Origin: Dietzia aurantiaca
Lineage (GTDB): Bacteria; Actinomycetota; Actinomycetes; Mycobacteriales; Mycobacteriaceae
Direction of reading: 5' to 3'
Length of the DNA: 55,563 nucleotides
NCBI RefSeq assembly: GCF_021033825.1
Contig: NZ_JAIFXZ010000020.1
Span: forward strand, 1-55,563
This document shows positions 1 to 55,563 of the stretch, piece after piece. The notes under the pieces were generated by a model. It worked only from the letters and a program-made list of their open reading frames with translations. It made no database searches and was not told the origin of the DNA. Positions within the stretch are counted from its first letter, which is position 1, and every line of letters starts with the position of its first letter. A program made the translations under genes and the position numbers.

Positions 1-1
1 C

Positions 2-667
2 GCGGGATCGATCTTCTTCGGCATACAGCCATCCTCCTCGACTCAAAAGGAGGCGGCGGGAAACCTGGGGCGGTTCAAGCTGACCAAGATCTCTGATGTG
101 TACGGGTCTGCTTGGCTCACGGCTGGGGCAGGATCGGTCTTGATGCTAGAGGGCGACCCAGGAACGACCGGCGCTGAGATTCATCACGCCAAGCAGCCCG
201 CCGAGGCTGTGGGGCCGCTGGTGATGCGCCACGACCACGCGACCGGCACGACCGACCCGGTGGACCCGCGAAAAGCGTTGATGGCGCACCTGCGCGGTAT
301 GGCGGCTGAGGGGGTCACGAAGAAGTCGGCGGCTGAGGCGATGTTCGGCACCGCCACGGACGCAACCCGCAAGCGCGCCGAGCGTGACTTGATGGGGCTG
401 GTCGCTCAGGGCGGGGTTACTAAGGTCGGCGGAACCTCAGGCGGAAAGGGCGGTGGGACCGAGACTCGCTGGGTCCTCTCCACGGTCAAGTTCAAGGTGA
501 CCGCAACTGATGGTGAACCGAATCGCAAGCCTGATGAGCCCAAGAAGAAGCCGCGCACGGCGCAGAAGCAGGCCGCGAAACCCTCCGCCGGGGCGTCGGA
601 CGAGTCCGCCGAAAGCGTCGGACGGGCGTCGGACGCGGAGGAGGGGGAGAGCGGTGAAAAACGGTAA
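2..667 (+). CDS. RepA-like AAA-family replicative ATPase, C-terminal part (partial)
   Basis: The reading frame is open from base 2 to the TAA at 665-667, so the gene starts left of the window; the GTG at 98 is only an internal codon. The segment around residues 31-80 (DVYGSAWLTAGAGSV, then HHAKQPAEAVGPL and RHDHATGTT) resembles the C-terminal core of RepA/DnaB-like AAA ATPases found in actinobacterial integrative elements and prophages. A winged-helix-like segment follows (KKSAAEAMFGTATDATRKRAERDL), then a charged Lys/Pro/Ala/Glu tail. The Walker motifs would lie upstream and cannot be seen. It is probably the replication or helicase function of the mobile element, and the CGTCGGACG array starts inside its 3' end. 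The family assignment is by recalled pattern only. Confidence 0.55.
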   Translation, partial: AGSIFFGIQPSSSTQKEAAGNLGRFKLTKISDVYGSAWLTAGAGSVLMLEGDPGTTGAEIHHAKQPAEAVGPLVMRHDHATGTTDPVDPRKALMAHLRGMAAEGVTKKSAAEAMFGTATDATRKRAERDLMGLVAQGGVTKVGGTSGGKGGGTETRWVLSTVKFKVTATDGEPNRKPDEPKKKPRTAQKQAAKPSAGASDESAESVGRASDAEEGESGEKR

Positions 668-785
668 AAGCCGAGGTAGAAGGCGTCGGACGCGCGTCCG
701 ACGGTCGAGCGTCGGACGAACCGTCGGACGAGCGTCGGACGAAGCCGCCCCGGAGAATGTTTTCGCAGGTAGGAGGCGTCGGACG
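594..785. repeat. Iteron-like array of the 9-mer CGTCGGACG
   Basis: Nine copies of CGTCGGACG start at 594, 616, 627, 684, 695 (inverted, CGTCCGACG), 710, 722, 733 and 777. Successive spacings are 22, 11, 57, 11, 15, 12, 11 and 44, several being multiples of about one helical turn. Three copies share the longer GGCGTCGGACGCG (625, 682, 775). The array begins in the 3' end of the RepA-like gene and runs into the non-coding region. Iterons beside a replication gene are typical of plasmid-type origins; a binding site for an element regulator is the alternative. Confidence 0.6.
684..703. promoter_or_regulatory. Perfect 20-bp palindrome within the repeat array
   Basis: CGTCGGACGCGCGTCCGACG equals its own reverse complement. 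It consists of two array 9-mers in inverted orientation separated by CG, so a dimeric protein could bind both half-sites. It lies 17 bases after the stop of the RepA-like gene. Confidence 0.55.
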
Positions 786-1426
786 CGGGTAACGGTCCTC
801 GTCCTACGCCCCCGTTACCCGGACCGTCTCCCCCGTAGGGGGGACGGCCGGAACGAGGAACGACGGGAAGAAAAAAAGAAAGAAATCAGAATGCGTCTGT
901 GGTGGGCGAGTGGACAAGTACTCGGGAGGTTTCCTGGCGCGGTGAGGTCGTGGAGTCCGCCCGCAACGAACTTACTAGGAAGTCATAGTAATACTCAGTG
1001 GTCTGAGGGGGCCTGGTTCGGCGCGAGGCATGGCGGAGTTGCTTTGCGGACCGGCTGGCCGGGTGTGAAGCATGGCGATCTGGTCGGCGGACTCGGAGTC
1101 CTCGGAGAAGCGGTGGGGATGGGGCTGTGCTCACGTCGAGCAGCCCCCGGCGGTTCAGGGCGGTCTCGCGGTCCGGAACCCCGACCCCTCCTCGTCTCGG
1201 CGGCTCCGGGGGCCGATTGTCACCGTCTAATCCTGTTGAGGGCGCGACGAAAGGCCGAACGCGGAGCCTCGGAGGGGTAGCGATCCCTCAACGCCGGAGA
1301 ATGGCGATGGCCGTTCAGCACCTCGGAACTGTGCGGCGCGAGCGGAAGAGGTCGGCGGTAGTGAGGTCGGCGTTTGTGCAGTTCAAGCTAGTGTCCAACC
1401 GAGTTCACGCTGTCGACTTCGGTTCC

Positions 1427-1454
1427 TTGACAGGCGTAGAGTTCGGCGTAAGGC
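1427..1454 (+). promoter_or_regulatory. Candidate promoter for the recombinase gene
   Basis: A perfect -35 TTGACA (1427-1432) is followed after 16 bases by TAAGGC (1449-1454), a weak -10 lacking the final T. It would give a leader of about 120 bases before the recombinase ATG at 1580. Confidence 0.35.
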
Positions 1455-1579
1455 GTAGACGACCGTATCCGCCGAGCTGACGGTTCCAGCTCGCCCACGA
1501 GCAACCCGCCCCAGGGCACGAGAAAAGCAAGCAACTTCAGAAATTGGACAAGTCTGTCCCGAGCACGAGAGGAGCGACA

Positions 1580-3955
1580 ATGAGTCGCCCACCGAAGACC
1601 ACGCCTCAGCACTCCGAGGGCGATGCCCCGGCTCGACAGGGGACCGCCCTCACCAAGCCTGAGGACGTAATGACGGAACCCACCACCACTTCGGCGGTGG
1701 TGCGACCGCTGTACCTCGGGTACGTCCGGGTCTCGACCGCCGAGCAGGCCGACTCTGGCCTTGGGCTGGAAGCGCAGAGCGCAGCGTTATTCACCGAAGC
1801 CAACCGGCGCGGGTGGGACATTGAGGTGCTGGCGGACAGGGGAGCGTCCGGGAAGCTGATCAACCCCGGCTTACGGAAGGCTCTCGACCTCCTGGCCGCC
1901 GGTCGGGCGGACGGGCTGTTGGTGTCGAAGATGGACCGGCTCGCTCGCTCGTCTCGCCACGCCGCCGAGATCATGGACCTTGCTCAGGACCAGGGCTGGA
2001 ACCTCGTGCTGATGGATATGGGGATCGACCTCTCCACCCCGCCGGGTCGAGCGATGGCGTCGATGCTCGCGACGTTCGCTCAGTTTGAGCGTGAGCTGAT
2101 CTCGGCGCGGACGCGGGACGCTCTCGCTGCTCGCAAAGCCTCAGGGAAGCGGTTGGGCCGACCGTCGAGCATCCCCGCCGCGATCCTCAACCGCATCGTC
2201 TCGGAGCGCGAGGCAGGCAACTCGTTCCCGATGATCGCTGCCGGGTTGAGCGCGGATGGCGTGGTCTCGCCGACGGGGCTGAGGACGTGGAACGAATCAA
2301 CGGTGCGGCGGGCGTACCGATCCGCCACCGAGCACGCCGCAGAGTGCGGACCCAGGTCGAGCGAGAGGCGGTGGCCTGAGATGGCGCACATCCGGCGGAA
2401 CACTCTCTCGACTTCGACCAAGGGCCGACCCAGCTACAGCTACACGGTCGTGTGGACTGAGACGCTGCGCGACAAGTTCGGTCGCCCGATCCCGATCAAC
2501 CCCACGCGCCCCGAAGGTCGCCACAAGACCAAGGACCACCAGGAGACCTACCGCACCCGCGAGGGAGCGCAGGAGCGGGTGGACGAGCTGAACGCAGCGC
2601 GGAACCGGCCCACGGGCACGTCGGCGTCTGAGGTGCGGAGGTTGGGGGATCGGACGCTGGGGGAATACGCGGAGGACTGGCTGGACTCGATGGAGGTACG
2701 GGTCGCCGCCGGCAAGCTCAAAGCCGACACCCTCGCGGATTACCGGCGGCTGCTCTCGACTTACGTGCTCAGCGCACCAGCACCACGCGGGACCGGGGGA
2801 ACCGGTAGCCAGTCGCGCAGCGGGACACGCTCGGAGACCTCGCGGGCCACGTCCCGACGGTCCACGCTCGGGGCAACCCCAGTCGCGCAGGTCACCCCGC
2901 GCATGTGCGAGTCGCTACTACGGGACCTCGTGGGGCGGGAGCTCAGCCCGAAGACGGTGAAGCACGCGTGGGCGCAGCTGAACCGGGTGTTGAAGTACGC
3001 GATGCGCCACGATGCGATCCCGTCTAACCCGGCTGATCGGGTCGAGTTCGACGGGTCCGGCGTCGGGGACCGCGCAGCCTTCGAGCACCACCCCCTCACC
3101 GCCGCACAGGTCGCCTCCGTCGCGGCGGTCGTCGGGGAGCGGTACCCGGTGTACGAGCTGATGACGTTGTTCCTCGCGTATACGGGCCTGCGGTCGGCGG
3201 AGTTGAGCGGGCTGGAGGTGAGGGACTTGGAGCTGGCGACGCGCCCCACCCACGCGGGAACGCCCACCTACACCGGCACCGTCCACGTCCGCCGCACCAA
3301 GGCGCGGAAGGGCGGGGAGTGGCGCACGAGTACCCCGAAGTCGAAGCGGTCCCGGCGTTCGGTGCCGCTACCGCCGTGGCTCGCGGAGAGGATGGCGGGG
3401 TTCCTCGCTGAACACCCCTACGGGCCGACGCTCCCGGACGGCTCGCCCAACCCGGACCACCGCCCCGAGGCCTCGCTGTGGCCGTCGCGGGTTGTCGGCG
3501 GGAACCGGATTCCGGGCCAGCTCGCCGTGGTGCCGCTGACGTACGAGGTGCCTGTGTCGGGCGGGACGTTCTACGAGACCGTGCTCCAGCCAGCGTTGGC
3601 GGAAGTGGGGTTGCCGGTGAGTCGTCCGGCTCGCCCCGCCACTCCGGCGGACCCCGCCACGGGCACCCCGGCACAGCCCGCACGCCCAGCCACACGGGGA
3701 GTCCGGCTCCACGACCTCCGCCACACGTTCGCAACGATGCAGCTGATGGCCGGGGTCCACTACCTCCAGGTCTCCCGCTGGCTCGGGCACGCCACCTTCA
3801 CTCTCACCCTCGACACCTACGGTGACTGGATTCCGGAGGCTGAGGGCGGCGTGGGGAACGCGCTCCCGGACCCCACGGCGGTCGCTATGCCTGTGGCTCA
3901 GGCGACAGCTCCGCAGGAGGAGACGCTGGCTCAGGTTGTGCCTCTGTTCGGTTAG
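1580..3955 (+). CDS. Serine recombinase-tyrosine recombinase fusion (site-specific integrase)
   Basis: One 791-residue ORF carries two unrelated recombinase chemistries. Residues 45-190 are a resolvase-type serine recombinase: YVRVSTAEQ with catalytic Ser52, DRGASGK, KMDRLARS with Arg120 and Arg123, and FERELISARTRDAL. A resolvase HTH follows at about 200-250. From about residue 268 (MAHIRRNTL) it reads as a complete phage-type tyrosine integrase: N-terminal arm-binding region, core-binding domain (about 358-485), and catalytic domain with Arg538 (TGLRSAEL), Lys587 (TPKSKRSRRSV), His711 and Arg714 (HDLRHTF), His737 (LGHAT) and Tyr747 (LDTYGDW). Both active sites look intact. ATG 1580 is chosen because AGAGGAG (1568-1574) precedes it; TTG 1544 and ATG 1670 are alternatives. 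An internal ATG at 2381 could yield a free 524-residue tyrosine integrase. It lies near the tRNA at the element end, as expected of an integrase. A frame error joining two genes cannot be excluded from one sequence. Confidence 0.85.
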   Translation: MSRPPKTTPQHSEGDAPARQGTALTKPEDVMTEPTTTSAVVRPLYLGYVRVSTAEQADSGLGLEAQSAALFTEANRRGWDIEVLADRGASGKLINPGLRKALDLLAAGRADGLLVSKMDRLARSSRHAAEIMDLAQDQGWNLVLMDMGIDLSTPPGRAMASMLATFAQFERELISARTRDALAARKASGKRLGRPSSIPAAILNRIVSEREAGNSFPMIAAGLSADGVVSPTGLRTWNESTVRRAYRSATEHAAECGPRSSERRWPEMAHIRRNTLSTSTKGRPSYSYTVVWTETLRDKFGRPIPINPTRPEGRHKTKDHQETYRTREGAQERVDELNAARNRPTGTSASEVRRLGDRTLGEYAEDWLDSMEVRVAAGKLKADTLADYRRLLSTYVLSAPAPRGTGGTGSQSRSGTRSETSRATSRRSTLGATPVAQVTPRMCESLLRDLVGRELSPKTVKHAWAQLNRVLKYAMRHDAIPSNPADRVEFDGSGVGDRAAFEHHPLTAAQVASVAAVVGERYPVYELMTLFLAYTGLRSAELSGLEVRDLELATRPTHAGTPTYTGTVHVRRTKARKGGEWRTSTPKSKRSRRSVPLPPWLAERMAGFLAEHPYGPTLPDGSPNPDHRPEASLWPSRVVGGNRIPGQLAVVPLTYEVPVSGGTFYETVLQPALAEVGLPVSRPARPATPADPATGTPAQPARPATRGVRLHDLRHTFATMQLMAGVHYLQVSRWLGHATFTLTLDTYGDWIPEAEGGVGNALPDPTAVAMPVAQATAPQEETLAQVVPLFG

Positions 3956-4592
3956 AACTGGCTGAAGGGCGCAGTTTCCATCCGCGGTTCTGTTTGAGAA
4001 TTTCGGTTCGCGCTACCTTGTACATTTCGGTCGACTTGTCCCTCGCCTCTTTTTCAAGCTCCATGATGTCCCCAAGTCGAGATTCGATTTGTGTCATGCC
4101 GGTGGCGTATTCATCCTTTGTTATATGGACCAAGTTACCGTCTTCGTCAGTTTGTGTTGAGCGAGAGTGGAACTCAGCCATTTCTTGTAGGTAGTAGGCC
4201 ACAGCCTTGAAGCGCTCCGCTGAGGTGCTCTTAAAGGAAATAGAATGGTCCACTACTTCTTGACTCGCGTGTAGGCGTAACTCTTCCACTGCGCCGATCG
4301 TGGAGGTCAAGTGTCCAATGACTTCGTCGGGTGGTTTGATGATGTCTGGGATCGATCCAGCAGCTTTTGCGGTTTCCACAGTGTGAACGGCTTCAGTGAG
4401 CCAAAGGGTCATCTGCATCTGCTCTTCGACGCTTCGACTTAGTAACTTGACTGTGGATTTAAGTAATTGTTCTCTTCGCCAATTTCTTAATTCTCTATTT
4501 CGGGCAGAGTGAATCGACCACCAGACGCCGATTAGGGCCACCGCGCCGGTAATGATTGCCGCGAAGAGTGGGAGCCAGTCTTTGATCGCCAT
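3885..4592 (-). CDS. Single-pass membrane protein of unknown function (element cargo)
   Basis: 235 residues from ATG 4592; an upstream in-frame GTG at 4658 would give 257 but has no Shine-Dalgarno and would put residues ahead of a natural N-terminal anchor. Residues 6-26 (WLPLFAAIITGAVALIGVWW) are one hydrophobic helix, then a basic stretch (SARNRELRNWRREQLL), so the rest is probably cytoplasmic. The remainder is charged and helical, possibly coiled coil, ending in a Pro/Glu/Ala-rich tail. No domain was recognised. The 3' end overlaps the recombinase gene convergently by 71 bases. The DNA is clearly richer in A+T than its surroundings, which suggests transfer. It shares its N-terminal anchor layout with the next minus-strand gene, so the two may act together at the membrane; this is inference. 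Confidence 0.6.
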   Translation of the reverse strand: MAIKDWLPLFAAIITGAVALIGVWWSIHSARNRELRNWRREQLLKSTVKLLSRSVEEQMQMTLWLTEAVHTVETAKAAGSIPDIIKPPDEVIGHLTSTIGAVEELRLHASQEVVDHSISFKSTSAERFKAVAYYLQEMAEFHSRSTQTDEDGNLVHITKDEYATGMTQIESRLGDIMELEKEARDKSTEMYKVARTEILKQNRGWKLRPSASSNRTEAQPEPASPPAELSPEPQA

Positions 4593-4691
4593 GTCTAGAT
4601 CGTCCCATGCGGCTACGACAGTCCAGCGCCAGCGCTTTAACTCGGTGCTTCGCGCCACATCGCGTGACGCGGTCAGCCTGGTGCACTATGC

Positions 4692-4716
4692 GGAGCGAGG
4701 TCGGGGACCTCGCTCC
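4692..4716 (-). terminator. Strong hairpin between the two cargo genes
   Basis: An 11-bp perfect stem (4692-4702 with 4706-4716) encloses a GGG loop. It lies 26 bases past the stop codon of the upstream minus-strand gene (4743). No T-run follows on that strand, so it is either a U-poor terminator or a regulatory or processing hairpin. Confidence 0.5.
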
Positions 4717-4742
4717 CGGACTCCAGGGCTGTCGGGATCAAA

Positions 4743-5504
4743 TCAATGAAGGTTGCCTAGAGCTTCGCCTTTGGCTTTGCGTATCAGGCGATTGATGTTG
4801 GTCAACAAAAGGGCTGCTTGCAAGCTGTATTCGTCCGCCATAGAGCTACTAATATGATCGGTCTTTTTGTGGACGGCGATGTTGCGAAGAGTTTGCATGT
4901 TTTGGAGTCTGTTGAGGTCCTTTTCTGAGAGTGCTCCAGAAAAAGCCACTTCCCGAACGGAGTAATTCGGGTTGTGTGTGGATCCCTTTGGTAATTTAAG
5001 GGCGTGTCCGAGGTCATTGATTGCCCTTTCTACCTCTAGCCAGGTGGTAATAATCGAACCGACTGGCGAAACCGGCGATGCTTCCAGGGCTCCCATGATC
5101 GCTAGGCGTTGGTCACTAGCTAGATCGAGTGCAAGATTTTTGAACTCTACCTTGGCGTCTGTGTCGTGATCCCTATGGAATGGGGAGTCGAATCCTTTTG
5201 TGGGTTGCTTTTGGCTGTCTTTCGCCTCGGATTCCTGTGTTGGTGAAGGCGATAGCTTGCAGTCACTTTCATCTGAGTCGTTAATTGACGCGTTCTCTAC
5301 AGTGGCAATGATTTCGTCGCGTTTGATCTCGTTAAACGCAGCCTCGAAACTCCCAGCTTTTAGGGTGCTGAGGTCGTTGACTCGATCAACTAACTTCTCA
5401 AGGGCTGCAGATATCTTCGTACGGAATATGATGATTGTGACAATAATTATCACCGGCCATGTGACTGAGGCGATTACCGAGGCCGTGAATTCGAGTCCAC
5501 TCAT
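4743..5504 (-). CDS. Membrane-anchored protein with HEPN-like C-terminal domain (element cargo)
   Basis: 253 residues from ATG 5504; a GTG at 5558 lies in frame but has no ribosome-binding site. Residues about 8-28 form one transmembrane helix (ASVTWPVIIIVTIIIF). Next come a helical charged region (LEKLVDRVNDLSTLKAG), an acidic Ser-rich linker (about 70-112), and a helical C-terminal half with W-x-E-x-E-x-A-I and LRNIAVHKK. The Arg207-x4-His212 spacing matches the R-x4-6-H catalytic motif of HEPN ribonucleases and DUF4145-like domains. HEPN proteins are common effectors in phage defence, and placement as cargo beside an integrase suits such a role. The HEPN call rests on this motif and helical context only. 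It is AT-rich like its neighbour and probably acquired. Confidence 0.6.
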   Translation of the reverse strand: MSGLEFTASVIASVTWPVIIIVTIIIFRTKISAALEKLVDRVNDLSTLKAGSFEAAFNEIKRDEIIATVENASINDSDESDCKLSPSPTQESEAKDSQKQPTKGFDSPFHRDHDTDAKVEFKNLALDLASDQRLAIMGALEASPVSPVGSIITTWLEVERAINDLGHALKLPKGSTHNPNYSVREVAFSGALSEKDLNRLQNMQTLRNIAVHKKTDHISSSMADEYSLQAALLLTNINRLIRKAKGEALGNLH

Positions 5505-5565
5505 TCGGCCATCATCCCACGAGGCTCTGACAACGATGCTCGTCCCACCGGGCGGCACGCCCCAG

Positions 5566-5587
5566 TCACGGGGTTTTCACGGGGTTT
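5566..5587. repeat. Perfect tandem 11-bp repeat near the element end
   Basis: TCACGGGGTTT occurs twice head to tail (5566-5576 and 5577-5587), about 67 bases inside the element from the tRNA 3' end. Short directly repeated motifs near an attachment site commonly serve as arm-type integrase binding sites. This is inferred from position. Confidence 0.5.
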
Positions 5588-5653
5588 CTCGTGGCCCTGC
5601 CCAGCACACTCCGCGGGGTCGGAGCGTCCGCGCAGGTAGGACGGTGTGAGTTG

Positions 5654-5696
5654 TGGTGCCCCCGGTCGGACTCGAACCGACACTGGACGGGTTTTG
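5654..5696. other. Probable attachment site at the tRNA 3' end
   Basis: Tyrosine integrases often recombine within the 3' half of tRNA genes. Here the 3' end of a minus-strand tRNA faces the element, which carries the integrase, and chromosomal core genes begin on the other side. The segment from the anticodon to the CCA end is therefore the likely core of attL or attR. The matching second copy would lie left of the window, so the core cannot be delimited. Confidence 0.45.
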
Positions 5697-5730
5697 AATC
5701 CGTTGCCTCTGCCAATTGGGCTACGGGGGC
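5654..5730 (-). tRNA. tRNA with anticodon CAA (Leu by the code)
   Basis: Read on the minus strand, the 7-bp acceptor stem (GCCCCCG/CGGGGGC), D arm, anticodon stem, a 5-base variable loop and the T arm (GTCGG-TTCGAGT-CCGAC) fold into a cloverleaf. The discriminator is A and CCA is encoded (5654-5656). The anticodon loop TTCAAAA places CAA at 34-36 (bases 5694-5696), which reads UUG. Bacterial tRNA-Leu usually has a long variable arm, and this one does not; the anticodon stem also has an A-C pair next to the loop. The structure is clear, the amino-acid identity less so. Confidence 0.85.
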
Positions 5731-5797
5731 GGGCGCGGCGAGCCGCTGGTCGGAAAGTCTAACCGACGACCGTCGAGCGTCTGTCCGACGCCCGCCC

Positions 5798-5803
5798 TAG
5801 AGT
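5798..5803 (+). promoter_or_regulatory. -10 hexamer for leaderless polA
   Basis: TAGAGT fits the actinobacterial TANNNT -10. Six bases separate it from GTG 5810, so transcription would start at or next to the start codon. Confidence 0.55.
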
Positions 5804-5809
5804 GGCGGT

Positions 5810-8590
5810 GTGAGCACCACGAGTCAGACCGTCGAAGCCAGTACCCCGTCCACCGCCGTCGTCGAGGACGGGCCCGCGCGTCTGCTCCTCCTGGACGGGC
5901 ACTCACTGGCGTTCCGGGCGTTCTACGCGCTGCCGGCGGAGAATTTCTCCACCGCATCGGGGCAGCACACCAACGCCGTCTACGGCTTCTTGTCCATGGT
6001 GGCGAATCTCGTGACGGAGGAGGAGCCGACGCACCTCGCGGTGGCGTTCGACGTCTCCCGTGCGACGCTGCACCGCACGGCCGAGTACCCGGAGTACAAG
6101 TCGACCCGGTCCGCTGCCCCCGAGGAGTTCAAGGGACAGGTCGAGCTCATCCAGGAGGCGCTCGTCGCGCTCGGGGTGCGGACCCTGACGCTCGAGGGCC
6201 ACGAGGCGGACGACATCATCGCCACCCTCGCCACCCAGACCGTCGCGGCGGCCCCGGGCTCGAGCACGTTCATCTGCACCGGCGACCGGGACGCTCTCCA
6301 GCTCGTCACGGACGCGGTGACGGTCCTGTATCCGGTAAAGGGGGTCTCGGAGCTCGCCCGGTACACACCGGAGGCCGTCGAGGCGAAGTACGGCGTGACC
6401 CCCGGCCAGTACCCGGACGTCGCCGCGCTGCGTGGCGACACCTCCGACAACCTGCCCGGCGTGCCCAAGGTCGGGGACAAGACGGCGGCCAAGTGGATCA
6501 CCCAGTACGGATCACTGTCCGAGCTCATCGCCCACGCCGACGAGGTCAAGGGCAAGGTCGGCGAGAGCTTCCGCGAGCACTTGCCGCAGGTGCAGCTCAA
6601 TCGCCGCATCACCGAACTGACCCGCGACCTGGACCTCGGTGTCGGGCTTCCGGATCTGGTCCGCCACGCCCCGGAGCGGGCAGACGTCAACGCGCTGTTC
6701 GACCGCCTGGAGTTCGGGCCGCAGGCCCGCGACCGCTTCCTCAAGGCGTTCCTGCCGGAGGGGGCACCCGAGCCGGTCGCCGAGGTCGCACTCGAGCAGG
6801 CCTCGGTCCTGCACGCCGGTGAGGTCTCCGACTGGCTGGCCGCGCACGCGCCGGCCGGGCAGCGGCATGGTGTCGTCGTCGTCGGACCGTCCAAGCCCGG
6901 CGCGGGCGACGCGCAGACCATCACCATCGCCGCCGCGGGCGGCGCCTCCGGCCACCTCGACCTCGCGGCGATCGGCCCCGCCGACGAGCAGGCTCTACAG
7001 GCGTGGCTCTCGGACGAGGCGGTGGCCAAGGCCCTCCACGACGCCAAGGCCGCCACCCACGCTCTCGCCGGGCGCGGCCTCGCCCTGGGCGGGGTCACGA
7101 TGGACGTGGCACTCGCCGCCTACCTGGTGCGCCCCGGCCAGCGCAGCTACGGGCTGGCCGAGTTGTACCAGCGCCACCTTCAGCGGGAGCTGCCTGAGGT
7201 CGAGGCGGGGGAGAAGCAACTGTCGCTGCTCGACGAGGAGGACGACGCCGAGGTCGAGCAGAAGAACGCCGACGCGGCGGCGACCCGCGCCCGCGCAGTA
7301 ATCGATCTGGCGGACCGTCTCGATGTGGAGCTCGAGCAGGTGCACGGCGCCCGGCTGCTCGCCGAGATGGAACTTCCGCTGGTACCGGTGCTGGCGCGGA
7401 TGGAGTCGCTCGGGATCGCGGTGGACGGTGCCGCGCTGGACGAGCTCCGCGACGGGTTCGCCGACCGTGGCCGGCAGGCGCAGGAGGCGGCGTACGCGGC
7501 CATCGGCGGTGAGCAGATCAACCTCGGCTCGCCCAAGCAGCTGCAGGTCGTGCTGTTCGAGACACTCGGCATGCCCAAGACCAAGAAGACCAAGACCGGC
7601 TACACCACCGACGCCAAGGCGCTTGAGGAGCTGCTGGCGAAGGAGACCGGCGAGACCCCCGGCCGGGCGTTCCTCGAGGCGCTGCTGCTCTACCGCGAGA
7701 CCACCAAGATGCGCACCACCGTCGAGGGGCTCATCAAGACCATCGGCGACGACCGGCGCATCCACACCACCTTCAACCAGACCGTCGCCGCCACCGGGCG
7801 GCTGTCCTCGACGGACCCCAACCTGCAGAACATCCCCGTCCGTACCGAGGACGGGCGCCGCATCCGACAGTCGTTCGTCGTGGGAAAGGGATACGACTGC
7901 CTGCTCACCGCGGATTACAGCCAGATCGAGATGCGCGTGATGGCACACCTGTCCGGTGACGAGGGGTTGATCGAGGCGTTCCGGACCGGCGAGGACCTCC
8001 ACTCGTTCGTCGGATCCCGCGCGTTCGGCGTTCCGATCGACGAGGTGACGCCGGAGCTCCGGCGCCGGGTCAAGGCCATGAGCTACGGACTGGCCTACGG
8101 CCTCAGCGCGTTCGGTCTGGCCGCGCAGCTCGGGATCAGCCAGGGGGACGCGCGGGAGCAGATGGACGCCTACTTCGCACGGTTCGGCGGGGTCCGCGAC
8201 TACCTGAAGGCCGTTGTCGAGCAGGCGCGGCGGGACGGCTACACCGAGACCCTGTTCGGTCGCCGCCGGTACCTGCCCGAGCTCAACTCGGACAACCGGC
8301 TCAAGCGGGAGAACGCCGAGCGGGCCGCACTCAATGCACCGATCCAGGGCACCGCCGCCGACATCATCAAGGCCGCCATGCTCCGGGTCGATGCCGATCT
8401 GACCGAGCGCGGGCTGAAGAGCCGGCTCCTGCTGCAGGTACACGACGAGCTCGTGGTGGAGGTCGCCGAGGGTGAGCTCGACGAGGTGCGAGACCTGGTG
8501 GTGGATCGCATGTACTCGGCCATCGAGCTGGACGTGCCGCTCGACGTGTCCACCGGCACAGGGCCCGACTGGGACGAGGCCGCGCACTGA
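5810..8590 (+). CDS. polA: DNA polymerase I
   Basis: 926 residues, usual for actinobacterial PolA. It fills gaps in repair and removes RNA primers during Okazaki fragment maturation. The N-terminal 5'-3' exonuclease shows LLLDGHSLAFRAFYALP (about 26-42), GDRDALQL and the helix-3-turn region GDTSDNLPGVPKVGDKTA (about 208-226). The middle domain lacks the DTETDSLD-type exonuclease motif, reading VVVVGPSKPG instead, so proofreading is presumably lost, as in mycobacterial PolA. Polymerase motif A is DYSQIEMRV (Asp702), motif B RRRVKAMSYGLAYGLSAFG, and motif C VHDELV (Asp879). The GTG start is supported by the -10 just upstream and by the absence of a Shine-Dalgarno. It is the first core gene right of the tRNA. 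Confidence 0.97.
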   Translation: MSTTSQTVEASTPSTAVVEDGPARLLLLDGHSLAFRAFYALPAENFSTASGQHTNAVYGFLSMVANLVTEEEPTHLAVAFDVSRATLHRTAEYPEYKSTRSAAPEEFKGQVELIQEALVALGVRTLTLEGHEADDIIATLATQTVAAAPGSSTFICTGDRDALQLVTDAVTVLYPVKGVSELARYTPEAVEAKYGVTPGQYPDVAALRGDTSDNLPGVPKVGDKTAAKWITQYGSLSELIAHADEVKGKVGESFREHLPQVQLNRRITELTRDLDLGVGLPDLVRHAPERADVNALFDRLEFGPQARDRFLKAFLPEGAPEPVAEVALEQASVLHAGEVSDWLAAHAPAGQRHGVVVVGPSKPGAGDAQTITIAAAGGASGHLDLAAIGPADEQALQAWLSDEAVAKALHDAKAATHALAGRGLALGGVTMDVALAAYLVRPGQRSYGLAELYQRHLQRELPEVEAGEKQLSLLDEEDDAEVEQKNADAAATRARAVIDLADRLDVELEQVHGARLLAEMELPLVPVLARMESLGIAVDGAALDELRDGFADRGRQAQEAAYAAIGGEQINLGSPKQLQVVLFETLGMPKTKKTKTGYTTDAKALEELLAKETGETPGRAFLEALLLYRETTKMRTTVEGLIKTIGDDRRIHTTFNQTVAATGRLSSTDPNLQNIPVRTEDGRRIRQSFVVGKGYDCLLTADYSQIEMRVMAHLSGDEGLIEAFRTGEDLHSFVGSRAFGVPIDEVTPELRRRVKAMSYGLAYGLSAFGLAAQLGISQGDAREQMDAYFARFGGVRDYLKAVVEQARRDGYTETLFGRRRYLPELNSDNRLKRENAERAALNAPIQGTAADIIKAAMLRVDADLTERGLKSRLLLQVHDELVVEVAEGELDEVRDLVVDRMYSAIELDVPLDVSTGTGPDWDEAAH

Positions 8591-8662
8591 ACCCCGGACG
8601 GGTTCCCGATCCGTCCACGTTCAGATCCCGTACCGACCCCGATCCGATACGGCCGATTCATT

Positions 8663-8690
8663 TTGTGCCGATCCCCGGATGCCCTAGGTT
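8663..8690 (+). promoter_or_regulatory. Candidate promoter of the amino-acid ABC operon
   Basis: TTGTGC (8663-8668) and TAGGTT (8685-8690) are spaced 16 bases apart in the 139-base gap after polA. It would give a leader of about 33 bases carrying GAAAGG before ATG 8730. Confidence 0.45.
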
Positions 8691-8729
8691 CATTGCAGAT
8701 TCGGCTAAACAACGCCTGAAAGGCCTGTC

Positions 8730-9629
8730 ATGACCTTCACTTCACGGCGCGGGATGCGTGCCGCGCTGGCCATGTCCGCCACCGCGGCCCTCGTGCTCAC
8801 CGGTTGCACCACCAACACCGAGGGGCCGGAAGACTCCGGTGAGCCACGTGAGGAGGTGGCCGTGGAGGTGAACGACGAGATCGCCGCGCTCGTCCCGGCG
8901 GACCTGCGCGAGCGGGGGGTCATCGTGATCGGCACCAACACCCCGTACGCGCCCAACGAGTTCAAGGACGAGAACGGCGAGATCGTCGGCTTCGACATCG
9001 ACGTGATGGATGCCGTCGCCGCGGTCATGGGCCTGGAAGCGGATTTCCGCGAGTCGGATTTCGAGAAGATCATCCCCGCCATCGAGGGCGGCACCATGGA
9101 CATGGGCGCCTCCTCGTTCACGGTCAACGCCGAGCGGCTCGAGACCGTCGACTTCGTGACCTACTTCGAGGCCGGGATCCAGTGGGCCGCCGCCGCGGGC
9201 ACCGACGTGAATCCGGATGACGCGTGCGGGCTGCGGGTCGCCGTCCAGCGCACTACCGTCTCCGACCAGGAGGACGTGCCCGCACGCAGCGAAGCCTGTG
9301 TCGCCGCGGGCAAGCCCGCGATCACGAAGGTCCAGTTCGACACCCAGGACGAGGCCTCCACCGCCGTCGCGCTGGGCAAGGTCGACGCCATGTCGGCGGA
9401 CTCGCCGATCTCGGCGTACGCGGTCAAGCAGTCCGGCGGAAAGATGCAGCTCGTCGGCGAGGTGTTCGACTCGGCGCCGTACGGCTGGCCCGTGCGTAAG
9501 GGCAACGAGCTGGCCGTGGCCCTGCAGGCGGCCGCGAACGAGCTCATCGAATCCGGTGACTTCGAGACCATCGCCGCCAACTGGGGCGTCGAGAACGGGC
9601 TGATCTCCCAGTCCGAGATCCGGGAGTGA
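8730..9629 (+). CDS. Amino-acid ABC transporter substrate-binding lipoprotein
   Basis: 299 residues. A signal peptide ends in the lipobox LVLTGC, so Cys26 would be lipidated and the protein held outside the membrane. The mature part is a solute-binding family 3 domain, with VIVIGTNTPYAPNEFKDENG near its start, GFDIDVMDAVAA, and a C-terminal lobe ending IAANWGVENG. The family captures polar amino acids and hands them to the cognate permease. The permease and ATPase genes follow at once (7-base gap, then a 4-base overlap), forming a complete importer. The ligand cannot be told from sequence; glutamine, glutamate, histidine or arginine are all possible. Confidence 0.9.
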   Translation: MTFTSRRGMRAALAMSATAALVLTGCTTNTEGPEDSGEPREEVAVEVNDEIAALVPADLRERGVIVIGTNTPYAPNEFKDENGEIVGFDIDVMDAVAAVMGLEADFRESDFEKIIPAIEGGTMDMGASSFTVNAERLETVDFVTYFEAGIQWAAAAGTDVNPDDACGLRVAVQRTTVSDQEDVPARSEACVAAGKPAITKVQFDTQDEASTAVALGKVDAMSADSPISAYAVKQSGGKMQLVGEVFDSAPYGWPVRKGNELAVALQAAANELIESGDFETIAANWGVENGLISQSEIRE

Positions 9630-9636
9630 CCGCTCC

Positions 9637-10635
9637 GTGAGCAGCACGGAAACGGGCACCGGAACACACTCGGGGTCGGCGCCCACACCGATCAAGGCGG
9701 TGCCGCTGCGGCATCCCTGGCGATGGGTCTCCGCGGTCGTCGTCCTGGCCCTGGCGTTCCTGTTCATCTGGGGCGCCGCCACCAACCCCGCCTACGGGTG
9801 GGACACCTACGGTCGGTACCTGTTCGACACCCGGTTCGGTACCGCGGCGTTCTACACCATCGCGCTGACGCTGCTGTCGATGATCCTCGCGGTGGTCCTC
9901 GGCATCGTCCTGTCGGTGATGCGGATGAGCAGCAATCCGGTGCTCAAGTCGGTCGCCTGGGTCTACCTGTGGATCTTCCGTGGGACACCGGTCTACGTCC
10001 AGCTGCTGTTCTGGGGTCTGGTCTTCACTATCTACCGGCAGGTCCAGTTCGGGATCCCGTTCACCGACATCCAGTTCATCCGGTTCGACGACACGATGGT
10101 CCTCTACTCGGCCTTCTGGCTCGCCGTGATCGGTCTGGCGATGAATGAGGCCGCCTACATGGCGGAGATCGTCCGCGCCGGCATCTCGTCGGTTCCGGAA
10201 GGGCAGGCCGAGGCGTCCACGGCGCTGGGTATGTCCTGGGGTCAGACGATGCGTCGGACGATCCTCCCGCAGGCGATGCGGGTGATCATCCCGCCGACAG
10301 GCAACGAGTTCATCTCGATGCTCAAGACGACCTCGCTCGTGGTGGCGATCCCGTTCTCCGGGGAGTTGTACGGGCAGGCCCGCGACATCTCCGGGGTCAA
10401 CTTTCAGCCCATCCCGTTGCTGCTCGTGGCGGCCACCTGGTACCTGGTGATCACCAGCGTCCTCATGGTGGGCCAGCACTACCTCGAGAAGCGGTTCTCC
10501 CGCGGTGCGACCCGGAAGCTGACCGGCAAGCAGTTGCGGGCGTTGGCCGATGCCGAGGGGCTGACCCCGTCGTCACTGGCCGCCAGCGGGGCCGCGGGTC
10601 CGACCGTCACCGATCAGCCCGGGGGGAACCGATGA
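9637..10635 (+). CDS. Amino-acid ABC transporter permease
   Basis: 332 residues from GTG 9637. It is an inner-membrane HisM/GlnP-type permease. A cytoplasmic N-terminus precedes a first hydrophobic helix ([16 protein letters not shown]), then the transport domain from about residue 65 ([19 protein letters not shown]) with [14 protein letters not shown]. The ATPase-coupling EAA loop reads [20 protein letters not shown], followed by [22 protein letters not shown] hydrophilic C-terminal tail of about 45 residues is longer than usual. It starts 7 bases after the binding-protein gene and overlaps the ATPase gene by ATGA, so the three genes are cotranscribed. Confidence 0.92.
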
Positions 10636-11393
10636 CGCCGATGGTCAAGGCCGACCAGGTAGTGAAGAACTTCGGGTCGCTGGAGGTTCTCAAGGGCATC
10701 GACCTCGAGGTGGGCGCCGGCGAGGTGCTGTGCCTCGTCGGTCCGTCCGGCTCGGGCAAGTCGACGTTCCTGCGGTGCATCAACCACCTGGAGAAGGTCG
10801 ATGCGGGACGCCTGCACGTCGACGGCTCGCTGGTGGGATACCGGCAGAAGGGCGACAAGCTCTACGAGATCTCACCCAAGGAGGCCGCCCGGCAGCGCCG
10901 CGAGATCGGGATGGTGTTCCAGCACTTCAACCTCTTCCCGCATCGCACCGCACTCGAGAACATCATCGAGGCGCCGATGCTGGTGAAGGGCGAATCCCGC
11001 CCGACGGCCACCGAGCGGGCCCGGAGACTTCTGGAGACGGTCGGCCTCGCGGCCAAGGCCGACGCCTTCCCCGCTCAGCTCTCGGGCGGACAACAGCAGC
11101 GGGTGGCCATCGCACGAGCGCTGGCGATGGAGCCGAAGCTCATGCTGTTCGACGAGCCCACCTCGGCACTCGACCCGGAGTTGGTCGGCGAGGTGCTCGC
11201 CGTGATGCGGGATCTCGCCGAGGCCGGGATGACCATGGTCGTGGTGACCCACGAGATGGGCTTCGCCAGAGAGGTCGCCGACACCGTCGCGTTCATGGAC
11301 AACGGGGTCGTGGTCGAGTCCGGCAAGCCCGCGGACGTGCTCGGAGCGCCCACCCAGCAGCGGACGAAGGACTTCCTGTCGAAGATCCTGTGA
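10632..11393 (+). CDS. Amino-acid ABC transporter ATP-binding protein
   Basis: 253 residues, GlnQ/HisP type. It hydrolyses ATP to drive the importer encoded upstream. Walker A is GPSGSGKST, the Q-loop FQHFNLFPH, the signature [14 protein letters not shown], Walker [14 protein letters not shown] and the switch His is in VTHEMGFA. An insert between Walker A and the Q-loop ([20 protein letters not shown]) is usual in this subfamily. The ATG overlaps the permease stop (ATGA). A strong hairpin 21 bases beyond the stop probably ends the operon. Confidence 0.94.
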
Positions 11394-11414
11394 CCGCCGA
11401 TGCCGCCTGATCGC

Positions 11415-11448
11415 GTCCCCTCGAGTGCTCTCGCCCGCGAGGGGACGT
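11415..11448 (+). terminator. Hairpin terminator of the ABC operon
   Basis: A 10-bp perfect stem, CGTCCCCTCG with CGAGGGGACG, around a 14-base loop, 21 bases after the ATPase stop. No clear T-run. It also faces the 3' end of the convergent methyltransferase gene and may serve both. Confidence 0.6.
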
Positions 11449-11494
11449 GTGTATCAGGACGGCGGGTGGTCACCGAACGGGCGGCCTCGCGATG

Positions 11495-12298
11495 TCAGGG
11501 AAGCGTGGCCACGAAGATCGCGGTGCCGGGGAAGATCCCCCCGCGCAGAGGGCTCCACTGGCCCCACTCCCGGTCCAGCCACTCGGGCCACTCAGGCTCG
11601 ATGAGATCCCGGACGTCGAAGCCGGCCGCGACCAGCTCCCGGATCCGATCGCCCACGGTCCGATGGTGTTCGACGTAGGTGAGCTCACCGTCGTCGTACT
11701 CCGTGTAGGGCGACCTGTCGAAGTACGGGAAGACGGCGACGAGCCCGTCGACGCCCGGGTCGTCGCGGAAGATCCACCGCATCGGATGGTTGACGGAGAA
11801 CACGAAGCGCCCTCCCGGACGGAGCACCCTGGCGGCCTCGGCCATCACGCGGGCAGAATCCGCGACGAACGGGATCGCGCCGAAGGCGGAGAACGCCACA
11901 TCGAAGCTGTCGTCGGCGAAGGGCAGCCGCCCGGCGTCGGCCTGGATCAGAGGAACCGATGCGGCCGGGCCGGTGGACCTGCTCGCGGCCTCCGCGCCCA
12001 CGCGGAGCATGCCCGCGGAGAGGTCGACCGCCACGGCCCGGGCGCCGCGGCCGGCGATCCAGCGAGCGCAGGGCGCCGAACCGCTACCGATCTCGAGGAC
12101 ATCGCGGTCCTCGACCTCGCCCAGCAACCGCCAGTCGCCCTCGTGCAGGCCTTCCGGGCACCAGACGAACTCGCCGTCGGGGGAGTGGGCGCCGAGAAAG
12201 TCCCCGTGGGTGGCGTGATATTCAGTGGCCTCGGAATCCCACCACGTGCGGGAGGCGCGGACAGACTCTCCATGTCCAGGGGGGTTTGTGGACGTCAC
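11495..12298 (-). CDS. Class I SAM-dependent methyltransferase
   Basis: 267 residues from GTG 12298, chosen because TACGCT lies 6 bases upstream; a longer frame reaches 12355 without support. The Rossmann SAM-binding core is plain: motif I DVLEIGSGSAPCARWIA, the acidic end of strand 2 AVAVDLSAGML, motif II-III QADAGRLPFADDSFDVAFSA, and a methyltransferase-11-like stretch ARVLRPGGRFVFSVNHPMR. A second half rich in aromatic and acidic residues (PYFDRSPYTEYDD, EPEWPEWLDREWG) probably forms the substrate lid. The substrate is unknown. It is divergent from rpsA. Confidence 0.85.
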   Translation of the reverse strand: MTSTNPPGHGESVRASRTWWDSEATEYHATHGDFLGAHSPDGEFVWCPEGLHEGDWRLLGEVEDRDVLEIGSGSAPCARWIAGRGARAVAVDLSAGMLRVGAEAASRSTGPAASVPLIQADAGRLPFADDSFDVAFSAFGAIPFVADSARVMAEAARVLRPGGRFVFSVNHPMRWIFRDDPGVDGLVAVFPYFDRSPYTEYDDGELTYVEHHRTVGDRIRELVAAGFDVRDLIEPEWPEWLDREWGQWSPLRGGIFPGTAIFVATLP

Positions 12299-12304
12299 GC
12301 TGGA

Positions 12305-12310
12305 AGCGTA
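12305..12310 (-). promoter_or_regulatory. -10 hexamer for leaderless methyltransferase gene
   Basis: TACGCT on the minus strand, six bases before GTG 12298. There is no Shine-Dalgarno in between. Confidence 0.5.
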
Positions 12311-12356
12311 CAGTTGACGGTCGCGTGCGTACACGCTCGCGTTTTTCCCGCCCACC

Positions 12357-12362
12357 TACGAT
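12357..12362 (+). promoter_or_regulatory. Candidate -10 of rpsA
   Basis: TACGAT fits TANNNT and lies 28 bases before the rpsA ATG, leaving a short leader with GGAG (12376-12379). No convincing -35 at standard spacing. Confidence 0.4.
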
Positions 12363-12390
12363 TCCTATCCACCTCGGAGCACCCCACCAT

Positions 12391-13863
12391 ATGACCACCA
12401 ACACCACGTCCCCGCAGGTAGCCGTCAACGACATCGGCTCCGCCGAGGACTTCCTCGCCGCCATCGACGCCACGATCAAGTACTTCAACGATGGTGACAT
12501 CGTCGAGGGCACGATCGTCAAGGTTGACCGCGACGAGGTTCTGCTCGACATCGGCTACAAGACCGAGGGCGTCATCCCCTCGCGTGAGCTGTCCATCAAG
12601 CACGATGTCGACCCCGGTGAGGTCGTCGAGGTGGGCGATGAGGTCGAGGCTCTGGTCCTCACCAAGGAGGACAAGGACGGACGTCTGATCCTGTCCAAGA
12701 AGCGCGCCCAGTACGAGCGTGCCTGGGGCACCATCGAGGAGCTCAAGGAGAAGGACGAGGCCGTCAAGGGCACCGTCATCGAGGTCGTCAAGGGCGGCCT
12801 CATCCTCGATATCGGCCTCCGTGGCTTCCTCCCCGCCTCGCTGGTGGAGATGCGCCGCGTCCGCGACCTCCTGCCCTACGTGGGCAAGGAGCTCGAGGCG
12901 AAGATCATCGAGCTGGACAAGAACCGCAACAACGTCGTGCTCTCGCGCCGTGCATGGCTCGAGCAGACCCAGTCCGAGGTCCGCTCCGAGTTCCTGCACC
13001 AGCTGCAGAAGGGCCAGGTCCGCAAGGGCGTCGTGTCCTCGATCGTCAACTTCGGTGCGTTCGTGGACCTCGGCGGCGTCGACGGCCTCGTCCACGTCTC
13101 CGAGCTGTCCTGGAAGCACATCGATCACCCGTCCGAGGTCGTCGAGGTCGGTCAGGAGGTCACCGTCGAGGTTCTCGACGTCGACCTGGACCGCGAGCGC
13201 GTCTCCCTGTCGCTCAAGGCGACGCAGGAGGATCCGTGGCGGCACTTCGCCCGGACCCACGCGATCGGCCAGATCGTCCCGGGCAAGGTCACCAAGCTCG
13301 TTCCCTTCGGCGCGTTCGTGCGCGTCGAGGAGGGCATCGAGGGCCTGGTGCACATCTCCGAGCTGGCCGAGCGCCACGTGGAGGTCCCGGACCAGGTTGT
13401 GTCCGTGGGCGACGACGCCATGGTGAAGGTCATCGACATCGACCTCGATCGTCGTCGTATCTCGCTCTCGCTGAAGCAGGCGGACGAGGACTACACCGAG
13501 GAGTTCGACCCGTCGAAGTACGGCATGGCCGACAGCTACGACGAGGCCGGCAACTACATCTTCCCCGAGGGCTTCGATCCCGAGACCAACGAGTGGCTCG
13601 AGGGCTTCGAGAAGCAGCGTGAGGAGTGGGAGGCCCGCTACGCCGAGGCCGAGCGTCGTCACAAGATGCACACCGCCCAGATCGAGAAGGGACGCGCCGC
13701 CGCCGCGGAGGCCGCCGAGGCCGCGCCGACCAACTACTCGTCGGAGTCCGCTCCGGCCTCGCGTCCGGCCGCCGAGGCCAGCCAGGCCGAGTCGACCAGC
13801 GGTTCGCTGGCGTCGGACGAGCAGCTCGCCGCCCTGCGCGCGAAGCTGGCCGGCGGCGAGTGA
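12391..13863 (+). CDS. rpsA: 30S ribosomal protein S1
   Basis: 490 residues from ATG 12391, preceded by GGAG. S1 binds mRNA at the 30S platform and helps initiation on structured messages. Four S1 (OB-fold) repeats are visible, beginning near residues 36 (GDIVEGTIVKVDRDEVLLDIG), 123 (KGTVIEVVKGGLILDIG), 209 (KGVVSSIVNFGAFVDLGGVDG) and 294 (PGKVTKLVPFGAFVRVEEGIEG), each ending in the usual S-x-K/R. The C-terminal part (from about 385) is a charged helix and an Ala/Ser-rich tail, like other actinobacterial S1 proteins, which have four rather than six domains. A longer upstream frame is spurious. Confidence 0.97.
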   Translation: MTTNTTSPQVAVNDIGSAEDFLAAIDATIKYFNDGDIVEGTIVKVDRDEVLLDIGYKTEGVIPSRELSIKHDVDPGEVVEVGDEVEALVLTKEDKDGRLILSKKRAQYERAWGTIEELKEKDEAVKGTVIEVVKGGLILDIGLRGFLPASLVEMRRVRDLLPYVGKELEAKIIELDKNRNNVVLSRRAWLEQTQSEVRSEFLHQLQKGQVRKGVVSSIVNFGAFVDLGGVDGLVHVSELSWKHIDHPSEVVEVGQEVTVEVLDVDLDRERVSLSLKATQEDPWRHFARTHAIGQIVPGKVTKLVPFGAFVRVEEGIEGLVHISELAERHVEVPDQVVSVGDDAMVKVIDIDLDRRRISLSLKQADEDYTEEFDPSKYGMADSYDEAGNYIFPEGFDPETNEWLEGFEKQREEWEARYAEAERRHKMHTAQIEKGRAAAAEAAEAAPTNYSSESAPASRPAAEASQAESTSGSLASDEQLAALRAKLAGGE

Positions 13864-13905
13864 TCCTCGTTGCCCTGAGGCGCTAGCCGTCTCGTAGCAC
13901 TCAGC

Positions 13906-13949
13906 ACGGCCCCGGCCCGCTCCCGAAACAGGGGAGCGGCCGGGGCCGT
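13906..13949 (+). terminator. Terminator after rpsA
   Basis: A GC-rich hairpin with about 18 pairs and a single bulge (13906-13924 with 13932-13949), 42 bases after the rpsA stop, without a T-run. Bases 13950-14216 hold nothing recognisable. Confidence 0.7.
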
Positions 13950-14216
13950 CGCCAATTTGCCGACCGCCCGCGGGTTTGGTGAGCGTGGCAGAGCCGGAGC
14001 GCGCGTGTGACGCGTCGCGCGGGCGCGAACGGGGCTGGAGCCTCGTCGCGCCTGGCACGCGGCCGCGGTGAGGTATACGACGACGACGACGAGGTCATCG
14101 GGCGCCGAGGATGCCCACAGCCCCGGGCCCGTCCTCCGCGCTCTGCCCGAGGGGTGACTGAGGCGGGAGGAGCCGGTGAGGGCGCAGCGGCGTTCCCGGG
14201 TGGTTGCTCGAAATGA

Positions 14217-14258
14217 ACTCACCGGCGCCGGAGGCATATAGCTCCGACGCCGGTGAGT
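14217..14258 (-). terminator. Terminator after first DUF4185 gene
   Basis: ACTCACCGGCG and CGCCGGTGAGT pair perfectly, extended by five inner pairs after one mismatch, around the loop GCATATAG. It lies 65 bases past the stop of the minus-strand DUF4185 gene. Confidence 0.65.
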
Positions 14259-14323
14259 GTTCGTCGTACGCGCCTTTCAGGAGCGCACGGCTGTGGGTCC
14301 GCGGTTCACCGACCGAGGGCGGT

Positions 14324-15886
14324 TCAGCGGCCCGCCGGTTCCATGATCGGCTCGGGTGCGGCCGGTGCGGTCTCGGCGGCCTCCTCCAGGCGCTGCTCGT
14401 CGATCACGCCCTCGTCGTTGATGGCGCCGGCCTTCACCGCCTCGCCCACGGTGATGCGGGACTGCACGTCGGTCTTGGTGTCTGCGGTGGGTGCGGTGAA
14501 GTCGAACTGGTCGAGGTCGGTGCGCAGCAGGAAGACGTTGTAGGCATCCCACGTGGAGAGTGCGTAGTAGAGGTACCTCCCGTCCGAGGTGATCGACTCC
14601 GGGTGGATCATCGGCGCGTAGGCGTTGGGGAACATGCGCCGGTCGACCAGAGTCTGGGGCTCGGACCAGGGGCCCTGCGGTCCGTTTGCGACGCGCATCG
14701 AGACGACGCCGCTCGCCATCGAGGTCAAGGCCACGTACTTGTCCAGATGCTCGTTGTACGCCACGGAAAGCTCCTCGACCGGTCGAGGAAGGACCTCGTA
14801 GCCGGTCGGCTCGTTGGCCCAGGCGCCTTCTCCCCCGTACCACTCGTATGCGGTGGGGTCCTCGATCTTGTCGAGATCCACACGCGCGAGCGTGGCCGGC
14901 CCGCGACGGCCGGACGGGGTCATGTACTCGTACAGGTGGCCGTCGGCCTCGAGGAAGGCGCTCATCTGCATGCCGTACCAGCCGTCCTGGTCGACTGCGG
15001 GCAGGTTCTCAGCGGTGGGTGGCGTATCGAAGTCCACTGTCGGGTTCCACCCGGTGAAGTCGGTGACGCGGCGCATCGAGTCGGTGAGTACCGTCCAGTT
15101 GGCGCCGTGGTCCTCCGACGTCACCAGCGCGGAGTAGTTGGTGTTCCAGCCACCCGGGGCGTTCCAGTCCCGCACGGACATGACGCGCATGTACATGGTG
15201 CCGCCGACACTGATCGCGGCGGTGGGGATCACCGTCACCTCGCCGACGCCGTTCGCCTGATGGGCGCCCTGGACCAACGCCGCGGCGTCACCGTTCGGGG
15301 CGGTGGGCCGCGCCCCGGTGATCTTCAGACCGTTCGTGGGTGTGCCGGACTGCGCCGTGAGCATGACGTTGGACCGCCAGCTGTTGTCCGTCAGGGTGCA
15401 GTCGCCGAAGGTGTCCCCGAACATCACCATCGTCTCGTCGCCGTGCTCGAACATGATCCCGAGGTCCGTGCCGTGGATGTTGTACACGGAATCGGTCTTG
15501 GCGGGGCTGGTGGGGCCGGTGACCAGTTGGAGTACGGACGTGGCGCCCTTCAGGACGGGGATCGTGCCCTGGTCACTGGTGATCCACCGCGGGAAGTCGC
15601 GCACGGAGGAGGCCGCGACACCGGCCACGGAATTCGCGGCGTTGGCGAGTGAACCGGCGGTGAGGTTCAGGCCCAGCGAGCCGGGCGGGAAGTTGCCGAG
15701 GAAATTGTTGCACGGCCCGCTCTGGGACCCGGTCGATCCGGCTGAGCCGCTCGACCCGGGCGCTCCGGCGGAGCCGAGCGAGCCCGAGGACTGGGCGGCG
15801 GCGGTGACCGGGGCCACGAGGGATACCGACATGACGGCCACGGGCACGGTGAGGAGTAGCGAGTTGATCGCTGAACGACGACGCAT
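14324..15886 (-). CDS. Secreted DUF4185 protein 1, putative endo-D-arabinanase (GH183-like)
   Basis: 520 residues from ATG 15886; a longer frame only reads through antisense of coaE. A Sec signal peptide (MRRRSAINSLLLTVPVAVM to TAAAQ, about 30 residues) is followed by a Gly/Ser-rich linker (GSLGSAGAPGSSGSAGSTGS). The DUF4185 domain covers about 95-460: GTIPVLKGATSVLQLVTGPTS, GTDLGIMFEHGD, MFGDTFGDC, SWRSNVM, YEYMTPSGRRG and WDAYNVFLLRTDLD. The only two Cys of the mature protein (SGPC and GDC) also occur in both paralogues and could pair. Some DUF4185 members are endo-D-arabinanases (GH183) that cut arabinogalactan and lipoarabinomannan, so a role in trimming the cell-wall arabinan is likely but inferred. 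It is divergent from coaE. Confidence 0.85.
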   Translation of the reverse strand: MRRRSAINSLLLTVPVAVMSVSLVAPVTAAAQSSGSLGSAGAPGSSGSAGSTGSQSGPCNNFLGNFPPGSLGLNLTAGSLANAANSVAGVAASSVRDFPRWITSDQGTIPVLKGATSVLQLVTGPTSPAKTDSVYNIHGTDLGIMFEHGDETMVMFGDTFGDCTLTDNSWRSNVMLTAQSGTPTNGLKITGARPTAPNGDAAALVQGAHQANGVGEVTVIPTAAISVGGTMYMRVMSVRDWNAPGGWNTNYSALVTSEDHGANWTVLTDSMRRVTDFTGWNPTVDFDTPPTAENLPAVDQDGWYGMQMSAFLEADGHLYEYMTPSGRRGPATLARVDLDKIEDPTAYEWYGGEGAWANEPTGYEVLPRPVEELSVAYNEHLDKYVALTSMASGVVSMRVANGPQGPWSEPQTLVDRRMFPNAYAPMIHPESITSDGRYLYYALSTWDAYNVFLLRTDLDQFDFTAPTADTKTDVQSRITVGEAVKAGAINDEGVIDEQRLEEAAETAPAAPEPIMEPAGR

Positions 15887-15893
15887 AAGGGGG

Positions 15894-15899
15894 AGTTTA
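15894..15899 (-). promoter_or_regulatory. -10 hexamer for leaderless DUF4185-1
   Basis: TAAACT on the minus strand, 7 bases (CCCCCTT) before ATG 15886. No Shine-Dalgarno is present. It is divergent from the coaE promoter 38 bases away. Confidence 0.55.
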
Positions 15900-15937
15900 G
15901 GGGAGTTGGTTATTGGGGTGCACATTGATGGGTCACT

Positions 15938-15943
15938 TACACT
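15938..15943 (+). promoter_or_regulatory. -10 hexamer for leaderless coaE
   Basis: TACACT, six bases before ATG 15950. It favours this ATG over the in-frame ATG at 15956. Confidence 0.6.
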
Positions 15944-15949
15944 CCAGGC

Positions 15950-17032
15950 ATGTTGATGGTGGGTCTGACCGGAGGGATCGGTGCCGGTAAGTCGACGGTG
16001 ACCGCGGTGCTCGCTGAGGCCGGGGCGGTGATCGTCGACGCGGACCGGATCGCACGTGAGGTGGTGGAACCGGGCACGCCGGGCCTGGCCATGCTCGTCG
16101 CCGAGTTCGGCGAGCAGATCCTCGGCGTGGACGGGGCACTGGACCGGGCGGCCCTGGCGCGGCTGGCGTTCGTGGACGCGGGGCGCACCGCCGCGCTCAA
16201 CGCGATCACGCACCCGTTGATCGGCCAGCGCACCGCCGAACTGTTCGGCACGGCGCCGGAGGAGGCGATCGTCGTGCACGACATGCCGTTGCTCGTCGAG
16301 GGCGGGATGACCCCGGGATACAACCTGGTGATCGTGGTGGACACGCCCGCCGATATCCGCCTGCGGCGACTCGTCGAGCAACGCGGAATGCCCGAGGACG
16401 ACGCACGGGCCCGCATGTCCCGTCAGGCGACGGACGAGCAGCGGCGGGCGGTCGCCGACGTCCTGCTCGACAACTCGGGGGAGCGTCAGGTCGTCGCGGA
16501 CCTGACGCGATCGCTCGTCGAGTCCCGGCTGCTGCCGTTCGAGCACAATCTTCGGACCGGCACTCCGGTGATAGGGGATCGGGCGGTCGTGCCGTTCCGT
16601 CCCGAGTGGGCGGGCGAGGCGGAGCGGGCGTCGGCGCGGCTGGGCCACGTCCTGGGGGAGGTCGCCGTGCGGATCGACCACGTCGGTCCGACCTCGGTGG
16701 GCGGACTCGATGCGCCGGACATCATCGATATCCAGGTGACGGTCCGTGACGAGGCGGGCCGGGACGCGGCACTGCGCGCGCTCACCGCCGCGGGCTGGGT
16801 GCGGGACCGTTCGAGCGAACGCCCGCTGTTCCACTGGTGCGATCCCGCGCGGCCCGTCGAGGTGTCGGTCATCGCGGAGGACGATCCGGAACACGAGTTC
16901 TCGTTGCTCATGTCGGAGGTGATCGCCGATGATCCCGCGGCCCGCGAGGAGTACGCCGGCATCCTTCGACGTGCGGATCGCGAGGAGACGCGGCAGTGGG
17001 AGCGCGCGCGATGCGCGTCTGCGCGGTCCTGA
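15950..17032 (+). CDS. coaE: Dephospho-CoA kinase with C-terminal GrpB/UPF0157 domain
   Basis: 360 residues. The N-terminal 200 residues are dephospho-CoA kinase, which phosphorylates the ribose 3'-OH of dephospho-CoA in the last step of CoA synthesis: P-loop GLTGGIGAGKST (about 5-16), VDADRIAREVVEPG, HPLIGQ and the lid-region DDARARMSRQATDEQRR. From about 205 a GrpB-like nucleotidyltransferase-fold domain follows (DHVGPTSVGGLDAPDIIDIQV, FSLLMSEVIADDP), a fusion also found in mycobacterial CoaE. The function of the second domain is not settled. It sits between DUF4185 genes on both sides. Confidence 0.95.
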   Translation: MLMVGLTGGIGAGKSTVTAVLAEAGAVIVDADRIAREVVEPGTPGLAMLVAEFGEQILGVDGALDRAALARLAFVDAGRTAALNAITHPLIGQRTAELFGTAPEEAIVVHDMPLLVEGGMTPGYNLVIVVDTPADIRLRRLVEQRGMPEDDARARMSRQATDEQRRAVADVLLDNSGERQVVADLTRSLVESRLLPFEHNLRTGTPVIGDRAVVPFRPEWAGEAERASARLGHVLGEVAVRIDHVGPTSVGGLDAPDIIDIQVTVRDEAGRDAALRALTAAGWVRDRSSERPLFHWCDPARPVEVSVIAEDDPEHEFSLLMSEVIADDPAAREEYAGILRRADREETRQWERARCASARS

Positions 17033-17077
17033 CCGGAAACGATGCCGCGCGGTCCTGAGTAACCGAGGACCGGGCAT

Positions 17078-17107
17078 CTGAAGGCCCGGCTGTCGCCGGG
17101 CCTTCAG
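17078..17107. terminator. Bidirectional terminator between coaE and DUF4185-2
   Basis: A perfect 13-bp stem, CTGAAGGCCCGGC with GCCGGGCCTTCAG, around the tetraloop TGTC. It is 46 bases after the coaE stop and 13 bases past the stop of the convergent DUF4185-2 gene. Confidence 0.75.
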
Positions 17108-17119
17108 AGCATCGTCGGA

Positions 17120-18715
17120 TCACTCGGTCGGGACTACCCCGTTCACCAGTTCGGAGACCGGAACCTGTCGTACGACCTCGGACTGTGCGGGCGACGCGGC
17201 CCTCGCGGACCGCAGAGCGGAGGGGGCCGGGAACAGCTCGTTCAGGTCGGTGCGCACGAGGAACACGTTGTACGCGTTCCAGGTGGTGACCAGGTAGTAC
17301 AGATCTTCACCTTGCGCCCACGGGTGCATGAAACCCCCGTATACGCCCGGCAGCATCGAGTAATCGATCAGGGCGGTCGTCTCGCTCCACGGCCCCTCCG
17401 GGCGGTCCGCGGTGCGCATGACGATCGAGTCGAACCCCTTGGAGTACATTGCCGTGTACTTTCCCAGGTGCTCGTTCCACATGGTCGACAGCTCGCTGGC
17501 GGGGGCGGGCATCACGACCGTGGCGTCCTCGATGTCGGACACCCACGCCTCCGCGTCCCCGTCCCAGTAGTCGTAACCCGCCGGATCGAGCACGCCCGTG
17601 AGAAGTGTGTCGTCGGTGAGGTCGTCGTCGCCGAGTTCGGCAGCGGTGGGGGAGTCGCCCGTCGCCACCCGCGCCAGGATCACCGCGCCCTGCCGGCCCG
17701 AGGGCGTCAGATACTCGTACAGGTAGTCGTCGTCCTCGCCCTTGACGAACGAGCTCATCTGTGCGCCGCGCCAGGAGCTGTCGACGGCGGGTGCGCCGTC
17801 GCCGACCGGCACCGCGTCGGTGATCGGCCGGGCCATCTCGGGCACGGGGGTCCAGTTCTCGCCGTTGTCGGTGGAGTAGGCGATGCCCGAGTAGTTCGTC
17901 GTCCACGATCCCGGCTGTCCCCAGTGCGCCACCGACATGTAGCGCAGGTACTGCACCCCGTTGACGGAGATGCCCGCGGTGGGGATGATCGTCACCTCGC
18001 CGGGCTGGTCGGCCCGCGGCACGATCGACTTGGCGAGCCCGTCGGGATTCATCGCGGCGGAGTCGATGGTGATGCCATCGTCCAGCACGGCGTCGCCGGA
18101 GCGGAACAGGACGTTGGAGCGCCACTGGTTGCCGGGCACGGAGCAGTCGCCCATGGTGTCGCCGAAGGCCATGAGGATCTCGCGATCGTCGGCGTCGCCG
18201 TTGTCCCACATGATGCCCAGGTCGGTTCCCCCGACCCCGTACTTGGCGATGGACTCGGTGGGACTGGTCGGGCCGGTGACCAGCTGCAGGAACTGGGTGG
18301 GGCCGCGGAGGACGGGCACGGTGCCCTCCTCTCCGGTGATCCACGGCGGCATCCCGTAGACGGAGCCCACGAGCGGATCGAGCGACCCGGAGAGACCGTT
18401 GCCGACCGAGCCGGTCTCGAGCTCCTGCACGAGCGACCCGGACCGGTCCGCTGACCCCATCGACCCGGAAGCCGAGCCCAGGAACCCGGAGTCGCCGGTT
18501 GAACCGAGCGACCCGAGGGAGCCGGTGGCCATCCCCGCGCCGGTCCGGTGTTCGAGTAGCGAGCCGAAGTTGCCGAACATCTCGCTGCAGGGTCCGGCGT
18601 CGGCCGTGCCCGCGCCGAGTGTGCTGACGACCGTCACGGTGGCGGCCGCGGTCACGGTGGCAGCGGCGGCCGAGGCGAGGCGCCGGGCGAGGGAGGGGGT
18701 GAGGGGGCGGGTCAT
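17120..18715 (-). CDS. Secreted DUF4185 protein 2, putative endo-D-arabinanase (GH183-like)
   Basis: 531 residues from ATG 18715, which lies 3 bases after the stop of DUF4185-3, so it is the second gene of a two-gene operon. The signal peptide (MTRPLTPSLARRLASAAAAT to GTADA) is followed by a linker with imperfect GS repeats (GSLGSLGSTGDSGFLGSASG). DUF4185 landmarks: GTVPVLRGPTQFLQLVTGPT, GTDLGIMWDNGD, AFGDTMGDC, QWRSNVLF, YSTDNGENW, YEYLTPSGRQG and WNAYNVFLVRTDLN. A 30-residue acidic insert (AELGDDDLTDDTLLTG) after the ILARV segment is absent from the other two copies. It keeps the GPC/GDC cysteine pair. Likely an exported glycosidase acting on wall arabinan; the substrate is inferred from the family. 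Confidence 0.85.
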   Translation of the reverse strand: MTRPLTPSLARRLASAAAATVTAAATVTVVSTLGAGTADAGPCSEMFGNFGSLLEHRTGAGMATGSLGSLGSTGDSGFLGSASGSMGSADRSGSLVQELETGSVGNGLSGSLDPLVGSVYGMPPWITGEEGTVPVLRGPTQFLQLVTGPTSPTESIAKYGVGGTDLGIMWDNGDADDREILMAFGDTMGDCSVPGNQWRSNVLFRSGDAVLDDGITIDSAAMNPDGLAKSIVPRADQPGEVTIIPTAGISVNGVQYLRYMSVAHWGQPGSWTTNYSGIAYSTDNGENWTPVPEMARPITDAVPVGDGAPAVDSSWRGAQMSSFVKGEDDDYLYEYLTPSGRQGAVILARVATGDSPTAAELGDDDLTDDTLLTGVLDPAGYDYWDGDAEAWVSDIEDATVVMPAPASELSTMWNEHLGKYTAMYSKGFDSIVMRTADRPEGPWSETTALIDYSMLPGVYGGFMHPWAQGEDLYYLVTTWNAYNVFLVRTDLNELFPAPSALRSARAASPAQSEVVRQVPVSELVNGVVPTE

Positions 18716-18718
18716 GTA

Positions 18719-20140
18719 CTAGGCCTCCGGGAGGGGGATTCTGTCGACGAGAACGGTCTCGCCGGTGTCTGCGGGGTCGGGGGTGTCGCGGGTCCAGCTG
18801 TCGTCGGCGGCGCGCATGCGGGCCGCCGCGGACGGCGCCGTCCGCGCGGGGAGCTCATCGAGATCCGTCTTCATGAGGAAGACGTTGTAGGCATCCCACG
18901 TGGACAGCGTGAAATACAGATCATCCCCGTTCGTCTTGATCGCGGGACTCCAGGGGTGCGCGAACGCCCCGTACAGGGTGGGGAGATGGTCGTACGACAG
19001 GAGGATGTCCCTGCCCGACCACGGTCCCTCGGGCGTCGCCGCCCGGCGCATCACGACGTCGTTGTTGTGGTCGGTGTACAGGGAGATGAACTGTCCGAGG
19101 TGCTCACTCCAGGAGACCGACAGTTCGCTCACCCGGCCGTCGAGCACCACCTTCGCGGCGTCCTGATCCGTCACCCAGCCGGTGCCGTCCCAGAATTCGT
19201 AGGCGTCCATGTCCTCGATCGACGCCTCGTCGACGCGGGCGAGGATCGCCGAGCCGTTGCGGCCCGACGGGGTCAGGTACTCGTAGACGTGCCCGTCGTC
19301 TTTGAGAAAGGCGCTCATCTGCCCGGCGGTGTGTGCGGAGTGCGGTTCCCCGAGAGCGGGCGGGACCAGCGCCGGATCGCCTGTCCCCGTACGAGCGGTG
19401 CCGGCGACCTCGGTCCAGTTCTCGCCGTTGTCGGTGGACTTTGCCAGGGCCGAGTAGTTGGTGGTCCACTCGCCGGGTGCGCCCCACGCGCGCACGGACA
19501 TGTAGCGCACGTACTGGGTCGTCCCCACGGCGACGCCCGCGGTCGGGATCACCGTGGTCTCACCCGGGACGTTCTGGCGGGGCAGGATCGACTTGGCCAT
19601 GCCCGCGCGTTCCATCGGGGCGTCGTCGATGCGCATGCCATCGGACAGGTCGCGGTCCGAGGAGCGGAAGAGGATGTTACTGCGCCACTGGTCGCCGTCG
19701 ACGCTGCAGTCGCCCATGGTGTCGCCGAGCGCCATGTGCACCTGATTCTTCCCCCGGGCGTTGCCGTTCTCCCAGAGGATGCCCAGGTCGGTGCCGGTGA
19801 TCGCGAAGCGGTCCACGGTGTCGTTGGGGCTGGTGGGCCCGGTCAGGAGCTCGACGGTGGTGGTGCGGCCCTCCAGCACGGGGATGTACCCCGACTCGCC
19901 GTTGTGCCACGGGGTGGCGGGGTTCGACGGCGCCGCGGACGAACCGCCGAGGCTGCTCGAGCCGCCCCCGCCAGTGCCCGACGGCGGCCAGGGGTCGCAG
20001 GGGGCTGCGGCCGCGATCGGCGCGGCGAGTGAGAGGGTCCCTGCCGCGAGGGCGGTGGCGGTGGCCATCGCCGCGGGTCGGCGCCCGATGCGGTGTCCGG
20101 GGCGGTGGGAAGTATGACGACGACGAGGTTCATTGATCAC
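18719..20140 (-). CDS. Secreted DUF4185 protein 3, putative endo-D-arabinanase (GH183-like)
   Basis: 473 residues from GTG 20140, which has GGAG 7 bases upstream; longer frames to 20182 or 20263 give no sensible signal peptide. The N-terminus is basic (EPRRRHTSHRPGHRIGRR), then a hydrophobic core (ATALAAGTLSLAAPIAAAA) and a short Gly/Ser linker. Domain landmarks match the paralogues: GYIPVLEGRTTTVELLTGPT, GTDLGILWENGN, MALGDTMGDC, QWRSNILF, KSTDNGENW, YEYLTPSGRNG and WDAYNVFLMKTDLD. The cysteine pair is APC/GDC. First gene of the operon with DUF4185-2, divergent from uvrB. Confidence 0.84.
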   Translation of the reverse strand: MINEPRRRHTSHRPGHRIGRRPAAMATATALAAGTLSLAAPIAAAAPCDPWPPSGTGGGGSSSLGGSSAAPSNPATPWHNGESGYIPVLEGRTTTVELLTGPTSPNDTVDRFAITGTDLGILWENGNARGKNQVHMALGDTMGDCSVDGDQWRSNILFRSSDRDLSDGMRIDDAPMERAGMAKSILPRQNVPGETTVIPTAGVAVGTTQYVRYMSVRAWGAPGEWTTNYSALAKSTDNGENWTEVAGTARTGTGDPALVPPALGEPHSAHTAGQMSAFLKDDGHVYEYLTPSGRNGSAILARVDEASIEDMDAYEFWDGTGWVTDQDAAKVVLDGRVSELSVSWSEHLGQFISLYTDHNNDVVMRRAATPEGPWSGRDILLSYDHLPTLYGAFAHPWSPAIKTNGDDLYFTLSTWDAYNVFLMKTDLDELPARTAPSAAARMRAADDSWTRDTPDPADTGETVLVDRIPLPEA

Positions 20141-20248
20141 AGGGCGACTCCATACGGACGAGCACGATTCACGCCGATTCATGGACCGGGCGGCGATGCG
20201 GGCGGTGGAGGCGTAAACACTAGACGAGCGGGACGCGTCGCAGGCTCG

Positions 20249-20254
20249 TATCCT
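20249..20254 (+). promoter_or_regulatory. -10 hexamer for leaderless uvrB
   Basis: TATCCT, 7 bases before ATG 20262, with no Shine-Dalgarno. No TCGAAC-N4-GTTCGA LexA box is visible upstream. Confidence 0.55.
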
Positions 20255-20261
20255 GGATGTC

Positions 20262-22391
20262 ATGGCTTTCGCGACCGAGATCCCCGACGACGGGATCCCC
20301 GTCGACCCGACTGTCCTGTCTTACTCGGAGTTCCGTCCGATCGGCGATATCGAGCGCAGTACGGACCGCTTCGAGGTGGTCAGCGAGTTCACGCCGTCGG
20401 GCGACCAACCCACGGCGATCACGGAGCTGGCCGAGCGGCTGGGCCGGGGTGAGCGGGATACGGTCCTGCTCGGCGCGACCGGTACCGGCAAGTCCGCCAC
20501 CACGGCGTGGCTCATCGAGCAGGTGCAGCGACCGACACTGGTGATGGCCCCCAACAAGACGCTCGCGGCGCAGCTCGCCAACGAGTTGAGGGAGATGCTG
20601 CCCAACAACGCGGTCGAGTACTTCGTGTCGTACTACGACTACTACCAACCCGAGGCGTACATCGCCCAGACGGACACCTTCATCGAGAAGGACTCCTCCA
20701 TCAACGACGATGTGGAGCGGCTCCGGCACTCGGCCACGTCCTCGCTGTTGTCTCGCCGCGACGTCGTCGTCGTCAGTTCCGTCTCCTGTATCTACGGCCT
20801 GGGCACCCCGCAGTCCTACCTCGACCGCTCAGTGGCGCTGTCGGTGGGGCAGGAGGTCGACCGCGACCAGCTGCTCCGGCTCCTCGTGGACGTGCAGTAC
20901 GAGCGTAACGACGTCTCCATGACGCGCGGGACGTTCCGGGCCAAGGGCGACACCGTCGACATCATCCCCACCTACGAGGAACTCGCCGTCCGCATCGAGT
21001 TCTTCGGCGACGAGGTCGACGCCCTGTACTACATCCACCCGCTCACCGGGGACGTGGTGCGCAAGGTCGACGAGGTGCGCATCTTCCCGGCCACCCACTA
21101 CGTCGCGGGTCCGGAGCGCATGGCCAAGGCGATCGCCTCCATCGAGGAGGAACTGGAGGGGCGGCTCGCGGAACTGGAGAACCAGGGCAAGCTGCTCGAG
21201 GCCCAGCGGCTGCGCATGCGCACCACCTACGACATCGAGATGATGCAGCAGGTCGGCTTCTGCTCCGGCATCGAGAACTACTCGCGGCACATCGACGGGC
21301 GCGCGGCGGGCAGTTCGCCGGCGACGCTGATCGACTATTTCCCGGAGGATTTCCTCACGGTGATCGACGAGTCCCATGTGACCGTCCCCCAGATCGGGGC
21401 GATGTACGAGGGCGACGCCTCCCGCAAGCGCAATCTCGTGGACTTCGGGTTCCGGCTGCCGTCCGCGTTGGACAACCGGCCGCTCACCTGGGAGGAGTTC
21501 TCCGAGCGGGTGGGGCAGACCGTCTACCTGTCCGCCACGCCGGGCAACTACGAGATGGGGCAGACCGGCGGCGAGTTCGTCGAGCAGGTGATTCGTCCGA
21601 CCGGGCTGGTCGACCCGAAGGTGGTGGTCAAGCCGACACAGGGCCAGATCGATGACCTGGTGGGGGAGATCCGGGCGCGCGCCGAACGCGACGAGCGGGT
21701 GCTGGTCACCACGCTGACCAAGAAGATGGCCGAGGATCTCACCGACTACCTGCTCGAACTGGGCGTTCGCGTGCGCTACCTGCACTCGGAGATCGACACG
21801 CTGCAGCGCGTGGAGCTGCTGCGTGATCTGCGGCGCGGCGAGTACGACGTGCTGGTGGGCATCAACCTCCTCCGCGAGGGGCTCGACCTGCCGGAGGTTT
21901 CGCTGGTGGCGATCCTCGACGCGGACAAGGAGGGCTTCCTCCGGTCGAGCACCTCGCTCATCCAGACCATCGGTCGTGCGGCGCGAAACGTCTCCGGCGA
22001 GGTCCACATGTACGCGGACCGGATCACCGACTCCATGAAGCACGCGATGGAGGAGACCGATCGGCGCCGCGAGAAGCAACTCGCCTACAACGCCGAGCAC
22101 GGGATCGACCCGCAGCCGCTGCGTAAGAAGATCGCCGACATCCTCGATCGGGTCGGGGAGGATCGGCCCCTGACGGGCGATGTCCAGGAGCGCCCCGAAC
22201 TCGTCGGCGCCCGCGCGGTGGGCGATGCCGCCCGTCCCCGGCAGGAGCTGGAGAAGCTCATCGAGGAGATGACCGAGCAGATGGTTTCTGCGGCTACAGA
22301 TCTGCGGTTTGAGCTGGCCGGACGCCTCCGGGACGAGATCGCCGAGCTCCGTAAGGAACTCAAGGGCATGCGCGAGGCCGGTATCGAGTGA
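20262..22391 (+). CDS. uvrB: UvrABC system protein B
   Basis: 709 residues. UvrB is the damage-verifying helicase-like subunit of nucleotide excision repair; UvrA loads it and it recruits UvrC. Walker A GATGTGKS (71-78), the beta-hairpin [11 protein letters not shown] that threads DNA, and [13 protein letters not shown] are all present. Walker B is in [16 protein letters not shown], with helicase motif [17 protein letters not shown] and motif [11 protein letters not shown]. The C-terminal UVR domain, which binds UvrC, reads [20 protein letters not shown] spacer of about 50 residues before the UVR domain ([16 protein letters not shown]) is mildly extended. uvrA lies about 6 kb downstream on the same strand. 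Confidence 0.97.
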
Positions 22392-22484
22392 TACCTCACC
22401 TGTGATGTGACACGCTTACCCCCTACGGTGGCGGTCTCTGCCGTCTACGCTGGATGAAACGTGTTCCCTAGGAGAGGACTGAGA

Positions 22485-22934
22485 ATGAGCGCCTACACCA
22501 AGGTGATCGTGGGGACGGACGGGTCCGAGTCGTCGTACCGTGCGGTCGAACGTGCCGCGGTTCTGGCGGCCGACGCGTCCGCGACCCTGGTGGTGGCCTG
22601 CGCGTACGTGCCGGCCGATCAGCGGTCGGTCAGCCAGGTGGCGGATCAGATGGGCGAGGACGCCTACCAGATCCGTGGCGACAATCCCGCCGAGGACATC
22701 GTCCGCGGCGCCAAGGACAGGGCCCACGCCGCCGGCGCCACCGAAATCGAGGTGCGCACCGTCAAGGGGGCCCCGGTCGAGTCGCTCATCTCCCTGGCGG
22801 AGGAGACCGGCGCCGACCTACTGGTCGTGGGCAACAAGGGTCTCAACTCGCTCACCGGTCGGCTCCTGGGTTCGGTGCCCGCAGACGCCGCGCGACGCGC
22901 CACCTGCGACGTGCTCATCGTCCACACCACCTAG
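22485..22934 (+). CDS. Universal stress protein (Rv1636-like)
   Basis: 149 residues from ATG 22485, preceded by a strong AGGAGAGG; the longer frame from 22461 is not needed. It is a single UspA domain: MSAYTKVIVGTDGSESS at the start and the nucleotide-binding loop VVGNKGLNSLTGRLLGSVP near the end. By position and sequence it matches the mycobacterial Rv1636 type, which binds cAMP as well as ATP; the ligand of this copy is not shown. A TACGCT hexamer at 22446-22451 may be its -10. Confidence 0.92.
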   Translation: MSAYTKVIVGTDGSESSYRAVERAAVLAADASATLVVACAYVPADQRSVSQVADQMGEDAYQIRGDNPAEDIVRGAKDRAHAAGATEIEVRTVKGAPVESLISLAEETGADLLVVGNKGLNSLTGRLLGSVPADAARRATCDVLIVHTT

Positions 22935-23020
22935 CAGCACGCCCGGCCAGGGAACCGCGGGCACCGTCCGGCACGGTACTCCGGGGGCGGGGCGCTCGGC
23001 TTGAATCGCGGCCGGCCGGA

Positions 23021-23443
23021 TCAGTCGCAGAGGTGGGCCCGGCTGGCCTCCACGATGGTGCGACCGACCCGGTCGGTGTCCTGGTCCCTGCTCTGCGTGG
23101 CGATCGCGCTGCTGAGGGGGCGGATCTGGTCGAGAATGGTCTCGGTGTCGACACCTTCCGCTGTGTTCTCGCAGATCCCGATCCCCACCTCGACAGTGGT
23201 TTCGGCGCTCATGCCGGTCGGCAGCCCGAACTCCGCGAGATCGTCGAGGAACGCCTGCTCGGCGTCGGTCCTCGTCTCCGGTGCGGGATCCGCAGTTGCC
23301 TGCGCGCTGTTCGCTTTCACGGAGGTGGGGGAGTCGGTGGCGGTCTCCGAGGCCTCCTCGGCCGTCTGCCCGCACCCGCCGGCGGCCACCGCGAGGACGA
23401 GGAGGGCCGGCAGCACCCGGGCGCGATCCGGAACGGACCTCAT
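23021..23443 (-). CDS. DUF732 lipoprotein
   Basis: 140 residues. The signal peptide ends in the lipobox VAAGGC, so Cys24 is likely lipidated and the protein faces outward. A Thr/Ala/Glu-rich linker leads to a DUF732-type domain (AFLDDLAEFGLPTG, VEVGIGICENTAEG, ends HLC), in which the two Cys probably pair. DUF732 proteins are small exported helical proteins abundant in mycobacteria, of unknown function. The ATG overlaps the stop of the HelD-type gene by 4 bases, so the two are cotranscribed and translationally coupled. Confidence 0.82.
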   Translation of the reverse strand: MRSVPDRARVLPALLVLAVAAGGCGQTAEEASETATDSPTSVKANSAQATADPAPETRTDAEQAFLDDLAEFGLPTGMSAETTVEVGIGICENTAEGVDTETILDQIRPLSSAIATQSRDQDTDRVGRTIVEASRAHLCD

Positions 23444-25875
23444 GCGGTGAGTTCCTCTCTGCTGCCGGCCAGCGTGTCCCGGACCTCCGTGAGCAGGGGG
23501 CCGAAACCTCCTGGCTGGGCCAGGACCAGCTCCTGCGTCGCCCGGGTCGTACCCACGTAGAGGTCCTGGAGACCCTGTGGCGAGCGTGCCAGGATCTGTT
23601 CGGGATCGATCACCACCACCACGTCGAACTCGAGCCCCTTGGCCAACGCCAGCGGCAACACGGACGTGCCCGGGCGGGCGCGCTCAACCGCCTCGCGTAG
23701 ATCCGGATAACCGGTCGACGCGGCGGAATCGTTCACACGACCACCGTCGGCGGTGCCGTGACCGTCCTCCGAGTGGACGCCGTTGTCGTCGTCGTACTCG
23801 TTCCCGTCCGGGACCACCACCGCCACCGCCCGCTCGGGCGATACGGCGGTGACCCGCTCCACCACCAGATCCACCAACGACGCGGCGTCCGGTTCCGCCC
23901 ACTCCACCGGGTGCCGGCCCTGACGGACCGGACGCGGCGACGTCGCCGCGGGGTCGATCTCGGCGAGCAACGCCTCGGCCACAGCCGACACGGTCGCCGG
24001 GGTCCGGTAGTTGACGGTGAGCTCGCACAGCACCCACCGGTCGTCCACATACGGCGACAGCGCGTCGCCCCACGAGTCGATACCCGCCGGGCTCGACGTC
24101 TGGGCCACATCGCCCACCAGGGTCATCCAGCGATTGGGGGAGCGGCGCATGAGAGTGCGCCACGCCATCGCCGACAGCTCCTGCGCCTCGTCGATGATCA
24201 CGTGCCCGAACGCCCACGTCCGGTCAGCACCGGCGCGGTCCGCGACGGTGAGATCGGAATCCGCGCTGTGCCGACGGGCCAGCGACTCCGCATCCACCAC
24301 GTCGTACGCCATGAGCACCTCGGGGTCGAGATCGTCCTCGATGTCCTGGACCGCGGAACCGGTGAGGATCTCGAGTGCCTCCTCCGCCTGACGGACCTGC
24401 TCGGCCCACGCGCGATCGGCCTCGGTGCCCTCCTCCGACGGGTCGTCGCCGAGGAGCTCCGCCAGCTCGTCCAACAGCGGGACGTCGGCCACCGAGAAGG
24501 CGTAACCGTCCTCGCGGAACAGCGCCTCCTGGTCCTCTGCCACATAGTCGCCGGCGGCCTCGGTGATCCGCTCACGACTCGACAGGAGCTCCGCGAGAAG
24601 CCGCTCGGGTCGCAGTACCGGCCACCACTCGTCGATGGCCTCGCCCACCTCGACGGACTCCTCGACCTCCGTCCGGAGTGCGGCCCGGTCCTCGGCGTCC
24701 AGCAGGGGACGGGCCGGATCGCCCAGATCGCCCAGGCCGTCGCCCCGGGGTGCCCACGCCTCGTCCTCCGCGTCACCCACGGGATCGGTCAGCGCGGCCA
24801 TGTACTGCTCGGTCAGTGCCTCCGTGATCCGCGTCGCGAACGCGTCCCGCGCCTGATTGTGCGGGCGGCGCGTCATCCGGGCCCGGCCGCGCGCGGCGCG
24901 GACCGTCGCCGGTTCCAGGACCAGCCGGTGGCCGTCGACGTGGACCTCCACCTCGTCCGCGGGGGCGAGCTGGCGTGACCGCACCGCGGCCCTGAGGATG
25001 TCGACTATCGCCTCCGAGCCCTTGACCTCTTCGCCCCGTAGGGACTCGGGACCGGTCGCCCGGACCCCGGGGTAGAGGTCCCCGAGAGTCCGCAGCACGA
25101 CCCCCGACTCGCCGAGGGACGGGAGGACGCGGGCGATGTAGTCGAGGAACCGTGGGTTCGGGCCCACGATGAGCACACCGCTGCGGTCCAGCCGCTGGCG
25201 ATGGGTGTAGAGCAGGTAGGCGGCGCGATGGAGCGCCACGGCGGTCTTCCCGGTGCCGGGGCCGCCCTGGACCACCAAAACGCCGGAGTGCGGGTTACGG
25301 ATGATCTCGTCCTGCTCGCGCTGGATGGTGGCGACGATGTCCGTCATGTGGCCGGAACGGGCGGCGTCCAGCGCCTCGAGCAACGCGGACTCGCCCACCA
25401 CGTCGTCGTGGTCCTCCGGCACGTCGCCGTCAACCGGGGCGGTGAGGAACTCATCGTGCACGCCGATCACCCGGCGGCCGATCGTGCGCAGATGGCGCCG
25501 CCTGTGGGCCCCCTCCGGGCGGGCCGTCGTGGCCAGGTAGAAGGGTCGGCTGTGGTCGGCGCGCCAGTCGAGGAGAAGCGTCGTGAGGTCCTCGTCGTCG
25601 TCCCTCAGTCCCACGCGGCCGATCCGGCGGACCTCGCCGTCCTCCATGTCCAGGCGCCCGAAGTACAGGCCCAGGTTGGCGGCGTTGAAGGACGCGAGCT
25701 CCGACGAGTACAGGCGGGCGAACGACTCGCGCTCGGATCGGGCCTGGGGCGTCCCTCCCGTCCCGCGGAGAACGGCGTCGAGCCGCGCGCGGGTGTCCTT
25801 GCGCAACTCCTCGAGCCGGTCGAGGAGTCGACCGAGGTGTTCTTGCTCCTCGGCGAGGGCATCGTTTCCCGTCAC
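23440..25875 (-). CDS. helD: HelD-type RNA polymerase-associated ATPase (UvrD/Rep-like superfamily 1)
   Basis: 811 residues from GTG 25875, chosen for GGAAGGAG five bases upstream; the frame running to 26331 is spurious. HelD proteins pull stalled RNA polymerase off DNA, and actinobacterial members can protect it from rifamycins. The N-terminus is a long helical hairpin (EEQEHLGRLLDRLEELRKD). Then come Walker A VVQGGPGTGKTAVALHRAAY (about 220-240), GPNPRFLDYIARVLPSLGE, Walker B VIIDEAQELSAMAWRTLMRR and VGDVAQTSS. C-terminal SF1 motifs are ALAKGLEFDVVVVIDPEQI and YVGTTRATQELVL. An acidic insert lies between the two ATPase halves. The closest family is HelD rather than UvrD, judged by the antiparallel N-terminal helices and Walker A context. 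Confidence 0.86.
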   Translation of the reverse strand: MTGNDALAEEQEHLGRLLDRLEELRKDTRARLDAVLRGTGGTPQARSERESFARLYSSELASFNAANLGLYFGRLDMEDGEVRRIGRVGLRDDDEDLTTLLLDWRADHSRPFYLATTARPEGAHRRRHLRTIGRRVIGVHDEFLTAPVDGDVPEDHDDVVGESALLEALDAARSGHMTDIVATIQREQDEIIRNPHSGVLVVQGGPGTGKTAVALHRAAYLLYTHRQRLDRSGVLIVGPNPRFLDYIARVLPSLGESGVVLRTLGDLYPGVRATGPESLRGEEVKGSEAIVDILRAAVRSRQLAPADEVEVHVDGHRLVLEPATVRAARGRARMTRRPHNQARDAFATRITEALTEQYMAALTDPVGDAEDEAWAPRGDGLGDLGDPARPLLDAEDRAALRTEVEESVEVGEAIDEWWPVLRPERLLAELLSSRERITEAAGDYVAEDQEALFREDGYAFSVADVPLLDELAELLGDDPSEEGTEADRAWAEQVRQAEEALEILTGSAVQDIEDDLDPEVLMAYDVVDAESLARRHSADSDLTVADRAGADRTWAFGHVIIDEAQELSAMAWRTLMRRSPNRWMTLVGDVAQTSSPAGIDSWGDALSPYVDDRWVLCELTVNYRTPATVSAVAEALLAEIDPAATSPRPVRQGRHPVEWAEPDAASLVDLVVERVTAVSPERAVAVVVPDGNEYDDDNGVHSEDGHGTADGGRVNDSAASTGYPDLREAVERARPGTSVLPLALAKGLEFDVVVVIDPEQILARSPQGLQDLYVGTTRATQELVLAQPGGFGPLLTEVRDTLAGSREELTA

Positions 25876-25948
25876 GGGCGCTCCTTCCCTGGTGGACGGC
25901 TCTGGGCAGGACGTCCAGGCTACCGGTATTCGCGACAGGACCGACGAC

Positions 25949-25980
25949 GACGACCCCGCCCGTCGACGGGCGGGGTCGTC
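25949..25980 (-). terminator. Palindromic terminator after the DoxX-like gene
   Basis: A perfect 32-bp palindrome whose arms are GACGACCCCGCCCGTC and its complement. It begins 37 bases past the stop of the minus-strand DoxX-like gene and upstream of helD, so it would separate the two transcription units. Confidence 0.65.
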
Positions 25981-26017
25981 ACTGGACCCGGGCGGCCCAG
26001 GGTGGGCCGGGGTGGCG

Positions 26018-27067
26018 TCAGGGCGCGATGGCCCGGGCCGCCTTCTTGCGAAGTTTGTCGCTCTTCTTCCGGGCGTCGGCGCCGGCCTTGCGGGCACGCT
26101 TCTCGGTCTTGCCGCCCCGCTTCTCGGCCGCCTTGCGGGCGTCCTTTGCGGTCTTGCGTACGGCCGAGGTGTCGATCTCCTCGACCCGGTCGGCCACGTT
26201 CGCCGCCACGGACCCGGCGCGGTCACGCGCCTGCGCGGCGAGCGGTCCGGCCTCCTCCGCGGCGAGGTGTGCGGCGGTGGTGGCGCGCTCTCGTGCCTCT
26301 GCCGCGTACGGGGCGACCTGCTCGCGGGCATCGGCGACGCGGTCGCGCACCTGAGCGGCGATGACCGGGGCCTTGGACTTCACCAGTCCGGCGATGCCCG
26401 ACGCCTGGTCACGAACCTGCTCGGCCACCTCGGGGGCACGCTCGCGAACCTGTTCGGCCACCTCGGGCGCCTTGTCGCGGACGGTGTCGGCCGCGTCGCG
26501 CGCCTGGTCGGCCACGGTGTGCGCCACCCCGGCGACAGCCGAGCCGGCGGTGAGGGCCTCCGCCTTCGCCCCGGGCAACCTGGCCGCGACCTTGTCCCTG
26601 GCCTTGCCGGCGCGCCAGGCCAGCCCCGGCTGGCCGGCGGTGTCGGCGGAGGCGATCAGCAGTGCGCCGAGCAGTGCGACATCGGTTGCCAGGCCGGTCG
26701 TCTTACGGCTGCGCGCCGCCGGATCGGACTCCGTCCAGAACGCGTGACGACTGACCGTCGAGGGCACATGTGACGCGGTCAGGGCGAGGGCCGACAACCG
26801 CGGCGCCTTGCCCAGGGCGAAGAGAGCGCCCGCGCCGATCTTGACCCCGGCGAGTGCCTTGACGAGGGTCTCGGTGTCCTTGGGGACGGGCGGCACGGTC
26901 GTGTTGACGCGCTCGTTGACCGCCTGCTCCCCCTTCTCCACCAGCGGGGTGGCCTGGTCGACCAGCGGAGCCGCATCGGCGACATGGGTCTGGGGGTTAC
27001 GCAACGTCTCGATGCCGTCGATGACGAAAACCGAGGCGAGCATTGGTCGTGCGAGTCGTCGGATCAT
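26018..27067 (-). CDS. DoxX-like membrane protein with long repetitive helical tail
   Basis: 349 residues from ATG 27067 with AGGAGGA upstream. Residues 1-150 resemble the DoxX family (RRLARPMLASVFVIDGIETL, then hydrophobic stretches around 70-105 and 125-145), as in mycobacterial DoxX-type proteins. From about 150 it becomes an Ala/Arg/Glu/Asp-rich amphipathic helix with 11-residue periodicity, for example APEVAEQVRER followed by APEVAEQVRDQ (200-221), like apolipoprotein or LEA-type repeats. The last 50 residues are strongly basic (KKSDKLRKKAARAI). The tail could lie on the membrane or bind nucleic acid; its role is unknown. It stands alone upstream of helD. Confidence 0.75.
   Translation of the reverse strand: MIRRLARPMLASVFVIDGIETLRNPQTHVADAAPLVDQATPLVEKGEQAVNERVNTTVPPVPKDTETLVKALAGVKIGAGALFALGKAPRLSALALTASHVPSTVSRHAFWTESDPAARSRKTTGLATDVALLGALLIASADTAGQPGLAWRAGKARDKVAARLPGAKAEALTAGSAVAGVAHTVADQARDAADTVRDKAPEVAEQVRERAPEVAEQVRDQASGIAGLVKSKAPVIAAQVRDRVADAREQVAPYAAEARERATTAAHLAAEEAGPLAAQARDRAGSVAANVADRVEEIDTSAVRKTAKDARKAAEKRGGKTEKRARKAGADARKKSDKLRKKAARAIAP
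26405..26470 (-). repeat. Two 33-bp tandem coding repeats
   Basis: Two consecutive units encode APEVAEQVRER and APEVAEQVRDQ in the DoxX-like protein. Weaker copies of the same 11-residue pattern extend on both sides. Confidence 0.6.
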
Positions 27068-27283
27068 CGTTCCTCCTGAATCAGTGGGAGTGCGTGCTCG
27101 AACCTAGTGCGAACTCGGGTGCGGCGCCTCCGATCGCGTCATCCCGGGTCGGTGTCGACGACGCCCGACAGGGGTTGGGCTGCGGGAATCGTGTGACGAG
27201 TGGGATTGATAACGATTCGGAAATGGTCGCCGCGACGGTTCGGTCGGGCAGCTGGAGCGGCGATCACCGATCTCCTTCTCCCG

Positions 27284-27985
27284 TCACCAGCCGCGGTCCC
27301 GCCACTCGGCCAGGTGCGGGCGCTCGGCCCCCACGGTGGTGTCGTCGCCGTGCCCGGGGTGGACCACCACGTCGTCCTCGAGCACAGCGAACACCCGCGA
27401 CTCCAGGTCGCTCATGAGACGGTCGAAGTCCTCCGGTGAGCCGGTCTTGCCCGGGCCGCCGGGGAACAGCGAATCACCCGAGATCAGGTGGGTGCCCTCG
27501 TCCGTCCTCAGCAGCAGGGCGATGCCGTCCGGGGTGTGCCCGCGCAACCCGATCACCTCGAGCCGCAGATCGCCGACGGTGAGCTGATCCCCATGGGACG
27601 CATGACGATCGGTGGGTATGTCGATCGACCCGGCGTCACCAGGGGAGGCGATGGTGGTGAGACCGAGCGCCTCCACCGTCTCCGCGAGCCCGATCCAGTG
27701 GTCGGCGTGCAGGTGGGTCGTGAGCACCTCCTTGAGCGACGGGGCGTGCTCACGCAGGTGGGCGACCAGCTGAGGCGCGTCGTTGGCCGCGTCGACGAGG
27801 AGGACGTCGCCCGTCGCGACCGACTCGACGATGTACACGTTGTTGTCCATCTCGCCGACGGAGATCTTGGTCAGGCGGGCAGGACCCACGGTCCAGCGCT
27901 CGCCGGTGAGACGGCCGTCGAGACGGCCGGTGTAACCCTCGGTGAGGGTGATTCGGTCAGGGATTGGCGTGGTGGAAGTCGACAT
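27284..27985 (-). CDS. Metallo-beta-lactamase-fold hydrolase (Rv1637c-like)
   Basis: 233 residues. The metal-binding signature is TTHLHADHW (THxHxDH type), with later ligands expected in RGHTPDG (His), [12 protein letters not shown] (Asp) and [11 protein letters not shown] (His), so two metal sites look complete. The fold is shared with glyoxalase II and persulfide dioxygenases, and the order of motifs suits that branch, but the substrate cannot be named. Its position upstream of and divergent from uvrA equals that of Rv1637c. TAGCCT six bases before ATG 27985 points to leaderless expression. Confidence 0.88.
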
Positions 27986-27991
27986 AGCTGC

Positions 27992-27997
27992 AGGCTA
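27992..27997 (-). promoter_or_regulatory. -10 hexamer for leaderless hydrolase gene
   Basis: TAGCCT on the minus strand with a six-base spacer (GCAGCT) to ATG 27985. Confidence 0.55.
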
Positions 27998-28121
27998 CCG
28001 ACGCCGCCGGTGGTCGGGGACCGGAAACATGTCGGACGACGTTGGTACCTTCGTGTGCGGGAACGGCGGCCATGCTGCACGTACGGCAATGTGGCGACCT
28101 CCCCCCGGAAGGAGAACCCCC

Positions 28122-31190
<3,069 letters not shown>

Positions 31191-31196
31191 CACGCA

Positions 31197-31234
31197 AGGG
31201 CCGCCCCGGAGCGTTTCTGTCCCGGGGCGGCCCT
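31197..31234. terminator. Terminator after uvrA
   Basis: A 13-bp perfect stem, AGGGCCGCCCCGG with CCGGGGCGGCCCT, around a 12-base loop containing TTTCTGT. It is 6 bases after the uvrA stop and 39 bases past the stop of the convergent DUF1844 gene, so it may serve both. Confidence 0.75.
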
Positions 31235-31273
31235 GACGTGCGTGGGCGGGTTCACGAACCCGCGAGGGGTGAG

Positions 31274-31672
31274 TTAGTAGACGGGGCCGGTGAACTTCTC
31301 CCCGGGTCCCTCGCCGGGCGGATCGGGGTAGGCGCTGGCCTCGCGGAAGGCGCGCTGTAGGCCCTGCAGACCGTCGCGCACCACGCTCGCCTGCGGGCCG
31401 AGGTGCTCGGCGGATCCGGCGACGAGGCCGGCCAGGGCGGTGACGAGCTTGCGGGCCTCGTCGAGATCGAGGTGGGCACTGGCCGTCGGCTCATCGTCGG
31501 AGAGTCCGAGCTTCTCCGCGGCCGCGCTCATGAGAACGACGATGGACCGGAAGATGACTTCCTGAGCGGAGACGTCGGCCAGATCGACGATCTCGACCTC
31601 ACGGGCATCGACGTGCTCCTCGAGGGGGCTGTCCGAGGCCTGGTCGGCGGATGCTGGCTGGTCGGTGGTCAT
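31274..31672 (-). CDS. DUF1844 family protein
   Basis: 132 residues from ATG 31672; the frame running to 31852 crosses the infC promoter. It is an acidic, soluble, mostly helical small protein: REVEIVDLADVSAQEVIFRS, LMSAAAEKLGL, HLDLDEARKLVTALAGLV, typical of DUF1844. The function is unknown. Members sit next to infC in many actinobacteria, as here, divergent from infC and convergent with uvrA. Confidence 0.85.
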   Translation of the reverse strand: MTTDQPASADQASDSPLEEHVDAREVEIVDLADVSAQEVIFRSIVVLMSAAAEKLGLSDDEPTASAHLDLDEARKLVTALAGLVAGSAEHLGPQASVVRDGLQGLQRAFREASAYPDPPGEGPGEKFTGPVY

Positions 31673-31722
31673 GGCGAATACTGTCCCACGGACGGCCCGG
31701 TCGCGCGTGCACGGGCACCGGT

Positions 31723-31751
31723 TTGGGGGTCCCCGCCGAACCTGGTAGTCT
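31723..31751 (+). promoter_or_regulatory. Candidate promoter of the infC operon
   Basis: TTGGGG (31723-31728), a 17-base spacer and TAGTCT (31746-31751). Transcription would begin near 31758, about 290 bases before infC. Confidence 0.5.
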
Positions 31752-31841
31752 GTACCTCGACTGTGGGATCCCGTTAGGCAACGGGGTCCATCGTCCAAGA
31801 GGAGCCTGATCTCCCACCATCCGACGCCAGTAGGTTGTTTG

Positions 31842-31910
31842 ATGGTCACCACCCCCGCCGAGGGGTCTGCGAAGTATGGCAGACGTGTCTTCGACGAGGG
31901 TGAGGAGTGA
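31842..31910 (+). CDS. Possible 22-residue leader peptide upstream of infC
   Basis: The ORF reads [17 protein letters not shown] and ends DEGEE-stop. Its TGA (31908-31910) overlaps the first bases of the terminator-like hairpin, so a ribosome at the stop would block that hairpin. The Shine-Dalgarno is weak (AGG, 8 bases upstream), and no amino acid is strikingly repeated. This is tentative; it could be chance. Confidence 0.3.
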
Positions 31911-31943
31911 GAGGCCCCGGGTATTCGTACCGTGGGGCCTTTC
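31909..31943 (+). terminator. Possible attenuator hairpin in the infC leader
   Basis: GGCCCC (31913-31918) pairs with GGGGCC (31934-31939), extended by GAGA with TTTC. The downstream arm runs into TTTCTCGGTTTTCCC, a T-rich stretch unusual for this genome. It lies about 107 bases before infC. Confidence 0.5.
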
Positions 31944-32050
31944 TCGGTTTTCCCGACGTTCGTCGGGGCGGCCGGGGTCCCTCGAGGGCGCAGGTGCGAT
32001 CACGCGAGTGGTCGACAGCACACACGCACCGTTACTACCGAGGAGGGCCC

Positions 32051-32617
<567 letters not shown>

Positions 32618-32718
32618 TCCGCCCGGCTCTGAAACGCCCAACCAGACCCCGGACGTCCGCCGTCCGCCCCCCGAGACCCCACCGGGTCCCGGGACGAACC
32701 ATGTGAGGAAGACCGATC

Positions 32719-32913
32719 ATGCCGAAGATGAAGACCCACAAGGGCACCGCCAAGCGTTTCCGGAAGACCGGAACCGGCAAGCTGGTCCGCCAGCAGGCCA
32801 ACCGCCGCCACATCATGGAGAAGAAGCCCACCAAGCGCACCCGTCGTCTCGACGGCCGCACGGACGTCGCCCCGGCCGACGTGCCCCGCATCAAGCGGCT
32901 CCTCGGGCTCTGA
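32719..32913 (+). CDS. rpmI: 50S ribosomal protein L35
   Basis: 64 residues, full length. [20 protein letters not shown] and the central [18 protein letters not shown] are characteristic of L35, a small basic protein of the 50S subunit. GAGGA lies 10 bases upstream of the ATG. It is the middle gene of the IF3-L35-L20 operon. Confidence 0.96.
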
Positions 32914-32983
32914 GCCTCTTCCCATACGTAGAACTTTCGGTCACCGCAGCAGGTGGCCACCCCAGACCAGTGAGGATTGACCA

Positions 32984-33364
32984 GTGGCACGCGTGAAGAG
33001 GGCCGTCAACGGCCAGAAGAAGCGTCGGACCGTACTCGAGTCCACCAAGGGCTACCGCGGGCAGCGTTCGCGGCTGTACCGCAAGGCCAAGGAGCAGATG
33101 CTCCACTCGATGAACTACAGCTACCGCGATCGTCGCCAGCGCAAGGGCGACTTCCGCAAGCTGTGGATCTCGCGCATCAACGCGGCGGCCCGCGCCAACG
33201 ACATGACGTACAACCGCTTCGTCCAGGGCCTCAAGCTCGCCGGCGTCGAGGTCGACCGCAAGGTCCTCGCCGATCTCGCCGTCACCGACCCGGCCGCCTT
33301 CACGGCGCTGGTCGAGGTCGCCCGCAAGGCCCTCCCGGCCGACGTCAACGCCCCGGCGGCCTGA
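32984..33364 (+). CDS. rplT: 50S ribosomal protein L20
   Basis: 126 residues from GTG 32984, with GAGGA upstream. L20 is needed early in 50S assembly and often represses its own operon through the leader mRNA. The basic N-terminal extension ([37 protein letters not shown]) and globular part ([40 protein letters not shown]) are intact. A very strong hairpin starts 41 bases past its stop. Confidence 0.97.
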
Positions 33365-33374
33365 CGTCCGCGAA

Positions 33375-34232
33375 TTGACGCATCACACCTCGCCCGAGCA
33401 GGGCACGCAGAAACGACCCGCGGATCCGTTCACCGAACGGACCCCGCGGGTCGTTTCTGCGTCGAAGCTCCACCGGGCGGCATCCAGACGTAAGGTCGGC
33501 CGCTTCCTCGCGGAGGGCGCGAACTCGGTCGAGGCGGCCCTGGCGACCGACCGTGCGCTGGAGGTCTTCTGCGACGAGGACGCTGCCGATCGGTTCGCCG
33601 CCCTCATCGACACGGCCCGCGGACGCGGGGTTCGGGTCTCCATGGTGACCGCGCGGGCGATGCGGTCCCTCGCGGATACCGTGACGCCGTCCGGGATCGT
33701 CGCGCTGTGTCGGACCCTCGTCGTCGAATCCGGGCAGGATCCGGCCGACACCGCGGGGCCGCACCCGGCACGACTCGTGGCGATCGGGCAGGCCCTGGCC
33801 GAACCCGGCAACGTCGGCACGCTCGTCCGCGTCTCGGATGCGCTCGGCGCCGACGCGGTATGGCTCACCGAGGGCTCGGTGGATCCCGAGAACCCCAAGG
33901 CGGTCCGCGCCTCCGCGGGGAGTCTTTTCCATCTACCGATCGTGCGGGGCATCGCCGAGTCGGGGTTGGCTGCGCGCGCCCACGCCAGCGGGTTGCAGAT
34001 CGCCGTGGCGACCGCCGACGGCGAGGTGAACATCGAGCGCGCCGACGAGATCCTGTCGCGCCCGACCGCCTGGATCTTCGGCAATGAGGCGCACGGGGTG
34101 CCCGCTGCGCTGGCCGCGGCCGCCGACGTGCGGGTCCGCATCCCGATCCGAGGGCGAGCGGAGAGCCTGAACATCGTCACCGCCGCCTCGATCTGCCTCC
34201 ACACCAGCGCCCGTCTGCAGGGCGCCGGGTAG
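33375..34232 (+). CDS. SPOUT-family 23S rRNA methyltransferase (TsnR/SpoU type)
   Basis: 285 residues from TTG 33375, a weak start without a Shine-Dalgarno. No better start codon exists before the conserved beginning RVVSASKLHRAASRRKVGRF, so a non-standard start is possible. The N-terminal L30e-like substrate-binding domain is followed by the knotted SPOUT domain: QALAEPGNVGTLVRVSDALG (motif 1), WIFGNEAHGVP (motif 2) and IPIRGRAESLNIVTAASICL (motif 3). It methylates a ribose 2'-OH in rRNA; the site is not predictable, though thiostrepton-resistance enzymes belong to this family. It has the Rv1644 position. The 5' coding part contains a large hairpin, and the stop overlaps the ABC-F start by one base. 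Confidence 0.9.
   Translation: MTHHTSPEQGTQKRPADPFTERTPRVVSASKLHRAASRRKVGRFLAEGANSVEAALATDRALEVFCDEDAADRFAALIDTARGRGVRVSMVTARAMRSLADTVTPSGIVALCRTLVVESGQDPADTAGPHPARLVAIGQALAEPGNVGTLVRVSDALGADAVWLTEGSVDPENPKAVRASAGSLFHLPIVRGIAESGLAARAHASGLQIAVATADGEVNIERADEILSRPTAWIFGNEAHGVPAALAAAADVRVRIPIRGRAESLNIVTAASICLHTSARLQGAG
33405..33462 (+). terminator. Large hairpin after rplT, inside the 5' end of tsnR
   Basis: A 19-pair stem (33405-33423 with 33444-33462) carries an inner 5-pair stem (CCGTT/AACGG) with loop CACCG. It is the strongest hairpin in this part and sits 41 bases after the rplT stop, where the ribosomal operon should end, yet within codons 11-30 of the downstream gene as read from TTG 33375. 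Confidence 0.65.
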
Positions 34233-35893
34233 TGACGGCCACGTTGACGGCACGCGGGGTCGGGGCCACCCGCGGTGCACGAACGCTCTTCGACGGACTC
34301 GATCTCGTCGTCTCCGCCGGTGACGTCTGGGGACTGACCGGCCCCAACGGTGCCGGTAAATCCACGCTGCTCCACGCGCTCGCCGGTGCTCCCGATGCGG
34401 AGATGTCCGGTCGGATCACCGTGAGTCCACCGGAGGCGACCGTCGGTGTGTTGCGCCAGGAGGTGGAGAGCGACGACGACGAGCTCGTCCGTTCACTCCT
34501 GCATCGGGTCACCGGTGTGGCGCGAGCCCGGACGCTCATGGACGGTTTGGCCGAGCAGATGGCGGAGTCGGACGTGGCCGCCGAGGCCTACGGGGATGCC
34601 CTCGAGCGATGGCTGGCGCTCGGAGGCGGCGACCTCGACGAGCGGATCCCGGTTGTGGCTGCACGACTCGGGCTCGAGGAGCAGGTTCTGGGCCTACCGG
34701 TCGCGGCGCTGTCCGGTGGGCAGGCGGCCCGGGTCAACCTCGCGGCGGTACTGCTCAGTCAGTACGAAATCCTGCTGTTGGACGAGCCGACCAACGACCT
34801 CGACCTGGCGGGACTCGACGTGCTCGAGGAGTTCATGCGATCCGAGCGGCGGCCGATGGTCGTGGTCAGTCATGACCGTGAGTTCCTCGCCCGCTGCGTC
34901 ACGGGGATCGTCGAGCTCGATGCCGCGCAGCGACAGATCACCGTGTTCGACGGCGGGTACGAGTCGTATCTGACCGAGCGGGCGCTGGCCCGTCAGCGCG
35001 CCCGCGAGGCGTATGAGGAGTATGCAGGGCGGGTCGATCAGCTCGCCGATCGCATCCAGACGCAGAAGACGTGGCTGGACAAGGGCGTGCGCAACACGAT
35101 GCGTAAATCCGGTGGTAGGGATGCCGAGCGCGACAAGCACATCCGCAACCGGGCCGGGCAGCGATCGGAGAAGCAGGCGGCCAAGATCTCGCAGTCCGAG
35201 CGGGCCATGGAGCGGCTCGAGGTGGTGGCCGAGCCCCGCAAGGAGTGGGAGCTGCGGATGGAGATCGCGTCGGCACCGCGTTCCGGCTCGGTGGTGGCCG
35301 TGCTCGACGAGGCGCTCGCCCGACAGGGCGACTTCGTGCTGGGCCCGGTGACGCTGCAGATCGATGCCGGCGACCGGGTCCTCATCAGCGGCGCCAACGG
35401 GTCCGGAAAGTCGACACTGCTCTCGCTTGTCCTGGGCGATCGCGCGCCGGGGTCCGGGCGGGTCACCCTCGGCTCCTCCGTCGAGGCGGGGCGGGTCGAT
35501 CAGGCGCGCGCCGCGTTCGCCGGCCCGGAGGGGCTCCTCGACGTCTTCTGCGCCGCTGCTGACCCGGACGGGGCCGACCCCACCGAGGCCCGGACGCTGC
35601 TCGCCAAGTTCGGACTCGGCGGCGAGCACGTGTCGCGACTGTGCGATTCACTCTCACCGGGCGAGCGGACCCGTGCGGCGCTGGCTCTCCTGCAGCACCG
35701 CGGCGTGAATCTGCTGGTGCTGGACGAGCCCACCAACCACCTGGACCTGCCCGCCATCGAGCAGCTCGAGGAGGCGGTCGAGACCTTCGACGGCACGGTC
35801 CTGCTCGTGACCCATGACCGACGTATGCGTGATGCCTTCCGATCGACTCGTGAGCTCCTGGTGGACGCGGGCACCGTTCGCGAGCAACGCTGA
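34232..35893 (+). CDS. ABC-F family ATPase (ribosome-associated)
   Basis: 553 residues from GTG 34232, overlapping the tsnR stop by one base (TAGTG). It has two ABC domains and no membrane segment, the ABC-F layout. Walker A motifs are GPNGAGKST and GANGSGKST; signatures LSGGQAARVNLA and LSPGERTRAALA; Walker B LLLDEPTNDLDL and LVLDEPTNHLDL. The interdomain linker (about 255-340) is charged and helical (QTQKTWLDKGVRNTMRKSGG), which would reach the peptidyl-transferase centre. ABC-F proteins either assist translation or dislodge ribosome-targeting antibiotics. Coupling to a TsnR-type methyltransferase suits ribosome protection, but a housekeeping role cannot be excluded. Confidence 0.9.
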   Translation: MTATLTARGVGATRGARTLFDGLDLVVSAGDVWGLTGPNGAGKSTLLHALAGAPDAEMSGRITVSPPEATVGVLRQEVESDDDELVRSLLHRVTGVARARTLMDGLAEQMAESDVAAEAYGDALERWLALGGGDLDERIPVVAARLGLEEQVLGLPVAALSGGQAARVNLAAVLLSQYEILLLDEPTNDLDLAGLDVLEEFMRSERRPMVVVSHDREFLARCVTGIVELDAAQRQITVFDGGYESYLTERALARQRAREAYEEYAGRVDQLADRIQTQKTWLDKGVRNTMRKSGGRDAERDKHIRNRAGQRSEKQAAKISQSERAMERLEVVAEPRKEWELRMEIASAPRSGSVVAVLDEALARQGDFVLGPVTLQIDAGDRVLISGANGSGKSTLLSLVLGDRAPGSGRVTLGSSVEAGRVDQARAAFAGPEGLLDVFCAAADPDGADPTEARTLLAKFGLGGEHVSRLCDSLSPGERTRAALALLQHRGVNLLVLDEPTNHLDLPAIEQLEEAVETFDGTVLLVTHDRRMRDAFRSTRELLVDAGTVREQR

Positions 35894-35936
35894 CCCGGCG
35901 GCGGGCGGAAGGCTTGTGAGCTGAGACAGCCGCCGG

Positions 35937-36800
35937 TCAGAGGCCGGGCGAGACACACCCCGAGGGCGGGAGGACCGGCCGGTAGCGGTGCCCGATCCCC
36001 GGGTCCGCGGAGTCGGACCCCGGAAGTGCGGAGAGCACACGGAGAGCCCGCACCGGGTTGCGGAGGAGGTCCCGACCGAGCTCAGCGACCGGGTCGTCGG
36101 GATTGACCTCGCTGACCGTGCAGCGGGCCAACGGTTCGGATCCGGCCGGAGGTGCCGCGGAGGGCGCCGCTGCCGCAGACGGTGCCGCTGATGCCGTGGC
36201 CATCGTTGCCGACCCGGGACGACCCTGCCAGAGTGCGACGTCGACGAGACCGGCGACCGCGGGGTCACGCAGCGCCGCCACTCCGGCCTGCGCCCCCAGG
36301 CTCAACCCGTGGACCACCAGTCTCGGACGGTCGTCGTGGGGGAGTGCACGGAGCCGCGACGTGATCTCGGCGAGGATCGCGTGCGCGGAGTCGGCCGCCA
36401 ACTCCGGCCGGAGCGAGTACACGGCCGCCGAGGGCGCGGACGAATAACGCATCGCCACCGTCGCCACGTCACCCCCGGACCAGTCCTCGATCGCCGTCAC
36501 CTGCGCCGGGTCCACCCACCCCGATCCGGTGGGGATGGTCACCAGCAGGACGGACCGGTCGAATCCGCCGGCGCCGACGAGGGCGTCGGTGGTCAGCCGC
36601 GCCGCGTGGCCCGGATCGAGGCCGGGGTGGTCGCCGTATACGCGGATGGCCGACGACGCGGCCCGGTCGTTCAGGACGAGCCGAGGATCAGCTGCCAACG
36701 GCCCCGAGTCGAGTGCCCACCACAGGGCGGACCCCAGCGCGCCGACCAGCGCGTACGCGATCACGGCGTACAACGTGACCCGTGCGACGACCCGGGTCAC
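35937..36800 (-). CDS. Membrane-anchored alpha/beta-hydrolase (Abhydrolase_9-like)
   Basis: 287 residues from GTG 36800, whose GTGA overlaps the stop of the upstream gene. One N-terminal helix (about 4-28, VTLYAVIAYALVGALGSALW) anchors it. The rest resembles the catalytic part of Abhydrolase_9 proteins: AIRVYGDHPGL, GAGGFDRSVLLVTIPTGSGWV, DVATVAMRYSSAPS, and the nucleophile elbow VVHGLSLGA with Ser167. A Pro/Ala-rich insert follows VALWQGRPGS. Family members are membrane esterases of mycolate-containing bacteria with poorly known substrates. Cotranscription with a phospholipase A2-like protein suggests lipid turnover at the envelope. Confidence 0.75.
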   Translation of the reverse strand: MTRVVARVTLYAVIAYALVGALGSALWWALDSGPLAADPRLVLNDRAASSAIRVYGDHPGLDPGHAARLTTDALVGAGGFDRSVLLVTIPTGSGWVDPAQVTAIEDWSGGDVATVAMRYSSAPSAAVYSLRPELAADSAHAILAEITSRLRALPHDDRPRLVVHGLSLGAQAGVAALRDPAVAGLVDVALWQGRPGSATMATASAAPSAAAAPSAAPPAGSEPLARCTVSEVNPDDPVAELGRDLLRNPVRALRVLSALPGSDSADPGIGHRYRPVLPPSGCVSPGL

Positions 36801-37498
36801 CACGGCAGCGTTTCCTCGACGGGCGCACCGTGCCTCTGGCGCACGGTGTTGAGCTGGACGGCCGCGTGGGCGATGTCCGCCATCACCGTGCACGCCGTGC
36901 GACCCTCGCACGAGTCGTGCAGCTGCCGCGCGAGGAGGGCGTCGAGGTCGGACCGGAGCCCGGGTGGGATCGGGACCCGGTGTCGGTGCGCCACGCGCAG
37001 AAGGTCGTAGCCCAGGTCGTGTACGCGGCAGGCGGGTTCGAACGATCGCGGGAGCGGCACCGGGGACGAGCAGTCGCCTGTGCGCTTGGCGGCCGACGCC
37101 TGCTCCACCACCGGTTCGTAGCCGAGGTCGAAGGCCACGGCGGGGACCACCATGTCGGCGCCAGGGGTGCCGTCCGCGATCTTCCGCGCGGCGGCCAGGG
37201 CGGCGATCGCCGTATCGCTGTCTTTGCCGGTGTCGGCGTCGGCGTCGGTGCCGTGCGGGCGAGTGAGATCGGTGTGCGCGGCGTGGCCCGGGGCCGCGGG
37301 CGCCGGTGCGGCCCCGGCGACGGTACCGGCGAAGAACCCGATGACGACGACGCCCGCCACCGCCGCACCTACACCGGCAACGGCGCGGGACCCCGGTCCG
37401 CGGGACCGGCTCGCGGTGCCCGAGCGGTGGTCACCGGCCGGCCGGTTCGAGGTGTGCGGGACGGCGGGCGGGTTCGGGTGCTTCGGAGGTGGGGTCAT
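36797..37498 (-). CDS. Membrane-anchored prokaryotic phospholipase A2-like protein
   Basis: 233 residues. A Pro-rich cytoplasmic start precedes one transmembrane helix or uncleaved signal (about 38-62). The outer domain has four Cys (143, 157, 197, 203), enough for two disulfides, and the motif ACRVHDLGYD with His160-Asp161, which matches the C-x-x-H-D-x-x-Y catalytic site of secreted prokaryotic phospholipase A2, followed by a helix with LDALLARQLHDSC. It may hydrolyse the sn-2 ester of phospholipids outside the membrane. The assignment rests on this motif and the helical layout. The stop overlaps the hydrolase start by 4 bases. Confidence 0.7.
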   Translation of the reverse strand: MTPPPKHPNPPAVPHTSNRPAGDHRSGTASRSRGPGSRAVAGVGAAVAGVVVIGFFAGTVAGAAPAPAAPGHAAHTDLTRPHGTDADADTGKDSDTAIAALAAARKIADGTPGADMVVPAVAFDLGYEPVVEQASAAKRTGDCSSPVPLPRSFEPACRVHDLGYDLLRVAHRHRVPIPPGLRSDLDALLARQLHDSCEGRTACTVMADIAHAAVQLNTVRQRHGAPVEETLPW

Positions 37499-37634
37499 GA
37501 GGGCGAAATTAGGAACACCGACCCGCCGGGCGGATCCCCTCCGGAGGTGATCTCGAGGTCACTCTTCGGGGGTAGCCCGCTCGGGGGACGGCGAAGTCAC
37601 TCCGCAGAGGGATGCCCGGGTACGGCGTCGCGCA

Positions 37635-37640
37635 TACCGT
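37635..37640 (+). promoter_or_regulatory. -10 hexamer for leaderless sensor kinase gene
   Basis: TACCGT, 7 bases before ATG 37648. It favours this ATG over those at 37612 and 37642. Confidence 0.5.
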
Positions 37641-37647
37641 CATGGCC

Positions 37648-38952
37648 ATGCGATCAGAAGACGACCGGCGCACCGCCGAACCCGACAACGCGGGGCCCCG
37701 CACGGTGGAGGCCCGCGCCCGGGATCGCCGTGCCGGCCTCGTCGGCGTGCTGCGACCTCACGCGGGGGACCTCGCCCTCGTCGTGCTCGCGCTCGTCTTC
37801 TTCGCGGTGGCCTGGCCCACCTACTTCATCACCCACTCGGCGTGGACGGTGCTCGTGCCGATCATCGCCGCGCTGGGGGCTCTCCCGGTGGCGATGGCGC
37901 GCCGTGCGCCGCTCCTCGCCTGGGGTGCGGTCGCCGTTGCGTGTGCGGTGTCGGTGCCGCTGCGGGCCGAGTCGACATTCGCCCTGGGCTGGCCGGTCGT
38001 GTTCCATCTCGCGCTGGCCGTGTGTCTGGCCGCGGTGATCCTCGTCGAACGACCGGTGCGGGTCGCGGTCGCGGTCGGGGTGACCATCCTGCTCATGGCG
38101 CTCAACCCCGGCGCGGAGGTGTCCGTGGGCTGGATGATCGGGGCCGCGGTCTTCTCGGCGGTGGTACTCCTCGTGCGGTGGCTGGCGGTATCGCGCCGCC
38201 AGCTGGAGAACTCGAACCTGCGCCTGGCACGAGAGTCCGAGCGGACCCTCCGGCAGTCCGAACTGCGCTTGCTGGCCGAGGAACGCAACCACCTCGCGCG
38301 GGATCTGCACGATGTGGTGGCCCACCAGATGTCCATGATCGTGGTCCAGTCCCAGTCGGCGCCGTACCGACTCCAGGGCGTCACGCCGGCCGCCCACGCC
38401 GAGTTCGACTCGATCGCCGAGACGGCCCGCGCGGCGCTCGACGAGGTGCGGGGCCTTCTGGGGGTGCTGCGCACAGACGCGGAGAACCCGATGGTAGAAC
38501 CCGTCGGGGTCGCGCAGATCGAGCCCACCCTCCGCGCCGCACGCCGCTCGGGCGTCGACATCACCTGGCAGCTGGGTGGGCAGATGGACACGATCGACGA
38601 GACCGCCGGCGTGGTCCTGCACCGCGTGCTCCAGGAGAGTCTGGCCAATGCCGCCCGCCATGCGCCGGGCGGGCTCGTCGTCGTCTCCCTCGCGGTCTCC
38701 ACGGTCGACGCGGACGGGGCGCCACCCGCGGTGACCCTCGAGGTGGACAGCGGCCCGGCGGCGCCGGGCGCCCTCGTCGCACCCGGTGAGGGCGGCGGGT
38801 CCGGGATCGCGGGGATGTCCGCCCGGGTCCGGGCCGTCGGCGGGGCGTTCGCGGCTCTCCCGGCTTCCGACGGTGGCTTCACCGTCACCGCGACGGTTCC
38901 GCTCAGGGACGGGACGGGACGGGGCCCGGGACGCGGACCCGGTCGCGTCTAG
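37648..38952 (+). CDS. NarL-family sensor histidine kinase
   Basis: 434 residues from ATG 37648. Several hydrophobic segments between about 35 and 170 (LALVVLALVFFAVAWPTYF, VLVPIIAALGALPVAMA, VFHLALAVCLAAVILVE, VGVTILLMALNPG, GWMIGAAVFSAVVLLVRWL) form an embedded sensor with little outside the membrane. A coiled stretch leads to the HisKA_3 dimerisation domain ERNHLARDLHDVVAHQMSMI with phospho-acceptor His221. The HATPase lobe has the N-box VLQESLANAARHAPGG and G-boxes GSGIAGMSARVRAVGG. The C-terminus ends in a short Gly/Arg-rich tail. It pairs with the regulator that follows; the signal is unknown. Confidence 0.92.
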   Translation: MRSEDDRRTAEPDNAGPRTVEARARDRRAGLVGVLRPHAGDLALVVLALVFFAVAWPTYFITHSAWTVLVPIIAALGALPVAMARRAPLLAWGAVAVACAVSVPLRAESTFALGWPVVFHLALAVCLAAVILVERPVRVAVAVGVTILLMALNPGAEVSVGWMIGAAVFSAVVLLVRWLAVSRRQLENSNLRLARESERTLRQSELRLLAEERNHLARDLHDVVAHQMSMIVVQSQSAPYRLQGVTPAAHAEFDSIAETARAALDEVRGLLGVLRTDAENPMVEPVGVAQIEPTLRAARRSGVDITWQLGGQMDTIDETAGVVLHRVLQESLANAARHAPGGLVVVSLAVSTVDADGAPPAVTLEVDSGPAAPGALVAPGEGGGSGIAGMSARVRAVGGAFAALPASDGGFTVTATVPLRDGTGRGPGRGPGRV

Positions 38953-38955
38953 GCT
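38950..38955 (+). promoter_or_regulatory. -10 hexamer for the response regulator, overlapping the kinase stop
   Basis: TAGGCT includes the TAG stop of the kinase gene and lies 7 bases before ATG 38963. It would allow a separate leaderless regulator mRNA. Confidence 0.45.
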
Positions 38956-38962
38956 GATCCCT

Positions 38963-39616
38963 ATGTCCATCTCCGTACTGATCGCCGACGACCAGGCGAT
39001 GGTGCGACAGGGTTTCGCCGCGCTGCTCGGGTCGCAGCCGGACATCAGGGTCATCGGCGACGCGGCGGACGGCGCCGAGGCGGTCGGGAAAGTGGAGGCG
39101 CTCCGCCCCGACGTGGTGTTCATGGACGTCCGCATGCCGGAGATGGACGGGCTCGAGGCCGCGCGCCGCATACTCGGTTCCGGGATCGACCCGGCCCCGC
39201 GGATCATCATGCTCACCACCTTCGATCTCGACGACTACGTGTACGAGGCGCTGCGGATCGGATGCTCCGGATTCCTGCTCAAGGACGCGCCCGCCGAGGA
39301 GCTGTTCCGGGCCGTCCGGGTCGCCGTCACCGGTGAGGCGCTGCTGGCGCCGACCGTCACCCGCCGGCTGATCGAGGACGTGGTGACCCGGGGCCGCCGC
39401 CCGCGCCGCGAGCCGGCGGAGCTCACCTCCCTCACGCCGCGGGAACGCGAGACCGTCGAGCAGATCGCCACCGGGCGGTCCAATGCCGAGATCGCCGGTG
39501 TGCTGTTCATCTCGGAGGAGACCGTCAAGACCCACGTACGGCGGGTCCTGCAGAAACTGCGGCTGCGGGACCGCGCTCAGGTGGTCGTGTACGCCTACGA
39601 GAACGGGGTGGTCTGA
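38963..39616 (+). CDS. NarL/FixJ-family response regulator
   Basis: 217 residues from ATG 38963; the frame beginning at 38786 runs through the kinase gene. The receiver domain has the acidic pair ADD (8-10), phospho-acceptor Asp55 in VVFMDVRMPEMDG, the switch Thr in IIMLTTFDLDD and Lys in GFLLKDAPAEEL. The C-terminal LuxR-type HTH reads LTPRERETVEQIATGRSNAE, then FISEETVKTHVRRVLQKLRL. Phosphorylation by the adjacent kinase would drive dimerisation and DNA binding. No Shine-Dalgarno; the upstream -10 suggests a leaderless start. Confidence 0.94.
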   Translation: MSISVLIADDQAMVRQGFAALLGSQPDIRVIGDAADGAEAVGKVEALRPDVVFMDVRMPEMDGLEAARRILGSGIDPAPRIIMLTTFDLDDYVYEALRIGCSGFLLKDAPAEELFRAVRVAVTGEALLAPTVTRRLIEDVVTRGRRPRREPAELTSLTPRERETVEQIATGRSNAEIAGVLFISEETVKTHVRRVLQKLRLRDRAQVVVYAYENGVV

Positions 39617-40774
<1,158 letters not shown>

Positions 40775-40883
40775 CCGGCGTACCGGCCCGGGCGGCGGCC
40801 GCCGCCGGCGGGGCCCGGCCCGGTGCCCCACCCGCCCGACCCCAGAGCTCACCCGACCACCGAGAACTACGAAGGACCCCACA

Positions 40884-43373
40884 GTGCTAATTGCGCAGTC
40901 CTGGCTGACCGAGATCCTGCAGCGGGCCAACGACGGCTGGTCGGTGTCGCCGGCCGAACTCGACGCCGGGTTCGTGCGCGTCGGCCTCGAGGTGGAGGGA
41001 GAGCCGCAGACACTCCCGGAGATCACCGGCCCGCTCACTGTCGGCCGGGTCAGCAGCATCGAGGAACTCGAGGGCTTCAAGAAGCCGATCCGCTTCTGCC
41101 TCGTCGACGTCGGCGGCGACGAGCCGCAGCAGATCGTGTGCGGCGCGCGGAACTTCGATGAGGGCGACCTCGTGGTGGTGGCACTGCCCGGTACGGTCCT
41201 GCCCGGTGGCTTCGAGATCGGCAAGCGCAAGACCTACGGCAGGCCCAGTGAGGGCATGATCTGCTCGGCATCCGAACTCGGGATCGGGTCGGATCACAGC
41301 GGCATCATCGTGCTCGCGCCGGGCACCGCCGAGCCGGGCACCCCGGCCGGGCCGGTCCTCGCCGCCGGCGCCCCCGAGCGGGACACGGTCTTCGAACTCA
41401 ACGTGACCCCGGACCGCGGATACTGCCTGTCGGCCCGCGGTCTGGCCCGCGAGCTCGCGTGCGGCTTCGACCTGGACTTCGCGGACCCGGCCGTCGAGCT
41501 CGGCCTGCCGTCGGGGAAGGAGACCTGGCCGCTCGAGGTCACCGAGGAGTCCGGCGCCCAGCGGTTCGCGCTGCGCCGGGTCACCGGCGTCGACCCGTCG
41601 GCCAGGACCCCCTGGTGGCTGGCCCGTCGCCTGCTGATGTCGGGTGTGCGGCCCATCTCCCCGGCCGTCGACGTCACCAACTACGTCATGCTCGAACTCG
41701 GCCATCCGATGCACGCGTTCGACGCCGCCACGCTCACGGGCGGGCTCACCGTGCGTCGCGCTCGGGCGGGGGAGACGCTGAACACCCTGGATGGCGCGGA
41801 GCGCACGCTCGACCCGGAGGACGTGGTGATCTGCGACGAGACCGGCCCGGTCTCGCTGGCCGGCGTCATGGGCGGCGCCAGCACAGAGGTCTCGGACACG
41901 ACCACCGACGTGCTGCTCGAGGCCGCCGTGTGGGACACCCTGGCGGTGTTCCGGACCATCCGCCGACACAAGCTGCCCAGTGAGGCCGGGAAGCGCTACG
42001 AGCGAGGAGTGGACGCCTCGGCTTCCGTCGCCGCGCTGGATCGCGCGGCCACGCTGCTCGCCGAGATCACCGGCGGCACCGTCGAGGCGTCGCTCACCGA
42101 CGCCGGCACGGCGCCCGTCCCGCCCACGATCGCCTTCGACCCGGACCGGCCCTCGCGGGTCGCGGGGCTCGGGTACCCGGTCGGGACCACCCGCCGGCGC
42201 CTGGAGCAGATCGGGGCCACGGTGGCCGGCGACGACGCCGTGCTGCTCGAGGTCACCCCGCCCACGTGGCGCCCCGATCTGACGATTCCTGCCGACCTGG
42301 TCGAGGAGGTCCTGCGCCTCGAGGGTCTGGAGGACATCCCGTCCGTGCTGCCCACCGCCCCCGCCGGTCGGGGCCTGACGGCCACCCAGCGCGGCCGCCG
42401 GGCCGTGGGGCGCGCCCTCGCCGCATCCGGGCACGTCGAGGTGCTCACGTCGCCGTTCTGCGATCCGTCCGTGTTCGACGCCATGGGGCTCCGCGACGAC
42501 GACGAGCGTCGCCACACGATGTCCGTGGTCAATCCCCTGGAGAGCGACAAGGCGCATCTCGCGACGACCCTGTTGCCGTCGATGGTGGAGATCGCCCGGC
42601 GCAACCTCACCCGCGGGACCCGCGACCTCGCGCTCTTCTCGATCGCCCAGGTCGCGTTCCGCACGCCCGCGACCTCCGGCGTGGACATGCTGCCCGTGGA
42701 CCGTGAGCCCACCGCCGATGAGCAGAAGCGGCTCGGCGATTCGCTGCCCGCGCAGCCGCTGCACGCGGCCGCCCTCTACACCGGTAGACGAGTGCCGGCC
42801 GGCCATCTCGATCCGGGCCGCGCCGCCGACGCGCTCGACGCGGTCGAGGCGGCCCGGACCGTCGGAGCCGCGCTCGGCGTCGAGGTCGAGGTGAGGTCGG
42901 GGGAGTACGCACCCTGGCACCCGGGCCGCTGCGCCGAGATCGTCGTCGACGGCGCGGTGGTCGGCCACGCCGGTGAGTTGCATCCCGCGGCGTGCGAGCG
43001 TCTGGAGCTCCCCGCGCGGACATGCGCGATGGAGCTCGACCTGACCGCCATCGGCACGCGCGAGGTCCTGCCCGCGCCGGCGATCTCCTCCTACCCGTCG
43101 GTGAATCAGGATGTCGCTCTCGTCGTGGATGAGGTGGTCCCGGCATCCGCGGTGGAGGCGGCGCTCATCTCGGGAGGCGGCGACCTCCTCGAGAGCGTCC
43201 GCCTGTTCGACATCTACACCGGCAGCCAGCTCGGTGAGGGCAGGAAGTCGCTCGCGTACGCGCTCACCTTCCGCGCCGACGACCGAACGCTGACCGAGGA
43301 CGAGGCCAGCGAGTGGCGCACGGCCGCGGTGGACGCGGCAGCACGGGCCGTGGGAGCGAGCCTTCGTGGCTGA
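40884..43373 (+). CDS. pheT: Phenylalanyl-tRNA synthetase beta subunit
   Basis: 829 residues from GTG 40884, with AAGGA 8 bases before it. The beta subunit contributes tRNA recognition and editing of mis-charged Tyr. Domains in order: the N-terminal B1 and tRNA-binding OB domain (about 39-150, QIVCGARNFDEGDLVVVALP), B3/B4 editing domain (VTNYVMLELGHPMHAFDAAT, VSLAGVMGGASTEVSDTTTD), the B5 domain (WRPDLTIPADLVEEVLRLEG), the core-like B6-B7 and the C-terminal anticodon-binding FDX-ACB domain (SSYPSVNQDVALVVDEVVPA, KSLAYALTFRADDRTLTEDE). The stop overlaps thiD by 8 bases. Confidence 0.95.
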   Translation: MLIAQSWLTEILQRANDGWSVSPAELDAGFVRVGLEVEGEPQTLPEITGPLTVGRVSSIEELEGFKKPIRFCLVDVGGDEPQQIVCGARNFDEGDLVVVALPGTVLPGGFEIGKRKTYGRPSEGMICSASELGIGSDHSGIIVLAPGTAEPGTPAGPVLAAGAPERDTVFELNVTPDRGYCLSARGLARELACGFDLDFADPAVELGLPSGKETWPLEVTEESGAQRFALRRVTGVDPSARTPWWLARRLLMSGVRPISPAVDVTNYVMLELGHPMHAFDAATLTGGLTVRRARAGETLNTLDGAERTLDPEDVVICDETGPVSLAGVMGGASTEVSDTTTDVLLEAAVWDTLAVFRTIRRHKLPSEAGKRYERGVDASASVAALDRAATLLAEITGGTVEASLTDAGTAPVPPTIAFDPDRPSRVAGLGYPVGTTRRRLEQIGATVAGDDAVLLEVTPPTWRPDLTIPADLVEEVLRLEGLEDIPSVLPTAPAGRGLTATQRGRRAVGRALAASGHVEVLTSPFCDPSVFDAMGLRDDDERRHTMSVVNPLESDKAHLATTLLPSMVEIARRNLTRGTRDLALFSIAQVAFRTPATSGVDMLPVDREPTADEQKRLGDSLPAQPLHAAALYTGRRVPAGHLDPGRAADALDAVEAARTVGAALGVEVEVRSGEYAPWHPGRCAEIVVDGAVVGHAGELHPAACERLELPARTCAMELDLTAIGTREVLPAPAISSYPSVNQDVALVVDEVVPASAVEAALISGGGDLLESVRLFDIYTGSQLGEGRKSLAYALTFRADDRTLTEDEASEWRTAAVDAAARAVGASLRG

Positions 43374-44190
43374 CGCGGTGCGGGTGCCCCGCATACTCTG
43401 CATCGCCGGCACCGACCCGTCGGGTGGTGCCGGCCTGCTGGCCGACACCAAGTCCGTCACGGCGATGGGCGGCTACGCGATGGGCGTGGTCACCGCCGTC
43501 ACGGTCCAGAACACCCGCGGCGTGGCCGGCGTCCACGCGGTGCCGGTCGATACGGTGATCGCCCAGCTGGACGCGGTCGCCGATGACGTCCAGATCGACG
43601 CCGTCAAGATCGGCATGCTCGGAGAGGCTTCACTCGTCGAAGCGGTCGGGGCGTGGCTTCGTCGTCGTCGCCCACCTCACATCGTCCTGGACCCCGTCAT
43701 GGTCGCGACCACCGGCGGGCGTCTCGCGAGCGAGGACGCCGCGTCCATGCTGCGCGACCTCGTCCCGCTCGTCGACCTCGTCACCCCGAACGTGCCCGAA
43801 CTCGGTGTGCTCTGCGGTTCAGACACCGCGACCGACATCGAGGGGATCGTCAGTCAGGCGGAGCTCGTCCACGAGCAGACCGGTAGCGCGGTTCTCGCGA
43901 CGACCGGCGACCTCGAGGACGGCAGCGCCGAGGACGTGATGGTCGAGTCCGAGGCGGACCGTCGCATGACACTCCGGTTGCCGTTCGTCCGCGTCGAGAC
44001 GCCGCACACCCACGGCACCGGATGCTCGCTGTCGTCGGCACTGGCCACCGCGCGTGTCGGTGCGCCCGATTGGGAAGCGGCGTACCGACGTGTCCGGCCA
44101 TGGATGGACGGGGCCCTGCACGGCGGGCTGTCCCTCGACGTGGGGCAGGGCGCCGGCCCGCTCGACCACACCTGGTTCCTCCACCGCTGA
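43366..44190 (+). CDS. thiD: Hydroxymethylpyrimidine (phosphate) kinase
   Basis: 274 residues from GTG 43366, inside the end of pheT. ThiD phosphorylates HMP and HMP-P to HMP-PP, the pyrimidine half of thiamine. The ribokinase-like fold shows CIAGTDPSGGAGLLADTKSV at the N-terminus, VTAVTVQNTRGV, KIGMLGEASLV, LDPVMVATTGG, VTPNVPELGVLCG and the anion hole/catalytic GTGCSLSSALA. The 8-base overlap with pheT suggests cotranscription, an unusual partner for a thiamine gene. No thiamine riboswitch is visible nearby. Confidence 0.92.
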   Translation: MADAVRVPRILCIAGTDPSGGAGLLADTKSVTAMGGYAMGVVTAVTVQNTRGVAGVHAVPVDTVIAQLDAVADDVQIDAVKIGMLGEASLVEAVGAWLRRRRPPHIVLDPVMVATTGGRLASEDAASMLRDLVPLVDLVTPNVPELGVLCGSDTATDIEGIVSQAELVHEQTGSAVLATTGDLEDGSAEDVMVESEADRRMTLRLPFVRVETPHTHGTGCSLSSALATARVGAPDWEAAYRRVRPWMDGALHGGLSLDVGQGAGPLDHTWFLHR

Positions 44191-44194
44191 TCGT

Positions 44195-44214
44195 CCCGGG
44201 GTCATCGACCCGGG
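44195..44214 (+). terminator. Short hairpin after thiD
   Basis: CCCGGG-G-TC pairs with GACCCGGG (one bulged G) around the loop ATC, starting 5 bases after the thiD stop. There is no T-run. Confidence 0.45.
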
Positions 44215-44303
44215 CGGCTGTCCGGCGGCGTCGACACAGTCCTGTCGTACGTGTGTGCGAACATCCGTCTCGACATCAATGCTGAGACGATCAGGAGCAG
44301 ACC

Positions 44304-45077
44304 ATGACCCACACTCGTTCCGACAACTCCCGCGCGACCGGCCAGAACGGGGGCGGCGCCGCGTCAGCGCTCTCCTCGGAGAAGGCCTTCGACCGGGTCC
44401 GCAAGCTGTTCGCCAAGGCCGAGAGCGTGGCCGGGACGCCGGAGGCGGAGGTGCTACTCGAGCGGGCCTACGCGTTACTCGCGAAGTACGGGGTCGATGA
44501 GGCGCTGGCCAGATCCGGTCCGGATCAGGCGGCGGCCGAGGTGGTGGTCCACGAGCACGTGGTGCTCGGAAAGTACCAGCCCGACCAGATCGGCCTCGTC
44601 GCGTCGCTGGCGGTGGCCATGCACTGCAGGGCGGTGTCATCGAGGCGGGCGGACGGGGCTCGGATCGTGTACATCGTCGGGCTCCGTCGCCACGTCGAGC
44701 GCGTGTCGATGCTGGGCGGTGCGCTGACCGGGATCATGTTGGCCGGCGCCGTACGGCAGCGCACGGTGCCGGGGGTGTCAGCGGTGACCCACCGCAAATC
44801 GTTCATGACCGGGTTCGCCTTCGAGGTGGGCCGGCGCCTCGCCGCGGCCGAGGCAGAGGCGGTGTCCGAGAGTTCGGATGCGGCAGGGGCCGGGCTGGTC
44901 CTGCGTTCGGATTCACAGTGCGCCGAGGCGGAGCTGCGTCGCCGTTTCCCCCACACCGTCAAGGGTTCCCGGCGCCGCGTCGGCACGTCCGGCCTCGATG
45001 AGGGGCGTCGCATGGGCGGTTCGGTCGACCTGGGGCAACGGCGTTTCGGCGGTGCGCAACGGCAGATCGGGGCATGA
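44304..45077 (+). CDS. DUF2786 domain protein
   Basis: 257 residues with AGGAG nine bases before the ATG. The DUF2786 domain is at about 28-68: FDRVRKLFAKAESVAGTPEA, then LLERAYALLAKYGVDEAL, with the typical K-L-x-x-K-A-E and KYG. A mixed region follows with hydrophobic stretches that are not clear membrane segments, then a basic C-terminus (RRRFPHTVKGSRRRVG, GQRRFGGAQRQIG). The function is unknown. The basic tail could bind nucleic acid. It ends 99 bases before argC and looks monocistronic. Confidence 0.78.
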   Translation: MTHTRSDNSRATGQNGGGAASALSSEKAFDRVRKLFAKAESVAGTPEAEVLLERAYALLAKYGVDEALARSGPDQAAAEVVVHEHVVLGKYQPDQIGLVASLAVAMHCRAVSSRRADGARIVYIVGLRRHVERVSMLGGALTGIMLAGAVRQRTVPGVSAVTHRKSFMTGFAFEVGRRLAAAEAEAVSESSDAAGAGLVLRSDSQCAEAELRRRFPHTVKGSRRRVGTSGLDEGRRMGGSVDLGQRRFGGAQRQIGA

Positions 45078-46687
<1,610 letters not shown>

Positions 46688-46688
46688 T

Positions 46689-47620
46689 ATGCCCACATTG
46701 ATGAACGACGGGTCGACCGAACTGTCGCCGTTCGTCCGCGCGCACGTCCTCGCCGAGGCACTGCCGTGGCTCAAGGAGTTCCACGACAAGATCGTCGTGG
46801 TGAAGTACGGCGGAAACGCGATGGTCGACGAGAGGCTCAAGGCCGCGTTCGCCGCCGACATGGTGTTCCTGCGCACCTGTGGCCTCAAGCCAGTCGTGGT
46901 GCACGGCGGTGGTCCCCAGATCACCGCGATGCTCGGCCGGCTGGGCATGGAGGGCGAGTTCCGGGGCGGTTTCCGAGTCACGACGCCCGAGGTGATGGAT
47001 GTCGTGCGGATGGTGTTGTTCGGTCAGGTCGGCCGCGAACTCGTCGGGCTGATCAATGCTCACGGCCCGTACGCGGTGGGGATCTCGGGCGAGGACGCGG
47101 GCCTGTTCACAGCGGTCCGTCGGACGGCGATGGTCGACGGGGAGGCCACCGACATCGGACTCGTCGGGGACGTCGCCGCCGTCGATCCCGGGGCGGTCAT
47201 CGACCTCATCGAGGCCGGACGCATCCCGGTCGTCTCCACGATCGCCCCCGATGCCGACGGCGTCGTCCACAACATCAACGCGGATTCGGCCGCGGGCGCG
47301 CTCGCCGCGGCACTCGCAGCCGAGAAGCTCGTCGTCCTCACCGATGTCGAGGGCCTGTACACCGACTGGCCGGATCGCTCGTCGCTCGTCACGCACCTGG
47401 GGACCACGCCGCTGGAGGCACTCCTGCCGTCGCTTGAGAGCGGCATGGTTCCCAAGATGGAGGCGTGTCTGGCCGCCGTGCGGGGCGGCGTCGGGGCAGC
47501 GCACGTCATCGATGGCCGCGTCGAGCACTCGGTGCTGCTCGAGATCCTCACGGAGGGCGGCATCGGAACGATGGTCACCGAGGGTGACCACGAGATCCGT
47601 TCAGTAGTAGGAGAAGCACA

Positions 47621-47624
<4 letters not shown>
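46689..47624 (+). CDS. argB: Acetylglutamate kinase
   Basis: 311 residues from ATG 46689, with GGAGG seven bases upstream in the end of the preceding ORF. ArgB phosphorylates N-acetylglutamate and is the usual point of arginine feedback. The amino-acid kinase fold shows [14 protein letters not shown] (Lys and Gly loop), [36 protein letters not shown] and [12 protein letters not shown]. An N-terminal extra helix ([20 protein letters not shown]) is typical of arginine-inhibited hexameric enzymes. The stop overlaps argD by GTGA. Confidence 0.96.
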
Positions 47625-50300
<2,676 letters not shown>

Positions 50301-50351
50301 CGCGGCCCCGGGCCGATGGACAACACCTGAACAACAACCAAGGAGAACACC

Positions 50352-52987
<2,636 letters not shown>

Positions 52988-52992
52988 ACGGC

Positions 52993-53223
52993 ATGTCCGT
53001 CCTAGACGAACGACTGCTGTCGATCCTGGCCTGCCCCGAGGACAAGGGGCCGCTCCTGCTCGCTGGGGACGACACGCTGTACAACCAGCGTCTGCGCCGC
53101 GCCTACCGGATCGACGACGGCATCCCCGTGCTGCTGGTCGACGAATCCCGGCAGGTCGACGAGGCCGAGCACGCGGAACTGCTCGCCAAGGCGGGCGCCG
53201 GAGAGGGCTCATCCCCGGAGTGA
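52993..53223 (+). CDS. Trm112/UPF0434 family protein
   Basis: 76 residues from ATG 52993 (AGGGTGA upstream); a GTG at 52984 overlapping the argH stop would add three residues. SVLDERLLSILACPEDKGPL followed by LYNQRLRRAYRIDDGIPVLL is the full Trm112-like domain. Only one of the usual zinc cysteines (ACPE) is obvious, as in many actinobacterial members. The family supports methyltransferases in eukaryotes and archaea; the bacterial role is unclear. The stop overlaps mpg (GTGA). Confidence 0.88.
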   Translation: MSVLDERLLSILACPEDKGPLLLAGDDTLYNQRLRRAYRIDDGIPVLLVDESRQVDEAEHAELLAKAGAGEGSSPE

Positions 53224-53900
53224 GCAACCCGCACACCGACCACGAGTCCCGGTCCGGCGTCACCGACCCGCTCAGAGAGCTGCTGCGGGAGGCGGCGCCG
53301 GACGAGGCCGCGCGGATCGTGCTCGGTGGGACGCTGACACACGGCCCGGTTGCTGTTCGCATTCTCGAGGTCGAGGCCTATGGCGGGCCGGCCGGATCCG
53401 CCTACCCGGATGCCGCGGCCCACACCTGGCCCGGCCCGACGCCGCGCAACCAGGTCATGTTCGGCGACGCCGGCCACCTGTACGTCTACCTCAGTCACGG
53501 CATCCACCAGTGCGTGAACATCACCTGCCGGCCGCCCGGTGAGGGCGGGGGCGTGCTGCTCCGGGCAGCCCGCGTCGAAGAAGGCCACGAGGTCGTCGCG
53601 ACCCGCCGGCCGGGCATCACGTCCGACAAGCTCGCCCGCGGACCCGGCAATCTCGGCCGTACCCTCGGGGTCGATCTGTCGTTCCGAGGTCTGGACGTGC
53701 TCAACTCGTCGTCGTCGGTCTCCTTCCGCCCCAACCCTCTTCCGGACGAACTGATCCGTTCCGGGCCCCGCGTCGGCGTCTCCCGCGAGGCGGATCGTCA
53801 CTGGCGGTTCTGGGTCGCCGGCGCGCGGGAGGTCTCCGCCTACCGACGGAGCCCGAGGGCGCCCGCGGTCACGCGGCCAGTGGTCGACCTCGGCCGGTGA
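53220..53900 (+). CDS. mpg: 3-methyladenine DNA glycosylase (AAG/Mpg family)
   Basis: 226 residues from GTG 53220. It removes alkylated and deaminated purines to start base excision repair. Family motifs: ILEVEAYGGPAGSAYPDAAA with the catalytic Glu in EVEAY, then TPRNQVMFGDAGHLYVYLSH, GIHQCVNITC, LLRAARVEEGHE and ARGPGNLGRTLGVD. It lies between the Trm112 gene (4-base overlap) and tyrS (9-base gap). In M. tuberculosis mpg is also next to tyrS. Confidence 0.92.
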   Translation: MSNPHTDHESRSGVTDPLRELLREAAPDEAARIVLGGTLTHGPVAVRILEVEAYGGPAGSAYPDAAAHTWPGPTPRNQVMFGDAGHLYVYLSHGIHQCVNITCRPPGEGGGVLLRAARVEEGHEVVATRRPGITSDKLARGPGNLGRTLGVDLSFRGLDVLNSSSSVSFRPNPLPDELIRSGPRVGVSREADRHWRFWVAGAREVSAYRRSPRAPAVTRPVVDLGR

Positions 53901-53909
53901 TGGGGGACA

Positions 53910-55190
<1,281 letters not shown>

Positions 55191-55207
55191 TTCCTCGCGA
55201 TTCCGAC

Positions 55208-55245
55208 CACGATAACGCCGGCTATGCCGGCGTTATCGTGCTTTT
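55208..55245 (+). terminator. Rho-independent terminator after tyrS
   Basis: A perfect 15-bp stem (CACGATAACGCCGGC and its complement) with the loop TAT, followed by CTTTT. It insulates the arg/tyrS unit from the rRNA promoters. Confidence 0.92.
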
Positions 55246-55265
55246 AGGGCCGTTTACCAGCGGGT

Positions 55266-55294
55266 TTGCGTTTCAGTTCATGTCTGCGTAACTT
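55266..55294 (+). promoter_or_regulatory. Candidate upstream rRNA promoter (P1)
   Basis: TTGCGT (55266-55271), a 17-base spacer, then TAACTT (55289-55294), just after the tyrS terminator. Confidence 0.5.
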
Positions 55295-55383
55295 AATGGA
55301 CGTCGCCGAGAGCGAGCCCGGACCGAAACGGACGGGGTCGCTCGAAGTAGACGCGCTCCAGGAACAAGCAGAAACGCCCGGTT

Positions 55384-55412
55384 TTGGAACTGGGAGTTGG
55401 TGGTGCTAGGCT
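55384..55412 (+). promoter_or_regulatory. Candidate downstream rRNA promoter (P2)
   Basis: TTGGAA (55384-55389), an exact 17-base spacer and TAGGCT (55407-55412). The best promoter match in this intergenic region. Confidence 0.65.
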
Positions 55413-55418
55413 GGAGAA

Positions 55419-55563
55419 GTTGCCCGAGAGGGCGGCGGTTGCAGGATCTTCCCTGTGAAGCTGTGGTGAGTGTATCGCGGTGGATCGGTGTGTGGGTGTT
55501 GTTTGAGAACTCAACAGTGTGTTTTGTTTGTGATAGTGCCAAATTTTTTGTTTGGTTGCGACC
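55419..55563 (+). other. Leader of an rRNA operon (16S gene starts beyond the window)
   Basis: The T/G-rich stretch with TTTGAGAACTCAACAGTGTG (55502-55521) and the following AAATTTTTTGTTTGG matches the pre-16S leader of mycobacteria and corynebacteria as I recall it; this region carries antitermination and RNase III processing signals. The small ORFs here are not genes. The 16S rRNA 5' end is not reached. Confidence 0.7.

Follow-up and report, generated by a model that had tools for sequence, protein, structure and literature searches.

The window analysed here, a 55,563-nt stretch of a Dietzia aurantiaca contig, contains an open reading frame in which a small serine recombinase (ser) is joined to a tyrosine integrase (tyr). 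We favor, with moderate confidence, the reading that this frame lies on a satellite-like island at a tRNA-Leu gene, that islands of this class normally carry the two recombinases as a two-gene operon in the order ser then tyr, and that here the ser tail underwent a net one-base (modulo three) frame change, or was joined out of frame, which merged the two frames. The tyr half would then integrate and excise the island, and the ser half would serve as a resolvase. The real novelty of the region is probably the two-recombinase pair and not the fused protein.

The fused frame is a single uninterrupted + strand frame that opens at position 1481, directly after a stop codon, and runs to the stop at 3953-3955. 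Read from ATG 1580 it encodes 791 amino acids (1580-3955), and an alternative upstream start at TTG 1544 would give 803. The ser half (1580-2380) comprises a Resolvase domain and a helix-turn-helix (HTH) region and contains Ser52, Arg120 and Arg123. The tyr half (2381-3955) begins with an in-frame ATG of its own and comprises core-binding and catalytic regions together with a probable arm-binding domain. The Pfam Resolvase profile (PF00239) matched residues 58-202 of the 803-aa form with an E value of 4e-37, and the Phage_integrase profile passed marginally at residues 721-759 (27.7 bits vs a cut-off of 27.1). PHROGs profiles supported both halves strongly, namely phrog_95 and phrog_125 for ser and phrog_1 (E 4e-43) for tyr. 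Numbered as in the first-pass annotation of this DNA, the conserved alignment columns were Arg50, Ser52, Gln56, Asp119, Arg120 and Arg123 in the ser half and Arg538, Lys587, His711, Arg714, His737 and Tyr747 (the R-K-H-R-H-Y set) in the tyr half; we take these to be the catalytic residues of the two families. ORF reading, profiles and alignments thereby confirmed the ORF, its coordinates and every residue that the annotation had named in the two recombinases. Because both halves match families and retain conserved residues, a random open frame could be set aside. The six serine-recombinase residues were retained in 28 of 30 aligned ser rows, some of which are copies, and the two exceptions were N-terminally truncated ORFs. 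This retention excluded ser as a dead HTH adaptor, and it makes use of the serine HTH for targeting alone, which had also been suggested, unlikely as a rule.

The best solved-structure matches of the ser half were DNA invertases, with gamma-delta and Tn3 resolvase among the others. An AlphaFold model of the fused protein, calculated from 24 aligned sequences, reached a mean pLDDT of 78.8 and a pTM of 0.50. Both halves were mostly confident, and confidence was low at the junction (2345-2377 on the + strand, residues 268-278 of the 803-aa form). The strands and the helix modelled at residues 282-353 would suit an arm-binding domain at the N-terminal end of the integrase. As far as can be judged from sequence, both recombinase halves look intact.

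Relatives of the recombinases were found in Rhodococcus, Tsukamurella, Williamsia, Mycobacterium and other genomes of the same family, and ser and tyr were separate ORFs in every relative that carried both. Among 49 other loci scanned, the integrase was full-length in one ORF in 31 (22 distinct places once copies are removed), and all 31 had a ser ORF upstream on the same strand, at a gap of -1 to 675 nt. In two of these 31 the ser ORF next to the full-length integrase is N-terminally truncated (L028, 5669-6001; L040, 698-1105), and the loci without a ser ORF (L030, L031, L032, L034, L037, L044 and its copy L070, L049, L050, L055, L058 and L061) gave split or partial integrase matches. The first-pass annotation had proposed a search for ORFs with both domains, and had named consistently separate genes in relatives as evidence against a single enzyme. 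Genes were indeed separate in 31 of 31 within the loci searched, and the 773 ORFs of at least 400 aa in 215 sequences (copies included) yielded no second ORF matching both profiles, the window ORF and its two copies being the only hits. In viral contigs, P0001 as query had no match, and a profile search returned three loci; ser and tyr are separate genes in two of these, and the third is truncated by the start of its contig. When the whole ORF was compared with plasmids, none of the at least 5000 matching records listed covered 80% of the query. With one distinct case in 215 sequences and separate genes at the other loci, a conserved ser-tyr fusion family was rejected.

The sequence at the junction preserves the usual two-gene geometry in another frame. 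A TGA at 2377-2379 (+ strand), at which the alternative frame ends as '...REAVA*', is followed by a G and the integrase ATG. The same stop-G-ATG arrangement lies immediately 5' of the integrase in L051, but window 2377-2383 holds it in another frame. Over 25 nt (2360-2384) the window is identical to the ser tail ...REAVA-stop-G-ATG of the congener L006, where the ATG after the ser stop opens another short ORF and a different integrase lies 377 nt further on. The integrase ATG at 2381 is intact and is preceded by GAGAGG at 2363-2368. Across relatives, the ser stop overlapped the integrase start or lay no more than 2 nt away in 16 of the 24 junctions measured (TGATG, TGA-N-ATG and similar), and the integrase frame was open at least 15 nt back into ser in 17 of 24; these counts leave out copies (L036, L041, L042) as well as L006 and L063, whose integrase start is undefined. 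Since the ser frame of the window crosses the TGA out of phase, the fusion is best explained by a net one-base (modulo three) frame change near the end of ser, or by an out-of-frame junction there, and since the integrase frame already extends into ser in those 17 relatives, such a fusion is easily reached. It looks like a frame slip or a bad join, whether real or an assembly error. The integrase ATG appears usable, and a normal integrase would therefore probably be made alongside any fused product, which is itself probably incidental.

If the join were an assembly or sequencing indel, then the strain would have two ordinary genes and the fused frame would exist only in the record. A one-base (modulo three) frame change is the whole difference between the fused and the usual geometry, and the fused ORF is a unique case, both of which speak for this explanation. 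However, the genome scores 100 for completeness and 0.09 for contamination, and positions 2300-2380 contain no homopolymer run longer than 3 bases. We regard an indel as possible but doubtful; it is compatible with our main reading of the element, in which a two-recombinase operon sits on an island at tRNA-Leu.

The boundaries of this island could be traced through a tRNA gene. At the right end of the element, an att core of 46 nt (5653-5698) coincides with the 3' part of a tRNA-Leu (caa) gene on the - strand (5654-5730), the integration target, and an exact copy of it lies at 6284-6329 of contig C11. Within the window, the C-terminal part of a replication helicase (phrog_6012) is encoded at 78-667 (+ strand), with the match starting at residue 26 of window 2-667. 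The helicase is split over the two contigs, phrog_6012 positions 104-300 falling on C11 and 303-425 in window 2-667. Besides this helicase part, the products of C11 1-6329 are a DUF732 protein, a major head protein of phage type (phrog_3990, E 2.4e-103), a 254-aa protein without assignment and a primase-like protein. Window 1-77 and positions 1-80 of L086 (the C11 stretch) have similar inverted ends, with a short target duplication by eye, and we judge from this similarity, by eye, that window 1-77 is probably the terminus of an insertion sequence interrupting the helicase gene. An insertion sequence at the contig ends would account for the break in the assembly. This arrangement suggests an insertion sequence inside the helicase gene, and the island may no longer replicate autonomously. 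We infer that the two contigs carry the parts of one capsid-carrying, satellite-like island of ~12 kb plus the insertion. Taking these parts as one element, an integrase and a major capsid protein lie in one region, the combination by which candidate phage-inducible chromosomal islands (PICIs) are recognized (PMC10654092). The eight element proteins scanned gave no match for terminase, portal or tail genes, the insertion between the contigs being unread.

The target site was read in five congener regions. In G019, some 0.8 kb contains the C11-flanking MFS transporter, the att core (46/46), the tRNA and a gene that we take to be polA-like, and the present island is absent from it. In G012, ~2.4 kb separate the MFS transporter from the tRNA. 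G015 and G003 carry other insertions at the site, and both have a second core; the MFS transporter was not found in the stretch of G008 examined. A tRNA gene was present in 11 of 16 relative loci. The exact copy of the 46-nt core on C11, the undivided site in G019 and the tRNA genes at these loci are strong indications that integration and excision of the island at tRNA-Leu are carried out by the tyr half. The same tRNA-Leu appears to be an integration hot spot, since a second core lies ~14.7 and ~4.2 kb off in two congeners. These two carry other insertions there (L209, cores at 3445-3490 and 18155-18200; L211, tRNA at 1328-1404 and core at 5597-5642).

The capsid protein of the island matched 152 of 50,697 phage records, the best being from Gordonia phages at 44.6% identity. 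Two cargo proteins, both membrane-like by eye, are encoded on the - strand at 3885-4658 (257 aa) and 4743-5558 (271 aa). Neither had a Pfam match above cut-off, and PADLOC returned nothing for three element proteins. Over 4001-5500, where these two genes lie, G+C is 48-55%, compared with 63-73% for the remaining 500-base blocks between 1 and 9000. Seven exact copies of the iteron-like repeat GCGTCGGACG lie within 193 bp (593-785, + strand) that span the 3' end of the helicase gene and the DNA directly beyond it, a possible iteron origin of the island. The whole window contains nine copies of GCGTCGGACG vs 1.74 expected by chance, and none of 100 shuffles reached nine.

We surveyed 301 genomes of the family with the capsid protein alone as query, which is blind to the recombinases. 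The capsid protein was present in 37 genomes, at 39 places (41 rows), and for 32 of these places a flank of at most 14 kb was examined in either direction, shorter where a contig ended. Outside the 32 were the window's own place and G008, for which other loci supplied the reading, and five fragmentary places (G114, G065, G169, G188 and G148). A small ser lay just upstream of a tyr on the same strand, from overlapping to ~270 nt away, in 26 of the 32 capsid loci; in three of the 26 (G222, G281 and G182) the integrase was split over two ORFs. In one further locus, G154, a contig end interrupts the region, and the ser-tyr pair is on a separate contig (L071). In G228 and G106 the neighbor of the small ser is a large serine integrase with a Zn-ribbon domain. 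Capsid islands in which a small ser of the same kind lies near a large serine integrase, in place of a tyrosine one, are at L198 (9028-11243) and L199 (456-3848). No small ser was found nearby in three of the 32: the sole recombinase is a large serine enzyme in G268 and a tyrosine integrase in G161b, and G075 has no recombinase in the stretch examined, which a contig end cuts. In G008, a small ser is followed 377 nt further on by a different tyrosine integrase, and the capsid protein shares 93% identity with that of the window. The first-pass proposal of ser and tyr in one polypeptide is partly supported: conservation of the pair supports the presence of both in one element, and one bifunctional enzyme is unsupported.

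Ser and tyr identities were uncorrelated across relatives. The Mantel r was 0.061 for 20 pairs, a value reached by 988 of 5000 permutations, and fell to -0.004 once the single near-copy pair was removed; this set excludes copies, the truncated ser of L028 and L040, and any tyr that is split or partial. L027 and L057 share 84% identity in ser and 36% in tyr, and L025 and L045 share 32% in ser and 63% in tyr. Other ORFs lie between ser and tyr in some islands (L026, L039 and L029, by eye), in keeping with an exchange boundary there. Within the 377-nt ser-tyr gap of L039 is an ORF that by eye resembles a GIY-YIG nuclease.

These data bear on the possibility that the small ser is the integrase's directionality partner or regulator and not an independent recombinase. 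An excisionase gene often occupies the place just upstream of an integrase, and ser is constantly found in this position, its stop often overlapping the integrase start. The uncorrelated identities, however, led us to reject a ser specific to its integrase; they argue against an integrase-specific directionality factor and for a separate ser job. Small ser genes also occur near large serine integrases, their recombinase residues are conserved, and the palindrome described below accompanies ser across unrelated integrases. We consider a directionality role unlikely. Reassortment by itself does not prove what the ser substrate is.

A candidate binding or crossover site for ser lies on its 5' side. 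In the window this site, which we call site A, is an imperfect palindrome of 29 bp (1445-1473, + strand) that ends 106 nt before ATG 1580. One ser type is accompanied by such a ~29-bp imperfect palindrome in the window and 11 other elements. Over these 12 elements 85.6% of cells were paired, vs at most 43.9% when the alignment was slid. Six of the 11 pairs varied on both sides, a number that 1 of 500 shuffles equalled, and none of 500 attained the covariation score, with the caution that related sequences can exceed such shuffles without structure. The collecting pattern fixed the left arm only, and the five elements first found by it (L162, L172, L191, L204 and L212) have 5 to 7 of 8 outer positions paired. 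The alignment held one copy each of L043, L045, L052, L059/L073 and L064, and omitted a hit in L144, which is not beside ser, and one-mismatch core hits elsewhere. The window's copy, with 5 of 8 outer pairs, is among the weaker ones. The search pattern (the left half of site A) occurs once exactly in the window and has two 2-mismatch matches outside the element, where 1.7 are expected by chance; it has no match in L086, the C11 stretch. Comparable palindromes were weak for ser types B and C, and none was found for type D. A resolvase acts on dimers, so that one site per element suffices, and the single site-A copy per element therefore fits a resolvase better than an invertase. The dyad could also be an operator or an RNA hairpin and not a crossover site.

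The first-pass annotation had raised the possibility of one enzyme with both chemistries. If this were so, then the fused protein would be made, stable and selected in the strain, with the tyr half integrating and the ser half resolving. The frame is open without a stop across the junction, the conserved residues are retained in both halves, and the halves are modelled as well-folded domains with a short low-confidence joint. Yet ser and tyr are separate in relatives, the 773 long ORFs of the 215 sequences collected held no second case, the usual stop and start persist out of frame, and the integrase has an intact start of its own, so that selection on the integrase has no need of the fusion. 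A true bifunctional enzyme is in our judgment very improbable. We give equally little credence to the view that the 791-aa fusion is translated with both halves active, tyr integrating at tRNA-Leu and ser resolving multimers at 1445-1473, as a fusion caught while forming from a co-inherited two-recombinase operon. That ser is an invertase flipping a segment of the island is hardly credible: it belongs to the resolvase/invertase family, its best solved-structure matches are DNA invertases and phrog_125 'DNA invertase' matches it, but an invertase requires two inverted sites, and the site-A pattern occurred exactly once in the window and had no match in the C11 stretch; the insertion that separates the two contigs is unread.

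Under the favored reading of an integrase-resolvase pair on a tRNA-Leu island, the island would enter and leave the chromosome through the tyr half, and replication by its primase and helicase would produce multimers. The ser half, acting as a resolvase at the ~29-bp upstream palindrome, would turn these multimers into unit circles, and it may in addition act as an autoregulator at 1445-1473. We regard these proposed ser functions as evenly balanced between right and wrong. A role for ser apart from the integrase is indicated because ser and tyr identities are uncorrelated and because two capsid loci have the small ser close to a large serine integrase. Points against the main reading are that the window palindrome is imperfect, that the dyad could have another function, that sites for other ser types were weak or not found, that 3 of 32 capsid loci showed no small ser nearby and that the integrase of L006 lies 377 nt beyond the ser stop.

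The arrangement can be compared with several known systems. In Tn3 and gamma-delta, the res site of the resolvase TnpR is located upstream of the gene. The ser half resembles these resolvases in its Resolvase domain, its structure matches and the ~29-bp palindrome upstream, and differs in that they occur with a transposase, whereas ser lies beside a tyrosine integrase on a satellite-like island and has a single palindrome. With tRNA-targeting tyrosine integrases (phrog_1) the tyr half shares the RKHRHY set, a tRNA 3'-end target and a 46-bp identity segment; it differs in that the window-type integrase, where full-length in the loci examined, always follows a ser ORF. At E 1e-5, none of 50,697 phage records matched the window integrase. 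Its relative from L051 matched 9 from phages and 2 from plasmids, and in no case did the match cover 80% of the query.

Among satellites, the closest likeness is to the candidate PICIs of Mycobacterium, which in the parts of the report available to us combine an integrase with a major capsid protein, some with a helicase, and integrate at tRNA genes via tyrosine integrases and elsewhere via serine integrases (PMC10654092). The island shares the integrase and major capsid protein, the helicase and integration at a tRNA gene. In contrast to it, the candidate PICIs carry one integrase type per island, and those parts mention no paired small serine recombinase. Some putative E. coli PLE-like satellites are described, in the portions seen, as having an extra serine recombinase as additional integration machinery (PMC10448857). 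They resemble the present island in tRNA-site integration and serine-type integration machinery; the serine recombinase is there confined to a subset, whereas here it is small, of resolvase size and present in most islands surveyed. The sections consulted of three further papers (PMC3414803, PMC8138268, PMC8628076) make no mention of such a ser-tyr pair, and in mainly open-access literature, at the level of titles and abstracts, we found no description of a paired ser-tyr operon or of a natural serine-tyrosine fusion.

The fusion itself probably carries little weight, and the pairing behind it may weigh more. For annotation, it serves as a caution that in GC-rich operons like these a single frame change can suffice to produce a serine-tyrosine 'fusion'. 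For the biology of the family, most of the capsid islands surveyed keep two mechanistically unrelated recombinases adjacent, yet shuffle their genes independently. This pattern suggests that the integrase sets the position of the island and that the small ser has a separate job, which would most simply be the resolution of multimers during satellite replication.
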